Shown here in pieces: positions 1 to 64,000 of a DNA stretch of 64,000 nt (within the stretch, counting starts at the first letter, position 1; every line of letters starts with the position of its first letter). Origin of the DNA: an uncultured Bacteroidota bacterium (GTDB taxonomy: Bacteria > Bacteroidota > Bacteroidia > Chitinophagales > Chitinophagaceae); contig CAIOIZ010000011.1 in assembly GCA_903858475.1 (NCBI GenBank), forward strand, positions 1-64,000, given 5' to 3'. The notes beneath the pieces are model-generated. The model did not search any database, had not been told where the DNA came from, and worked only from the letters and a program-made list of their open reading frames with translations. Made by a program: the position numbers and the translations under genes.

Positions 1-49
1 TAAACGCTTATTGAGGTAATATCTACCTAACCAAGACAAATCAAAACGC

Positions 50-1195
50 ATGAAACAAGTAACTTTGAAACTAACTGCCTTAGTTATGTTACTGGGAGGA
101 GCCATTTCTGTAGCCAATGCCCAGACAACCAAAATCAACGTAGTAACATCCGCTGTTCCGTTTTTACGTATTTCTCCAGACGCTCGTAGTGGTGGTATGG
201 GTGATGTAGGTATCGCAACTTCTGCTGATGCAAACTCTAATTTCTGGAACTTAGCTAAGACTCCATTTGCTACTAGCAAATCAGGTGTAGCTGCCACTTA
301 TACTCCATGGTTGAAAGACCTGGGATTGAATGATGTTTATTTAGCTTCTTTGGCTGGATTCTACAAAATAGATGAAACTTCAGCTGTATCTGCATCAGTT
401 AGATATTTCAGCCTTGGTAATATTCAATTTACTGATAACTTAGGTAACGACCTTAGCACTTTCCGTCCTCGTGAATTTGCAGTTGACTTGGGTTACTCAA
501 GAAAATTGTCTTCTAAATTAGCATTGGGTGTGGCTTTACGCTATATCAATTCTAACCTTGCCAGCGGTACAATCAATGGCAATACTTACAAAACTGGTTC
601 TTCTGTAGCAGGTGATATTCACTTGTTCCATAATGGAGCTAAAGAAAATGGTGAAGGATTTAACTACGGTGTTACTTTGAGTAACCTGGGTGCTAAAATT
701 TCTTACACTAGCGATGCAACTCAAAAAGACTTCATCCCTGCTAACTTAGGCTTGGGTGGTGCTTATACTAAAGTTTTCGACGAAAGCAACAAATTAACTT
801 TCGGTGTTGACTTACACAAATTATTGGTTCCTACTCCTCCATCAGTTGGTGACAGCGCAGGTTTGGCTGACTACCGCAAAACTGGTGTAGTATCTAGCTG
901 GTTCAAATCATTCGGTGATGCTCCAGGTAAATTCTCAGAAGAAATTCAAGAAGTTAGCTTGTCTGCTGGTGCTGAATACTGGTACAACAACCAATTTGCT
1001 TTAAGAGCTGGTTATTTCTACGAGCATCCTAACAAAGGAAATAGAAAATATTTCACTGTTGGTGCTGGTTTGAAATACAACATGTTCGGTCTTAATTTCT
1101 CTTACTTGTTGCCACAAGGTTCTGGTGTAAACCGTAACCCATTGTCCAACACATTGCGTTTCAGCTTGGTGTTTGATTTTGATGGTGCTAAATAA
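50..1195 (+). CDS. porV: Type IX secretion system outer membrane beta-barrel protein PorV
   Basis: Signal peptide, then AVPFLRISPDARSGGMGDVGIATSADANSNFWN, typical of the PorV/LptO family; beta-barrel-like C-terminus ending in FDFDGAK. Confidence 0.9.
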   Translation: MKQVTLKLTALVMLLGGAISVANAQTTKINVVTSAVPFLRISPDARSGGMGDVGIATSADANSNFWNLAKTPFATSKSGVAATYTPWLKDLGLNDVYLASLAGFYKIDETSAVSASVRYFSLGNIQFTDNLGNDLSTFRPREFAVDLGYSRKLSSKLALGVALRYINSNLASGTINGNTYKTGSSVAGDIHLFHNGAKENGEGFNYGVTLSNLGAKISYTSDATQKDFIPANLGLGGAYTKVFDESNKLTFGVDLHKLLVPTPPSVGDSAGLADYRKTGVVSSWFKSFGDAPGKFSEEIQEVSLSAGAEYWYNNQFALRAGYFYEHPNKGNRKYFTVGAGLKYNMFGLNFSYLLPQGSGVNRNPLSNTLRFSLVFDFDGAK

Positions 1196-1213
1196 TTCTT
1201 AGTTACTAAGTAT

Positions 1214-1243
1214 AAAAAATCCCGCTAATAGCGGGATTTTTTT
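1214..1243 (+). terminator. Intrinsic terminator after porV
   Basis: AATCCCGC-TAATA-GCGGGATT followed by a T tract. Confidence 0.85.
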
Positions 1244-1292
1244 ATTGCCCTATGCTTGGATATTTTAAGGATATTTGCAAAAACTTTTCAGC

Positions 1293-1772
1293 ATGGCATA
1301 CAGAATTGGCTCGGGGATTGATTTTCACCGCTTAACCGAAGGTCGGGATCTATGGCTTGGTGGAGTACAAATACCACATTACAAAGGCGCCCTTGGCCAT
1401 AGCGATGCGGATGTATTATTACATGCTATTTGTGATGCACTACTTGGGGCATTGTGCCTGGGTGATATTGGTGTTCACTTTCCAGATACTGATTCCAGTT
1501 TTAAAAATATTGATAGTAAAATTCTGCTGCAAAAATGCAAAGATTTGATTAGTGCAAAAGGTTATGAAGTAGTGAATGTAGACAGCACTGTTTGCCTCGA
1601 ACTACCCAAAATTAAGCCCTTTGTGCCTGCCATGCAGGCAGCCATTGCCCATATACTAACAGTAAGCATAGACGATATTTCTATCAAAGCCACCACCACC
1701 GAAAAAATGGGCTTTGCTGGAAGAGAAGAAGGGCTGGTAGCCTATGCTACGGTATTACTACAAAAAAAATAA
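1293..1772 (+). CDS. ispF: 2-C-methyl-D-erythritol 2,4-cyclodiphosphate synthase
   Basis: YRIGSGIDFHRL, GHSDADVLLHAICDALLGA, TTTEKMGFAGREEG motifs; start moved to the internal Met at 1293. Confidence 0.93.
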   Translation: MAYRIGSGIDFHRLTEGRDLWLGGVQIPHYKGALGHSDADVLLHAICDALLGALCLGDIGVHFPDTDSSFKNIDSKILLQKCKDLISAKGYEVVNVDSTVCLELPKIKPFVPAMQAAIAHILTVSIDDISIKATTTEKMGFAGREEGLVAYATVLLQKK

Positions 1773-1872
1773 CACCACCGCATTCATTTTACAACAAATG
1801 CGGGGAATGCATAATTTGTTAAAATAAGGTAGAATGCGCCTATTTATTAAAGAGGAGATTATCTTTGAAAAA

Positions 1873-2316
1873 ATGCAAACAGTTCACATTCATATCGTCA
1901 ACCAGTCTAATAATCCATTGCCAGAATATGCAACCGCAGGTTCCGCTGGTATGGATATCAGGGCTCACTTAGAAGCCCCCTTAACATTGAAGCCATTAGA
2001 ACGTTTTCTGGTGCCAACAGGACTTTTTATACAACTACCAGAAGGCTTTGAAGCTCAAATGCGGCCCAGAAGTGGGATGGCCATCAAGCAGGGCATCACT
2101 TGCTTGAATTCGCCCGGCACCATCGACAGTGATTATAGAGGTGAACTAAAAGTAATACTGATTAATCTGAGCGCAACAGATCAAATTATTCAAGCTGGTG
2201 ATCGCATTGCACAGATGGTCATAGCAAAAACAGAGAAAGCCCATTTGATATTGGTACAACAATTGAATGAAACAGAAAGAGGTGCCGGTGGATTTGGACA
2301 TACCGGTACGCATTAA
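1873..2316 (+). CDS. dut: dUTP diphosphatase
   Basis: [41 protein letters not shown] dUTPase motifs; start chosen at MQTVHIHIV. Confidence 0.93.
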
Positions 2317-2330
2317 TAAACTCAAGCAGC

Positions 2331-3170
2331 ATGAAACTACACTTATCAGTCAGCAAAATGTTTTTTATTAGCAGTATACTTATTACCTGGCTACTGGCAG
2401 ATAGTTGTAAGACTACCAAAAATCTTAACAAAGCCATTGCACCAAAGGATACAGTAGCCATTGTAATCCCCAATCAAACTATTGAAGATTCTATCAGAAA
2501 TATTGAAACAACCATGGAAGCCTTTTATAAACACCATGTTAATTTCAAAACCTTTAGTGCCAAAATAAAAATTGATTATGAAGATAGCAAAGGCAAACAA
2601 CCTGATGTAATTGCTAAAGTAGATATCATCAAAGACAGTGCAATTAAAGTTTCAATAACTGCCACCATCATTAACTTAGAAGTGTTTCGTATCCTTATTA
2701 CCAAAGACAGTGTGATATTGATGAATAAGAATAAAAAGGAAGTACAATATCGCTCTATCGATTTCTTACAAGAAACTACAGAAATTCCATTTGATTTTTA
2801 TACTATGCAAGATTTTTTAGTGGGCAACCCTGTTTTTATTGACAGCAATATCGTTTCCCTTAAAAAAACAGAAAACAATACATTGGTGGCAATGGTAGGT
2901 TTCTACTTCAAACATCTCCTTACTATTACCAACGACAACCAATTAATGATGCACAGCAAATTGGATGATGTGGACCTCAGTAGAAGTCGTACTGCAGATA
3001 TTACTTATAGTGACTACGAAACCAAGGATGGCTTATTATTTTCTACTTTTAGAGAAATATCCGTTTCAGAAAAAAACAAACTGGACATTCAATTGAAATA
3101 CAAACAATGGGAGATTAACAAAGAATTATCAATATCTTTTAATGTTCCGAAAAATTATAAACGGAATTAA
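2331..3170 (+). CDS. DUF4292-type lipoprotein
   Basis: Lipoprotein signal (LLADSCKTT); LolA/DUF4292-like body; usual position between dut and an M23 peptidase in Bacteroidota. Confidence 0.65.
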   Translation: MKLHLSVSKMFFISSILITWLLADSCKTTKNLNKAIAPKDTVAIVIPNQTIEDSIRNIETTMEAFYKHHVNFKTFSAKIKIDYEDSKGKQPDVIAKVDIIKDSAIKVSITATIINLEVFRILITKDSVILMNKNKKEVQYRSIDFLQETTEIPFDFYTMQDFLVGNPVFIDSNIVSLKKTENNTLVAMVGFYFKHLLTITNDNQLMMHSKLDDVDLSRSRTADITYSDYETKDGLLFSTFREISVSEKNKLDIQLKYKQWEINKELSISFNVPKNYKRN

Positions 3171-3258
3171 TCGTTATTCCTTGTAATTATACACAATGGT
3201 GGGTTATTCACCTGCTGTCGTTTTACATTTCCATTGTATTTTTGACGAATCCGGTAAA

Positions 3259-4575
3259 ATGATGCTTATGCTCAAACAAATTTTAATTATAGTTTTTTTT
3301 GCACTTCTTTCTAGCTCTCTGCTAGCGCAACAACCTACCAGAGAGGAGTTGGAAAAGCAACGCAATGAATTAAAAAAAGAATTGGAGCAAATTGAAAGGC
3401 TGAAGCAGGAAAATGCCAATAAAACAAAGGGCACTTATGCTGAATGGAAATTAGCAAACGACAAGGTGGTTTTGCAGGATCGTGTTATTGATAACATCAA
3501 TAAGGATATTTATTTATTAGATAATAATATGTATACCATCCAGCGAGACATTAATAAATACGATCGCTTACTAGATACACTGAAACAGGAATACGCCAAA
3601 AGCATGGTATATGCTTATCGCAATAGAAGCAACTATGATTTTATAAATTTTATTTTTTCTGCAAAGAGTTTCAATGACGCAATCAAAAGAATTTCCTATT
3701 TAAAAAGCTATCGGAATTATCGCCAAATGCAGGGAGAAAATATTTTACGAACACAGGAACTTAGACGCAAGAGAATGGAGGAATTGAGTGGTGTAAAAGA
3801 AAAGAAAACGGTAGTGCTCGAAGACAAGAGCAAAGAAATGAATGCATTGGAAAAACAAAAATTAGAAAAAGATAGAATACTTGCAGAACTAAAGAAAAAA
3901 GGAAAACAATTAGACAACCAGTTTGCTGCCAAAAATAAACAGGTTAAAAAATTAAATAGCATGATTACTGCTGCTATTGACAGGGCCACCAAAGCAGCCA
4001 TTGCAAAAGCAAAAGAAGACGAAATCAAAAGATTGGCAGGAATGCCTAAGCCCGTTACCAATCCGGTTACGAATGTAGGTACCAGTCCAAAACCCCTTAA
4101 ATCGCCTACCATAAAAAAACCAACCGTAACCAATGTAAGTGTATTGTTGAACGCCGACAATGCTGCACTTAATACCCGATTTGAAAATAGAGGTTTACCG
4201 TGGCCAGTTGACAAGGGTTATATTTTAATGCATTTTGGATTACAAGAATTACCGAGTGGTACAAAATACCCTAGTCCTGGTTTAACCATTGGTACAGAAA
4301 TTGGCAGTACAGTAAAATCGGTATTTGAAGGAGAGGTATCGGCTGTAGCCACCATGGATAATATGCAAGTAGTGGTTTTACAACATGGTCGTTACTTTAC
4401 AACTTATAGTAACCTTAGTTCAGTATCCGTAAGAAAAGGGGAACATGTATCTACCGGTCAGGTACTTGGAAGGGTAATGGCGAATGATGAAGGCGTTGGA
4501 TCTATTGATTTCATTATGAGTAATGAAAAAAATAATTTTGATCCAGAACAATGGCTGAGAAGAAAAGGGAATTAG
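3259..4575 (+). CDS. Murein hydrolase activator EnvC family / M23-like peptidase-domain protein
   Basis: Signal peptide, long coiled coil (REELEKQRNELKKELEQIERLKQE), C-terminal LytM/M23-like domain. Confidence 0.85.
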   Translation: MMLMLKQILIIVFFALLSSSLLAQQPTREELEKQRNELKKELEQIERLKQENANKTKGTYAEWKLANDKVVLQDRVIDNINKDIYLLDNNMYTIQRDINKYDRLLDTLKQEYAKSMVYAYRNRSNYDFINFIFSAKSFNDAIKRISYLKSYRNYRQMQGENILRTQELRRKRMEELSGVKEKKTVVLEDKSKEMNALEKQKLEKDRILAELKKKGKQLDNQFAAKNKQVKKLNSMITAAIDRATKAAIAKAKEDEIKRLAGMPKPVTNPVTNVGTSPKPLKSPTIKKPTVTNVSVLLNADNAALNTRFENRGLPWPVDKGYILMHFGLQELPSGTKYPSPGLTIGTEIGSTVKSVFEGEVSAVATMDNMQVVVLQHGRYFTTYSNLSSVSVRKGEHVSTGQVLGRVMANDEGVGSIDFIMSNEKNNFDPEQWLRRKGN

Positions 4576-5690
4576 ATCATTCGCTTGTATAATGCTTCAT
4601 ACTCGGGAACGATATTCACAATGTCAAATTTTCTTGCCTGCTCCAGTGCATTGGCTTTAAATTGTTTGAGCACTTCATCTTCCTTTAAAATTTTCACAGC
4701 ATTCTTACACATATCCATGATATCACCTACTGCACTCATATATCCACAATAACCATCAATTATAATTTCAGGCAAACCTCCAGCATTGGTGCTAATAACC
4801 GGAACTTCTGCTGCCATAGCTTCTAAAGCAGCCAAACCAAAACTTTCATACTCACTGGTTAACAAAAACAAATCTGCAATGGGTAATATATCCTCCATCT
4901 GTTCCTGCTTTCCTAAGAACTTGATATTTTCAGCCGCTACACAATCACGACAAATACTTTCAGCAAATGGTCTTTCTGGACCATCCCCTAACAATAATAA
5001 TTTAGAAGGTATTTGCTGATTTATTAATAAAAAAGCATTGATTACATCATCCACCCTCTTTACTTTTCTGAAGTTGGAAGCATGTACAATAATTCTTTCT
5101 CCATTAGGTGCAATTAATTTTTTAAAGGCATCCACAGGTTTGCGATTGAAGCGCGACACGTCAACGAAATTATGTATAACCTGGATGTCCTTTTCGATCT
5201 CGAAATTTTTATAGGTCTCTGCCTTTAAATTTTCCGAAACTGCAGTCAGTGCATCGCTCTCATTCATGGAAAATGTAACTACTGGACGATAGGTTTTGTC
5301 CTTTCCAACCAAGGTGATATCGGTACCATGCAAGGTGGTGATAACGGGAATATGTTTGCCTTGCTTGGCCAATATTTGTTTGGCCATATAGGCGGCCGAT
5401 GCATGTGGAATAGCATAATGTACATGCAATAATTCAACATTGTTATTGTTGATTACATCCACCATCGCACTGGCAAGTGCTGTTTCGTAAGGTGGATAGT
5501 CAAAAAGTGGATAGGTCGGTACCCTTACTTCATGATAAAACAAATTGGCGTGGAAACCAGTCAGCCGAACTGGTTGCTGGTAGGTTATAAAATGTATATT
5601 ATGACCCTTATCGGCCAATGCCTTACCTAGCTCGGTAGCCAACACTCCGCTACCACCAAATGTAGGATAACAAACAATCGCAATATTCAT
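4572..5690 (-). CDS. bshA: N-acetyl-alpha-D-glucosaminyl L-malate synthase BshA (GT4 glycosyltransferase)
   Basis: MNIAIVCYPTFGGSGVLATELGKALADKGHNIHFITY; ESFGLAALEAMA GT4 motif; start set at 5690 because the upstream ORF extension is repeat DNA. Confidence 0.9.
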   Translation of the reverse strand: MNIAIVCYPTFGGSGVLATELGKALADKGHNIHFITYQQPVRLTGFHANLFYHEVRVPTYPLFDYPPYETALASAMVDVINNNNVELLHVHYAIPHASAAYMAKQILAKQGKHIPVITTLHGTDITLVGKDKTYRPVVTFSMNESDALTAVSENLKAETYKNFEIEKDIQVIHNFVDVSRFNRKPVDAFKKLIAPNGERIIVHASNFRKVKRVDDVINAFLLINQQIPSKLLLLGDGPERPFAESICRDCVAAENIKFLGKQEQMEDILPIADLFLLTSEYESFGLAALEAMAAEVPVISTNAGGLPEIIIDGYCGYMSAVGDIMDMCKNAVKILKEDEVLKQFKANALEQARKFDIVNIVPEYEALYKRMI

Positions 5691-5722
5691 AGTATAAAAT
5701 TGTGATGCAAGGTAATTCTTTT

Positions 5723-5777
5723 GTTGGAAGTTGGAAGTGGGAGGTTGCAAGTTGGAGGTTGGAGGTTGGAGGTTGGC
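5723..5777 (+). repeat. GGAGGTT-type imperfect heptamer tandem repeat
   Basis: ttggaagttggaagtgggaggttgcaagttggaggttggaggttggaggttggc. Confidence 0.85.
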
Positions 5778-5826
5778 CTTCTAAGGGGTTGTTGTGTTAA
5801 AAACTGAGTTTGGTTGATGTAAAGAG

Positions 5827-5855
5827 TTTTTAGTTTTTAGTTTTTAGTTTTTAGT
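5827..5855 (+). repeat. TTTTTAG tandem repeat (4 copies)
   Basis: tttttagtttttagtttttagtttttag. Confidence 0.85.
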
Positions 5856-5904
5856 TATTCAAATTGAAACTGATTTATTTTAGGAAGCCCTAAACCTTTC
5901 CACC

Positions 5905-6122
5905 CCTCAACCCGCCTGACTACGTCATTCCGGCAGGCCCCTCAACCTCAATCTCAATCTCTCTCTCTCAACCTCTCAACCTTTCTCAACCCTTCCTCAC
6001 CCCCTTAATCTCAACCTTAATCTTATTCTCAACCTTATTCTCAACCTTAATCTCAACCTTAATCTCAACCTTAATCTCAATCTCTCCCAACCCTTCCTCA
6101 ACCTCTCCCTCACCTCTTCCTC
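5905..6122 (+). repeat. CTCAACCTTAAT-type degenerate low-complexity repeat
   Basis: Repeated ctcaaccttaatctcaacc and ctcaatctctctctc over ~215 bp. Confidence 0.85.
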
Positions 6123-6155
6123 AAAAATCCTTATGTTTGTTATTCAATACAGATT

Positions 6156-7529
6156 ATGAAAAAAATAATACTCCCCCTTATTGCAACAATGCTGATCATT
6201 ACCAGCACAGAAGCACAGATGCTAGATTCTTTTAATATTAAAAGACTATCGGATGAAATACTAAAAAATGGTATGGCCTACGATAATCTGAGGGTCTTAT
6301 GTAAAGAAATCGGACCCCGATTAAGTGGAAGCGCACAAGCACAGAAAGCAGTGGAAGCTACAGCTATCATGCTGAAAAAAGCAGGAGCAGATACTGTATT
6401 TCTACAACCCTGCATGGTGCCGCATTGGGTTAGAGGCGAAAAAGAAAAGGGAAGGGTGTTATTGGAAAAGAACCAGGCCTTTGACTTGAAACTATGTGCC
6501 CTAGGCAATAGCGAAGGAACCGGGGTAAAGGGACTTACTGCAGAAGTTATGGAGATCAATAGCTTTGATGAATTGGAAAAATATGGTGCCGACAGTATCA
6601 AGGGAAGAATAGTGTTTTACAATATTCCGATGAACCCAACAAATGTGCAAACCTTTCGTAGCTATGGGGAAACAGGCTCTATAAGAACCAGAGGACCTGC
6701 CCGTGCTGCTAAATATGGAGCTGCCGCTGTATTGGTAAGATCTTTGGCTAGTAACGCTGACGACTACCCGCATACAGGCACTACCCTTTACAATGATTCC
6801 TTTCCAAAAATTCCGGCTTTTGCCATCAGCACCAATGATGCCGATCGTTTAAGCATTGAATTAACTACCCACGAAAAAGTAAAAGTCTTTTTAAGAAATA
6901 CCAGCACTATGTTGGAAGATGCCCCGTCTTTTAATGTTGTGGGGGAAATAAAAGGAAGCCAGTTTCCTAACGAATACATTACTGTAGGCGGACATTTAGA
7001 TAGTTGGGATTTGGCTGAAGGAGCCCAGGATGATGGAACAGGCTGTATGCAGAGTATTGAAATCTTACGTGCTTTCAAAGCACTAAATATTAAACCCAGT
7101 AGAAGTATACGCGCGGTAATGTATATGAATGAAGAGAATGGTGGCCGTGGCGGTAAGGCTTATTTGGATTGGGCCAAAGCCAATAATGAAACCCATCTTT
7201 TCGCCCTTGAAAGCGATGCCGGGGGATTTACGCCACGGGCTTTTGGATTTACTGCCACCGCAGAGCAATTGAAAAAAATAGTGCAATGGAAAAATCTATT
7301 TTTACCCTATGGTGTTTATGAATTAAATATGGGCGGTGGTGGATCCGATATTAGCCCCTTAAAAGAATTAGGCACTGTTCTGGCTGGCTTAAGTCCTGAC
7401 AGCCAACGCTATTTTGATCTACACCATGCTGCTACGGATACTTTTGAGGCTGTTAGCAAAAGAGAGTTACTACTGGGCGCAGTGAATATGGCGGCATTAA
7501 TCTATTTGGTGGATAAATATGGTTTATAA
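6156..7529 (+). CDS. M28 family metallopeptidase (carboxypeptidase Q-like)
   Basis: Signal peptide; EYITVGGHLDSWDLAEGAQDDGTGC, MNEENGGRGGKAY, HHAATDTFE metal-ligand motifs. Confidence 0.88.
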   Translation: MKKIILPLIATMLIITSTEAQMLDSFNIKRLSDEILKNGMAYDNLRVLCKEIGPRLSGSAQAQKAVEATAIMLKKAGADTVFLQPCMVPHWVRGEKEKGRVLLEKNQAFDLKLCALGNSEGTGVKGLTAEVMEINSFDELEKYGADSIKGRIVFYNIPMNPTNVQTFRSYGETGSIRTRGPARAAKYGAAAVLVRSLASNADDYPHTGTTLYNDSFPKIPAFAISTNDADRLSIELTTHEKVKVFLRNTSTMLEDAPSFNVVGEIKGSQFPNEYITVGGHLDSWDLAEGAQDDGTGCMQSIEILRAFKALNIKPSRSIRAVMYMNEENGGRGGKAYLDWAKANNETHLFALESDAGGFTPRAFGFTATAEQLKKIVQWKNLFLPYGVYELNMGGGGSDISPLKELGTVLAGLSPDSQRYFDLHHAATDTFEAVSKRELLLGAVNMAALIYLVDKYGL

Positions 7530-7550
7530 GTAAATTGCAAAAAAAATAGC

Positions 7551-7979
7551 ATGGAAGACAATAGCCAAACAATAGTACCATTACCTAAAAAGAGTAATGG
7601 CTTCAGAAAATTTTTAGGCAGGCTTGTATTGCTCGTTTTGATTTTTGGCAGTGTTGCATTTTGGTGGAAGTTTTATTATGTATTTGGAGAAGGTGTAAAA
7701 TCTGGCCAATTAAACTATGTGGTAAAAAAAGGCAATGTCTTTAAAACATATGAAGGGAAGTTAATTCAATCAGGTATTCGCGCTGGTGCCCCGGGTACCA
7801 TTCAATCGTATGAATTTGAATTTTCGGTGTCCAATGATAGCATTGCCAATGTGTTGATGAATAACAGTGGCAAATATTTTGATTTACATTACAAGGAATA
7901 TAAAGGATCGATTCCTTGGAGGGGCTACAGTGTTTTCATTGTAGATAAAATCATAAAGATGGAAGAGGTAGCACATTGA
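7551..7979 (+). CDS. Hypothetical single-pass membrane protein
   Basis: Intact ORF with an N-terminal TM segment (LVLLVLIFGSVAFWW). Confidence 0.6.
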   Translation: MEDNSQTIVPLPKKSNGFRKFLGRLVLLVLIFGSVAFWWKFYYVFGEGVKSGQLNYVVKKGNVFKTYEGKLIQSGIRAGAPGTIQSYEFEFSVSNDSIANVLMNNSGKYFDLHYKEYKGSIPWRGYSVFIVDKIIKMEEVAH

Positions 7980-7984
7980 TATTG

Positions 7985-8686
7985 CTATACCGCTTGTAAG
8001 ATAAAAATAACCGGCTTTTTATGAAAGTCGGTTTTTGCTTTCCCCCAGGCTGTGATGCTGTTGGTTTTTATCCATTCGTTGGCACCTGTTAATTCAGCAG
8101 CAATGCACAATTTTGTATTGCCCTTACAGGTTTTTAAAATCGTTTCAATCAATTGGTTATTCCGATAGGGCGTTTCAATAAATATTTTACTTGAATTATT
8201 TTTTTGAGAAGAAGCTTCCAATTCCTTAATTTTTTTAATTCTTTCTGTATTGTCAATGGGTAGGTAACCAACAAATTCAAATTGTTGCCCATTCATACCA
8301 CTTGCCATTAAAGCCAATAAGATGGATGAAGGCCCTACTAGTGGTTTGATGGTAACTTTTAATTCCTGTGCCAATGCAATTAAAATTTGTCCAGGGTCAG
8401 CAATACCCGGACAACCTGCTTCACTGATGATAGCAATATTTTTACCTTCTTTAATTTTTTGTTGAAATGCATTGCGTTGTTCTTCCTCCGCTTTGTGTAT
8501 GGTGAACCACTCGTATTCATCTATAACAATCTCCTTACAAATACTTTTTATAAACCGGCGGGCGGTACGTTCATTTTCTGCAAAAATTACTTTGCTGTCC
8601 TTGATGGCATCGATGATATAGGCAGGGATGGTATGAGTAGCCATTTCATCCAATACAGTAGGTACTAAATATACGATAGGATTCAT
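7985..8686 (-). CDS. SAM-dependent methyltransferase of the tetrapyrrole methylase/RsmI family
   Basis: YLVPTVLDEM, ERTARRFIKS, IISEAGCPGIADPG, PLVGPSSILLALMASG motifs. Confidence 0.85.
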   Translation of the reverse strand: MNPIVYLVPTVLDEMATHTIPAYIIDAIKDSKVIFAENERTARRFIKSICKEIVIDEYEWFTIHKAEEEQRNAFQQKIKEGKNIAIISEAGCPGIADPGQILIALAQELKVTIKPLVGPSSILLALMASGMNGQQFEFVGYLPIDNTERIKKIKELEASSQKNNSSKIFIETPYRNNQLIETILKTCKGNTKLCIAAELTGANEWIKTNSITAWGKAKTDFHKKPVIFILQAV

Positions 8687-8687
8687 A

Positions 8688-9446
8688 TCAACGATTAATG
8701 GTATTGATGCTAATGGTAGCTGCAATAACTGCATAGCCAGGTGCTAATACCCATCCAACAAAAGGAATTAAGTGCACCATATAAAAAACCGCTCCGTTGC
8801 CAATGGCCAGTCCTTTGTGGCGTCCAATAAAATGAATACTGGCTGAAGCAGAAAGCTTATTTCTTTCACAACTATAATCAAGCATACTGAATCCCAGATA
8901 ATAACATTCTACAAAAAATGCAAGCACGACGGTAGCCAAGCCTATTACCGGAATAAATGAAATAAACAAAATGCAAATGGAATAGACGGTTTGCCACAGT
9001 GCATTGCGCAATGCCAATCGAATGCCTCTAGCGATATCGCTAAGCAATTGCATTATACTAAATGGGTAATCTTTGTTGTCGATAATGGCCTGGGTCTTTT
9101 CACTCAGGTAAGCAAATACGGGCGATCCGATTATTAGAAACAGGTATTTAAACAAAGAATAATAAAAATAAAAAAGTATTATTTGCACAGCCACCTGAAT
9201 TAAAACGACTAAAAATCCAATAAAAGCATTGTTACTGATACCTTCTAACCAGGTTTTAAAACCAGTATGGGTTAGGGAGTAATTGATAAACTGCCCGCTA
9301 CTTCTCCAAAAAAGCATCACCCCAAACCAAAACAAAACTGCGTAAATAATTCCAGGAATTAAAATCCACTTCCACAGCTTATGTTTCACTATAAAGCGGT
9401 GTGCCTGTAACCAGGATTGAATAGATATGATGATTTCCTTTAGCAT
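8688..9446 (-). CDS. EI24/CysZ-like membrane protein
   Basis: Several TM segments; YYLGFSMLDYSCERNKLS, RHKGLAIGNGAVFYMVHLIPFVGWVLAP typical of EI24 proteins. Confidence 0.7.
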   Translation of the reverse strand: MLKEIIISIQSWLQAHRFIVKHKLWKWILIPGIIYAVLFWFGVMLFWRSSGQFINYSLTHTGFKTWLEGISNNAFIGFLVVLIQVAVQIILFYFYYSLFKYLFLIIGSPVFAYLSEKTQAIIDNKDYPFSIMQLLSDIARGIRLALRNALWQTVYSICILFISFIPVIGLATVVLAFFVECYYLGFSMLDYSCERNKLSASASIHFIGRHKGLAIGNGAVFYMVHLIPFVGWVLAPGYAVIAATISINTINR

Positions 9447-9543
9447 GTTTGAATACGCAACAATTATGGAGCACCTGATTTTAGCTTTAAAGATAAAACT
9501 ATAATATGAAGAAATTAAAAACGAATTTTAATGCTGGAAGGGC

Positions 9544-9576
9544 CTTGTTCAAGGTGTAAATGCCATATTGAACAAG
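9544..9576. repeat. 9-bp perfect inverted repeat with 15-nt spacer
   Basis: CTTGTTCAA-ggtgtaaatgccata-TTGAACAAG. Confidence 0.7.
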
Positions 9577-9703
9577 TGTATAATTTCACATCTGGTGGCT
9601 AAAGAACCAGTACTGAATTATCCGTTCGCATCGGTATACAATTTAATTGCATAATACAATCAATAACGACGCATACTCTACAGTACTCTCTAGAATAGAA
9701 CAG

Positions 9704-12700
9704 CTATTTTTTAGAATCCATGGTGTATCTTTTTAAAGAATTTCCTTTCACTTCCAATTTTAGTTGAGCAGATTGTAAACCTGGAGAACTTGCGATTAAT
9801 GTACAATCCCCTTCCTTTAATAAAGATTGTACAATTAATTGTGCTTTCCCATTGAATAAATGTCTTTGCCATTTTCCCTCAGCACATTTATCAGGTTCAT
9901 GGCTACTCGGATCTCCATTACCTACTCCAATTATCTTACCTACCCCCTCTACATTAAATTGAATTAGTTGCATAGCAGCTGGAACTTCTCTTCCTTTTTG
10001 ATCCAGTACAGTAAAATTAACAACTGCAATATCTTCGCCATCTGCTAACAGAGTCGTTTTACTTGCAGATAATTGAATTGAATAAGGAGCGCCCGTCGTT
10101 TCTACTTTGGCATATAATTTTTTCCCATCTTTTTTTCCGAATGCTTCTATTTTACCAGGCGCATATTTCACTTTCCATTGTAAGTGTCCATTTTTTTCCA
10201 TTATTTTTTTGCCAAGCGACTTTCCATTGAGCTTCAATTCTACTTCAGTTGCATTACTGTTAACCCATACATCAATACTGTCGCCAACCTTCCAGTTCCA
10301 ATGTGGACTAATTTGCAAAACATCTTTATTGCTCCACCAGCTTTGATAGTAGTAGTAATTGTTTTTGGGAAATCCGCAAACATCCATGATACCAAAATGA
10401 CTATTGATACAAGGCCATCCAAATGGAGTGGGTTCGCCCCTATAATCAAACCCTGTCCATACAAAACCACCCATAAACCAATCCTTTTCAGCATTTGGTT
10501 TCCACCACTGTTCTGCAGTACTAGCCCACCAAGGATAGGTTATATCATGATCGGGCAAGTATCCCAATAGGGTATCCTTTGCGTAAACGCCACGAGTACA
10601 AACCGTGCTGCCTGTTTCAGTTCCTAGCACAGGTTGATTGGGCATGGCTGCATGATAATCATCCATAGCGGTAATGCGGTAATTGAAACCACGCACTGGA
10701 ATAACTTCATTTATACCTAACCGATAGTTGCCATTATCAGCTGCATAGGTAGCCGTACGACTGGGGTCGAGTTCTTTTTGTTTTTGTATCATCGTTTGCG
10801 CCAATCTTCTACCCACATCATTTCCATGAATCCAACCTTCTTCATTACCAATACTCCAAAGAAATACAGAAGGGTGATTTCGGTCGCGGCCAATAAGCCT
10901 TTCAAATTGACTCATGTATTCTGTGGAAGTACCGATTAATCTATTTTCATCAAGCACCAACATGCCTAATTCATCGCAGGCCTGCAATAATTCAGAAGTG
11001 GGTGGGTGATGCGAAGTTCGATATGCGTTAACGCCCATTTCCTTTAATAATCCAATACGATAATATTGAAGTGCATCTGGAATAGCCGATCCTACGCCTG
11101 CATGATCCTGATGATTATTCGTGCCTTTTATTTTAATAGCTTTCCCATTCAGCAACATTCCTTTTATGGGGTCCATGAGGATACTTCGAATGCCAAATAC
11201 AGTGCAAGTACTATCTAACAATAAATCAGATTGCTTAATCAAAGTAACCAGTTTATATAAATAGGGATTTTCAATATCCCAAAGATGGGCTTGGTTGAGC
11301 TTGAATTGGTATTGTATTTTTTTAACTTCTCCATTCGGCACAGCAACACCCTCTACTTGAGTTCCAGTAATTGTATTACCAGCTTTATCAACAATATAAT
11401 ACTGTACATTTACCCGACTACGAGCAGATGTGTTATTCATTATTTTCGTCTCTACAGCTACGGTAGCAACAGTATCTTTTATTGTGCTACTTACAAATGT
11501 TCCAAATTCAGCAATATGCAATGGATTGTATTTCTCTAGCCATACATGTCGATAAATACCAGCACCTTCATAAAACCAACCTTCGTATTGAGAAGCATCA
11601 ACCCTTACTACCAATGTATTCTTTGATTGAAAACTCAGGTAATCGGTAATATCCAAATTAAATTCACTATAGCCGCTTTCATTATTCCCTAGGTAATGTC
11701 CATTTAAATAGACTTTACAATTCCTGAAAACACCATCAAATTGTATAGCAAATTTATTCCCGGAGTCTTTAGGATCAAGGAAGAAATTCTTCCTGTACCA
11801 ACCAATGCTTGTCTGTGGAAACAAACCTCCTACTGCTTTAAAACCATGATCCTGTAATCCATCATTTTTAATATTTACAAAATCCTGTTCCACTGCCCAA
11901 TCATGGGGCAAATCCAATTGTCGCCAACTACTATCATTGAAATCGGGAGCAATACAACCCCTGGCTGCACCGGCTTTAGAAATATTGTAATTGATATTAT
12001 AATTGAAATCCTTTTTAGTATCTGCAGCATCACCAAAATGAAATCTCCAATTCCTGTCCATCGATATTTTCTCTCTTACATCGTGATGAATTCCAATAAA
12101 TTCTTTTCCAGGATTGTTTTTTAAATAATCAAATAATAGTTGAGCCATGTATTTAGCACCTGCTACAGTAGGATGTACTCCATCATTAAAATACCCTCGA
12201 CGAGTGGATGTTGGCGTCCACAAGTCCACAAAATCTAATTCATTTTTTTTTGCGAGGGATTGCACCAAAGGAAATATTTCATTTTTTATAATCAAAGAAT
12301 CGATGCCAGCTATTTTATTATTAAAAACAGTTACTGGTGAAAGCAATATAATTCTTGGCTTGGAGGGCAATTGTCGAAAGGCATCAATCATCGATTGGTA
12401 ATCTTTTTCAAAATCTGCTTTATATATCCAGTTGAATGGTTTGCTATCGTTGGTACCTAGTTTAATGGTAACCACATCGGGTAAATACGCAAGTGCAGCT
12501 TGGTATTCGGGTTCATTGATAAAGGGGTAATTGCCCTTGCTCAAGAGCGTACGACCACTCACGCCAAAATTCGTTACCTCATATCCCTTTCCCAAAAGGT
12601 TGTCAAGAAAATAAGGATAGGTAGATACCAGTCGGTTCGGCCCTCCACCTGATGTAATAGAATTACCTATACAGGCAATTTTAACCTGAGCAGTGCTGTA

Positions 12701-12745
12701 TAGACTTAAAAAAAGGAGGAAAATGATTGATTTGATGGGTTTCAT
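9704..12745 (-). CDS. Bifunctional SGNH/GDSL hydrolase + glycoside hydrolase family 2 protein
   Basis: N-terminal SGNH blocks (IGNSIT, KLGTNDS, DGVHPT); GH2 sandwich, WSIGNEEGW acid/base and GTETG nucleophile region; start at [20 protein letters not shown] (12745). Confidence 0.88.
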
Positions 12746-12841
12746 ATAATGATCGTTGAGATGGAAGTTAAATATAAGAATATGCTCGCAAACTCTTGGC
12801 CTTTTGGCGTAATTTTGCAATGCAAAAAAAATATATATTTT

Positions 12842-14239
12842 ATGGAATACAGAATTGAAAAAGACACCATGGGTGAAGTAAAAGTTCCCGTCACTGCTTA
12901 CTATGGTGCACAAACACAACGCAGTATTGATAATTTTAAAATAGCACAAGACATCAATCGAATGCCCAAAGAAATCATACAGGCATTTGCTTATTTAAAA
13001 AAAGCGGCTGCGCTCACTAACCTGGATGCGGGCGTTTTATCGAAAGAAAAATCCGATTTAATTGGAAAAGTATGCGATGAAATTCTCGAAGGAAAATTGA
13101 ACGATTATTTTCCGTTGGTGGTATGGCAAACCGGCAGCGGTACCCAAAGCAATATGAATGTAAATGAAGTGGTAGCCTATAGAGGGCATGTAATACAAGG
13201 TGGTCAATTAGCAGATAAAGAAAAATTTTTACACCCCAATGACGATGTGAATAAAAGTCAGAGTAGCAATGATACGTTTCCAACAGCCATGCATATTGCA
13301 GCGTACAAAATATTAGTAGAAACTACTATTCCCGGCATTGAAAAACTCAGGGATACCCTCGCTGCCAAGAGTAAAGAATTTATGCATGTTGTAAAAATTG
13401 GTCGTACTCATTTCATGGATGCTACCCCTTTGACGGTTGGCCAGGAATTCAGTGGATATGTGTCACAATTAACTCATGGATTAAAAGCCATTAGAAATAG
13501 TTTATCGCATTTGAGTGAATTGGCGTTAGGTGGCACAGCGGTTGGAACGGGCATTAATACGCCCCCTGATTATGCGGTAAATGTAGCCAAGCACATTGCC
13601 AATTTAACTAGCTTGCCTTTAATCACAGCTGAAAATAAATTTGAAGCACTGGCTGCACACGATGCTATAGTGGAAGCGCACGGCGCATTAAAAACCGTGG
13701 CGGTTAGCCTTATGAAAATAGCCAATGATATTCGCATGTTAAGCAGTGGACCCAGAAGTGGTATTGGCGAAATTTTCATACCAGATAATGAACCAGGCTC
13801 CTCCATTATGCCAGGCAAAGTAAATCCCACACAATGCGAAGCCCTCACTATGATTGCAGCGCAAGTAATGGGCAATGATGTGACCATTGGCATTGGTGGA
13901 AGCAATGGACATTTCGAATTGAATGTTTTTAAACCTGTAATGATCTATAATTTCTTACACAGTGCCCGACTCATTGGAGATGGCTGCGTGAGTTTCAATG
14001 ATAAATGTGCTATTGGCTTAGCTCCTATTGAGGAAAATATAAAAAAACATGTCAATAATAGTCTCATGCTGGTAACGGCATTGAATACTAAGATTGGCTA
14101 TTACAAAGCCGCTGAAATTGCACAAAAAGCCCATAAAGAAGGCAGTACATTGAAAGAAATGGCAGTAAAATTAGGCTACCTAAGTCCTGAGGAATTTGAC
14201 CAATGGGTTAAGCCAGAAGAAATGGTAGGGAACATTTAA
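12842..14239 (+). CDS. fumC: Class II fumarate hydratase
   Basis: [43 protein letters not shown] signature; start at 12842. Confidence 0.95.
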
Positions 14240-14304
14240 TATATTAACGTTTTATTAGGCAGTAAGAAATGGATATGATTTACTTTTATAAAAACAAATC
14301 AGTC

Positions 14305-15117
14305 ATGAATAAATTTCTTACTGCTTTTTTATTGTTGGTACAATTGCACTCATTTGCCCAGCCAGTTTTTAAAGCCGATGATCATTTTTTAAAATCCAAT
14401 TTTAAAAATATATTGCCAGGCTTGTATATGAGTAAATATGAGCTGAGTAATGAGCTATACCGATCTTTCATTACGGAGGCAAGAAATACATTTTCAACTG
14501 ATCAGTACGAATTACTGCTACCCGATAGCAATGTTTGGAATAAATCACTTTCGTACGGAGAGCCTTTTAAAATGCATTATTTTCAACATGCTGCTTACAA
14601 TGAATATCCGGTTGTTGGCATTAGTTATGAAGCGGCCAACGCTTTTTGCCAATGGCTAACCAATCAGTACAATCAAAATCCCAATAGAAAATTCAAAAAA
14701 ATACAATTTCAATTGCCAACAAAAGCAGATTGGCAATTTGCTGCCAACAAGGGAGATAGCACGAAAATGTATACCTGGGGAACGGGATTTGTTCAAAACA
14801 ACCGAAAGCAATGGCTTGCTAATTTTACTCATACAAGATTTGAATACGATTCCATTCAAAAAAAACACATTGAATTACCTCCTTCTGATCAAACTATTTC
14901 AGTCGCCACTACTAACATAAAAGCCTTCTTTCCGAATGATTTTGGATTATACAATATCTGTGGCAATGTAGCTGAAATGTTGCAGGAAAAAGGATTGGCC
15001 AGCGGAGGAGGATTTCTAGATCCTGCTTATAATATCAGAATCAGCAGTATTAGAAAATACGAAGGTCCTGCAATAGACCTCGGCTTTCGTTTATGCATGA
15101 AAGTTATAGAGGAATAA
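14305..15117 (+). CDS. SUMF1/formylglycine-generating-enzyme-like domain protein
   Basis: Signal peptide; MSKYELSNELYRSF, EYPVVGISYEAANAFCQWL, FGLYNICGNVAEM, LGFRLCM motifs. Confidence 0.8.
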   Translation: MNKFLTAFLLLVQLHSFAQPVFKADDHFLKSNFKNILPGLYMSKYELSNELYRSFITEARNTFSTDQYELLLPDSNVWNKSLSYGEPFKMHYFQHAAYNEYPVVGISYEAANAFCQWLTNQYNQNPNRKFKKIQFQLPTKADWQFAANKGDSTKMYTWGTGFVQNNRKQWLANFTHTRFEYDSIQKKHIELPPSDQTISVATTNIKAFFPNDFGLYNICGNVAEMLQEKGLASGGGFLDPAYNIRISSIRKYEGPAIDLGFRLCMKVIEE

Positions 15118-15127
15118 TTTCAATTGT

Positions 15128-15598
15128 TTATAATTGACGCAATTGTTTATGATAATCAAATTGTAAGTCTTCGTGCAGGCTTGCAATTTGTGTATTAATT
15201 TTCTTCAATTGCTGCTCATATATCTTTACAAATGCTGGCTGCTCTCTAAAAGGCATACCCGATTGATTCAACTGTTTGCAAAAATGCATCAGCATTTCAA
15301 TAGCGGGTTCACCCGGTCCAGTATAGCGGCTGTATTTAGTAATTCCTCTAAGGATTTTTCGCAATGATTTTTTGGTGAGGTACCAATTGGCTTTGGGTAA
15401 TTCTTCAAATTGTTCATCGATATTCATTTTTACCTTCTCAACAAAGCCAGGTATATCATTTGATTCAAAAAGCAAAAATCCAAGGTATTCTTTATTGTCG
15501 ACTTTGTATTTAGCCAATTGCAAACAAAGCTCTTTCAATTGTTTGATGGGAATAGACTGTAATGCAGGTTTAATTTCAGCAATGGCAAATGGCTTCAT
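15128..15598 (-). CDS. Hypothetical protein
   Basis: Intact ORF with no internal stops; no recognised motif. Confidence 0.6.
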   Translation of the reverse strand: MKPFAIAEIKPALQSIPIKQLKELCLQLAKYKVDNKEYLGFLLFESNDIPGFVEKVKMNIDEQFEELPKANWYLTKKSLRKILRGITKYSRYTGPGEPAIEMLMHFCKQLNQSGMPFREQPAFVKIYEQQLKKINTQIASLHEDLQFDYHKQLRQL

Positions 15599-15706
15599 GC
15601 GTTATCTTGTATTTAATTATTTATGAAGAAATAAGCAACTGGTAATCGTAAAAATTGATTACAAACTTATGATATTCCATGCAAGCAGTAGTTGAGTCAT
15701 TGATAT

Positions 15707-15742
15707 AAAAAAAGGGAAACCTTTTCAGATTTCCCCTTTTAT
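15707..15742 (-). terminator. Intrinsic terminator of the RRM gene
   Basis: On - strand: GGGAAA-tctgaaaagg-TTTCCC followed by TTTTTTT. Confidence 0.75.
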
Positions 15743-15758
15743 TTATTTCAGTTGGAAA

Positions 15759-16073
15759 TTACCATCTGTTTCCACCACCGCCACCGCGGTTGTTAGAATA
15801 TCCGCCACGGCTACCGCCGCTGCTTCTTTCTTCTCTTTCTCTTGCTACAGAAACAGACATGGCTCTTCCTTCTACTTCTTTGTTGTTCAATCCAAGCATT
15901 GCTGCTTTTCCTTCATCTTCAGAAGCCATTTCAACAAATCCAAAACCACGTGAGCGGCCTGATTCTTTGTCGGTAATCACTTTTGCAGAAGACACTGTGC
16001 CAAAGGCAGAAAAAAGTTCGTTAAGTTCAGCATCATTTGTGTTGAAACTTAAATTTGAAACGTAAATGTTCAT
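15759..16073 (-). CDS. RNA-binding protein with RRM domain and Gly-rich tail
   Basis: MNIYVSNLSF (RNP2), SRGFGFVEM (RNP1); GGSRGGYSNNRGGGGG tail. Confidence 0.93.
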   Translation of the reverse strand: MNIYVSNLSFNTNDAELNELFSAFGTVSSAKVITDKESGRSRGFGFVEMASEDEGKAAMLGLNNKEVEGRAMSVSVAREREERSSGGSRGGYSNNRGGGGGNRW

Positions 16074-16397
16074 AATCTTAAAAATTAAGAATTTAAAAAA
16101 ATAAAATACCTGTGATGGTAACTAAAGACTAACTTTTAAGAAGAGAAAACTAATACGTGGAGAAGTAAAAAATTGAATCTATCTAAAAAACGGTCAGCTC
16201 ATTGAGCTATAATCACAGCGTAAAGATAGGGGTATTAGTTGAATGGAGTCGACTTATTTGCAGTAAACCTCACTGAAACAAGTTCCTGCTACTGAAATAT
16301 TTTTCACTATGTGCTGATAATCACCAGTATTAGCGAGTATGCTGTATGGCAAATTTAATTTACAGTATGGAAGTACAAAAAAAACTAAAAAGGGTGT

Positions 16398-17261
16398 TTA
16401 TTTACATTTGTAGCTAAATTTCAGTTTCCCTGTTAAAGCAGGAATACAGGCTTGATTACTACCGGTCATGACTACACTAGTAATATAATTATCAATACTT
16501 TTGGTGTAACTTCTGAAATTAGAAATGGCAGAATCCCTTACACTATTTCCGGGATTATAATACCTCAATTTTAATTGTTGTACAGCATTGGTTGGCCTGT
16601 TTCCAAAGTTAAGAAACTGACTATACGGTGCATACGTATCTTCATCGGGAAAAAGATACCAGAAATTTTTAGGGGCCATGCTGGGGTAATAACTGATAAC
16701 GGCATCTGAATTTAAATCACCGGTTGTCAAATCAATTTCTGACATGCCCGTAATATTACCAGCGGTATAGGTATACCCGACTGCTAGGTAAGGAATACCA
16801 AAATTAATCAAAGGTGCTGCATACATTTTACCAACCAAATTACCAGCCGCATCATAGGAATAGCTTGCATTAAATTTTGGTGAAAAAGGATTGCTTGGAT
16901 CAATTAAACCCTGAAATGATTTAACTCTTTTTGTTACTGCATCCAAAATATAAAATTCATCTGGATTAATATAAAGGCTATCCCCCATAAATACAGGAAC
17001 TGAATTGTAATCAATAGTAGCAGTAAGGCTATCAAATTTTGTAACGTCTGTTACTTTATCGGAACTATTGATAATAGCAGCAATGGATCCTTTTGCCGTT
17101 CCACTACTGGAATCTGTAAAAACGATTTTGGAAATTCTACAATCAGCACCAATAATATTCGGGTCATTGGAATTGCCGCCATCTTCTACACTGTATTCCT
17201 TTTCGCAACCAACCATTCCAAAAACGGTTACAACTATAATAAAAGAAAGTATTTTTTTCAT
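16398..17261 (-). CDS. Hypothetical lipoprotein
   Basis: Lipobox VFGMVGCEKEYSVEDGG. Confidence 0.65.
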   Translation of the reverse strand: MKKILSFIIVVTVFGMVGCEKEYSVEDGGNSNDPNIIGADCRISKIVFTDSSSGTAKGSIAAIINSSDKVTDVTKFDSLTATIDYNSVPVFMGDSLYINPDEFYILDAVTKRVKSFQGLIDPSNPFSPKFNASYSYDAAGNLVGKMYAAPLINFGIPYLAVGYTYTAGNITGMSEIDLTTGDLNSDAVISYYPSMAPKNFWYLFPDEDTYAPYSQFLNFGNRPTNAVQQLKLRYYNPGNSVRDSAISNFRSYTKSIDNYITSVVMTGSNQACIPALTGKLKFSYKCK

Positions 17262-17434
17262 TCGTCTGATTTTATGATCAATACTTGTGTATTAAGTAAA
17301 GTTCTGCTTTTTTCTAATTTTATTCCAATTTACAGCCAGCTTTATAAGCTACTTATTGTATAAAAGCTGCTGCTCCATTTCTCCAAAAAACAAGCCAGCT
17401 TTTAGTATTCGGCACAATAAAGGACACATTTTAA

Positions 17435-19084
17435 TTATAAAACCTCTATACGAGTGGTTTCATAAATATCTGTAAAACTTACAGGAATATCACTGTCCTT
17501 TTCATAAATCACCCCCTTGCCCTTTGCATACCAAAATTCTTCCTGATAATAATCAACTGCACCAGCACCTACATTATAACTGAAAGTGTATAGTACTTTT
17601 ATCACATTAGTATAGGTATTACCTGCAATCACTGCAGTTGCCCCCTTATCTAATATCTTACCTGCAATAGCACCAGTAGCAGGCATTCCCCCAATGGTAT
17701 TTCCAACTATATTGGTTGACCAGGTGGCATTAATACTCAGATTAGAATCCAATAACAATGCGTCCATATTTAATGGACTATCGTAGCCATAACTGTATTT
17801 GTAATAACGATAATACAAGCCTGCATTCTTACGGTTAAACATAGAGTCTACCGGTGCCCCATTTAATAATTGTACGTATATTCGATAGGTATTAGTTCCC
17901 TTTACAATGGTATTGGGACTCACTTTATAGTAAAAAGTATCGGCAGCTGTGCCTCCTAATAATTTGATTGAAAAATTAGTGCCTGTTGTTTCAGGTATAT
18001 AATCGATGTTCACTACAGGAGCTGCATTAACACAAACGACAGAAAAGATACAGTTACTCAATCCTGCAGTTGCAGTAAAATTAAAATTACCAGCAGCCAA
18101 TGGGGTTCCTGAACCTTGTAAAGTAACGATTTGAGGGCCTGTAGCAGTAAAATTGCCATTGGCCGCAAAACTGATTCCATTAACATTGGTACTACTGATA
18201 CTATAGGTGCCAATCGTAGCCACTGTTACATTCAAGGTCATGGTATTGGATAAATTCAAGGCCGTTCCAACTGTATAGGTGCCGTTTTGAGTAAACCCAG
18301 TACAAGAACCAGGTGCCCCATTCAATGTATAGATTGCTGCACCGGAAGCAGGAGGAAGTACAGTAATACTAAATGTACAGGAGCTTGTAATATTGGAAGC
18401 AGTAGCATTAAATATTCCTGCTACTAAAGGAAGTCCATTTGCAGACAGAGTAACAGCTTGAAGACCAGTTGTTGTAAAAACACCAGCAGCAGAGAATATC
18501 ATTCCATTAACGCTTGCAGCACCCATGGTATAAGTGCCTATTTGAGTAACATTTACTTGCAAGGTCACACTATTGGCTGCTGTCAATGCTACACCCTGAG
18601 TATAAGTGCCATTTACTACTGCACCAGAACAAGTACCTCCAAGCCCAGTATTTAATGTATACACTGCAGCAGTGGTGCCAGTACCCACTACAGTTACAGT
18701 AAATCGACAAGTACTATTGCCGTATCGAATGGTAAACATATCATTGCCGGCAACTAGTGGCTTGCCTTTCGCATACAACCTTACAATATTAGATCCTGTG
18801 CCAAGATTCCCTGCTTTATAAAAAGAATAACCATTTACAGTATCTGAACTAATTTGAAAAGAACCAGCAATCGTTGCAATCAATTCCACATCCACATAAT
18901 TCACATTGGTGGCGAGGGTAGTATCTGCTTTGAAAATTCCATTTACTATTATAGGGAGACAGTTGCCGTTAGCATCTTTCTTAAATGCACCCACAGAGCC
19001 TCCATCAAATTTTAACTCTTTCTGACAGGAAAAAAAACCAGCAACCAACAAGATTCCAAATACCATTACTTTGAAAAACTTCAT
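17435..19084 (-). CDS. Repeat-containing lipoprotein
   Basis: Lipobox VAGFFSCQKE; three tandem ~100-aa repeats, each with NGTY/NGIF..GTY..VNG..F..G.P..AG..C.F. Confidence 0.7.
   Translation of the reverse strand: MKFFKVMVFGILLVAGFFSCQKELKFDGGSVGAFKKDANGNCLPIIVNGIFKADTTLATNVNYVDVELIATIAGSFQISSDTVNGYSFYKAGNLGTGSNIVRLYAKGKPLVAGNDMFTIRYGNSTCRFTVTVVGTGTTAAVYTLNTGLGGTCSGAVVNGTYTQGVALTAANSVTLQVNVTQIGTYTMGAASVNGMIFSAAGVFTTTGLQAVTLSANGLPLVAGIFNATASNITSSCTFSITVLPPASGAAIYTLNGAPGSCTGFTQNGTYTVGTALNLSNTMTLNVTVATIGTYSISSTNVNGISFAANGNFTATGPQIVTLQGSGTPLAAGNFNFTATAGLSNCIFSVVCVNAAPVVNIDYIPETTGTNFSIKLLGGTAADTFYYKVSPNTIVKGTNTYRIYVQLLNGAPVDSMFNRKNAGLYYRYYKYSYGYDSPLNMDALLLDSNLSINATWSTNIVGNTIGGMPATGAIAGKILDKGATAVIAGNTYTNVIKVLYTFSYNVGAGAVDYYQEEFWYAKGKGVIYEKDSDIPVSFTDIYETTRIEVL
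18028..18982 (-). repeat. Three tandem ~100-aa protein repeats within the lipoprotein
   Basis: Units begin GNCLPIIVNGIFK, TCSGAVVNGTYTQG, SCTGFTQNGTYTVG and end STCRFTV, SSCTFSI, SNCIFSV. Confidence 0.8.
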
Positions 19085-19116
19085 AGCATGAAAATATTAG
19101 TTGAGAATAAAATTAA

Positions 19117-19815
19117 TCAAGAAATTTGTACATCATCATTTACAACGGCACCCGTTTCCACTACAGGATGGTTTTCGTTTGTCTTGTGCTGCCTGAAGAA
19201 TTTTTTTTGAAATACCAAGATGGTGATAACGCCAGTACTTATGGCAGCATCGGCAATATTGAATATAGGACGGAAAAACTCAAAATGTTCTCCCCCCCAA
19301 AATGGAAGCCACTTGGGGAATGTACCATGTATTACAGGAAAATAAAGCATGTCTACCACATTTCCATGAAGGAAGGAAGCATACCCTGTTTTTGAGTAAT
19401 GTGCTAACCCCGTATAAAAATCATAATCCTTTAAGGCTTCATTATAAATCATTCCTTTGTCAAAAATCATCCCGTAAAAGGCAGAGTCTATTAAGTTTCC
19501 CAAAGCACCCGCATAGATAAGCGCTGCACAAAAAATAAAGCCTTTGTGATATTTTTGGTTAATTAATCTGCCTAGGTACCAAGTGCCAAATATGACTGCA
19601 AAAAGCCTAAAGACGGTCAGCGCAATTTTACCAAAATTGCCTCCAAACTTCCATCCATAAGCCATCCCGGGATTTTCTACGAAATACAATTGAAAACCAC
19701 TGCCGATAACATTTTGGTGTGTATTAAGTTCAAAATGCGTCTTAATGTAAATTTTTAAAGCTTGGTCTGCAATAACCAATAAGGCAATAATCATTGCCAC
19801 ATATCTCTTTTTCAT
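19117..19815 (-). CDS. lspA: Lipoprotein signal peptidase (signal peptidase II)
   Basis: MKKRYVAMIIALLVIADQALKIYIK; GALGNLIDSAFYG and GNVVDMLYFP; FNIADAAIS catalytic Asp region. Confidence 0.92.
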   Translation of the reverse strand: MKKRYVAMIIALLVIADQALKIYIKTHFELNTHQNVIGSGFQLYFVENPGMAYGWKFGGNFGKIALTVFRLFAVIFGTWYLGRLINQKYHKGFIFCAALIYAGALGNLIDSAFYGMIFDKGMIYNEALKDYDFYTGLAHYSKTGYASFLHGNVVDMLYFPVIHGTFPKWLPFWGGEHFEFFRPIFNIADAAISTGVITILVFQKKFFRQHKTNENHPVVETGAVVNDDVQIS

Positions 19816-19920
19816 ATAGAACAAAGATAAGGGAGTTTTGGAGTTGGGAATACCTATTGGAGTGAGTACAGCTATTTTTTTAACATAAGAATAGAATCAT
19901 TAAACCGCTTAAAAATACCA

Positions 19921-22395
19921 TTATTCTTCATAGTACATACGATTTACTCGCTGAGAAATTCCGGTTAAAATTTCATAAGGAATGGTACCAGCCTTTTCAG
20001 CCAGATCAGTAACAGGTAAATCTGCCCCAAATACAATTACTTCATCACCTTCCTTTGCATCAATTCCAGTAATATTCAACATCGTCATATCCATGCAAAC
20101 AGCCCCCATTACAGGTGCAAAATGTCCATTGACTAGCATAGCACCTTTTCCATTGCCTTGGTTTCTTGGGTATCCATCGGCATAACCAATTCTAACTGTA
20201 GCAATAGTGGTGTCCGTATTAACCTTACCTGCTCTGTTATATCCTACTGTGTTTCCTGCTGTTACTTTTTTAATCTGTGCAATAGTTGTTTTTAAAGTAC
20301 TCACATTTTTAAGCTTGGCTTGAAAATGAACAGCTGAATCAACACCATACAATCCAATTCCCAATCGAACCATATTGAATTGCAAATCTGGATGCCGGTG
20401 TACCGCTGACGTATTGGCAATATGTTGCAGAAATGGATATTTAAGCGCCTGCCTAAATACCGAACATGCATTTTTAAAATATTCGGCTTGCAATAATGTA
20501 AATGCATCATGCGAGGCATTGTCGCTAGCTACTAAATGAGAAAAGACAGATTGAACTTTGAAATAAACTTGATTCGATAGTATGGTAGCCAGTGAATTAA
20601 TATCATTCATTTCAAAACCTAACCGCCGCATACCCGTATCTAATTTAATGTGCACTGGAAAATGCTGCAACCCCATTTCTCGTAAATAATTTTCAAATAA
20701 CTGCAGTATGCTAAAGGAATACAATTCAGGTTCAAGTTGATATTGTACCAATAAATCAAAACTCTGGGGCTCGGTATTCATCACCATGATGGGCAAATGA
20801 ATGCCTGCTTTGCGCAACTCAACTCCTTCATCGGCATAAGCCACTGCCAAGTAATCTACTTTTAAAAACTGCAATAGGTTGGCAATCTCAAAACTACCAC
20901 TACCATAACTAAAGGCTTTAACCATGGCCATTAACTTCACCCCCGGTTGTAACGCTTGTTGATATACTTTTAAATTATGTGATATTGCATGGAGATTAAT
21001 TTCCAGTACGGTTTGATGCAATTTCTGTTCTAGCAGATGACTAATTTGTTCAAATTCAAAAACCCTGGCCCCCTTTAATAAAACAGTCTCGTTGTAAAAA
21101 GGAATGCCAGAAAACTGTTGCCGCAATTCGCTGGTTGTACTGAAAAAACTCTTTTCCTTTATGCCAGAAAAGCAGGCTGCATAAGTAGTAATTTCATTGC
21201 CAACCCCAATGATTCTATCCACCTTTTTTTGCAACAAAATACTGGCTACTTCCTGATACAATTGAAGGGAAGGCTTACCACTTTGTGGGATATCACTTAA
21301 TATAACGGTACGCTTGGGATGTTGCTGTTGTTGCTGTAAAAAATCCAGTGCAATGGACAATGAAGTAATATCTGTACTATAACTATCATTAATCACCGAA
21401 CAAGCATGATTGCCTTGTTTTAATTCCAATCGCATTGCAACCGGTTTTAAATGCCTAATCCTTTCTTCAATTACCAAGTAAGGAATACCCAAATACAACA
21501 TGATTACCCAAACATGAATAGCATTTTCGATAGATGCCTCATCAATAAATGGGATCACCATTCCAATATCCTCAGATTTGTAGCTTGCGCGAATAGACGA
21601 ATTATTTCCCTCTGTTGAAACAGCATTAATATTCAATACCCCCCTCCCGTTTCTACTCCAGGTGAGCGCATCCATCGAAGGATACAGTGCTTGAACAGCA
21701 GCATGAACATCCAATTGATCGGCACAATAAACTAAAGCAGAAGCGTTTGAAAAAAGTTTTAATTTTTCCTTTATTTTTTCGGCACGGTCGGCAAATCCCA
21801 ATTGATGTGCTTCTCCAATATTGGTAAGTATTCCGATACTTGGTTGAATAATTTCTTGCAAATGCTGCATTTCTCCAGCCTGAGAAATGCCGGCTTCAAA
21901 TATCGCCAATTCATGTGTAGGACCCATCTGCCATACACTCAAAGGAACGCCTACTTGGGAATTATAACTTCTAGGACTTCTTATTATTTGAAAAGAAGGA
22001 TTTAATAACTGATAAAGCCATTCTTTAACCACCGTTTTTCCATTACTACCAGTAATGCCAATTACAGGATAAAGAAACTGTTGTCGATGATGAGCTGCTA
22101 ATTGTTGCAGGGCCTGCAATACATCTTTTACCTTTATGATATTGGCAGCAGTAGAAGGAAGCTCATTCAATGAAAAAGTTTCATCTACCACAAAATTGCA
22201 AACAGCTTGTTGCATCAAAGTTTCTATAAAACTATTTCCCGAACGATGCAAACCCGGTAGGGCAAAGAATAAAGTAAGATCGGGAAAAATCAATCGACGA
22301 CTATCCGTGAGTAAATACTCAACACGGGCATTGGCATCCTGTGTACAAACCATCTTGCCGGATACAATTTTTGCTATGTCGGAAATGGTATACAA
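19921..22395 (-). CDS. murF-alr: Bifunctional MurF (UDP-MurNAc-tripeptide:D-Ala-D-Ala ligase) / alanine racemase
   Basis: MurF ATP motif GITGSNGKTVVKEW followed in the same ORF by Alr: LMAMVKAFSYGSGSFEIA, RLGIGLYGVD, GAVCMDMTMLNITG. Confidence 0.92.
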   Translation of the reverse strand: MYTISDIAKIVSGKMVCTQDANARVEYLLTDSRRLIFPDLTLFFALPGLHRSGNSFIETLMQQAVCNFVVDETFSLNELPSTAANIIKVKDVLQALQQLAAHHRQQFLYPVIGITGSNGKTVVKEWLYQLLNPSFQIIRSPRSYNSQVGVPLSVWQMGPTHELAIFEAGISQAGEMQHLQEIIQPSIGILTNIGEAHQLGFADRAEKIKEKLKLFSNASALVYCADQLDVHAAVQALYPSMDALTWSRNGRGVLNINAVSTEGNNSSIRASYKSEDIGMVIPFIDEASIENAIHVWVIMLYLGIPYLVIEERIRHLKPVAMRLELKQGNHACSVINDSYSTDITSLSIALDFLQQQQQHPKRTVILSDIPQSGKPSLQLYQEVASILLQKKVDRIIGVGNEITTYAACFSGIKEKSFFSTTSELRQQFSGIPFYNETVLLKGARVFEFEQISHLLEQKLHQTVLEINLHAISHNLKVYQQALQPGVKLMAMVKAFSYGSGSFEIANLLQFLKVDYLAVAYADEGVELRKAGIHLPIMVMNTEPQSFDLLVQYQLEPELYSFSILQLFENYLREMGLQHFPVHIKLDTGMRRLGFEMNDINSLATILSNQVYFKVQSVFSHLVASDNASHDAFTLLQAEYFKNACSVFRQALKYPFLQHIANTSAVHRHPDLQFNMVRLGIGLYGVDSAVHFQAKLKNVSTLKTTIAQIKKVTAGNTVGYNRAGKVNTDTTIATVRIGYADGYPRNQGNGKGAMLVNGHFAPVMGAVCMDMTMLNITGIDAKEGDEVIVFGADLPVTDLAEKAGTIPYEILTGISQRVNRMYYEE

Positions 22396-22441
22396 AATGA
22401 ATGATTTTAAGTATGATGTCTATCCTACTATTAACAGCACT

Positions 22442-23401
22442 TTACAGTGGAATATCTTTTGGAACCCCTTTTCGTTTATGATAAATTGAATACACTATAG
22501 AGGCACTAATGCAAAATATAATGACCAATAGAGATATCCATACTGGAACGTGTATCCAGTATGCGACCAACATTTTAATACCAATGAAGACCAATACCAC
22601 CGCAATACCTTGCTGTAAAAAATCAAATTTACTAGCTGCCCCACGCAATAAAAAAAACAAACTTCGAAGTCCTAAGACTGCAAATATATTGGAGGAGTAA
22701 ATCAATAGTTTTTTAGAAGGGTCAGGAATGATAGAAAATACAGCAGGTATCGAATCCAAAGCAAATACAATATCTATTAAACCCAACATCACCACCACCA
22801 TACTCAACTTAGTGAAATAGGCTTTCCGATATTTATAAATGATAAATTTTCCATGTGGCTCTTCGTCTGTGGTACGCATGAATTTGCGCATAAATTTCAT
22901 TGCCCAATTATCGGCTGGATTAAACTCCTCCTCCTCGCCCTGTATAAATAATTTTATCCCAGTGTACACTAGAAAAGCACCAAAAAGGTACATAATCCAG
23001 TCAAACCTAGCCACCAATTCACTTCCTAAGGCAATAAAAATAATTCTGAATACAATGGCCATTAAAATTCCCAAAAGTAATACGCGGCCATAATTATTCT
23101 CCTTTATTTTGAAAAAAGCGAAGATGATAATAAAGACAAAAATATTATCAATAGAAAGACTCCATTCAAGCAAATAAGCCGATAGATAAGAGAGGGCATC
23201 TTGTTTGCCCTTGCCATCTACATTCTCATATAATAAATAGCCGCAAAATGCAAAAGACAATAAGACCCAAAACAATGTTTGTATCATGGCCGTCTTTAAA
23301 CTTACGACCGCATTTTTCTTACTCAGTAAACCCAAATCAAATACCAACGCAAGTACAATTACGCTGCTAAAAACAAGATAAATAAGTTTCGTAGTATCCA
23401 T
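22442..23401 (-). CDS. TerC/Alx family integral membrane protein
   Basis: LLEWSLSIDNIFVFIIIFAFFKI, ALDSIPAVFSI, SNIFAVLGLRSLFF motifs; start at 23401. Confidence 0.9.
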   Translation of the reverse strand: MDTTKLIYLVFSSVIVLALVFDLGLLSKKNAVVSLKTAMIQTLFWVLLSFAFCGYLLYENVDGKGKQDALSYLSAYLLEWSLSIDNIFVFIIIFAFFKIKENNYGRVLLLGILMAIVFRIIFIALGSELVARFDWIMYLFGAFLVYTGIKLFIQGEEEEFNPADNWAMKFMRKFMRTTDEEPHGKFIIYKYRKAYFTKLSMVVVMLGLIDIVFALDSIPAVFSIIPDPSKKLLIYSSNIFAVLGLRSLFFLLRGAASKFDFLQQGIAVVLVFIGIKMLVAYWIHVPVWISLLVIIFCISASIVYSIYHKRKGVPKDIPL

Positions 23402-23429
23402 ATAATTATTTAACAAGACGGCCTTATTA

Positions 23430-25163
23430 TTAAGCCACCGTGTATTTTCTTTTCCGAACAAATTGAAATAGGATAGCCAATAACATCACCAAAATTATAG
23501 GAATAGCTATATTGATTAATTGCCAAAATCCTTTTTGCGCATTTACTTTTTTTGTATCCAGCATACGCAAGCTATAATCCTTTGACTTCGCATCCGCAAG
23601 TCCGCTGGGATTAATTAAATAATCTAAACAGTTTTTCAGAAAATCTTTATTGGCAAACTGATAAGCATATTGCGTGCCAGCAGTATATCGATTGACCCCC
23701 ATCGGCAAGGGGCCGTCTTTACCAACACTATTCAATACCATATCTCCATCGGCCACCACGATGATTTTATTATTGGCAAAACAATCCGGCTGAAACACGG
23801 TTCCGTATTGAGCCAAGGTATCGATCATGGCTTGTGAAAGCCGGTTGGAAAATAAAGATTGAAATTTTCCCTCTAACAAAACGGCTACGGGGATATTGGC
23901 TTTTTTAAATTTAGCATCTTCCGGACTATTGACGTTTTCATTGCCACTGATCAAAGCGGGTGTTGCAATAGTTCTGGCATTGGGGGAAGAGCTGAGTAGG
24001 ATAGTTTTTTTGATGCCCTCGGCTTCAACTGTATCAATTGAATTGACGAACTGACTAGAAACAAGTGAGAGATTTTTATTAATGACATGATTGGATTTGC
24101 TTTCAAATAACGGAAAATAATTCCAATGCAAATATTCCATTTGATCGCTTCCATTGGTAACAAAAGGGAGAAAATCGCATTGCAAATCCATTACTAAATC
24201 ACTATTAATTCTAACACCATATTTAAAAAGCAGGTCATTGATTTCAAGATTGCGGTCATAAGCTACTACCTGGTTGCTCATGCTTTGAAGGCTATCCAAT
24301 TCAGCTTCTAATTTGTCAACGAACATCAACAATTTTCCACCTCGCATTACAAATTGATCGATCTTTAATTTTTCTTCCTCAGTAAATGACTTGATAGGCT
24401 TTACAATCATCAATAATTTAAAGGTATCCGCATTACAGAGTTGTTTGTTCAAATTGATGGTGCGTAAATCATAGTCTTTTAGCAATACATCCTGAGCCAA
24501 ATCAAAAGACCTTGCATCCCCAGGCTCCCCATTGCCAATAGAATAAGCAATCATGGGTCTTAGTGCTTGCGTTAATTTACTGATGGCATCTGCAAACTTG
24601 TATTCCAACAAGGCTTCAGCAGAATTAAGTTCACTATAAGTAATAGAACCTGTTACATTTTTATCAGTAATCCCTTTTTTCTCAAACAACAAAACGGGTA
24701 TTTCATTTTCTTTATAGTGCACAATGGCTGCTGGAAATGCATATTGCTGTTGCTCACCTGATTTGATTTGAGCTTTAATATTGATGGGTGCTAGTCCCAT
24801 TGCAATCAAAGTGTCGCCCCATGTGGTATTGGTGTTTGACACCAATTCGTCGGGACCAATAAAATTATATTGAATTTTATTGCCGGCTATTTCTTTAAAC
24901 TCCTGCAATATTTCTGCTGCACTATTCGACAATTTTTTGAATCCGCTTGGAAAGGAACCTTTTAAAAAAACATCAATGCGAACAGGCGCATCCAGTTCGC
25001 CGATTAATTTTTTAGTAGCTGCAGAGAGGGTAAATCTTTTTTCGTTGGTGAAATCAATGCGCGTATGGAAGGTAGCAGCCAACCAGTTGATCAACAAAAG
25101 GAAAATAATAATGATAGGAAGCCAAAATTTTGTCAGCCAAATAGTATTTATTATTTTTTTCAT
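23430..25163 (-). CDS. gldG: Gliding motility-associated ABC transporter substrate-binding protein GldG
   Basis: ABC-type_uncharacterised architecture: TM, RFTLSAATKKLIGELDAPVRIDVFLKGSFPSGFKKL; partner of GldF. Confidence 0.9.
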   Translation of the reverse strand: MKKIINTIWLTKFWLPIIIIFLLLINWLAATFHTRIDFTNEKRFTLSAATKKLIGELDAPVRIDVFLKGSFPSGFKKLSNSAAEILQEFKEIAGNKIQYNFIGPDELVSNTNTTWGDTLIAMGLAPINIKAQIKSGEQQQYAFPAAIVHYKENEIPVLLFEKKGITDKNVTGSITYSELNSAEALLEYKFADAISKLTQALRPMIAYSIGNGEPGDARSFDLAQDVLLKDYDLRTINLNKQLCNADTFKLLMIVKPIKSFTEEEKLKIDQFVMRGGKLLMFVDKLEAELDSLQSMSNQVVAYDRNLEINDLLFKYGVRINSDLVMDLQCDFLPFVTNGSDQMEYLHWNYFPLFESKSNHVINKNLSLVSSQFVNSIDTVEAEGIKKTILLSSSPNARTIATPALISGNENVNSPEDAKFKKANIPVAVLLEGKFQSLFSNRLSQAMIDTLAQYGTVFQPDCFANNKIIVVADGDMVLNSVGKDGPLPMGVNRYTAGTQYAYQFANKDFLKNCLDYLINPSGLADAKSKDYSLRMLDTKKVNAQKGFWQLINIAIPIILVMLLAILFQFVRKRKYTVA

Positions 25164-25196
25164 GTTTTACCGGGCAGTGAGCGCCTGCTTTTAAAA

Positions 25197-25919
25197 TTAT
25201 TTTTTATGTAAATTTTTTACTGTCGATAGCAGAAAAAGGAAGATGATACTACAAAAATAAATCAAATCCCTACTATCTAATACCCCTCTGCTCATGCTTC
25301 GATAATGAAAATCAATACCCAACATTTCAATGTAATAATCTGGCCCATTTTCAAAAATGGGAAGTTTACTAAGCGCATTAAATCCAAAATAAAGTAACAG
25401 GCAGGCAAAGACGCTGATTAAGAAAGCCACTACTGCGTTGGCAGTAAAGCTACTACAACACAAACCAATAGCCGCAAATACAGCAGCCAAGAAAAATAAA
25501 CCAATATAACTGCCAGCAATCCCTCCTGTATCAATACCGCCCTGTGTACTCAAGGTTTTGATAGTTAATACATATAATAAGGTGGGCAAAATCACTACCA
25601 GTAATACAATCAAGATGCTGGCATATTTTCCTATAACAATCTGCCAACTGCTCAAGGGGCGCGTTTTTAAAGTTTCAAAGCTGCCTGTCTTAAATTCATC
25701 CGACAAGGAGCGCATGGTAATTGCAGGAACTAAAAAAAGCAAAACCCAGGGAGCCAATTCAAAAAACTTATCTAAACTGGCATAGCCATATTCAAAAATA
25801 CTGCTGTCACTTAATACAAATAAAAAGAGACCGTTGACCAATAAAAAAAGGATTATGGCAATATAGCCAGTAAGGTTGCTGAAAAACTGTCCTAATTCTT
25901 TTTTACAAATACTCCACAT
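25197..25919 (-). CDS. gldF: Gliding motility-associated ABC transporter permease GldF
   Basis: MWSICKKELGQFFSNLTGYIAIILFLLVNGLFLF; AITMRSLSDEFKTGSFETLKTRPLS. Confidence 0.9.
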   Translation of the reverse strand: MWSICKKELGQFFSNLTGYIAIILFLLVNGLFLFVLSDSSIFEYGYASLDKFFELAPWVLLFLVPAITMRSLSDEFKTGSFETLKTRPLSSWQIVIGKYASILIVLLVVILPTLLYVLTIKTLSTQGGIDTGGIAGSYIGLFFLAAVFAAIGLCCSSFTANAVVAFLISVFACLLLYFGFNALSKLPIFENGPDYYIEMLGIDFHYRSMSRGVLDSRDLIYFCSIIFLFLLSTVKNLHKK

Positions 25920-26171
25920 GTGATTGAAATTGCTGCAATTTACAATTTAGCCCCTAACTAATGTTTAGTAATATCATTTTAAGATAGATTTAATTCACTC
26001 AGGTCAATTCTAATAACAAACCCTTGACTTTGATTATGCTTACTGCCTCGATTCCAAATAAAATATTTTTTTTCTGAGTTTTTATCTTATAGAAAATCAT
26101 TTTTAATGTTGTTATTCATTGATTTTCAATTTATATCATATTAGCATTATTAATATACTATTTATTCTACA

Positions 26172-26430
26172 GTCTCACTAGGCAGCACCAGGAATAAATT
26201 TTTAGATTCAATGCAGCAAAAGGAGAAGCTGTATTGTCATTGAGTACGGACAGGTTGTTAAACAACTGACAACGCTATTAGTCCCTTACCATTAATATAG
26301 GATTTTAAGAAAGGGTTGATTATTTAAGGCTTCTTTGCGAAAGACAAAATTTGTTCAAAAGTTTAGCAAGCAATAAGTTGTTTACCCAAAACCAACTGCT
26401 CGAATCCCCCGGTTAACGGGGGATTTTTTA
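26172..26430 (+). ncRNA. Candidate non-coding RNA or 5' leader ending in an intrinsic terminator
   Basis: ORF-free AT-rich region with small hairpins (GTTGTTAAACAAC; CTTTGCGAAAG), ending in CCCCCGGTTAACGGGGG + TTTTTT; the 5' end is a guess. Confidence 0.35.
26405..26430 (+). terminator. Intrinsic terminator without an upstream + strand CDS
   Basis: aatCCCCCGttaaCGGGGGattttttat; U tract only on + strand. Confidence 0.8.
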
Positions 26431-26512
26431 TGGAATAGGGTTATCATTGAATCTTAGTGCTGACTACTCATTGATTAAATCTATAATTTTTACAATTAAA
26501 CCAACCCCACAA

Positions 26513-26911
26513 ATGAAAAAATTGATAGTAATTGTATTAGCCTGCTTATTTCACATTGCAAGCATGGCTCAAACAACGAAGCCCAGTCCGCCACCTCCCT
26601 CACCAGTACCGCCTGCTCCTCCACAAGCACCTATTCCGCCCACTATTGAAGCAGTACAATTTACTCCACCCAAAATTGTAAAGGACACAAAAGAGCCAAA
26701 AGCACCAACGCCTGCATTGAACAATAAAGGATATGCCATTAGTGTAAGTTCTTCTCTAGAAAAAACACAAGTAATTGTAAAAAAGAAATCTTTCAAAAGA
26801 ATAATTCCCATTGAGGAATGGCTTGCCAACGAAAAAGCCTATGAAAACAAATATGGCAAATTACCGCCTCCCCCACCCCCACCGCCTCCGCCACCTACAA
26901 TGAATGATTAA
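26513..26911 (+). CDS. Proline-rich secreted/periplasmic protein
   Basis: Signal peptide MKKLIVIVLACLFHIASMAQ, PSPPPPSPVPPAPPQAP, C-terminal run of 11 prolines. Confidence 0.65.
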   Translation: MKKLIVIVLACLFHIASMAQTTKPSPPPPSPVPPAPPQAPIPPTIEAVQFTPPKIVKDTKEPKAPTPALNNKGYAISVSSSLEKTQVIVKKKSFKRIIPIEEWLANEKAYENKYGKLPPPPPPPPPPPTMND

Positions 26912-26923
26912 TGGAACGCATAA

Positions 26924-26955
26924 AAAAGACCGGATGCTCACGCGTCCGGTCTTTC
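26924..26955. terminator. Bidirectional intrinsic terminator between convergent genes
   Basis: AAAAAAGACCGGA-tgctcacgcg-TCCGGTCTTT. Confidence 0.75.
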
Positions 26956-26970
26956 ATTTATACAATCAAA

Positions 26971-27351
26971 TTAAACTGCAAAACTTTCGCCACATCCACA
27001 ACTGCGACTTGCATTTGGGTTATTAAAATAAAATCCCTTTCCATTTAATCCATCACTGAATTCTAACTCCGTATTTACTAAATACAAAAAACTTTTTAAA
27101 TCGGTAACAATCTTCAACCCCTTGTCTTCAAAAACCTGATCCATGGGTTTTACTTCATTGTCAAAATCAAGTTTATAACTTAACCCGCTGCAACCACCTC
27201 CTACTACACCTACTCTTAAAAAATAAGAAGGATCAGTTCCAACACCTGCATCTTCCATCAGTTTAATTACCTTTTCTTTGGCTTTATCACTAATGAGAAT
27301 AGTATTTGCAGCTTCGGTTTTATTTTCTACTAAGGTTGTTTCCAATTCCAT
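26971..27351 (-). CDS. HesB/IscA family iron-sulfur cluster assembly accessory protein
   Basis: LRVGVVGGGCSGLSYKLDFD and SRSCGCGESFAV conserved cysteines. Confidence 0.92.
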   Translation of the reverse strand: MELETTLVENKTEAANTILISDKAKEKVIKLMEDAGVGTDPSYFLRVGVVGGGCSGLSYKLDFDNEVKPMDQVFEDKGLKIVTDLKSFLYLVNTELEFSDGLNGKGFYFNNPNASRSCGCGESFAV

Positions 27352-27402
27352 TTATTATTATTTTTTCATCTAGCTAATTCAGAAAATTGAATAATGCAAA
27401 AA

Positions 27403-27822
27403 TTAATGCACTACACTTTCATCAAATTTAATGGGTTCCTGACCATTTTTAACACGATAGTCGTTGATGGCTGCTTTAATTGCATCCTCTGCCAAAACGG
27501 AACAATGAATTTTTACTGGAGGCAGATTCAACTCTTCCACGATGTCCATATTGTCGATTTTCAATGCATCCTCAACAGATTTTCCTTTTAACCATTCGGT
27601 CGCCAATGAAGAAGAAGCAATGGCGCTTCCACAACCAAAGGTTTTAAATTTTGCATCGGTAATAACGCCAGTTGCATCATCTACTTGAATTTGCAAACGC
27701 ATCACATCGCCACATTCTGGTGCACCTACTAATCCCGTACCTACGCTCTTACTGGATTTATCCAATGTACCTACGTTTTTAGGATTTTGATAATGATCAA
27801 TCACTTTATCTGAATACGCCAT
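27403..27822 (-). CDS. iscU: Fe-S cluster assembly scaffold IscU
   Basis: MAYSDKVIDHYQNPKNVGTLD, GAPECGDVMRLQIQVD, FKTFGCGSAIASSS, LPPVKIHCSVLAEDAI. Confidence 0.95.
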   Translation of the reverse strand: MAYSDKVIDHYQNPKNVGTLDKSSKSVGTGLVGAPECGDVMRLQIQVDDATGVITDAKFKTFGCGSAIASSSLATEWLKGKSVEDALKIDNMDIVEELNLPPVKIHCSVLAEDAIKAAINDYRVKNGQEPIKFDESVVH

Positions 27823-27869
27823 TTGAATTATTTTAGTTGGTTATTGTTATTTGTTACTGTCTATTAAAA

Positions 27870-29087
27870 TTAATGTGCTGCCCACTCGATGGAATTTAAA
27901 TCAATTCCTTCTTTGTACATTTCCCACAAAGGACTCATTTCGCGTAATTTCAAAACGGTTTCGCTGATGGCCTTAATGGTATAATCAATTTCTTCTTCGG
28001 TGGTAAATCTACTCAACCCAAACCGCAGAGAACTATGTGCCAAATCATCTCCAAGTCCCAAGGCTTTTAATACATAACTCGGTTCTAATGATGCAGAAGT
28101 ACAGGCACTACCACTACTCAAGGCAATATTTTTATTAAAGCCCATTAGTAGTCCTTCGCCCTCTACATGTTTAAACGAAATATTTGTTACATGTGGCAAG
28201 CGAAATTCAGTACTACCATTTATATAAGCTTCTTCCAATTTCATCAATTCACGCTCCAGTTTATCCCTGAAAATTGAAATTCGTTGAGTATCAGTTGCCA
28301 TATCCTGCATACAAAGTTCACAGGCTTTTCCAAAACCAACAATACCCGGTACATTCAATGTTCCACTACGCATTCCTCTTTCATGTCCCCCACCATCCAT
28401 TTGAGCAGTTACTTTTACACGAGGATTTTTACGTCTAACGTATAATGCACCAACGCCTTTTGGACCATACATTTTATGCGCTGTGAAAGCCATTAAATCA
28501 ATCCCATCTTTATTAACGTCAACGGGTATTTTACCAACTGCCTGTGTGCCATCAGTGAATAAAAGCACACCGTGTTTGCGTGCAATGGCACTAATTTCTT
28601 TAATTGGCATTACTGTTCCAATTTCATTATTAGCATACATAATGGCAATCAATATGGTAGTAGGCTTAATAGCCGCTTCTAGTTCTTTTAAATCAACTAA
28701 GCCATCAGGTTGTACTTTCAAATAAGTAACCTCGCCGCCACTTTTTTCAATGTGCTTACAAGTATCCAACACCGCCTTGTGTTCTGTAGTGGCGGTAATG
28801 ATATGATTTCCCTTGCTGGCATACATTTCGAATATGCCTTTAATGCCTAAATTGTCCCCTTCGGTTGCACCACTGGTAAAAATAATTTCCTTTGGATCAG
28901 CACCAATTAGTTTGGCTACCTGCTCCCGAGCATAATCTACCGCTTCCTCCGCTTCCCAACCAAAAGGATGGTTACGGCTAGCCGCATTCCCAAAATGCTG
29001 TAAAAAATAGGGGGTCATTGTTTCCAATACCCTGGGATCCATGGGAGTAGTGGCATTATTATCTAGATAAATCGGAAGTTTGAGCAT
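27870..29087 (-). CDS. iscS: IscS-type cysteine desulfurase
   Basis: [68 protein letters not shown]. Confidence 0.95.
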
Positions 29088-29214
29088 AAATACGGGCTGT
29101 TTGTTTCAGTTGAATAACGCAAAATTACTATAAAAGGTTTTACTTTAGCCCCTGATTGGGGCCCGTTCACTTCAAATTACCTATTTCGTAAATGGGCCTG
29201 TTTAAACAAAAAAA

Positions 29215-29613
29215 ATGCGAAAACCCGAACATATAGGCATTGCTGTAAAAGATTTAAGCAGTTCTATCCCCCTTTTCGAAAAACTACTGAATACCCCCTG
29301 TTATAAAAGGGAAATAGTAGAAAGAGAACAGGTGGAAACGGCCTTTTTGAAGATAGGCGATACTAAAATCGAATTACTTCAAAGTATTGACCCGGAAGGC
29401 GTAATTGCTAAATTCATTGAGAAAAAGGGAGAAGGCATGCACCACATCGCTTTTGATGTAGAAGATATATATGCTGAAATGGAAAGATTAAAAGATGCAG
29501 GATTCAGTTTATTAAGTGACTCACCCAAAGAAGGTGCCGATAATAAACTAATTTGTTTTCTGCATCCTAAAACCACCAATGGAATATTGATTGAACTTTG
29601 TCAGGAAAAATAA
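29215..29613 (+). CDS. mce: Methylmalonyl-CoA epimerase
   Basis: EHIGIAVKDLSSSIPLFEKLL, GEGMHHIAFDVEDI, FLHPKTTNGILIELCQ vicinal oxygen chelate motifs. Confidence 0.9.
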   Translation: MRKPEHIGIAVKDLSSSIPLFEKLLNTPCYKREIVEREQVETAFLKIGDTKIELLQSIDPEGVIAKFIEKKGEGMHHIAFDVEDIYAEMERLKDAGFSLLSDSPKEGADNKLICFLHPKTTNGILIELCQEK

Positions 29614-29621
29614 TAACCAAG

Positions 29622-30419
29622 ATGCCTTCCACTTTTCATAATAAAAAATACTATGCCCTTATTCTTGGAGGAAGCAGTGGTATGGGCCTGGCATCCGCTA
29701 AAAAACTGGCAGCGGCGGGCATGAATCTATATATTGTTTACCGTGATCCAAGAATAATTGAAAAGCCCTTCCTTGAAAGCATTGAATCCCTAAAAGCTAC
29801 CACTGCTGTGCAAATTCATACTATCAATGCCAATGCGCTTCAAAAAGAAAACATTGATTCCATTTGCAAGGAGCTTTCAAAAATTGTTAATGAGGGGTAT
29901 TCATTCCGATTACTATTACATGCGGTTTCCAGAGGTAATTTAAAATTACTTTCGCCAGGTGAACAACAACTAAGTTTAGAAGATTTGCAAAATACCATTC
30001 ATGCCATGGGCATCAATATATATGAATGGGCAAATGCACTCATTCAAAATAAACTTTTTTCACCAATGGCAAGTATCATTGGCCTAACCAGTGAAGGTGC
30101 TGCCAAAGCTTGGCCAGGCTATGCCGCAGTGGGTGCTGCCAAAGCTGCTTTAGAAAATATTGGCAGAAGTATGGCACTTGAATATGCATGCTATGGCATT
30201 CGAACCAATATCATTCAAGCAGGAGTTACGGAAACCCCCTCTTTTCAAATGATACCTGGGCACGAAAAAATAAAAGCAGCTAGTATTGAACGCAACCCTT
30301 TTAAAAGGCTCACCCAACCTGAAGACGTAGCCAATGCCATCTACCTATTATGCACAGACGAAGCAGCTTGGATAAACGGCGCGATTCTACATGTTGATGG
30401 CGGAGAACATTGTTGCTAA
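29622..30419 (+). CDS. SDR family oxidoreductase, enoyl-ACP reductase (FabI/FabL)-like
   Basis: LGGSSGMGLASAKKLA nucleotide-binding loop; GYAAVGAAKAALE spacing is Y-x6-K as in enoyl-ACP reductases; FKRLTQPEDVANAIYLL and HVDGGE C-terminus. Confidence 0.75.
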   Translation: MPSTFHNKKYYALILGGSSGMGLASAKKLAAAGMNLYIVYRDPRIIEKPFLESIESLKATTAVQIHTINANALQKENIDSICKELSKIVNEGYSFRLLLHAVSRGNLKLLSPGEQQLSLEDLQNTIHAMGINIYEWANALIQNKLFSPMASIIGLTSEGAAKAWPGYAAVGAAKAALENIGRSMALEYACYGIRTNIIQAGVTETPSFQMIPGHEKIKAASIERNPFKRLTQPEDVANAIYLLCTDEAAWINGAILHVDGGEHCC

Positions 30420-30438
30420 TTAATCAATTCACTTTAGT

Positions 30439-30879
30439 ATGCTCAGCAATGCAGATATATTAACACTTCTACCTCATCAAAACCCATTTCGGTTTGTAGA
30501 TGAAATTACTTTCGTTGATGAAAATTCCATTGAGGGGCATTATACTTTTTTAGCCAATGCTTTTTTTTATCAAGGCCATTTTCCATCTATGCCCATCACC
30601 CCTGCTGTTATACTCACGGAATGCGCAGCACAAATTGGATTGGTTTGTTTTGGCATTTATTTATTGAACTTGCAAGGCATTCCCTTCGACAATAAAAAAT
30701 GGCCACTATTCACTTCTTCCAATATGCAGTATTATAAAAAAGTGTTTCCTGGAGAAAAATTATTTGTTCGAGCAACAAAAACAGTTTTTCGACATGGCAA
30801 ATTGAGGTGTACTGTCGAAATGATTGATATTGACAAAAACCTGGTTTGCGATGGCCAGATATCAGGTATGTTTGTATAG
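30439..30879 (+). CDS. FabZ-like 3-hydroxyacyl-ACP dehydratase (hotdog fold)
   Basis: LPHQNPFRFVDEITFVDEN, FFYQGHFPSMPITPAVILTECAAQ, matching the FabZ catalytic His/Glu pattern. Confidence 0.85.
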   Translation: MLSNADILTLLPHQNPFRFVDEITFVDENSIEGHYTFLANAFFYQGHFPSMPITPAVILTECAAQIGLVCFGIYLLNLQGIPFDNKKWPLFTSSNMQYYKKVFPGEKLFVRATKTVFRHGKLRCTVEMIDIDKNLVCDGQISGMFV

Positions 30880-30911
30880 AAAATGAATTAAATAATATAG
30901 CTATTTGTACA

Positions 30912-32183
30912 ATGAATAAAAGAGTTGTCATAACCGGCCTAGGTGTTGTTGCACCAAATGGCAGCAATATTCCAGCCTTTTTATCTGCCATTCAAAAGGG
31001 AGAATCAGGCGTACGATTTAATTCAGAAATGCATGCTTTAAAACTAGGATGCAATGTATCGGGCATCCCTCTTTTTGATGAAACTAGCTTAGCTGCCTAT
31101 TTACCAGAAAGTAAATTAAAAGGATTACAAAGTACAAATATCAAATATGGTATTGCCGCTGCATTGGAAGCCTGGGTAGACGCTGGCTTAACCATCAACC
31201 AAGAAACAACCGATTACGATACTGGATGTATTATTGGTAGCGGAAGTCCAGATATTACCACTTTAAGATGGGGTATTAATTTGGCAGACAATTTTGAAAG
31301 CAGAAAATTGGGCTCTTCCTTTGTTGAACAAATCATGGCCAGTGGTCCTGCTGCCTATATCGGTGGAATATTAGGATTGGGCAATGTAGTCACCTCTAAT
31401 TCATCAGCCTGTAGCACTGGCACAGAATCTATATTGACTGCCTATCAAAAAATCAAATTGGGAGATGCCAAGCGAATGATTGCTGGCAGTTGTGATCCTA
31501 GTAGCTCCTATACCTGGTCGGCATTTGATGCCATCAGGGTTATTACACGTAAAAACAATGATAACCCAACAGCCGCTAGTCGACCAATGAGTGCTACTGC
31601 TAGCGGGTTTGTACCAGGCAGTGGAGCAGGCGTGCTAATTTTGGAAGAATTAGAAACAGCCATTCAGCGTGGTGCAAAAATATATGGAGAAATATTAGGG
31701 GGCGCTGTAAATAGCGGTGGTCAAAGAGAGGGTGGAACCATGACGGCACCCAATAGTAAAGGGGTATTAAAATGTTTTGAAAAAGCCATTGAAAGCAGTG
31801 GTATTAATCCCAATGATGTTGATTTAATTTGTGGACACTTAACCAGCACATTTGCCGATAAAGTAGAAATTAAAAATTGGGCCACTGCGCTCGGTAGATA
31901 TGGAAAAGATTTTCCGCATATCAATTCATTGAAAAGCATGACAGGTCATTGTCTCGCCGCCACAGGAAGTATTGAAACAGTGGCGGCTGTTCTGCAATTG
32001 CATCATCATTTTGTGCATCCCAATTTAAATTGCGAGGACTTGCACCCCGAAATTGCAGCTACTATTGATCCAGCATGTATACCAATGCAAATAATTAAAA
32101 AACCCATTAAGTTGGTCATGAAAGCCAATTTTGGCTTCGGAGATGTCAATTCCTGCATTGTCATTGCTGCACTAGATAGATAA
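30912..32183 (+). CDS. Beta-ketoacyl-ACP synthase family protein (KAS I/II type)
   Basis: MNKRVVITGLGVVAPNGSNI; NSSACSTGTES (Cys); CGHLTST (His); LKSMTGHCLAATGSIE (Lys/His). Confidence 0.9.
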   Translation: MNKRVVITGLGVVAPNGSNIPAFLSAIQKGESGVRFNSEMHALKLGCNVSGIPLFDETSLAAYLPESKLKGLQSTNIKYGIAAALEAWVDAGLTINQETTDYDTGCIIGSGSPDITTLRWGINLADNFESRKLGSSFVEQIMASGPAAYIGGILGLGNVVTSNSSACSTGTESILTAYQKIKLGDAKRMIAGSCDPSSSYTWSAFDAIRVITRKNNDNPTAASRPMSATASGFVPGSGAGVLILEELETAIQRGAKIYGEILGGAVNSGGQREGGTMTAPNSKGVLKCFEKAIESSGINPNDVDLICGHLTSTFADKVEIKNWATALGRYGKDFPHINSLKSMTGHCLAATGSIETVAAVLQLHHHFVHPNLNCEDLHPEIAATIDPACIPMQIIKKPIKLVMKANFGFGDVNSCIVIAALDR

Positions 32184-32273
32184 TACCCCCTAATTCGAAA
32201 ATGAATTTTAGCCATCTACATAACCATGCAGCAACATGCAAAAAAATGTATATTGCACAAAATATATATTTAT

Positions 32274-32525
32274 ATGTCAGCTGATTTGCTCCATGATTTT
32301 AAAGAAATACTTGCTCCCTATGTGAAGGAAAAAGATTTACTCAATGCCATTACACAGGATACCCATTTAAGTGACGACTTACATATTAATAGCAGCAATG
32401 TGGTAGACATTGTATTAGATGCGGAGACAAAATATAATATTGTATTTGAAGATGATGATTTTGAAAAACTAGGCACCGTAGGTAGCTGTATACAAATCGT
32501 ACAACAGAAATTAGCCCGTAAATAA
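32274..32525 (+). CDS. Acyl carrier protein-like protein
   Basis: ACP-sized helical ORF with LSDDLHINSSNVVDIVLDAETKYNIVFEDDDFEKLGTVGSCIQIV; canonical DSL replaced by NSS. Confidence 0.8.
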   Translation: MSADLLHDFKEILAPYVKEKDLLNAITQDTHLSDDLHINSSNVVDIVLDAETKYNIVFEDDDFEKLGTVGSCIQIVQQKLARK

Positions 32526-32542
32526 TTTCAAGTTTTATCCCC

Positions 32543-33181
32543 TTATATTAAAAATGGATTTTGCTTTCGCTCCTGCCCAATGGTTGTAGGAGCACCATGT
32601 CCGCTATACACTATAGTTTGATCTGGAAGGTTAAGTATTTTTTCTCGAATGCTTTGCAGTAAGGTAGCATGATTGCCTCCAGGCAAATCTGTACGGCCGA
32701 TACTACCTTGAAAAAGCACATCTCCACTGATTATAAAACCTTGTTTGGCTGAATAAAAGCTAATACTGCCAGGGCTATGACCGGGTGTAAATAATATTTC
32801 CAATTCCTCTTCTCCAACGGTTATTTTGCTGGTTTCCGCTAGCCAAACAAATTCACCCTGATAATTATCAAAGGGCATATTCCACATTAATCCACTGGCG
32901 GGCGCAAAGGCCAACACTTCTTTTTCTAATGGGTGAATATGCAGTGTTAATCCAAATGTCTCCGCTATAAATTTATTCCCAAATACATGGTCGAGGTGAC
33001 AATGGGTATTTAGTAAATAAACAGGCACTAGTCCCTTTGCCGAAATAAATGCTTTCACGGTCTCCCTTTCTTCGGGAAAATAACAACCCGGGTCGATGAT
33101 AATACATTGCTTTTGCTCATTGAATAGCAAATAAGTATTTTCCTGAATCGGACTAAATGTGAAAGAATGTAATGTTAACAC
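32543..33181 (-). CDS. MBL-fold metallo-hydrolase (glyoxalase II-like)
   Basis: LLNTHCHLDHVFG (HxHxDH-type), FTPGHSPGSISFY, ISGDVLFQGSIGRTDLPGG, YSGHGAPTTIG. Confidence 0.9.
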   Translation of the reverse strand: MLTLHSFTFSPIQENTYLLFNEQKQCIIIDPGCYFPEERETVKAFISAKGLVPVYLLNTHCHLDHVFGNKFIAETFGLTLHIHPLEKEVLAFAPASGLMWNMPFDNYQGEFVWLAETSKITVGEEELEILFTPGHSPGSISFYSAKQGFIISGDVLFQGSIGRTDLPGGNHATLLQSIREKILNLPDQTIVYSGHGAPTTIGQERKQNPFLI

Positions 33182-33195
33182 CTGCTTATAATTTT

Positions 33196-33208
33196 AATGA
33201 TTATCATT
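33196..33208. promoter_or_regulatory. AATGATTATCATT perfect palindrome in a divergent intergenic region
   Basis: 6-1-6 palindrome; Fur-family-box-like but short. Confidence 0.3.
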
Positions 33209-33241
33209 TATAGGAAAACAACTAATTTTAAGGTATAATTA

Positions 33242-36200
33242 ATGCATATGCAAAGTAAGATGTGTTTTCATTCAAATAATACTAAAATCTGGAAAAAGAT
33301 ACAGCTACTATTGATTTTTCTGATAGCGAGTGGTTGCTGGTCATCCATGGCCCAAGTAAATGCAGTAGAATTTGGCAAAAACAGGGTTCAATACAAAAAA
33401 TTCAAATGGCAATATTACCAAACCAAAAATTTTAATGTTTACTATAATCAAAACGGTCAGGAACTGGCCAAATTTGTAGCACAATCCGCCGAAAAAGAAT
33501 TACCCACTATTGAAGCAGCAGCAGAATACAGTTTGCAAAGAAGGGCAAATATTGTTTTATACAATGAATTTGCAGATTTGCAACAAAGCAATATTGGACT
33601 TGGCATTGAATGGCAGAATTATGGTGGTGCTACTAAATTGGTAAACAATAAAATGATTGTTTATTTTGATGCAGACCACGCCAAATTGCGTAAACAAATC
33701 AGGGAAGGCATTGCGCGCATTTTAACAGACAATCGTTTATTTGGTGACGACTTAGGTGAATTTGCAGGCAACCAGGCATTATTGGATTTGCCTAAATGGC
33801 TAACCGATGGATATGTAAGTTATTTGGGGCAAAACTGGAGTACAGAATTAGATGATGAATTAAAAAGTGAAATATTAAGTGGCAATTATACTAAGTTTTA
33901 CAATTTCGCCTTTGCCAAACCCGACATTGCTGGCCATGCATTTTGGTATTATATAGAAGAACGTTATAAAAAAGAAAATGTAACCTATTTGTTATATCTG
34001 GCCACTGTCTACAAAAACCTGAATAAGGCATGTATGCAGGTTTGCAAGAAAAAATTCAAAGATGTACTTGCTGAATTCATGGAATACCAGGATGACAAGT
34101 ATTACCAAGATATTGCTCGTAGAAAAGCCTATCCTAAAGGAAATTATGTAGAAGGATTTGATATCAGTCCTAGACTGAACTACTATCGCTTTAATGTAAA
34201 TCCGAATAAGAAAAACAATAGTTATGTTGTTACACAATATCAGAAGGGCATTGTTAGAGTTATTCTCAATGATGATTTTGAAAACAAAACATTGCTAAAA
34301 TACGGCATCCGCAGCTGGCAAAATGAAGTAAACCCCAACTATCCATTGATGGCATGGGACCCCAAAGGATCTAGAATATGTGTAGTGTATACTGAAGAAG
34401 GCAGACTCAAATTATTTGTATATGATATTGTTAGTAGAATTAAATTCCCAAAGCTAGATCTAACAGATAAATTTGGACAAATTCAGGATATGAAATACAT
34501 GCTCAATAGCAATACTTTGTTATTGAGTGCTGTGAAAAACGGCCATACCGATATCTTTACTTTTGACCTTACAAAAGAAAAGCTTTTACAAATTACCAAT
34601 GATGTGTATGATGACTTAGATGCTGAGTTTGTATCCTTTCCTAATAAAACAGGCATTTTATTCAGTAGCAATCGCCCTGGGCCGAATGCCAAATCTGCAG
34701 ATACGGTTTTGCCCAGCAACAATCGATACAATATTTTTCTGGTAACCAATTTTGGCGATAAGCCAGAAATGAATCAGATAACACAGTTGTCGAATTTGAA
34801 ATACGGCAATGCAAGGTTTCCAATGCCCTACAATGAAAATCATTTCACCTTTGCAAGTGATGAAAATGGAGTGAATAATCGCTATGCAGGCTTCTTCACT
34901 ACAAAAAAAGAAGGATTGGATACGCTGGTAGTAATCGCTGGTGAAATTTTCAGAAACCCTTCTCCCAAAGAAGTAGACAGTGCATTGAAAGTATATAAGC
35001 AAGATGATGTGGACAGCATTGCAGTTGTTTCCATTACAAGCGACTCTGCCTATACTTTTCCTTTGACTAATTATCAAAGTTCATTGGCAGAAACAAGGGT
35101 GGCTGGTGATACGCGCCAAGTAAGTGAAGTAACCAGACAGAGTGACGAGAAAATTTTATACAAATTAAAGATTGATGAAATCACTTTGCGCAGAAGGAAT
35201 ATTACCGTACCTCCTACTGCCTACATGAAAAAAATAATTGAAGAAAACAAAGTTAAAACAAGTGCTGCCGACATTTTGGATGTATTAAAAAATGAAGAAA
35301 ACACACCCAAGGATACAGTTCAAAAACAAGCAGATATTTTTCAAGGCGAGTTTGTACAAGAAAAAACAGATAGCACTTTAATAGGAAAAGTATTCGCGGC
35401 AGAACCTGTTGAAAAAAATGACGTGCTATCAAAAGCAAAACTATACCCCTATAAACCTAAAAAATTTGCTGCTGACTTTGCTGGATTGAATGCGCAAAGC
35501 AATACAGGCGGTTCTGTTTTTGGAAATCAATTACTGGGCATAAGGTACCAGCCATATGGAGGCCCCAATCAACAAGGCCCTATTCGCTTAACTGGCGGTG
35601 GCGATGTTTTATCAGGCATGTTGAAAGTAGGGGTATCCGATTTATTAGAAGACATCAAAATTACAGGTGCATATCAAATCGCAAGCGGACTTAAGGATTA
35701 TTCTGCTTTCATGAGTTATCAAAATTTAAAAAGAAGAATTGACTGGGGAATTAGTTACTATAGAAACGTTTCCAATAAGGTTTATACAAATATTTACCAA
35801 GCTAATATTTCTTATCCCTTCGACAATGCAAAGAGCTTCCGTTTGATAACTGGCATTCGTTCAGATCGAGATGTATATCCTTCATTGGATCAAAGCACAT
35901 TGATAGAACCCGATATTATCACTCGTTATTCCTTGACTCATGCAGAGTTTGTGTATGATAATTGTTTGAATGTTACGCAGAATATATGGAATGGTCTGCG
36001 CTATAAAGTATTCTTCGATTGGAACAGACAATTAAATAAAAATAGATTTAACGACGGACCAAATACTTTTAATGCTGGTTTTGATTTCCGCTATTATCAT
36101 CCCATTTTCCGCAATTTCATATGGGCAGGAAGAGCAGCAGGCGATTTTAGTTTTGGCAACCAAAAAATGATTTATTATTTGGGAGGCGTAGACGGTTGGT

Positions 36201-36709
36201 TAATGTTTGGCAACAATCAAAAACTCGATAACAGTGGCAATGTAGTGAAAGAAAGATTTTTTAATACAAGTAATACTCCAGCGAATGATCAAAGCTATGC
36301 TTATCAGGGATTGGCGGTAAACATGAGAGGGTTTATCCAGAATGTAGCCAATGGCAATAACGCATTAGTAATAAATAGTGAATTCCGTTTGCCCGTTTTC
36401 AGCACCTTGTTTAGCAGGCCAATCAATAATGCTTTTTTAAGGAATTTTCAAATTACACAATTTGTGGATTTAGGCACCGCTTGGAATGGTGGCTACAATA
36501 GCATTAGCAGACCAAGTGTAACCTATGGCACTTCTCCTGTGGTAGTGAAAGTAAAAGCGGGAGGTATTGGTCCATTTGCGGGTGGTTATGGCTTTGGTGC
36601 CAGGAGTACCCTTCTCGGCTATTTTCTGAAATATGATGTAGCCTGGCAGATGAATGGCATCTTTAAAGGAAAGCCTCAAATGTATGTATCACTCGGTGTT
36701 GATTTTTAA
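33242..36709 (+). CDS. TolB-like beta-propeller protein with C-terminal outer-membrane barrel-like region
   Basis: Signal peptide; PD40/TolB-like repeats (NPNYPLMAWDPKGSRICVVYTEEGRLKLFVYD, TGILFSSNRPGPNAKS); C-terminal aromatic beta-strand pattern ending MYVSLGVDF. Confidence 0.7.
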   Translation: MHMQSKMCFHSNNTKIWKKIQLLLIFLIASGCWSSMAQVNAVEFGKNRVQYKKFKWQYYQTKNFNVYYNQNGQELAKFVAQSAEKELPTIEAAAEYSLQRRANIVLYNEFADLQQSNIGLGIEWQNYGGATKLVNNKMIVYFDADHAKLRKQIREGIARILTDNRLFGDDLGEFAGNQALLDLPKWLTDGYVSYLGQNWSTELDDELKSEILSGNYTKFYNFAFAKPDIAGHAFWYYIEERYKKENVTYLLYLATVYKNLNKACMQVCKKKFKDVLAEFMEYQDDKYYQDIARRKAYPKGNYVEGFDISPRLNYYRFNVNPNKKNNSYVVTQYQKGIVRVILNDDFENKTLLKYGIRSWQNEVNPNYPLMAWDPKGSRICVVYTEEGRLKLFVYDIVSRIKFPKLDLTDKFGQIQDMKYMLNSNTLLLSAVKNGHTDIFTFDLTKEKLLQITNDVYDDLDAEFVSFPNKTGILFSSNRPGPNAKSADTVLPSNNRYNIFLVTNFGDKPEMNQITQLSNLKYGNARFPMPYNENHFTFASDENGVNNRYAGFFTTKKEGLDTLVVIAGEIFRNPSPKEVDSALKVYKQDDVDSIAVVSITSDSAYTFPLTNYQSSLAETRVAGDTRQVSEVTRQSDEKILYKLKIDEITLRRRNITVPPTAYMKKIIEENKVKTSAADILDVLKNEENTPKDTVQKQADIFQGEFVQEKTDSTLIGKVFAAEPVEKNDVLSKAKLYPYKPKKFAADFAGLNAQSNTGGSVFGNQLLGIRYQPYGGPNQQGPIRLTGGGDVLSGMLKVGVSDLLEDIKITGAYQIASGLKDYSAFMSYQNLKRRIDWGISYYRNVSNKVYTNIYQANISYPFDNAKSFRLITGIRSDRDVYPSLDQSTLIEPDIITRYSLTHAEFVYDNCLNVTQNIWNGLRYKVFFDWNRQLNKNRFNDGPNTFNAGFDFRYYHPIFRNFIWAGRAAGDFSFGNQKMIYYLGGVDGWLMFGNNQKLDNSGNVVKERFFNTSNTPANDQSYAYQGLAVNMRGFIQNVANGNNALVINSEFRLPVFSTLFSRPINNAFLRNFQITQFVDLGTAWNGGYNSISRPSVTYGTSPVVVKVKAGGIGPFAGGYGFGARSTLLGYFLKYDVAWQMNGIFKGKPQMYVSLGVDF

Positions 36710-36724
36710 AATTTTTTAGAACTA

Positions 36725-36765
36725 TAAAAAAGCCCCGTTTACCATCTGATAAACGGGGCTTTTTG
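36725..36765. terminator. Intrinsic terminator between convergent genes
   Basis: AAAAAAGCCCCGTTTA-ccatctga-TAAACGGGGCTTTTT. Confidence 0.85.
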
Positions 36766-36771
36766 TTCAAT

Positions 36772-38100
36772 TTATGACAGCCTATTTTTAGTATCCAACC
36801 CATACCAATCAACCTTTCTGCTTAGATACATTGTTGTGGCCAACAATACAAACAAACCAATACTTCCAAATAGCAATGCATTGTCTTCCATTTGAATGAG
36901 TATATAGATAAATAAATAGAGCGTAGAAAGTAGGACACCAAAAATAACAGTAGTACCCAATTTCCTGAAAATACTATGCGTATACCAAGCTAACAAACTA
37001 ACCGTTGCTGCTGCTGCTGTCAAATAAGCGATGGGAAATGCAATGTATTCAGAAATAGAAAGCAAAAGCGTATAAAACAATACCAATGCCATTCCAATTA
37101 AAATATATTGCAATGGGTGTACATTTCTCTTTTGAAATATTTCTGTAAAAAAAAGGGCGAAAAAGCTTAATGCAATTATCAGAATGGCATATTTCAAGGA
37201 GCGCATAGTTTGTCCATAAGCGTCTACGGGTGACAGTAATATAACACCCAATGCACTTGCTCTTACAGCTGTCAAGCTATTGCCCGTATTGGTAAATTGT
37301 TGCGAAAAATCTCGATTAAAACTAGCAAATTGCCATTGAGCTTCAAATCCCTGCTTATTGACTTTTTCAGAATCTGGTAAATATTTTCCGTCAAAAGCAG
37401 GCAATGTCCAAGTAGATTTTAATTGTACAGAAGTGGTAGCGCCCATTGGCAAACAATATAATTTCTCTGAACCCTGTAATACCAAGGAAACCGAAAAATC
37501 AAATTCCTTGTTAATAAAACTTGAATCCAATGCTATTGGAACAGAAAGACCCTGATCGGCGATGCCTGTATCTGGCAGACCTGCTTGCATTTGTAGTTTA
37601 GTGCCATTCCATAAAACGGTTTCACTTTTCAAACCTTTCAAATCACTAACACCAATACAAAGCCGGGCTTCCTGCCAATTAACAAAGCTGGGTTCTATGC
37701 CTGCTGTCCAATTACTGGCAGCAAACTTTCCTTTCAATACAATTGGCTGGGCTGTATATACAGGCACTTTATAAATACTGCGGTAACGAATACTTGGATC
37801 TAGGATTCCCTGAATATTTAATTGTGCAGGAAGCAGGTAAAGGATTTTTTTTTCTTGCACATTATTGTTAGTTGTATAGGTATACGGTACACTAATATAG
37901 GGACCAGCTAGGGTTTGGGGTCCAGCCCATTTATTGCCAATTTCCCTTGTCACTTCTTGCTTTCTTTCCTTACGCTCATTCACTAGAAACATAATGATAA
38001 ATGTAGGAATCAAGAGTAAAAGCACTAAAAATGCAATAAAAAATGACTTAATGATCAATTTGTTTTTTTGCCAAAAACTGGCTTCGTTAGAATTATCCAT
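36772..38100 (-). CDS. creD: Cell envelope integrity protein CreD family
   Basis: GPQTLAGPYISVPYTY; C-terminal multi-TM bundle (ALSFFALFFTEIFQKRNVHPLQYILIGMALVLFYTLLLSISEYIAF). Confidence 0.9.
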   Translation of the reverse strand: MDNSNEASFWQKNKLIIKSFFIAFLVLLLLIPTFIIMFLVNERKERKQEVTREIGNKWAGPQTLAGPYISVPYTYTTNNNVQEKKILYLLPAQLNIQGILDPSIRYRSIYKVPVYTAQPIVLKGKFAASNWTAGIEPSFVNWQEARLCIGVSDLKGLKSETVLWNGTKLQMQAGLPDTGIADQGLSVPIALDSSFINKEFDFSVSLVLQGSEKLYCLPMGATTSVQLKSTWTLPAFDGKYLPDSEKVNKQGFEAQWQFASFNRDFSQQFTNTGNSLTAVRASALGVILLSPVDAYGQTMRSLKYAILIIALSFFALFFTEIFQKRNVHPLQYILIGMALVLFYTLLLSISEYIAFPIAYLTAAAATVSLLAWYTHSIFRKLGTTVIFGVLLSTLYLFIYILIQMEDNALLFGSIGLFVLLATTMYLSRKVDWYGLDTKNRLS

Positions 38101-38159
38101 GATGTTTGTTTTTTGTTTTAGAAAGTACTTTGTATTTCAAAGTGAAGGTATAAAAAAAA

Positions 38160-38456
38160 TTATTTAATCCCTCCAATCATTTTCTCCAATGCTGTTAAAT
38201 GTGTCTTAAAAGCTTTTTCACCCGCCTTCGTTACGGAGTAGGTTGTGTTCGTTTTTTTACCTACAAAGCCTTTAAATATTTTAACGTACTCATTCTCTTC
38301 CAAAGTTTTCAAATGACTGGCCAAATTGCCATCCGTAATTTGTAACAAGTCTTTTAAATCGTTAAAATTTATTTCCTCATTCACCATCAGGGCGCTCATG
38401 ATGCCCAGCCGGATACGGCTGTCAAATATTTTATTCAAATGCTCTATCGGATTCAT
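38160..38456 (-). CDS. Winged-helix transcriptional regulator (MarR/ArsR-like DNA-binding domain)
   Basis: SRIRLGIMSALMVNEEINFNDLKDLLQITDGNLASHLKTLEENEYVKIFKGFVGKKTNTTYSVTKAGEKAF. Confidence 0.9.
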   Translation of the reverse strand: MNPIEHLNKIFDSRIRLGIMSALMVNEEINFNDLKDLLQITDGNLASHLKTLEENEYVKIFKGFVGKKTNTTYSVTKAGEKAFKTHLTALEKMIGGIK

Positions 38457-38484
38457 TGTATTGTTCTCAAAAAATTATTGATTA

Positions 38485-39132
38485 TTATTTCCGCTCATAA
38501 CGATACCACATCAGTAATCCATAAACGATGTGAAATACACCAAAACCAATAGCCCAAAAATAAAGTCCATATCCAACAAACCAACAATTGACTATTCCTA
38601 TTATCAATTGACAATATCCCAAGTAACGAATTTCACTCAAAGTATATTTACTAGCATTAACCAGGGCTAGTCCATAAAAAATTAAACAACCAGGTGCAAT
38701 TAATCCATAATTTCCAAACTGCATTTGTTTAAAAAGGTAAATAGCACCAGCACCCATCGGGATGGCAACATTCCAAATTAGTCTTTTAGCAGTGGTACCC
38801 CAGATGGGTATCTTATTTTTCTTACTCCTGATATAAGTAAAAATAAAAGAGAGTAACAATGCCGAAAAAAAAGTAAAACTGGCAATAATAAATAATCGAT
38901 GCCCCATAAATTCCTGCAAACTTTCCGTACCTATTGTTCTGGCCACTGCTTCCCTATAAGAAGAAGGACCTCCACTATCCATGATTACCTGATTGGCAAA
39001 CCAGGCCCCCACCAATGCGCATATCCCAGCTGCTACGCCACTAAGACCACTTAGACTGATAAATCGACTACTGCGCTCCATCATATTTTTGATGTGCTGT
39101 AAATCGGACAATGTTTGTTGTTGCTCATTCAT
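38485..39132 (-). CDS. Hypothetical multi-pass membrane protein
   Basis: MNEQQQTLSDLQHIKNMMERSSRFISLSGLSGVAAGI plus several TM segments; start at 39132. Confidence 0.7.
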   Translation of the reverse strand: MNEQQQTLSDLQHIKNMMERSSRFISLSGLSGVAAGICALVGAWFANQVIMDSGGPSSYREAVARTIGTESLQEFMGHRLFIIASFTFFSALLLSFIFTYIRSKKNKIPIWGTTAKRLIWNVAIPMGAGAIYLFKQMQFGNYGLIAPGCLIFYGLALVNASKYTLSEIRYLGYCQLIIGIVNCWFVGYGLYFWAIGFGVFHIVYGLLMWYRYERK

Positions 39133-39309
39133 ATAAAAGCACTTTGAAACACAAAGTAAACACTTGATTGGCATTATTGCAAATTATTTTTTAGTGCTTG
39201 TTGAATCTATGGAAGGATTTAACTCAATAGATTACACCATCCTATGCTGTTCATGGAGAATGGAATATATTTATGCGAAATTCAATGGTTAAACAATTAT
39301 ATGGCTGTA

Positions 39310-41364
39310 ATGAATAAAATACAAATTACCCTTTTCCTTTGCTTGCTCAGCGGCATATCGTATTGCCAATTTAGCATTGACCCATCAAAAATCGATATCG
39401 TCAGAGACAGCTTTGGCGTACCGCATATTTTTGCCAAAACTGACGCAGAAGTCTCCTATGGATTGGCCTGGGCCGAAGCAGAAGATGATTTCAAAAGCAT
39501 GCAGGAAACCATATTGCCCGCCAAAGGACTAATGGCCAGTGTGCAAGGAAAGAAGGGAGCTGCAGGGGATTATGCATTTGCTTTATTTCGCTGCAAGGAA
39601 ATAACCATTGAAAAATGGAATACACTCTCCCCCGCCTTTCTGCAATTAATCAATGGCTATGTACAAGCCATGAATGATTATGCGGTGAAACACCCTGAAC
39701 TAGTTACACACAAAAAAATATTTCCCATCACCCCACAAGAATATGTCTCTTCGGCAGTTTTTGCACTTACTATTTTTAATGGTGCAGATCAAGCACTCTT
39801 TCGAATTTTTAAAAACGCAGAATGGGAACTCCCCGAATTAAATAAAAAAGGAAGTAATTCGGCCGCCATCAGTGCCACTAAAACAACCAGTGGAGAAGCA
39901 TTTCTTTTAATCAATGCACATCAACCCAATACTGGACCTCAAGCATTTTATGAAGCACATTTATGCAGTGAAGAAGGACTTAATATTACCGGTGGATTAT
40001 TAGCTGGCGGTCCCTGCATTTTACATGGTGTGAACGAAAATCTCGGATGGGCACATACCGTAAATTATTGCGACCGGATGGATGAATTTCAATTAGAAAT
40101 GAATCCCAATAATCCTTTGCAATACAAATTTGATGACCACTGGGAAAACCTAGAAGTAAAAACAATTAAACTTAAAATAAGAGGAATACCCATCAAAATT
40201 AAAAGAAAACTTTACTGGAGCAAATATGGGGCTACCATGAAGAACAAGCAAGGATTTTTCTCCATCCGCCTCGGAGCCAATATGCGCATTGGTGTGTTAC
40301 AACAGTGGTATGAAATGGACAAAGCAAAAAATTTTACTGAGTTTTATACAGCCCTGAGCAAACAAGAATTGAGCATGTTTAATATCATGTACGCCGATAA
40401 ACATGATACCATTTTTTACATCAATAATGCACTAATGCCAATCAGAGATACGGCAGCTGCATTTAATTGGACAAGAACCCTACCAGGCAATACCAGCAAA
40501 ACTTTATGGACTCAATTCAGAAAAATAAAAGCCTTACCACAATACATAAATCCAACATCGGGTTTTCTTTTCAATACCAATCATTCTTCCTTTTTGGCCA
40601 GTGGACCTGCAGATAATTTAAAAGCAGCTGACTTTCCAAAAACGGATGGCTGGGAACAGTATCAATTAAATAGAAGCGTTCGCTTTCTTGAACTTTTTCC
40701 GCAACAGTCCTTATTATCGTATGAGCAGTTTAAAGCAATTAAGTTTGATAAACAATTACCCTCCACCTTACAATATCAATATCAACTGGATAGCATGTTA
40801 TTATTGGATGAGCAACAATATCCCAACCTAGCTCCCTTGATGAATTGTTTTAAAAACTGGAATAAACGCGGGGATATAGAAAGTAAAGGAGCTGCTATTT
40901 TTCTGCTGACCTATGAGTACTTGAAGAAAAATTTACAAGGGCAGCCCCCCCGTAAAATTAGTAAGCAAGAAGCATTAGATACCTATCAATATGTATTGAA
41001 CTACTTTCAAAAAAACTTTAACCGCATAGACATTCAACTTGGGGAGCTTCAACAACTCGTGCGTGGTAACAATAGCTGGCCACTGGGTGGGCTACCCGAT
41101 CAGCTAAGTCCACAATGGACTGAACCCTACAAAGCTGGAGTTTTGAAATCGGTAGGTGGAGATGGATTAATCATCTTTGCAAAATTTCCAAAGCAAGGGC
41201 TTCCACAAATTGAAAGTATCAACATGTATGGCGCGAGTGCTCAACCCAGTAGTAAACATTTTGATGACCAGGTTCCACTGTATTTGAAGCAGCAAACTAA
41301 AAAGATGTCACTGGACAAATCAACGGTATATAAAAATGCAGAACGCATTTATCATCCAGAATAG
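39310..41364 (+). CDS. Penicillin acylase family protein (Ntn hydrolase)
   Basis: IDIVRDSFGVPHIFAKTDAEVSYGLAWAEAEDDF; KGSNSAAIS autoprocessing/Ser nucleophile; NENLGWAHTVNYCDRMDEFQLEM. Confidence 0.85.
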   Translation: MNKIQITLFLCLLSGISYCQFSIDPSKIDIVRDSFGVPHIFAKTDAEVSYGLAWAEAEDDFKSMQETILPAKGLMASVQGKKGAAGDYAFALFRCKEITIEKWNTLSPAFLQLINGYVQAMNDYAVKHPELVTHKKIFPITPQEYVSSAVFALTIFNGADQALFRIFKNAEWELPELNKKGSNSAAISATKTTSGEAFLLINAHQPNTGPQAFYEAHLCSEEGLNITGGLLAGGPCILHGVNENLGWAHTVNYCDRMDEFQLEMNPNNPLQYKFDDHWENLEVKTIKLKIRGIPIKIKRKLYWSKYGATMKNKQGFFSIRLGANMRIGVLQQWYEMDKAKNFTEFYTALSKQELSMFNIMYADKHDTIFYINNALMPIRDTAAAFNWTRTLPGNTSKTLWTQFRKIKALPQYINPTSGFLFNTNHSSFLASGPADNLKAADFPKTDGWEQYQLNRSVRFLELFPQQSLLSYEQFKAIKFDKQLPSTLQYQYQLDSMLLLDEQQYPNLAPLMNCFKNWNKRGDIESKGAAIFLLTYEYLKKNLQGQPPRKISKQEALDTYQYVLNYFQKNFNRIDIQLGELQQLVRGNNSWPLGGLPDQLSPQWTEPYKAGVLKSVGGDGLIIFAKFPKQGLPQIESINMYGASAQPSSKHFDDQVPLYLKQQTKKMSLDKSTVYKNAERIYHPE

Positions 41365-41374
41365 TTGATAAAAT

Positions 41375-42592
41375 CTACATAGACGAGATCACTTGCTTTA
41401 TTCGATCACAAGCTAGTAGAATATCAGCATCACTGATAGTAAGTGGTGGTGCAATACGCAAACAATTAGATGCAAAAAGAAACCAATCGGTAAAAACAGC
41501 AAGCCCTCCATCGGTAGCTGCAATCAATGCGTCGATAACTGATTTATTGATTTCAAAATTTTCAAATTCAATCGCAATCATTAATCCCTTGCTTCGAATA
41601 CTTATTTTTTTGGAAGCTGGTAATTCATGCATCCAACTTGACAAAGCATGAATAAATAACCTTTCTTTTTCATTCACCGATTCAACAATATTTTCTTCCA
41701 ACAATACCCTAAAAGCGGCTAATCCTGCTGCACAGCATACAGGATGTCCACCAAAGGTATTGATATGACCCAAAACGGGATTATGCGATAAACTATCCAT
41801 GATCTTCTTGTCCGCTACAAAGGCACCCAAAGGCATTCCCCCACCCAATGCCTTACCTAATAATAAAATATCAGGTACAATATCAAATTGTTCAAAAGCC
41901 CACAGACTTCCGTTACGTCCAAATCCACATTGAATTTCATCTAAAACCAACAAAGTACCTGTTTGGGTACATTTATCTCTTAACGCTTTTAACCATGCTT
42001 TGCTAGGTACTATTACGCCTGCCTCTGCCTGAATGGTTTCTGCAATTACACAGGCAGTACGAGTAGTAATTTGCTCCAGGTCTTCCATAGAATTATACCG
42101 CAGTTGAAGTATATCGGGTAATAATGGTCGAAATGCATTTCGCCAATACTCATCCCCCATAATACTCAATGCGCCTTGTGTACTACCATGATAAGAATGC
42201 TTAAAGGAAACAATTTGAGTTCTATTGGTATAGCGCTTCGACAGTTTCATAGCCCCTTCTGTTGCTTCGCTGCCACTAGCAGTAAAGAATACTGCATTTA
42301 AGGAGTTGGGCAAATAAGAACTAAGCATCTGCGCATATTGTACCTGTGGACTCTGCACCAATTCGCCGTAGACCATTATGTGCATGTACTGATCTACCTG
42401 CTGCTTAATAGCCGCAATAACCTTAGGATGCCCATGCCCAATATTACAAACACTAATGCCTCCAATTAAATCAATGTATTCTTTTTCAGTTACATCCACC
42501 AAACGGCAACCGTAGGCCCGTATAATTTCCAATGCCAATGGCGCTGTTGAAGTTTGTCCCACATGCGACAGAAAAAGTTCCCGATTGTTCAT
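41375..42592 (-). CDS. Class III PLP-dependent aminotransferase
   Basis: DLIGGISVCNIGHGHPKVIAAI, SGSEATEGAMKLSKRYT, LVLDEIQCGFGRNG, LLGKALGGGMPLGAFVA; start at 42592. Confidence 0.9.
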   Translation of the reverse strand: MNNRELFLSHVGQTSTAPLALEIIRAYGCRLVDVTEKEYIDLIGGISVCNIGHGHPKVIAAIKQQVDQYMHIMVYGELVQSPQVQYAQMLSSYLPNSLNAVFFTASGSEATEGAMKLSKRYTNRTQIVSFKHSYHGSTQGALSIMGDEYWRNAFRPLLPDILQLRYNSMEDLEQITTRTACVIAETIQAEAGVIVPSKAWLKALRDKCTQTGTLLVLDEIQCGFGRNGSLWAFEQFDIVPDILLLGKALGGGMPLGAFVADKKIMDSLSHNPVLGHINTFGGHPVCCAAGLAAFRVLLEENIVESVNEKERLFIHALSSWMHELPASKKISIRSKGLMIAIEFENFEINKSVIDALIAATDGGLAVFTDWFLFASNCLRIAPPLTISDADILLACDRIKQVISSM

Positions 42593-42689
42593 AATTGCAA
42601 AGTTCGTAAAGAAACTGGTAATAATAAATCTTTGGCTAAATTGCAATGATAGCTAGAGCTGACTTATTCTCAAACTAATACAATTTTTT

Positions 42690-43223
42690 ATGCCCGTTAT
42701 CTTACCAGTTAAAAATGTTTGGCCTGAATTTGGGGAAAATACTTTTATCGCGCCAAACGCTACCATTGTTGGAGATGTTAAAACCGGTGCTGATTGCAGT
42801 ATTTGGTTCAATGCCGTTATAAGAGGAGATGTAAATTTTATTAAGCTAGGAAACAAGGTAAATGTTCAGGATGGAGCCATCCTGCATTGCACTTACGAAA
42901 AATGTGGTACACTAATTGGAAATAATGTCAGCATTGGACACAATGCAATTGTACATGGATGCGTTATAGAAGACGATGTGCTGGTTGGTATGGGGGCCAT
43001 AATTATGGACAACGCCCATATAGGGTCTAATAGCATCATTGCTGCAGGAGCGGTGGTTTTAGAAAACACAAGGGTAGAACCTGGTTCCATTTATGCAGGC
43101 GTCCCTGCTAAAAAAGTTAAAGACATTAGTCAGGAGAAAATAAAAGGAGAAATAGATAGAATCGCAAATAATTATCTGACATATAGTAGTTGGTTTAAAA
43201 CACCAAATGAAGAAGGTCAATAA
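42690..43223 (+). CDS. Gamma-carbonic-anhydrase-like hexapeptide-repeat protein
   Basis: Left-handed beta-helix repeats; DCSIWFNAVIRGDVNFIKLGNKVNVQDGAILHC, IGHNAIVHGCVIEDDVLVGMGAIIMD. Confidence 0.9.
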   Translation: MPVILPVKNVWPEFGENTFIAPNATIVGDVKTGADCSIWFNAVIRGDVNFIKLGNKVNVQDGAILHCTYEKCGTLIGNNVSIGHNAIVHGCVIEDDVLVGMGAIIMDNAHIGSNSIIAAGAVVLENTRVEPGSIYAGVPAKKVKDISQEKIKGEIDRIANNYLTYSSWFKTPNEEGQ

Positions 43224-43257
43224 GTTGAATTGCAGATAATTATTTTATCTTTAAAAT

Positions 43258-43452
43258 ATGAAAAAAATAATACTAGCCTTTTTTGCTATCTCCCTCCTTT
43301 CGAGTGGTTGTTTTATCACTCGTATTTTTCATAAAAAAGAAAAATATGGTTGTCCAAGTGATGGCCGAAACGTAGGTGCTGAAAAGATTTTAGCAGGGGA
43401 AAAAGTAAAGAAGGCCAAATACAAGGGTGGGAGAAAAAGTTATAGTGAATAA
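43258..43452 (+). CDS. Small hypothetical lipoprotein
   Basis: MKKIILAFFAISLLSSGCF lipobox; short basic tail. Confidence 0.55.
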   Translation: MKKIILAFFAISLLSSGCFITRIFHKKEKYGCPSDGRNVGAEKILAGEKVKKAKYKGGRKSYSE

Positions 43453-43506
43453 GGTGGGCCTTGCATCCTTGAATGACAGTTAGATTTTAAACCAAATCCT
43501 AATACA

Positions 43507-43809
43507 ATGTCTTACCATTTAACCACTGACCACGGGGGTACAGAAGCCGTCATAGATGATAATTGTGGTCTCAGCAAATTCTATGCAATTGCCAACACCT
43601 TAGCTGAAGAATTACAGGTAAAGTTTTTAACACAAATTGACGATGCCGATTCGCTAGACTGGGATTTCCAGTACAAAGAAAATTTCCTTACCCTACATTA
43701 CAGCATTTTTAATGGAGTTAGTATACTTCCCTTGCATTTAAAAAGTGCAAAAAAACAAAACAATGCGGTATTGGAACTAGCACAATTTCTAGAAGAAAGG
43801 GCTTATTAA
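43507..43809 (+). CDS. Hypothetical protein
   Basis: Compact ORF (100 aa) fitting the gap before rsgA; no recognised motif. Confidence 0.55.
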   Translation: MSYHLTTDHGGTEAVIDDNCGLSKFYAIANTLAEELQVKFLTQIDDADSLDWDFQYKENFLTLHYSIFNGVSILPLHLKSAKKQNNAVLELAQFLEERAY

Positions 43810-44736
43810 TCAGTAATTTTTCTCATCAATTGAATCAATGATATGGCGGTAACTGATGTAGCGTTCAGGTGAAATATGTCCTGCTTCTACCGCTTCCTTG
43901 ATTGCACATTGTGGTTCATTGATGTGAAGACAATTATTAAACTGACAATGATTTAAGAGTGCTGCCATCTCAGGATAGTAATGAGACAATTCCTGTTTAT
44001 TGATATCCACTAAACCCAATTCCCTGATACCTGGTGTATCTACAATACTTCCACCAAATGGGAGATCAAACATCTCCGAAAACGTAGTAGTATGCATTCC
44101 TTTTCCACTCCAGCCACTTACATCCTGGGTTTTAAGCTGCAACTGAGGAAGCACTTTATTTAAAAAAGAAGACTTGCCTACTCCACTATGTCCGCTGATA
44201 AGCGTCGTTTTATCCTTCAGCAACAATTTTACTTCCTCCACCCCTTCCTCCTTTTCTACACTAATACCTTTAACAACATACCCGATTTTTTCATAAATAG
44301 AACGCAAATTTCCTAATTGCTCCATTTCTTTTTTCCGATATAAATCGGTTTTATTAAAAACAATAATGGCAGGTATATGAAAAGATTCAGCAGAAACTAA
44401 AAACCGATCAATAAAACCCTGGGAGGTTTTGGGATCCTTTAAAGTAGCAAACAATAAGGTCTGATCTAAATTGGATGCAATGATATGATGTTGGTTCTTA
44501 TTCGCTGGGGATAGTCGAGTAATATAATTATTTCGTTTACCAATATCCGTAACCATAACTGTGCCCTCTAATTCATTTTCTAATTCAATGGTTACTGTAT
44601 CTCCCACTGCAATAGGATTGGTACTGCTTAAGCCATCTATTTTGAAAATTCCTTTCAACCGGGCATTGTACAATCGTCCGTCTGCTGCTTTTACAACATA
44701 CCAACTTCCAGTAGATTTATAAACAATGGCTTTCAT
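43810..44736 (-). CDS. rsgA: Ribosome small subunit-dependent GTPase A
   Basis: Circularly permuted GTPase: VFNKTDL (G4), LISGHSGVGKSSFLN (G1), VDTPGIRELG (G3); C-terminal Cys/His Zn motif CQFNNCLHINEPQCAIKEAVE. Confidence 0.93.
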   Translation of the reverse strand: MKAIVYKSTGSWYVVKAADGRLYNARLKGIFKIDGLSSTNPIAVGDTVTIELENELEGTVMVTDIGKRNNYITRLSPANKNQHHIIASNLDQTLLFATLKDPKTSQGFIDRFLVSAESFHIPAIIVFNKTDLYRKKEMEQLGNLRSIYEKIGYVVKGISVEKEEGVEEVKLLLKDKTTLISGHSGVGKSSFLNKVLPQLQLKTQDVSGWSGKGMHTTTFSEMFDLPFGGSIVDTPGIRELGLVDINKQELSHYYPEMAALLNHCQFNNCLHINEPQCAIKEAVEAGHISPERYISYRHIIDSIDEKNY

Positions 44737-44775
44737 TCAAACACGAATTTCATAAATTAAAATGACAATGGCTAA

Positions 44776-45780
44776 TTAAGGAAATTTACGAAACACGGTA
44801 TAGCGCAATAATACCTCCAAAAATAAAAATACTAAGGCCGCTATCACAAAAGGGAAGAATTGTTCGGTATATCGAGTAATCGTGGATATTTCTACTTTTG
44901 ACTTTTCTAGCGTGTCTATTTCATTGTAAATATTGGCCAGACTGGCATTGTCTTTGGCTCGATAATATTTGCCTCCAGTTTCATTTGCAATTTCTGTAAG
45001 CAAGTTTTCATCAATGCTCACTTTCGCTTCTTGGTAAACAATATCACCAGTTGGCAATTGTACTGGTTGCTTAGCGTAGCCATCGGTACCTACTCCAATT
45101 GTATACACTTTAATCGCAAAAGCCTTGGCTATTTCTTTGGCTGTTTTGGGATCTATCAAACCGCCATTATTCTCCCCATCGGTCAACAAAATAATTACTT
45201 TAGAGCTGGCCTTACTCGACCGAATCCGGTCAACACCTGTACTCAAGCCACTACCGATGGCTGTGCCATCTTCCAATAACCCATTGTGAATATTTTCAAT
45301 AGCCGCTAATAAAACAGAGTGATCGGTGGTCAAAGGGCATTGCGTAAAACTTTCGCCTGCAAAAATCACAATCCCTATTCGGTCAGTTTGCCTTTTATTT
45401 ACAAAGTCAGTAGCTACTGCTTTTGCCGCTTCCAGTCTATTCGGTTGAAAATCTTGTGCCGTCATACTTCCACTAACATCAATACACAGCACAATATCAA
45501 CACCTTCCCCTTCGGCCTGTTGCACATCGTTCTTTGTTTGTGGGCGAGCCAATGCCACTGTAATACACACAATACTAAATACCCGTAAGAAAAATGGCAA
45601 GTGAATTAAAATCGTTTTGAAAGACGACAATTGAGTTGCACTCAAATCAGAAACCATAATACTTCCACTGCGTTTATTCCTACTAGTGATATAATAGTAT
45701 ATCAATACAGGTATTACAAGCAGCCCTATAAAAAACCAGGGAAAAGCAAAACTAATATCGTTGAAATATTCGAGCAGCAA
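44776..45780 (-). CDS. VWA domain protein, BatA-like
   Basis: IVLCIDVSGSMTAQDFQPNRLEAAK (MIDAS DxSxS); N- and C-terminal TM segments. Confidence 0.9.
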   Translation of the reverse strand: MLLEYFNDISFAFPWFFIGLLVIPVLIYYYITSRNKRSGSIMVSDLSATQLSSFKTILIHLPFFLRVFSIVCITVALARPQTKNDVQQAEGEGVDIVLCIDVSGSMTAQDFQPNRLEAAKAVATDFVNKRQTDRIGIVIFAGESFTQCPLTTDHSVLLAAIENIHNGLLEDGTAIGSGLSTGVDRIRSSKASSKVIILLTDGENNGGLIDPKTAKEIAKAFAIKVYTIGVGTDGYAKQPVQLPTGDIVYQEAKVSIDENLLTEIANETGGKYYRAKDNASLANIYNEIDTLEKSKVEISTITRYTEQFFPFVIAALVFLFLEVLLRYTVFRKFP

Positions 45781-45786
45781 AATAAA

Positions 45787-46740
45787 TTAACTAGATTTAG
45801 TTGAATGATTGGATAAAAACTGAATAGCAGCAATAATCATTTCTTTGCATCGGCGACTGTCTTCTTCAGCCGGTAGATATTTTGCAAACTTAACGGCATC
45901 GCCTGTACGTAAAGCTATGGCAATTTCTCTTAATCGATCCTGCTCAAAACCATCATTGGATAAATGAATCAAAACATCATAGCTGGTATTTCCCAACATA
46001 TTTTTCTGCAATCGCCGACTGATATATTGACGAAAAATAAACGACAAACGGGTATGAAATATCTTTATATCGGCTCGCTGTTGCAAGTTCAATTGCTCCA
46101 ATTGCTTAATAGCCAATAGTGCTTCTTCCAAAGCCGACAATTGGTCTTTTGCAGATAGCAATGGATTTTTTTTCCTTCTTTTTTTAAACCACCACCATAT
46201 ACCTAGTAAAAAAACCAATACCCCAACAGCTATCATTGTATACTTCCACCATTCACTCGGTAGAGAAACATTTCGAATAGGTTTTATATCCCGCAATTGA
46301 CCAGAACTGTCTGGCACTGCATAATTTACATTAACTAGAAAAGAATCAATCCACTGGTTATAGGTGGTGTCATCTTTTACTGGATCAAAATTTACAGGTA
46401 AGGAAGGTGTATTCCAAGCACCACTGTCAAAGCTTGTAAATCGGATTGTCTGCTGAACAGTAATAAGTTCTTTATCACGAATCGTATCTGGCTTTGATTG
46501 ATCCAATTTTTCGAAATGTGCTAAGGAATCAGGAAAAACAGGAAGGTGTAAACGATAATCGGCAATAGGAAATGTGGCGCTCAAATGAATATTAAATGGC
46601 TCCCCTATTAATATATTTTTTTTATCAATAGTAGTTTGCAAACTAGGAAATTGAGCCATCACATTTGAAGAATGTACAAATGAAAGTATCAACAGAAAAT
46701 AAACACAACGAATCATATAGGAATACTTAGTGCGCATCAA
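45787..46740 (-). CDS. Bat-operon membrane protein (BatD-like or accessory)
   Basis: Signal peptide, beta-rich periplasmic part, central TM (MIAVGVLVFLLGIWWWFKKRRKK), cytoplasmic helical tail; located between DUF58 and BatA genes. Confidence 0.6.
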   Translation of the reverse strand: MMRTKYSYMIRCVYFLLILSFVHSSNVMAQFPSLQTTIDKKNILIGEPFNIHLSATFPIADYRLHLPVFPDSLAHFEKLDQSKPDTIRDKELITVQQTIRFTSFDSGAWNTPSLPVNFDPVKDDTTYNQWIDSFLVNVNYAVPDSSGQLRDIKPIRNVSLPSEWWKYTMIAVGVLVFLLGIWWWFKKRRKKNPLLSAKDQLSALEEALLAIKQLEQLNLQQRADIKIFHTRLSFIFRQYISRRLQKNMLGNTSYDVLIHLSNDGFEQDRLREIAIALRTGDAVKFAKYLPAEEDSRRCKEMIIAAIQFLSNHSTKSS

Positions 46741-46746
46741 TACTTT

Positions 46747-47616
46747 TTAATTACGGCCAATAAAAAATTGTTGTAAAATTTTTACATAATCCTCATCAGT
46801 TTTCACATGCAACAATTCTGCACCAGCCTTCCTGAAACTAAGTTTACAGATTTCACTTTGCTTCATAAAATGTTGATGATACTGATACCTTACCATGGCA
46901 TTACTACTATCCACCCACCGGCTGAAACCAGTTTCAGCATCTTGCAATTGCAGTAATCCTGCATCGGGCAATTGCATATCCATCACATCATATACCCTAA
47001 TCCCTATTACATCATGTTTGTTACCAATAACCTTCAAATCATTTTCATAGCCGGCATCCAAAAAATCACTCAATAGAAAAGCAATGCTTTTTTGCTTTAC
47101 GTTATGACTGAAAAATTTTATAGCTTCGGCTAAATGGGTGCCCCGTTTTTGTGGGGTAGCTGTTAATAATTCTCGAACGATATACAAAGCATGTTGTCGG
47201 CCTTTTTTAGGAGCAATGTATTTATCCACCTTATCACTGAAAAAAATAACGCCCACTTTATCATTATTGCTCACTGCACTAAAACATAAAACTGCTGCCA
47301 TTTCAGTGATGAGTTCTTTTTTCTGCCGCGCCACCGTACCAAATAGATTGCTGGCACTGGTATCAATCAAAAGCATTACTGTTAACTCTCTTTCTTCTTC
47401 AAATACCTTTGTAAACGTATGACCAAAGCGAGCACTTACATTCCAATCAATAAATCGTACGTCATCCCCAGCGTAATATTCACGCACTTCTCTAAAACTC
47501 ATCCCCTTTCCCTTAAAGGCAGAATGATATTCCCCCGTAAATAAATGCGTGGTAATTTTCTTGCTTTTTATTTCAAGCTCTCTAACCTTCCTTAATATTT
47601 CTTCGGTAGTTAACAT
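46747..47616 (-). CDS. DUF58 domain protein
   Basis: GEYHSAFKGKGMSFREVREYYAGDDVRFIDWNVSARFG; VMLLIDTSASNLFG. Confidence 0.92.
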   Translation of the reverse strand: MLTTEEILRKVRELEIKSKKITTHLFTGEYHSAFKGKGMSFREVREYYAGDDVRFIDWNVSARFGHTFTKVFEEERELTVMLLIDTSASNLFGTVARQKKELITEMAAVLCFSAVSNNDKVGVIFFSDKVDKYIAPKKGRQHALYIVRELLTATPQKRGTHLAEAIKFFSHNVKQKSIAFLLSDFLDAGYENDLKVIGNKHDVIGIRVYDVMDMQLPDAGLLQLQDAETGFSRWVDSSNAMVRYQYHQHFMKQSEICKLSFRKAGAELLHVKTDEDYVKILQQFFIGRN

Positions 47617-47633
47617 GAATACTATACGCCCAA

Positions 47634-48635
47634 TTAGGGCACATTGACAACTCTTAAAATTTCATTGATAATCTGTTCTACATTTACGCTTTCAGCTTCT
47701 GCCTCATAGGTTAAACCTATACGATGCCTTAATACATCTTTACAAATTCCTCTTACATCTTCTGGTATTACATAAGCACGTTTATTTAAAAATGCATATG
47801 CTTTGGCCGCAAGTGCCAAATTAATACTGGCCCTTGGACTTCCACCAAAACCAATCAATGGTTTTAATTTGGCCAAATTGTATTTGTCAGGAAATCGAGT
47901 AGCAAAGACAATATCCAGAATATATTGCTCTACTTTTTCATCGAGGTATACCTGTCTTACCAACTCTCTTGCTGACAAAATTTCGCTGGAAGAAGCCACT
48001 GGATTGATGGGAGGGAAATTCATCCCCATCGTATTCTGACGAATAATCAACTGTTCCTCGGCTTTACTCGGATAATCTACAATTACTTTCAACATAAACC
48101 GATCTACTTGTGCCTCGGGTAAGGGATATGTACCTTCTTGCTCAATTGGATTTTGAGTGGCCAATACTAGAAATGGTTCTTCTAATGGGTAGGTGGTATC
48201 TCCAATGGTTACCTGCCTTTCCTGCATGGCTTCTAATAATGCACTCTGTACTTTTGCGGGGGCCCTATTGATCTCATCTGCCAAAATGAAATTTGAAAAT
48301 ATAGGTCCTTTACGAACCACAAATTCATTTTTTGATTGATTGTAAATCATTGTTCCAATCACATCAGCAGGCAATAAGTCGGGGGTAAACTGAATACGAC
48401 TGAAATTCGTTTTTACAGTTTGTGCCAAGGATTTGATGGCAAGGGTTTTTGCCAATCCAGGCACGCCTTCCAATAAAATATGCCCCTTGCTTAGCAATCC
48501 TATGAGCAATCGCTCAACCATGCCCTGCTGACCTACAATCACTTTTCCCAATTCCTCATGAATCCTGGTTACAAATGCAGCTGCATGTTCAATTTTTTCA
48601 TTCAACAAGCGAATGTCTTCTGAAGTTTGTATCAT
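47634..48635 (-). CDS. MoxR family AAA ATPase
   Basis: LLEGVPGLAKTLAIKSLA, FTPDLLPADVIGTMIY, NFILADEINRAPAKVQSALLEAMQE, TQNPIEQEGTYPLPEAQVDRF; start at MIQTSEDIR (48635). Confidence 0.93.
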   Translation of the reverse strand: MIQTSEDIRLLNEKIEHAAAFVTRIHEELGKVIVGQQGMVERLLIGLLSKGHILLEGVPGLAKTLAIKSLAQTVKTNFSRIQFTPDLLPADVIGTMIYNQSKNEFVVRKGPIFSNFILADEINRAPAKVQSALLEAMQERQVTIGDTTYPLEEPFLVLATQNPIEQEGTYPLPEAQVDRFMLKVIVDYPSKAEEQLIIRQNTMGMNFPPINPVASSSEILSARELVRQVYLDEKVEQYILDIVFATRFPDKYNLAKLKPLIGFGGSPRASINLALAAKAYAFLNKRAYVIPEDVRGICKDVLRHRIGLTYEAEAESVNVEQIINEILRVVNVP

Positions 48636-48863
48636 ATGTATACTTTTAATACGGCCTATACATTTCCGAAACGACACTTTCCTGATTTCGTTCGGACGAA
48701 TATATGGTCTCAAAAATTTGTTGCCCGAAATTACAAACAAAGCTGCAACTAAATTTTGCTCTATTGGATAAAGTGAAAAATACTTTGTTAAAACCTTTTT
48801 TACTGCGTACTTGATACAGGCCTTATTCAGAATTGCTATAACTTTATCAATAAATCTTTCATT

Positions 48864-49196
48864 ATGGTTGACCAACATCTTATTACTACTGCCAATAACC
48901 TAGAAGGTTATCGCATCAGCAAACACCTGGGAATTGTAAGAGGTATTACCGTAAGAAGCCGAAGCCTATTGGGGAATATTGCCGGTGGCTTTCAAACTCT
49001 TTTTGGCGGTAAGATTTCTATTTATGTAGCCCTCTGCGAAAAAACCAGACTCGAAGCCTATCAATTAATGCTAGAACATGCCAGTGAATTAGGTGCCAAT
49101 GCAATCATTAACATGCGGTATGACGCCAATGAAGTAATGAATGGTGTAACAGAAGTATTGGCCTATGGCACAGCCGTAGTAGTAGAAAAAAACTAA
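48864..49196 (+). CDS. YbjQ family protein (heavy-metal-binding domain)
   Basis: NLEGYRISKHLGIVRGITVRSRS, ASELGANAIINMRYDANEVMNGVTEVLAYGTAVVVE. Confidence 0.88.
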   Translation: MVDQHLITTANNLEGYRISKHLGIVRGITVRSRSLLGNIAGGFQTLFGGKISIYVALCEKTRLEAYQLMLEHASELGANAIINMRYDANEVMNGVTEVLAYGTAVVVEKN

Positions 49197-50875
49197 GAGA
49201 GATAATTGCCCACAATTGGCACTCTTCTGCCCTCCCCAAATGCCTTGGGTGATACCCGAATAATAGGACAAAACTGATTGCGTTTGTACTCATTCCTATT
49301 CACCATCCTCAATACCTTATCTACCAATTCGGGATTATAACCTTGTGCCTTAATTTCATTCGGACCCTGCCTTCTTTCAATATATTGATATAGGATCTTA
49401 TCCAACACTGCATAGTCGGGCAAAGAATCTGCATCTACCTGCCCGGGCCTTAATTCGGCACTTGGCGGCTTGGTAATAATATGTTGTGGTATAATTTCTT
49501 TCGACTGGTTGATGAATGCTGCCAATGCATACACTTGTAGTTTATAACAATCGCCTAAAACCGCCAATCCACCTGCCATATCACCATATAATGTTCCATA
49601 TCCCGTTGCCAATTCACTTTTATTGGATGTATTGAGTAAGATGTATCCAAACTTATTGGCAATACCCATCAAAATATTTCCTCTTGCTCTTGATTGCATA
49701 TTTTCTTCAGCCAATCCAAATGGGAGGTCTTTGAAAATGGGAGATAGCGTAGTTAAAAAAGTATCATATACATTTTTGATAGGAACAATATCATAGGGAT
49801 TGCCTACCTGTTGGCTCAATTGTTCGGCGTCACTAACGCTATGCCCTGTACTAAATTGAGATGGTAGTAATATTGCCCTCACATTTTCTTTTCCCAAAGC
49901 CTCACAGGCCAGCACCAATGTTACTGCACTATCAATTCCTCCGCTACTACCCAGAATGGCTTTGGTAAATTCCATCTTTGCAAAATAATCTCTGATACCC
50001 ATCACCAAGGCTTGATAGATCATCTCAATATTTAAATGTTCGTCTAAAACAAGCGGATTGAGTTCTTGATCGGGTAAAAGATTAGCCGATTCAATAATGG
50101 GTGAGCTGATGCTTCCATCATCGTTTAGCTCAAAAGACTGCAAGGAAGATTCAAAAGCAGGCAGCCTGCCACAAAGATTGGCACCCTTATCAAATACCAA
50201 GGAAGAACCATCAAACACAATTCCAGTTTGACTACCAACTGCATTACAATAAAATAAAGGCAACTTATACTTAGTTACATTGGCTTTGATAGTAGCTTTT
50301 CGATCGGCATCATGAGTATAATCAAATGGACTCGCTGATAAATTAATCATTACATCAGGCGATTGCTTCATCAATTCATCCATAGGGCAATTGCGGTACA
50401 ATGGATTGTCGCCTAGGTTCCATATATCTTCACATATCGTTATAGCCAATCGCTTGCCTTTAAAGAGCATTACTTTCCAATCGTATGCAGGTTCAAAATA
50501 ACGATACTCATCAAATACATCGTAATTGGGTAAGCAGGTCTTGTGCGCTACGCCCTGAATTTTTTTATCATATAGTAAGAACGCTGCATTGAATAAATCC
50601 TTCCCCTCCTTCACTGGATTGCGATCGGGCGCCCCCACCAATACCCCAATTCCATCGGCATGCATTTTAATTTGATCAAGAGCAGCATAACTTTTATTAA
50701 TAAAATCATCGAACTCCAAAAAGTCTTTAGGCGCATATCCACAAACAGATAATTCACTAAAAACAATCAAATCACCGCCTTGCCCCTTAGCTTCCTCGAT
50801 GGCAGCAATAATTTTTGCGGTGTTCGCCTCAAAATTGCCAACGTGATAGTTTTGCTGAGCGAGAAATATTTTCAT
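49193..50875 (-). CDS. nadE: Glutamine-dependent NAD+ synthase
   Basis: N-terminal nitrilase domain (VFSELSVCGYAPKDF, KTCLPNYDVFDEYRYF, AITICEDIW); C-terminal LGSSGGIDSAVTLVLA, NTSNKSELATGYGTLYGDMAGG. Confidence 0.95.
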   Translation of the reverse strand: MKIFLAQQNYHVGNFEANTAKIIAAIEEAKGQGGDLIVFSELSVCGYAPKDFLEFDDFINKSYAALDQIKMHADGIGVLVGAPDRNPVKEGKDLFNAAFLLYDKKIQGVAHKTCLPNYDVFDEYRYFEPAYDWKVMLFKGKRLAITICEDIWNLGDNPLYRNCPMDELMKQSPDVMINLSASPFDYTHDADRKATIKANVTKYKLPLFYCNAVGSQTGIVFDGSSLVFDKGANLCGRLPAFESSLQSFELNDDGSISSPIIESANLLPDQELNPLVLDEHLNIEMIYQALVMGIRDYFAKMEFTKAILGSSGGIDSAVTLVLACEALGKENVRAILLPSQFSTGHSVSDAEQLSQQVGNPYDIVPIKNVYDTFLTTLSPIFKDLPFGLAEENMQSRARGNILMGIANKFGYILLNTSNKSELATGYGTLYGDMAGGLAVLGDCYKLQVYALAAFINQSKEIIPQHIITKPPSAELRPGQVDADSLPDYAVLDKILYQYIERRQGPNEIKAQGYNPELVDKVLRMVNRNEYKRNQFCPIIRVSPKAFGEGRRVPIVGNYLS

Positions 50876-51022
50876 ATCACCAAAATTAAAGCTTGTAAGG
50901 CAGGATTGAAAGAATTAACAGAAATTAATGTTGTTTAATTCTGGCATACCTGAACTTCGTATAATAATTTAATTATAATATGTACCAACTTGCTGCATAT
51001 GCATTAAAAAAATGCAAAGCTG

Positions 51023-51030
51023 TACATTTG
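51023..51030 (+). promoter_or_regulatory. Putative Bacteroidota -7 element (TAnnTTTG) upstream of gldB
   Basis: TACATTTG 23 nt upstream of the ATG; no well-spaced -33 TTG seen. Confidence 0.35.
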
Positions 51031-51053
51031 CACTCTTCGTTAAACAATAAAAC

Positions 51054-52076
51054 ATGAAATACATTATTGTCCTATCCTTTTTAATATCATTGGCAGCCTG
51101 TAATCAAGGCGAAAAGATTCCCGATGTATCGAATATAAAAATTCAGTTAAGCACGCAAAGGTTTGAGAAAGATTTCTTTCAATTAGACTCCCTCCATTTT
51201 GCAGCAGCACTGAATCAATTGCAAGCCAACTACCCCTCTTTTGGTGAAAATTTTCTAACAACTATATTAAATGTAGACCCCCAATGGTCAGCAGATAGCA
51301 TTAGTAATTATGTTAGAGGCTTTGAAAAAGCTTATCAACCCATTTATGATAGTAGTGAGCAAGTATTCAAAGATTTTACGCCTTATGAAGCAGCAATAAA
51401 AAAGGGGCTACAGTTTGTAAAATATTATTTCCCAAAATATCAAACACCAGAAAAAATCATCACTTATATTGGCCCTGCTGATGGATTTGGCGATATATTA
51501 TCAGATGACGCCATTATTATTGGCCTTCACCATCACTTAGGCAATCAATTTTCGTTGTACAAATCTTCCTTGGTTCAACAGGTCTATCCCGACTATATCA
51601 ATCGCTTTTTTGACCCAGCACATATCGCAGTCAATTGTATGAAAAATATTGTATTGGACCTATACCCTGAAAGAATGGATGACAAAACCCTAGTGCAACA
51701 AATGATTGAAAAAGGCAAGAGATTGTATCTGCTACAACATTTTCTTCCGAATACCCAAGAATACATGCTTATTGGTTACAGCAATGAACAAATGAAGGGT
51801 TGCAATAAAAATGAAAAAGCAATTTGGGATCTGTTTATTAAAAACAATCTCTTACAATCTATTGACAATAACCTGATCAAAAACTATATAGGAGATAGTC
51901 CAAAAACACAGGAATTAGCTGATGAAGAAGGGCAGTTTGCACCGGGCAATATTGGGAGTTTTGCGGGATGGCAAATCGTTAAAAAATACATGCACAAAAA
52001 TCCAACAATCAGTTTGCCCCAATTAATGGGAATGGACAATGACGTCATTTTTAACGAGGCAAAATATAAACCTTAA
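51054..52076 (+). CDS. gldB: Gliding motility lipoprotein GldB
   Basis: Lipobox LISLAACNQ; RFEKDFFQLD, ITYIGPADGFGDILSDDAIIIGLHHHLG; adjacent to nadE. Confidence 0.85.
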   Translation: MKYIIVLSFLISLAACNQGEKIPDVSNIKIQLSTQRFEKDFFQLDSLHFAAALNQLQANYPSFGENFLTTILNVDPQWSADSISNYVRGFEKAYQPIYDSSEQVFKDFTPYEAAIKKGLQFVKYYFPKYQTPEKIITYIGPADGFGDILSDDAIIIGLHHHLGNQFSLYKSSLVQQVYPDYINRFFDPAHIAVNCMKNIVLDLYPERMDDKTLVQQMIEKGKRLYLLQHFLPNTQEYMLIGYSNEQMKGCNKNEKAIWDLFIKNNLLQSIDNNLIKNYIGDSPKTQELADEEGQFAPGNIGSFAGWQIVKKYMHKNPTISLPQLMGMDNDVIFNEAKYKP

Positions 52077-53182
52077 GCTGCTTGCAAATGCGTTTGTGGT
52101 AAAGCAGGGCGCTTGCCTAAATATTTCATAAACCGATAATGAGAGGCAATGGCCTGTAAGAATGTTTTATTGTAATGATAAGGCATATTAAATTCTTTAC
52201 ATTTTTCCATTACAATCTTACTGATTGCAGGATAATGTATATGACTGATTTTGGGGAATAAGTGGTGTTCTACCTGAAAATTCAATCCCCCTACAAACCA
52301 ATTGATGGCACTATTATTCATAGCAAAATTAGCCGTGGTCTTTAATTGATGCTCTGCCCATGCTGATTCTATATGCTTGTCTTTATCCAGTGGTGCATAT
52401 TCAAACTCTGTGCATTCTACCACATGAGCCAATTGGAATACGATTGATAAACTTATTCCCAATGCTGCATGCATCACTAAAAATCCTACTAGCCAAGCCG
52501 GCCAACCCCAGATCATGATAGGTATTACTGCATAAAAAGCGATGTATAAAATTTTAGTAGCCCAAAAAATAATATGGTTACGCAATGTCAACTTCCAGGC
52601 AGTAGTGGTATAAATTTTTCTAGTAAAATACTTGGTAAAATCCATTATAAATAACCAGAATAAGGAAGTAAGGCAGTATACAAAATTGATATAAATATGC
52701 TGAAAGCGATGGGCAGGCACCCATTTCTGCGATTCACATTGTCTGATAATTGGACTTTTCGCAATATCATCATCCATGCCATCAATATTGGTATAGGTAT
52801 GATGAATAACATTGTGCTTTTGTTTCCAAAAATAAGCACTAGCACCCATTGCATTAGCACTTAATCCCAATAGGTCATTGATTTTATCATGTGTGCAATA
52901 ACTACCGTGATTGGCATCATGCATAACACTAAAACCAATGCCACTTAAAATAAGACCTAAGAATGCAGCCAAAAAAATAGCCCCCACTGTACCCAAATCT
53001 TTATTGATAAAAATCAACAAAGAATAGGAAGCTACCGCCAGCCCGACTAAAATAAAAGTCTTGGAAAACAACCTCCAATCACCTGTTTTTTTCTGTCCGG
53101 TTTTTTCAAAATATTCGTCGACCGCATTTTTCAAACTGGTGAAAAACTCATTGTTTTTGTTGTTGAAAGTAACTTTTGACAT
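52073..53182 (-). CDS. Membrane fatty acid desaturase family protein
   Basis: His boxes HDANHGS, HNVIHHTYTN, QVEHHLFP; start at 53182. Confidence 0.93.
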   Translation of the reverse strand: MSKVTFNNKNNEFFTSLKNAVDEYFEKTGQKKTGDWRLFSKTFILVGLAVASYSLLIFINKDLGTVGAIFLAAFLGLILSGIGFSVMHDANHGSYCTHDKINDLLGLSANAMGASAYFWKQKHNVIHHTYTNIDGMDDDIAKSPIIRQCESQKWVPAHRFQHIYINFVYCLTSLFWLFIMDFTKYFTRKIYTTTAWKLTLRNHIIFWATKILYIAFYAVIPIMIWGWPAWLVGFLVMHAALGISLSIVFQLAHVVECTEFEYAPLDKDKHIESAWAEHQLKTTANFAMNNSAINWFVGGLNFQVEHHLFPKISHIHYPAISKIVMEKCKEFNMPYHYNKTFLQAIASHYRFMKYLGKRPALPQTHLQAA

Positions 53183-53280
53183 ACGGGATATTTTATAAAT
53201 AATAGGTTGCCATTCAGTATGGCAATTGAATAAGATATAATGCTGAACCTCGTAAAGATACAATTGAAAGGCCAAATTCC

Positions 53281-53676
53281 TTAATTCATTTTATAAGGAA
53301 CGACCATTTTAAAGGCAGGTATATTCACCGAAAATTGTTTGCCTGTATTAATGTTTTCCATTAGGTAGCTGCCCGACATCTTTCCCATTTCACTCCGCAA
53401 ATTACAACCACTGATATATTGGTAGCTTTCCCCTGGATTTATCTGAGGTTGTACCCCTACCACCCCTTCGCCCTCTACCTCTTTATTAGAACCATCACTA
53501 TCAGATATAAACCAATGTCTTCTATGCAATTTAATAGGAAAGGCATTGCTATTTTCAATGGTAATGCGGTAAGCAAACATGAATTCATGATTGGTCGGAT
53601 TGCTATAATCCGGTTGATAGAAAGTTTCTACACTAATAACGACCCCTTCTGAAATTTCTGAAATCATGCCATTCAT
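53281..53676 (-). CDS. apaG: ApaG domain protein
   Basis: FMFAYRITIENSNAFPIKLHRRHWFISDSDGSNKEVEGEGVVGVQPQINPGESYQYISGC. Confidence 0.93.
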   Translation of the reverse strand: MNGMISEISEGVVISVETFYQPDYSNPTNHEFMFAYRITIENSNAFPIKLHRRHWFISDSDGSNKEVEGEGVVGVQPQINPGESYQYISGCNLRSEMGKMSGSYLMENINTGKQFSVNIPAFKMVVPYKMN

Positions 53677-53863
53677 TTATTGTAATGTAACAAAAAAAAG
53701 GGAGGAAAGTTGCAAAATTAATAGCCGCCAAACTGAAGTATCCTGCAAAATTACTCGGGTGGGCAAAAAGTATCGAATACCGTTATATAATCAATTGATT
53801 GTACCACTGTTAAATCAGCACTAGCCAACTGTAGAATTCTTGCAACTTGATTATGGCAACACA

Positions 53864-54214
53864 TTATTTTTTTTTGGCAGCACTGTATCCAGTCTTCAAC
53901 AACCACTGAAACACTTTCTCTCTATTATCGCCCTGAATAATAATCTCGCCATCCTTGGCAGAACCACCAGTACCACAAAATGATTTTAGCTGCTTACCGA
54001 GCAATTCCAATTCAGCTGGTTTTCCCATAAAGCCCTTAATGAGGGTCACCGCTTTCCCAGCTCGATGTCTGGTATCAAGTGAAACAATTAATTTTTGCAT
54101 TGCATGACCAATAGACTCTGCTTCTGCAGCGTCCTCCTCTATTTTAAAATTGGGGTCTGTACTATATACCAATCCCGACCATCCATTTGCTTTCTTCTTT
54201 GACATAGCAATCAA
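53864..54214 (-). CDS. SUI1/eIF1-like translation factor (YciH family)
   Basis: KAVTLIKGFMGKPAELELLGKQLKSFCGTGGSAKDGEIIIQGDNREKVFQWLLKTGY. Confidence 0.92.
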   Translation of the reverse strand: MIAMSKKKANGWSGLVYSTDPNFKIEEDAAEAESIGHAMQKLIVSLDTRHRAGKAVTLIKGFMGKPAELELLGKQLKSFCGTGGSAKDGEIIIQGDNREKVFQWLLKTGYSAAKKK

Positions 54215-54226
54215 TTGACAATTGTA

Positions 54227-55084
54227 TTATTCAACAATAATTTTTGCTTTCAAGCTTAAATCTAAACTCCTGGCCTGATGAATGATAGCGCCACAGGAAA
54301 TATAATCTACTCCAGTGGCAGCATAATTTATAATATTCGATAAATTGATTCCTCCACTGGCTTCCGTTTCATATTTACCATTAATCAATAACAAGGCTTT
54401 ACTAATTAATGCTGGTTCAAAATTATCCAACATTATTCTATCCACTTTACCCAACTTCACAACTCTTTCTACTTCCTCGATGTTCCTGGTTTCTACTTCA
54501 ATTTTTAAACCAGGTTTTTTTGTTTGCACATATTCGTATGCTTTTTCAATAGCTTGTTCAAGCCCTCCACAATAATCGATATGATTGTCCTTCAACATAA
54601 TCATATCGTATAATCCAAAGCGATGATTGTGGCCTCCTCCTATACGAACAGCTTCCTTCTCTAATAATCGAAAATTGGGCGTAGTTTTTCTGGTATCCAA
54701 TAATTTACTATGATAGCCTTTCAACAATTGAACATATTGGTTCGTTAATGTGGCAATGCCACACATCCTTTGCATCGTATTCAAGATCAACCTTTCGCAT
54801 TGAAGAATAGTATGTACGCGTGCTATTACTTCAAAAGCTATTTCGCCAACCTGCATGGCCTCGCCCTCTTTTTTGAAGGAAGTAAACAAAATACCGGGCT
54901 CTATAAAACGAAATATTTTTTCTGCAATCGCCACGCCGGCAAGAATTCCCGCTTCTTTAATTTTCAACACGGCCTTTCCGTGCGCTTCTACAGGAATAGA
55001 TGCCAATGTTGAATGATCGCCTTCGCCGATGTCTTCCCGCAAAGCGTTCATGATAAAAGTTTGCAATTGCTGATCTGCATTCAT
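54227..55084 (-). CDS. nadC: Nicotinate-nucleotide pyrophosphorylase (carboxylating)
   Basis: ALREDIGEGDHST, DTRKTTPNFRLLEKEAVRIGGGHNHRFGLYDMIMLKDNHI, LDNFEP, EASGGI. Confidence 0.95.
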   Translation of the reverse strand: MNADQQLQTFIMNALREDIGEGDHSTLASIPVEAHGKAVLKIKEAGILAGVAIAEKIFRFIEPGILFTSFKKEGEAMQVGEIAFEVIARVHTILQCERLILNTMQRMCGIATLTNQYVQLLKGYHSKLLDTRKTTPNFRLLEKEAVRIGGGHNHRFGLYDMIMLKDNHIDYCGGLEQAIEKAYEYVQTKKPGLKIEVETRNIEEVERVVKLGKVDRIMLDNFEPALISKALLLINGKYETEASGGINLSNIINYAATGVDYISCGAIIHQARSLDLSLKAKIIVE

Positions 55085-55157
55085 ATTTGCAAATATAATC
55101 CAGCAATGCAGTTCTTGTAAAAAATTGAAATGGAAAACCTAATTAATAGGAATTAAT

Positions 55158-55529
55158 CTACTTGTTTTCAAATCGGATTTCCTGCAATACCTGCCGGTCT
55201 CCTTTTTGTTTCATATAAACAGTAGTACGGTAGGTAGCAGCCTTTGTAACCAAATTGCCGATGCAATACTGTGAACCTGCATTATCGCCCTTATGAATTA
55301 CTTCGAAGGTTTTAACTTCATTATTGGTAAAAAAATCCTTGATTACCATTTCTGCCTGACTCTTACTATAGGTATTACTTTTATCAGGCATGGTAATTTC
55401 AACTGTATTGTCGAAAAATTTAGCCAACTGACTAGCGCTGCCATTTTTTAAAGCAGTAACCACCTCATCTATACCCAGAAAAGAACTGAACAATATGGCA
55501 AATCCAACAAGTGTAAAAATACGTCGCAT
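55158..55529 (-). CDS. DUF4783-type secreted protein
   Basis: Signal peptide; ALKNGSASQLAKFFDNTVEITMPDKSNTYSKSQAEMVIKDFF. Confidence 0.75.
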   Translation of the reverse strand: MRRIFTLVGFAILFSSFLGIDEVVTALKNGSASQLAKFFDNTVEITMPDKSNTYSKSQAEMVIKDFFTNNEVKTFEVIHKGDNAGSQYCIGNLVTKAATYRTTVYMKQKGDRQVLQEIRFENK

Positions 55530-55666
55530 GGTATTTAATTTTAATCCGCTAAAAAATTTGCCAAAACTGTGCCAAGCTCTGTTAAAGCAGCGGCCAGTAC
55601 AAAGTAAATTTAATTAAATCCATTAATTATCAGCTTGATTCAGCGCATTAATTTTAATTTTACCAA

Positions 55667-57190
55667 ATGAATAATAAAGCAATGTTAATTATCATGGATG
55701 GATGGGGCCTTGGTAAGGTCAAAAGCAGTGATGCCATTCAACATGCGGCCGTACCTTTTGTAAGCTCCCTTTATAACAAATATCCGAATAGCACCCTGGT
55801 TACCTGCGGTGAGTCTGTTGGACTGCCAGATGGCCAAATGGGCAATAGCGAAGTGGGGCACCTAAATCTAGGTGCTGGAAGAATTGTTTACCAGGAATTA
55901 CAAAGAATCAATGTAGCTATTAGAACAGGAGAATTTCAACAAAATCAAGTTTTATTGGACAGCATCCGCTATGCGAAGGAAAACAACAAAACCCTCCATC
56001 TACTGGGCTTGGTAAGCGATGGTGGCGTTCATTCGCACCTGAATCACCTCAAAGCAATCTTGACTGTATGTAAAGAACAAAACCTAACAAAGGTTCAAGT
56101 GCATGCCTTTACCGATGGTAGAGATACCGACCCTAAGAGCGGACTAGGATTTTTAACCTCTTTACAAGATCATATTTCACAAACAACTGGCATCATTGCC
56201 AGTATTACAGGGCGGTATTATGCAATGGATCGAGATAAGAGATGGGAAAGGGTGAAAATTGCCTATGATGCATTGGCAAATTTGATTGGTGAAAAAACAA
56301 ATGATGTTTTAGCAGCGCTTAAAAATTCTTATGATAATGGAATAACGGATGAATTTGTTAAACCAATCATCAATGACCAAATACCTGCTTCCAATGCTGG
56401 TATAAAAAATGGAGATGCAGTTATTTGTTTCAATTTTCGAACCGATCGCTGCAGAGAAATTACAGAAGCACTTACACAACATGATTTTCCAGAACAGGGC
56501 ATGACTACACTGGATGTACACTATACAACCATGACCCAATATAATCATTCATTCAAAAATATTCATGTTGTATTTGAAAATGATGATCTTAAAAATACCT
56601 TGGGAGAAATATTAGAACAAAACAATAGAACGCAGATTCGCATTGCTGAAACAGAAAAATATCCACACGTAAGTTTCTTTTTTAGTGGCGGAAGAGAAAA
56701 ACCCTTCAATGGTGAAAAACGAATCATGGTGCCTTCTCCAAAAGTAGCTACCTATGATTTACAACCCGAAATGAGTGCTATTGAAGTAACGACTGCAATT
56801 GTTCAAGAAATTAACAATCAATCAGCCGATTTTATTTGTCTCAATTTTGCCAATGCTGATATGGTAGGCCATACTGGAGTTTGGAAAGCCATTATTAAAG
56901 CAGTGGAAACGGTGGACCAATGCGTTGAAAAAGTAGTTACAGCTGCCGTTGAAAATGGATATACCGTTTTTCTTACAGCCGATCATGGCAATGCAGACTA
57001 TGCCGTTAACGAAGATGGCAGCCCAAATACTGCACATACACTTAATTTAGTGCCACTATTTGTTATCTCTAAAGATTCCGCCATTGTAAATTCAGTAAAA
57101 CCCGGTAAATTGGGAGACATTGCGCCTAGTATTTTGACCGTTATGGGACTTCCTATACCAAAAGAGATGACTGGCGAAATATTAATTTAA
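55667..57190 (+). CDS. gpmI: 2,3-bisphosphoglycerate-independent phosphoglycerate mutase
   Basis: LIIMDGWGLG, MGNSEVGHLNLGAGRIVYQ, HAFTDGRDTDPKSG, TADHGNADY. Confidence 0.96.
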   Translation: MNNKAMLIIMDGWGLGKVKSSDAIQHAAVPFVSSLYNKYPNSTLVTCGESVGLPDGQMGNSEVGHLNLGAGRIVYQELQRINVAIRTGEFQQNQVLLDSIRYAKENNKTLHLLGLVSDGGVHSHLNHLKAILTVCKEQNLTKVQVHAFTDGRDTDPKSGLGFLTSLQDHISQTTGIIASITGRYYAMDRDKRWERVKIAYDALANLIGEKTNDVLAALKNSYDNGITDEFVKPIINDQIPASNAGIKNGDAVICFNFRTDRCREITEALTQHDFPEQGMTTLDVHYTTMTQYNHSFKNIHVVFENDDLKNTLGEILEQNNRTQIRIAETEKYPHVSFFFSGGREKPFNGEKRIMVPSPKVATYDLQPEMSAIEVTTAIVQEINNQSADFICLNFANADMVGHTGVWKAIIKAVETVDQCVEKVVTAAVENGYTVFLTADHGNADYAVNEDGSPNTAHTLNLVPLFVISKDSAIVNSVKPGKLGDIAPSILTVMGLPIPKEMTGEILI

Positions 57191-57200
57191 ATCTATCACC

Positions 57201-57716
57201 ATGAGTAAAATCCTAAAAAGAGTTTTTCAATTACTATTGATTGCTTTTGTTGTTGTACAGTTTTTTCCCATCAAGAAAAATAAAGCCGAGGGGTTAAGCG
57301 CTAATGATATTACGACAAAATACAATGTACCTGAAAACGTACTTTCCATATTTAAAACCAGCTGTTATGATTGCCATAGCAACAATACAGTGTATCCTTG
57401 GTATAGCACTATTCAACCAGTAGCTTGGTGGCTCGATGATCATATCAAAGAGGGAAAAAAAGAATTGAATTTTTCAGAATTCGCAGCCTATCGTATTGGA
57501 AGACAATACAAAAAACTGGATGAAATCAATAAGCAAATCAAGGAAGGCGAAATGCCTTTAAGCTCCTATACCCTGATTCATACCAATGCCAAAATGGATG
57601 AATCACAAAAGCTGATTATTGCTAATTGGGTGACCGCTTTACGTGATAGCATTAAGGCACAATACCCCGAAGACAGCTTAAAAAGGCCTCAAAAACCAAC
57701 TGCGGTTGCAAAATAA
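57201..57716 (+). CDS. Heme-binding domain protein (CXXCH)
   Basis: TSCYDCHSNNTVYPWYSTIQPVAWWLDDHIKEGKKELNFSEF. Confidence 0.88.
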   Translation: MSKILKRVFQLLLIAFVVVQFFPIKKNKAEGLSANDITTKYNVPENVLSIFKTSCYDCHSNNTVYPWYSTIQPVAWWLDDHIKEGKKELNFSEFAAYRIGRQYKKLDEINKQIKEGEMPLSSYTLIHTNAKMDESQKLIIANWVTALRDSIKAQYPEDSLKRPQKPTAVAK

Positions 57717-57734
57717 TTTTAGCTATTTTTGTGT

Positions 57735-58238
57735 ATGCTTTTGAGAAAACAAATAACAGGGTATGGTATCATACTCCTATTGGCTGCTCCTATATTTTTG
57801 GGCACCAGTTTTCTTATACAACAGCATCTTATACAAAATGACATGAAGGAAAAGCTTGAAAAAGCATCACTTCAAACAATTTCTATTCCTAGTTCCGATA
57901 TTAAATGGTCAAGAGCAGGAGAAGAAATTTGGTTGGGCAACCAACTTTTTGATATAAAATCCATGCAAGTGATAGGAGAAAATACCATTTTCACCGGCTT
58001 ATATGATTTAGATGAGTCTTATATCAATAATAAGCTGATTTCTCTAACCGAACAGCCAACAAGCAACAGCAATAAATCATCGCTATTTCAATGGATATTT
58101 TTCACAGTATATACTGAACCAGCTGATGATGGCCATTCTTATCCCGATTGGATTCCAAACACAAGCTGGCTTTCGGCCATATCGGAGCAATTACCCGTAG
58201 CGCCTTATTGCAACATATTCGCACCGCCTAAAATATAG
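57735..58238 (+). CDS. Hypothetical single-pass membrane protein
   Basis: N-terminal TM (ITGYGIILLLAAPIFLGTSFLI); start at MLLRKQ. Confidence 0.6.
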   Translation: MLLRKQITGYGIILLLAAPIFLGTSFLIQQHLIQNDMKEKLEKASLQTISIPSSDIKWSRAGEEIWLGNQLFDIKSMQVIGENTIFTGLYDLDESYINNKLISLTEQPTSNSNKSSLFQWIFFTVYTEPADDGHSYPDWIPNTSWLSAISEQLPVAPYCNIFAPPKI

Positions 58239-58335
58239 TAGGCCTTCCCCCTCCATCTTCTTTATTATTACAACAGGCAACACCAGTGTACAAGCATTGG
58301 CTTTAGCCTATATATACATATTAAAAACAAATTCA

Positions 58336-60555
58336 ATGAATAAGTTAATTTTATCCATTACCAGCTTACTGTTTTCAGCGGTCGCTTTTAGTCAAACTAA
58401 ACCAGCGGTAGACAGCTCATTAAAAGAATTACAATTAAATGAAATAACTGTATCGGCTACTCGCTTTGCGGAAAATAGCGGCAAAGTGCCACAACAAATT
58501 CAAATTCTCAATGCCAAAAAAATACAATTTCTTAACCAACAAACAAGTGCAGAACTACTTACGCATAGTGGTAATGTATTGGTTCAAAAAAGTCAGCTGG
58601 GTGGCGGTAGTCCAATTATTCGCGGATTTGAATCCAATAAGGTATTGATAGTAGTAGATGGCGTTCGCATGAACAATGCCGTTTTCAGAGGAGGACATTT
58701 ACAAAATGTACTCACCATGGACAATAGCATATTGGAAAAAACAGAAATCCTTTTTGGACCCGCTTCAGTAATGTATGGAAGTGATGCACTGGGTGGTGTA
58801 ATGAGCTTTACTACCAAAAACCCTGTCTTTGCTGCGGCAGGCCAAAAAAACATTTTCACTGGCAATGCTTATATAAGGCATGCAACTGCTTACAATGAAA
58901 AAACAGGGCATGTAGATTTTAATTTTGGTAGTAACAAAATAGCCTACTTGACTAGTTTTACTTTTTCTGATTTTGGAGATTTGACACAGGGAAGTAATTA
59001 TTATAGCAAATTCCCCAATTGGGGTAAGCGTAGTTTTTATGTCGAAAGAATTAATGGAAAAGATAGCCAGATTGTCAACAGCAACCCGAACAAGCTAAAA
59101 CAAACTGGTTATAAACAATATGATTTCCTACAAAAAATAATATTTAATACTGGTCGCGTTTCCAATGTATTGAACTTCCAATACAGCACATCAAGTGATA
59201 TCTATCGTTATGACAGACTCACTGAAGTAACTGGAGCAGGTGTAGCCAAATCTGCACAATGGTATTATGGCCCGCAAAAAAGAATTCTATTGTCATGGCA
59301 AATGAAATTACCTAAAACCAATGCCTATGATCTGGGACAAATCACCACCGCTTACCAAAACATAGAAGAGAGCAGGCACAATAGAAATTTCAACTCCTCT
59401 AAATTGAATCACAGAATCGAAAAACTAGATATTGTTACTTGGAATGCTGATTTCAAAAAATCAATAAAAAAGAATGAATTCGGCTATGGTGCTGAAATCA
59501 CTTACAACAAAGTAAAGTCCTCCGCCTATTTTGACAACATCAGCAATGGCCAATTCGGCGCATTAGATACTAGATATCCTGATGGCGGATCCAATACACA
59601 ATCCTATGCAGCTTATGGTACAATGATTCACAAACTAGCTGACAATTTAGTTTGGACCAGTGGATTCCGTTATTCACACAATAGACTCTTCTCAAAATTC
59701 AATGATAAAACATTCTTCCCCTTCCCCTATAACGATATCACACAAAAATCAGATGCCCTTACAGGAAATCTAGGTTTTGTTGCTACTCCCAAAGGTGGCT
59801 GGAGAGTTTCAGCATTGTTTTCTACAGGTTTCCGTACGCCCAATGTAGATGATATAACCAAGGTGTTTGAAAGCACTACGGGAAGATTGATTGTACCTAA
59901 TCCAAATGTAAATCCAGAAAAAACAGCCAACTATGAATTAGCGGTTTCAAAAACAATTAAAAATAAATACCGCATCGGAATTACTGGCTGGTATACTAAT
60001 TATACCAATGCACTTACTACCGACCTTGGCACTTTAAATGGCTCTCCGCAAGTATTCTACAATAATAGCCTTGCGACGGTATATACAGTTGTCAATAAAA
60101 ATAATGCCAACTTATATGGTCTTAGTGCAAATGCTGCTGGAGATGTCAATGATCATATTTCTTTCAATACTACCTGGAATTATACCTATGGTAGAATTAA
60201 AGAAAGCCCTACAGATTATCCACTAGATCACGTGGCACCCGTATTTGGCAAAATTGGGGTGACCGGAAGATGGGGTCATTTTACAGGCGAACTATTTGCC
60301 TTGTACAATGGCGCAAAAGATTCAGCAGATTATAACTTAAGAGGTGAAGACAACCAAATTTATAGTGCTGACCCTGTTAGAGGTTATACCCCCTCATGGA
60401 CGACAGCTAATTTTAGAGCAGCCTATGAAATCAATAACAACTTCACCGTTCAATTTGCTGCTGAAAATATACTGGATAAATATTACAGGGTTTTTGCCAG
60501 CGGATTAAGCGCCCCTGGTCGTAATTTCGTTCTCACTTTGAGAGGCAGGTTCTAA
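58336..60555 (+). CDS. TonB-dependent outer membrane receptor
   Basis: Signal peptide; ELQLNEITVSATRFAEN; plug VVDGVRMNNAVFRGGHLQNVLTMDNSILEKTEILFGPASVMYGSDALGGVMSF; C-terminal barrel ending LTLRGRF. Confidence 0.93.
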   Translation: MNKLILSITSLLFSAVAFSQTKPAVDSSLKELQLNEITVSATRFAENSGKVPQQIQILNAKKIQFLNQQTSAELLTHSGNVLVQKSQLGGGSPIIRGFESNKVLIVVDGVRMNNAVFRGGHLQNVLTMDNSILEKTEILFGPASVMYGSDALGGVMSFTTKNPVFAAAGQKNIFTGNAYIRHATAYNEKTGHVDFNFGSNKIAYLTSFTFSDFGDLTQGSNYYSKFPNWGKRSFYVERINGKDSQIVNSNPNKLKQTGYKQYDFLQKIIFNTGRVSNVLNFQYSTSSDIYRYDRLTEVTGAGVAKSAQWYYGPQKRILLSWQMKLPKTNAYDLGQITTAYQNIEESRHNRNFNSSKLNHRIEKLDIVTWNADFKKSIKKNEFGYGAEITYNKVKSSAYFDNISNGQFGALDTRYPDGGSNTQSYAAYGTMIHKLADNLVWTSGFRYSHNRLFSKFNDKTFFPFPYNDITQKSDALTGNLGFVATPKGGWRVSALFSTGFRTPNVDDITKVFESTTGRLIVPNPNVNPEKTANYELAVSKTIKNKYRIGITGWYTNYTNALTTDLGTLNGSPQVFYNNSLATVYTVVNKNNANLYGLSANAAGDVNDHISFNTTWNYTYGRIKESPTDYPLDHVAPVFGKIGVTGRWGHFTGELFALYNGAKDSADYNLRGEDNQIYSADPVRGYTPSWTTANFRAAYEINNNFTVQFAAENILDKYYRVFASGLSAPGRNFVLTLRGRF

Positions 60556-60592
60556 ATCAATTATTTAAGAAGATAAATAAAGCATTATATGT

Positions 60593-60628
60593 AGTCCCGG
60601 TTTTGTTAAAACCGGGACATTTTTTTTC
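60593..60628 (+). terminator. Intrinsic terminator after the TonB receptor
   Basis: GTCCCGGTTTT-GTT-AAAACCGGGAC + T tract. Confidence 0.9.
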
Positions 60629-60691
60629 AAATGCAGCAGCTAATACTTATTAATTGTCTATATTTATAGGGTAAACAAAAGTGCAAAATAT

Positions 60692-61273
60692 ATGACGGAA
60701 GAGCTATTATTAGCCGGATGTCTTAAAAATGATGCCGCCTCCCAAGAGGCACTCTATAAACGATTTAGCCCTCGGATGTTAGGGGTGTGTTACCGATTTG
60801 CAAAAAATAAAGAAGATGCAGAAGATATGTTGCAGGAGGGCTTTATTAAAGTCTTTACCCAAATACACCAATACAGAAGTGAAGGTGCATTGGAAGGCTG
60901 GATTAGAAGGATAATGGTACATACTTGTATTAATATCCTCAAGAAAAATAAAAAATTCTCTGACAGTGTAGATATTACTTATGCTCATTCTGTACATGTA
61001 AGGGAGGAAATGATTCCTTCTATCATGCAGGCCAAGCAGGTAGTGGAGAGTATTCGATTATTGCCATTGGGCTATCGTACCGTACTCAATCTTTATGCCA
61101 TTGAAGGATTTAGCCACCGCGAAATTGGCGAACTACTGGATATAGAAGAAAGTACCAGTCGCAGTCAATATACCAGGGCTAAAGCAATGTTGGAAGATAT
61201 TTTATTGAAGAAAAAAATAATTCAAAAATCTAAACCTAAGATTGCCATAGCATCTGCTTCGGCTATTTTATAA
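60692..61273 (+). CDS. ECF-type RNA polymerase sigma factor
   Basis: Region 2 (YKRFSPRMLGVCYRFAKNKEDAEDMLQEGFIKVF) and region 4 (LPLGYRTVLNLYAIEGFSHREIGELLDIEESTSRSQYTRAKAML). Confidence 0.93.
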   Translation: MTEELLLAGCLKNDAASQEALYKRFSPRMLGVCYRFAKNKEDAEDMLQEGFIKVFTQIHQYRSEGALEGWIRRIMVHTCINILKKNKKFSDSVDITYAHSVHVREEMIPSIMQAKQVVESIRLLPLGYRTVLNLYAIEGFSHREIGELLDIEESTSRSQYTRAKAMLEDILLKKKIIQKSKPKIAIASASAIL

Positions 61274-61333
61274 GTTTCTTATTTTGAATAATCCGAATAC
61301 CTCGTACCAAAAACTAAATGCTTAGCTTGAATC

Positions 61334-62890
61334 ATGGACAAGAATTATTATAGAGACGATTTTGAGGAGCTACTCCGAGAGAAGGCAGATGAATTTAAAT
61401 TACAGCCTACCAGAAGGGTATGGAAAAGTGTTTACAATAATATGCACCCTTCCCGCAGGTGGCCATCGAATGCCATTTCACTATTACTAATAGCTTCTTT
61501 ATTATTTATCGGATATTTCAATTCAAATCAATCCAATCAGGACCAAATTAAGCCACTATCCAAATTATCACCTACTGCTAACCAAAATGCTATTGTAGCA
61601 GACCTAAGAACAACATCAAATTCAAGCAGTTCAGTTAACAGCCTTGACAATCGCAGTAATGCTAAAAATAAATTAGTTGCCAATAATAATACTACTGATT
61701 TGCAAATTGCAGAAAATAGAACTCCCAATACTACCCAATCACAAAAGAATAATAATAAAAATAATATAGGCAACAATTCAATCACAAAATTTGTATCCAC
61801 GTTAACAGCAAAGTCAATCAGCAATAATGAAAAAGCGGATACAAAAAAAGCTATTACAAATGCTTCAAAATTAGTTTCTACTAATAAGGGGGCAATCATT
61901 CCAAGTAATAGCAATGAAGCGCAGTCTTCCACTAATGCAATTGAAAATGTTGAAATAAGCAGCAACAGTTCAGTTGAATCAACAATTAATTCATCTGCTA
62001 ACTCAAGTACTGCAATAGAAAACCAATTAGCTGCAACAGAAGTGCAATCGATACAATCCCCTTCCGCAGCCAATCTAACTACTATCAATGCAAGTCTGAC
62101 GAATAATGAGGATAAGGCTTGGATTGAAAATTTTGTTTTTTACAATAAAGGGAAAACGAAAAAATGGAAGGAAAAGATGGCTTATGAATTATATGTTACA
62201 CCCGGCATCAGCTATCGTACGCTAAATAGCAACATTAAATACAACAATAACCCTTCAGCAGGATTTGTAATGAATACCGAACCCACTGCCATTAATCAGA
62301 AACCTGAGTTCAGTGCAGAAATGGGAGCATCCATGATTTATTCATTTGCCAAAAAATTGAGATTGAAATTTGGCGGGCAGTTTAATTACAATAGTTATGC
62401 TATCAATGCCTACGAAACCAATCACCCTGTACTTACTACACTTACCTTAAATGACCTTAACTCGGGTTATCCCTATTTGATTTCGAGAAATACCCTTATT
62501 TCAAATATAGCAGGTATTGGTGCAGCGACATTTCACAATAAATCATTCCAAGTATCGCTTCCAATTGGACTTGAATACAAATTAGCTGGCAATAACAAAT
62601 TACAATGGTATGGCGCTGCTACTATTCAACCAACTTTTGTCGTAGCCGCAAAAGCCTATTTATTGTCCTCAGACAGGAAAAATTATGTGGCTGACAATTC
62701 CATGGTTAGAAATTGGAGCTTAAATACAGGATTTGAAACTTTTATTAGCTACCAAACCAAAGCAGGTGTGAGCTTACAAGTAGGTCCTCAATTTCGATAT
62801 CAAATACCTTCCACTTATGGGAAAAAATATAGTTTGGATGAAAAACTATTTAGTGCTGGTATGAAAATTGGAATTGTAAGAAATTTTTAA
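61334..62890 (+). CDS. Putative anti-sigma-like/outer-membrane-barrel chimera with Asn/Ser-rich linker
   Basis: N-terminal soluble segment, one TM (AISLLLIASLLFIGYF), ~190-aa N/S/T-rich linker, C-terminal beta-strand-rich domain ending GMKIGIVRNF. Confidence 0.65.
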   Translation: MDKNYYRDDFEELLREKADEFKLQPTRRVWKSVYNNMHPSRRWPSNAISLLLIASLLFIGYFNSNQSNQDQIKPLSKLSPTANQNAIVADLRTTSNSSSSVNSLDNRSNAKNKLVANNNTTDLQIAENRTPNTTQSQKNNNKNNIGNNSITKFVSTLTAKSISNNEKADTKKAITNASKLVSTNKGAIIPSNSNEAQSSTNAIENVEISSNSSVESTINSSANSSTAIENQLAATEVQSIQSPSAANLTTINASLTNNEDKAWIENFVFYNKGKTKKWKEKMAYELYVTPGISYRTLNSNIKYNNNPSAGFVMNTEPTAINQKPEFSAEMGASMIYSFAKKLRLKFGGQFNYNSYAINAYETNHPVLTTLTLNDLNSGYPYLISRNTLISNIAGIGAATFHNKSFQVSLPIGLEYKLAGNNKLQWYGAATIQPTFVVAAKAYLLSSDRKNYVADNSMVRNWSLNTGFETFISYQTKAGVSLQVGPQFRYQIPSTYGKKYSLDEKLFSAGMKIGIVRNF

Positions 62891-62925
62891 CCTGGTACAA
62901 ATCAAGGAATTTTATTAAACTTTTA

Positions 62926-62960
62926 TAAAACCGCTGCCGATACAAAAGCCGCGGTTTTTG
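62926..62960 (+). terminator. Intrinsic terminator
   Basis: AAAACCGC-tgccgatacaaaagcc-GCGGTTTTTGTTTT. Confidence 0.65.
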
Positions 62961-62992
62961 TTTTACTGCCATTTCCCATTTAATTTTGATTT

Positions 62993-63565
62993 ATGATGAA
63001 ATATATTTTACAGTTTCTTTTATGTACAAGCATCATTGCCTGTAATGGCAATAAAAACAATAAAGAAATAACAGCTAGCTCAAAAGACAATCCGCAGAGT
63101 GTACAAAATTATTTCCCGGTGACCCCCTTTATAAAAGGGCAATTATACGATTTTAAAGCAAGGGGTATCAGTCCATTGAAATACACAACTATTCATGGAA
63201 AAACCGATTCAGTGTGGCTAAAACAGGAAGAAGTAGAGGGCGCCCTATCGGAATTTTTACAGCCTTCAATAGACTCTGTAAACATGATTCCCTTGTTTTC
63301 GGAAAAAAAATTCCTAGATCAAACCATTGCTGCCTATACCTATACCTATGAACCTAAAATAGCATTGCCGGATAGTATAAGTATTAGTAGATGGGATGTA
63401 TTGATTGATCAGGAAAGCAGTAAGGTTAGACGGATTTACTTAGTGAAAGAATTACCCGACCACAAAATATTACAACTAATTTGGCAGGCAGATAAATGGT
63501 GCAAAATCATTTCTATTATAAATAGTCAGGTAGAAAAAGAAATCAAAATTTCATGGGAGTATTAA
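62993..63565 (+). CDS. Hypothetical lipoprotein
   Basis: Lipobox LLCTSIIACNGNKNN. Confidence 0.65.
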   Translation: MMKYILQFLLCTSIIACNGNKNNKEITASSKDNPQSVQNYFPVTPFIKGQLYDFKARGISPLKYTTIHGKTDSVWLKQEEVEGALSEFLQPSIDSVNMIPLFSEKKFLDQTIAAYTYTYEPKIALPDSISISRWDVLIDQESSKVRRIYLVKELPDHKILQLIWQADKWCKIISIINSQVEKEIKISWEY

Positions 63566-63571
63566 TGTACA

Positions 63572-64000
63572 ATGACTGCAAATGAATTTTCACATATTGC
63601 CAATACCATACCTGTAAACCCGGGTATCTATAAATATTTTGACTCGCAAAACCATTTACTCTATGTAGGGAAAGCAAAAAATTTACGCAAGAGAGTATCC
63701 TCCTATTTTTCCAAAACAGTCAATAGCAATAAAACCCTAGAACTTGTACAACGTATCCATCACATTGAATTTACCATAGTCAACAATGAACAGGATGCTT
63801 TTTTATTAGAGAATAATCTTATCAAGGAATACCAACCGAAATACAATATCATGTTAAAGGATGGCAAGAGCTATCCTTTCATTGTGATAAAAAAGGAACC
63901 CTTTCCGCGCATTTTCTTTACCAGAAGAATCATCAATGACGGGTCTACTTATCTTGGCCCATATACTTCTGTGCAAAATGTAAGAGAATTACTGGACTTT
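63572..64000 (+). CDS. uvrC: Excinuclease ABC subunit C, 5' part (truncated by window edge)
   Basis: My translation from 63572: MTANEFSHIANTIPVNPGIYKYFDSQNHLLYVGKAKNLRKRVSSYFSK...NNEQDAFLLENNLIKEYQPKYNIMLKDGKSYPFIVI; GIY-YIG domain; open to the window end, absent from the ORF track. Confidence 0.93.
   Translation, partial: MTANEFSHIANTIPVNPGIYKYFDSQNHLLYVGKAKNLRKRVSSYFSKTVNSNKTLELVQRIHHIEFTIVNNEQDAFLLENNLIKEYQPKYNIMLKDGKSYPFIVIKKEPFPRIFFTRRIINDGSTYLGPYTSVQNVRELLDF

What the first reader, a model, noticed from the sequence alone, without database searches (positions are those of the whole stretch)
60692..62890. ECF sigma factor followed by a possible single-polypeptide trans-envelope regulator
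The 518-aa product after the sigma factor starts with a ~45-aa soluble segment (DDFEELLREKADEFKLQPTRRVWKSVYNNM), then one TM helix and a ~190-aa Asn/Ser/Thr-rich linker. It ends with a C-terminal domain whose strand pattern resembles an OM barrel (YVTPGISYRTL...GGQFNYNSYAI...VSLPIGLEYKL...GPQFRYQIP). The layout suggests a cytoplasmic sigma-binding tail linked through the periplasm to an outer-membrane sensor. That would merge the anti-sigma and OM sensor roles usually split between FecR- and FecA-like proteins.
Basis: partly seen in the sequence, partly recalled or inferred. Interest (0 to 1): 0.62.

Follow-up and report, generated by a model that had tools for sequence, protein, structure and literature searches.

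The report
Two-membrane anti-sigma factor, Dma class

Summary
Window 60692-61273 encodes an ECF sigma factor and 61334-62890 a 518-aa protein with a 45-aa N-terminal segment, one TM helix (46-64), a disordered N/S/T-rich linker (67-256) and a C-terminal barrel. AlphaFold2 gives the barrel high confidence (read here as 8 strands); Foldseek's top matches are outer-membrane barrels. The genes are adjacent in 98 distinct loci, mostly in the order sigma - this gene - lipoprotein - uvrC across Chitinophagaceae. The ends are conserved and the linker is not (60% / 14% / 40% identity), unlike a signal peptide.

The idea is not new: it is the published "dual membrane-spanning anti-sigma" (Dma) architecture with an ECF21-type sigma. 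I recovered the Bacteroides das2-dma2 locus; the window's sigma and Das2 share a clade (97/97) excluding the other sampled ECFs. The Dma proteins share architecture, not detectable sequence similarity.

New here: a promoter signature GCAGC-N15/16-TTGTCTA before the sigma gene, nearly unique per genome, echoed as GCAGC-N15-GCGTCTA before Bacteroides das2, predicting autoregulation. Sigma binding and the signal remain inferred; the complex model was inconclusive. In passing: some related sigmas are paired with anti-sigma-like proteins ending in a type IX secretion signal.

The parts
60594..60618 (+). terminator-like hairpin + T run, separates the upstream TonB receptor gene from the sigma transcription unit
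   Evidence: 11-bp stem, T8; pattern match only
60633..60637 (+). GCAGC box, putative -35 of the sigma's own promoter
   Evidence: GCAGC 97-100% conserved per base among the 81 of 94 loci that carry the motif; nearly unique genome-wide
60654..60666 (+). TTGTCTATATTTA box, putative -10 (16 bases after GCAGC; starts 38 nt before the ATG)
   Evidence: Bacteroides das2 counterpart GCAGC-N15-GCGTCTA
60692..61273 (+). ECF sigma factor, 193 aa, in one clade with Das2 (ECF21 type)
   Evidence: Pfam; tree; alignments
61334..62890 (+). Dma-type anti-sigma factor, 518 aa
61334..61468 (+). N-terminal cytoplasmic segment (aa 1-45), putative sigma-binding motif FEELLREKADEFKLQPTRRVWKSVYNNMHPSRRWPS, two helices
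   Evidence: 60% mean pairwise identity in 29 orthologues; helices 9-20 and 27-36
61469..61525 (+). transmembrane helix (aa 46-64), probably not a cleaved signal peptide
61532..62101 (+). disordered Asn/Ser/Thr-rich periplasmic tether (aa 67-256)
   Evidence: pLDDT below 50; 14% identity; the region of residues 66-275 varies from 113 to 274 aa among orthologues
62159..62887 (+). C-terminal outer-membrane beta-barrel (aa 276-518), probably 8 strands, ends in F
   Evidence: 40% identity
62993..63565 (+). putative lipoprotein, conserved third gene of the locus; membership in the operon uncertain
   Evidence: lipobox-like start MMKYILQFLLCTSIIAC

Best explanation
The two genes are a sigma / anti-sigma pair of the Das-Dma type. 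The 518-aa protein is inserted as a signal anchor with its first 45 residues in the cytoplasm; its disordered linker of about 190 residues crosses the periplasm and its C-terminal barrel sits in the outer membrane. The cytoplasmic motif holds the ECF sigma inactive. When the outer membrane or barrel assembly is disturbed, the anti-sigma is inactivated, most likely by stepwise proteolysis of linker and TM, and the sigma transcribes its own operon from the GCAGC-N16-TTGTCTA promoter. Shown here: sequence, predicted architecture, conservation, adjacency, clade membership of the sigma, promoter conservation. Inferred: sigma binding, topology in cells, autoregulation, the signal and the proteolysis.
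For: Layout and barrel. Constraint on the two ends only. Adjacency in 98 loci, from small overlaps to 79-bp gaps, seven with 4-bp overlaps. Synteny. Sigma clade with Bacteroides Das2, 97/97, excluding ten other ECFs of the own genome and two outside ECFs. Das2 identified by the published operon content DUF4943-DUF4858-nitronate monooxygenase: against PMC13088901. Promoter motif: 61 of 94 loci with at least 11 of 12 matches against 0 in shuffles; usually one site per genome, mostly before the sigma; also before Bacteroides das2; a looser form before 20 of 30 ECF21-like sigmas against 0.36 in shuffles and 0 of 10 other ECFs. In B. theta, deleting dma2 raises das2 (log2FC 4.54; PMC13088901), as autoregulation predicts.
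Against: The sigma + N-terminus model had pTM 0.33, so the interface is unsupported. Profile comparison with Bacteroides Dma2 gives no significant match (hhalign probability 2.4%); kinship rests on the sigma and on architecture. The second promoter box, TATATTTA, also resembles the housekeeping TAnnTTTG element of Bacteroidota (own knowledge), so the promoter may not be sigma-specific.
Confidence: 0.85

Rival explanations
1. The protein is an ordinary secreted outer-membrane barrel whose N-terminus is a long signal peptide, and its place after the sigma reflects regulation of it as a target gene.
For: One hydrophobic helix near the N-terminus and an OM barrel at the C-terminus are also what an exported OMP has.
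Against: The 45 residues before the helix are the best conserved part (60% against 31% for the helix), the helix is not followed by a common AxA site, and a similar W-containing motif recurs before the TM of the divergent partners of related sigmas. A disordered linker of about 190 aa is not needed in a simple OMP.
Confidence: 0.07
2. The pair is a FecI/FecR-like surface-signalling system with the neighbouring TonB-dependent receptor as sensor.
For: A TonB-dependent receptor gene lies directly upstream.
Against: The receptor is missing from many orthologous loci and only 36-66% identical in others; a terminator-like hairpin separates it; the 518-aa protein has no FecR domain, while the partner of another ECF in the same genome does.
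Confidence: 0.03
3. The sigma is controlled in some other way, and the Dma protein mainly acts as a structural link between outer and inner membrane.
For: The long tether joins both membranes; no signal is known; the strict motif occurs about once per genome, so the regulon may be only the operon itself.
Against: Strict pairing with the sigma and the genetics of Dma1 and Dma2 in B. theta (PMC13088901).
Confidence: 0.05

Closest known systems
Dma2/Das2 of Bacteroides thetaiotaomicron (BT_1558/BT_1559), Dma family (PMC13088901)
   Same: Sigma gene then a protein with N-terminal anti-sigma segment, one TM helix, disordered tether, C-terminal barrel; sigmas in one clade; promoter boxes GCAGC-N15/16-GTCTA shared with Bacteroides das2 loci.
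   Different: No detectable similarity between the Dma proteins; the two Bacteroides relatives recovered are 351 and 356 aa against 518; different third gene (lipoprotein without Pfam match here, DUF4943 there); genes downstream differ (uvrC here).
FecI/FecR/FecA surface signalling
   Same: ECF sigma controlled from the envelope.
   Different: One protein in place of FecR plus receptor; small barrel without plug; no FecR domain.
RseA/RsiW-type single-TM anti-sigma factors
   Same: Cytoplasmic N-terminus, one TM helix, periplasmic C-terminus (from own knowledge of these families).
   Different: Carries its own OM barrel; no Pfam anti-sigma domain found here.

Membership tests
Dma (dual membrane-spanning anti-sigma) | gene adjacent to an ECF21-type sigma | tested here: met
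   98 adjacent pairs; sigma in one clade with Das2, 97/97. The ECF21 label itself is from PMC13088901; the ECF Hub classifier was not available.
Dma (dual membrane-spanning anti-sigma) | N-terminal segment followed by one TM helix | tested here: met
   (prediction)
Dma (dual membrane-spanning anti-sigma) | long disordered tether | tested here: met
   (prediction)
Dma (dual membrane-spanning anti-sigma) | C-terminal beta-barrel | tested here: met
   (prediction)
Dma (dual membrane-spanning anti-sigma) | binds and inhibits the cognate sigma | tested here: inconclusive
   single-chain AF2 model of sigma + residues 1-46, pTM 0.33
Dma (dual membrane-spanning anti-sigma) | sequence homology to a characterised Dma | tested here: inconclusive
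   hhalign against the two recovered Dma2 relatives: probability 2.4%, E 0.019; the second profile has only 2 rows; no homology shown
Dma (dual membrane-spanning anti-sigma) | spans both membranes in cells; loss raises vesiculation | not testable with these tools
   needs fractionation and mutants
FecR anti-sigma / FecA receptor | FecR domain; TonB receptor in the same system | tested here: not met
   no FecR hit in the 518-aa protein; upstream receptor not conserved at the locus

The most novel reading that the evidence does not exclude
ECF21-type sigmas form a Bacteroidota-wide trans-envelope signalling module: a conserved autoregulatory promoter (GCARC-N15/16-NRTC) and a conserved anti-sigma motif + TM + tether, onto which different outer ends are attached, either an OM barrel (as here) or a type IX secretion sorting domain (often with a PKD domain), so that the sigma reports on OM assembly in one case and on the type IX secretion system in the other.
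Probability: 0.4. Interest if true: 0.7.

Novelty: new member of a known kind. Interest (0 to 1): 0.42.

Why it matters
It shows that the Dma architecture, known from gut Bacteroides vesiculation, is a core, syntenic locus of a large environmental family (found in 86 of 93 genomes searched of this genus), so its role is probably a general envelope function rather than a gut adaptation. The conserved promoter gives a simple readout of sigma activity and so makes the open question, what signal opens a Dma, testable.

Tried and rejected
Protein search of genome contigs with the single sequence found nothing; the alignment worked. PDB sequence search: no match. A phylum-sample profile search for the Dma protein finds only the same family, so the link to Bacteroides was made through DUF4943 (its Pfam accession recalled from memory and confirmed by the tool) and the sigma. 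A direct profile comparison with Dma2 failed. The sigma-anti-sigma fold, made by reading through the in-frame stops between the two genes with 32 paired orthologues, was low confidence. Rfam and tRNA scans of the window: nothing. Searching for a regulon with the strict promoter pattern gave mostly the operon itself; the few other sites showed no common target. Placing the upstream TonB receptor in the system was rejected. The PNAS 2024 Dma1 paper is not held, so statements on Dma1 come from PMC13088901.

Full report
Observation. The two ORFs are present as described. The first is an ECF sigma (Sigma70_r2 and r4_2). The second, 518 aa, matches nothing meaningful in Pfam, NCBIfam, PHROGs or PDB sequences.

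Conservation. The genome belongs to a genus whose named relatives are Ferruginibacter (inferred from the record titles). Orthologues occur in 86 of 93 genomes of the genus and in many other genera of the same family, and only in that family in a phylum sample searched by profile. The gene order sigma - Dma - lipoprotein - uvrC recurs in nearly all fetched loci long enough to show it, often with gpmI and a haem-binding-domain gene upstream. In 98 distinct loci the sigma and Dma genes are adjacent, from small overlaps to gaps of 79 bp, seven of them with 4-bp overlaps that suggest translational coupling.

Anatomy. In 29 orthologues mean pairwise identity is 60% for residues 1-45, 31% for the TM, 14% for the linker (113 to 274 residues) and 40% for the barrel. 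The linker is N 13%, S 11%, T 10%, with almost no Cys or Trp. AlphaFold2 gives helices 9-20 and 27-36, a TM helix 46-64, no structure at 67-256, and a barrel at 282-517 with pLDDT mostly 80-96. I read the strands as eight with four outer loops (inference from the element list), so both ends would face the periplasm. Foldseek's best matches are all outer-membrane barrels or proteins with one, among them OpcA, a porin of the Legionella Dot/Icm machine, EstA, OmpA, NspA, OmpX and OmpW. TM-scores over the full query are low because nearly half of it is disordered; normalised by the target they reach 0.62 for NspA.

Not a signal peptide. The soluble 45 residues are the most conserved part, the charge balance before the helix is positive, and no common AxA site follows it. 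Other partners of related sigmas carry a similar W-containing motif before their TM.

Membership. PMC13088901 defines Dma proteins by the same four parts next to an ECF21 sigma. Using DUF4943, the published neighbour of dma2, I found two loci with nadC - sigma - 351/356-aa protein - DUF4943 - DUF4858 - nitronate monooxygenase, matching the published operon content (nadC named from memory of the sequence, the domains of the first of the two loci checked by Pfam). Their sigmas and the window's sigma lie in one clade with support 97/97; ten other ECFs of the own genome and two outside ECFs lie outside it. The Dma proteins themselves are too divergent for a significant profile match. I therefore file the window protein as Dma by architecture and sigma partner, and state that homology of the anti-sigma itself is not shown. 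The same genome has two further pairs of this kind (L219, L221).

Promoter. Upstream of the sigma, GCAGC-N15/16-TTGTCTA(T)ATTTA is conserved; the second box usually starts 32-37 nt before the ATG (38 nt in the window). Of 94 loci, 61 match at least 11 of 12 bases against 0 in shuffles. A longer pattern occurs in 42 of 90 genomes of the genus, usually once and mostly at this place, with one reversed-pattern control hit, and in 64 of 150 genomes of the family against three control hits (sites outside the genus were not checked one by one). The two Bacteroides das2 loci have GCAGC-N15-GCGTCTA upstream. In 30 ECF21-like sigma loci from the class, GCARC-N13-17-NRTC occurs in 20 against 0.36 in shuffles, and in none of ten other ECFs of the own genome. 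The looser motif was defined after seeing these sequences, and loci are related, so the figures show strong enrichment, not exact probabilities. With the reported rise of das2 in the dma2 mutant this supports autoregulation; whether the motif was already predicted elsewhere I could not settle (one search found no relevant paper).

Mechanism. Sequestration of the sigma by the N-terminus and release on loss of the protein is inferred from Dma1/Dma2 genetics. The proteolysis step is inferred from other single-TM anti-sigmas (own knowledge). The signal is unknown; barrel assembly or outer-membrane stress is the most natural guess. The fold of sigma with the N-terminus was inconclusive.

Noticed in passing
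L310:2055-3173, L312:2092-3192, L313:341-1474, L317, L321, L325, L328, L330, L333: Nine of 30 partner genes of ECF21-like sigmas in the class encode the anti-sigma-like motif and a TM, then a CHU_C / type IX secretion sorting domain instead of a barrel, six of them with a PKD domain before it (the match of L321 is below the Pfam cut-off). An inner-membrane-anchored protein with such a signal would be unusual; no paper with these terms was found.
   Followed up: partly
L177, L321, L328, L330, L331, L332, L335: Some of these partner proteins appear to carry the N-terminal W motif twice in tandem.
   Followed up: no
L219:2800-4167:-, L221:3111-4427:+: Two more Dma-like pairs in the same genome: 456- and 439-aa proteins overlapping the end of their sigma genes, with a TM near residue 45-48 and weak OM-barrel matches.
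   Followed up: partly
G987:C17:11212-11733: An ECF21-like sigma domain lies in an 861-aa open frame, possibly a sigma fused to its regulator as reported for Dma3.
   Followed up: no
L228:2980-4065:-: In the same genome an ECF sigma gene is followed by a 362-aa protein with a trypsin-like peptidase domain after one TM helix.
   Followed up: no
window 62930-62965: An inverted repeat followed by T residues between the Dma gene and the lipoprotein gene could be a terminator, so the lipoprotein may be transcribed apart, perhaps with uvrC six bases after it (not called by the scan).
   Followed up: no
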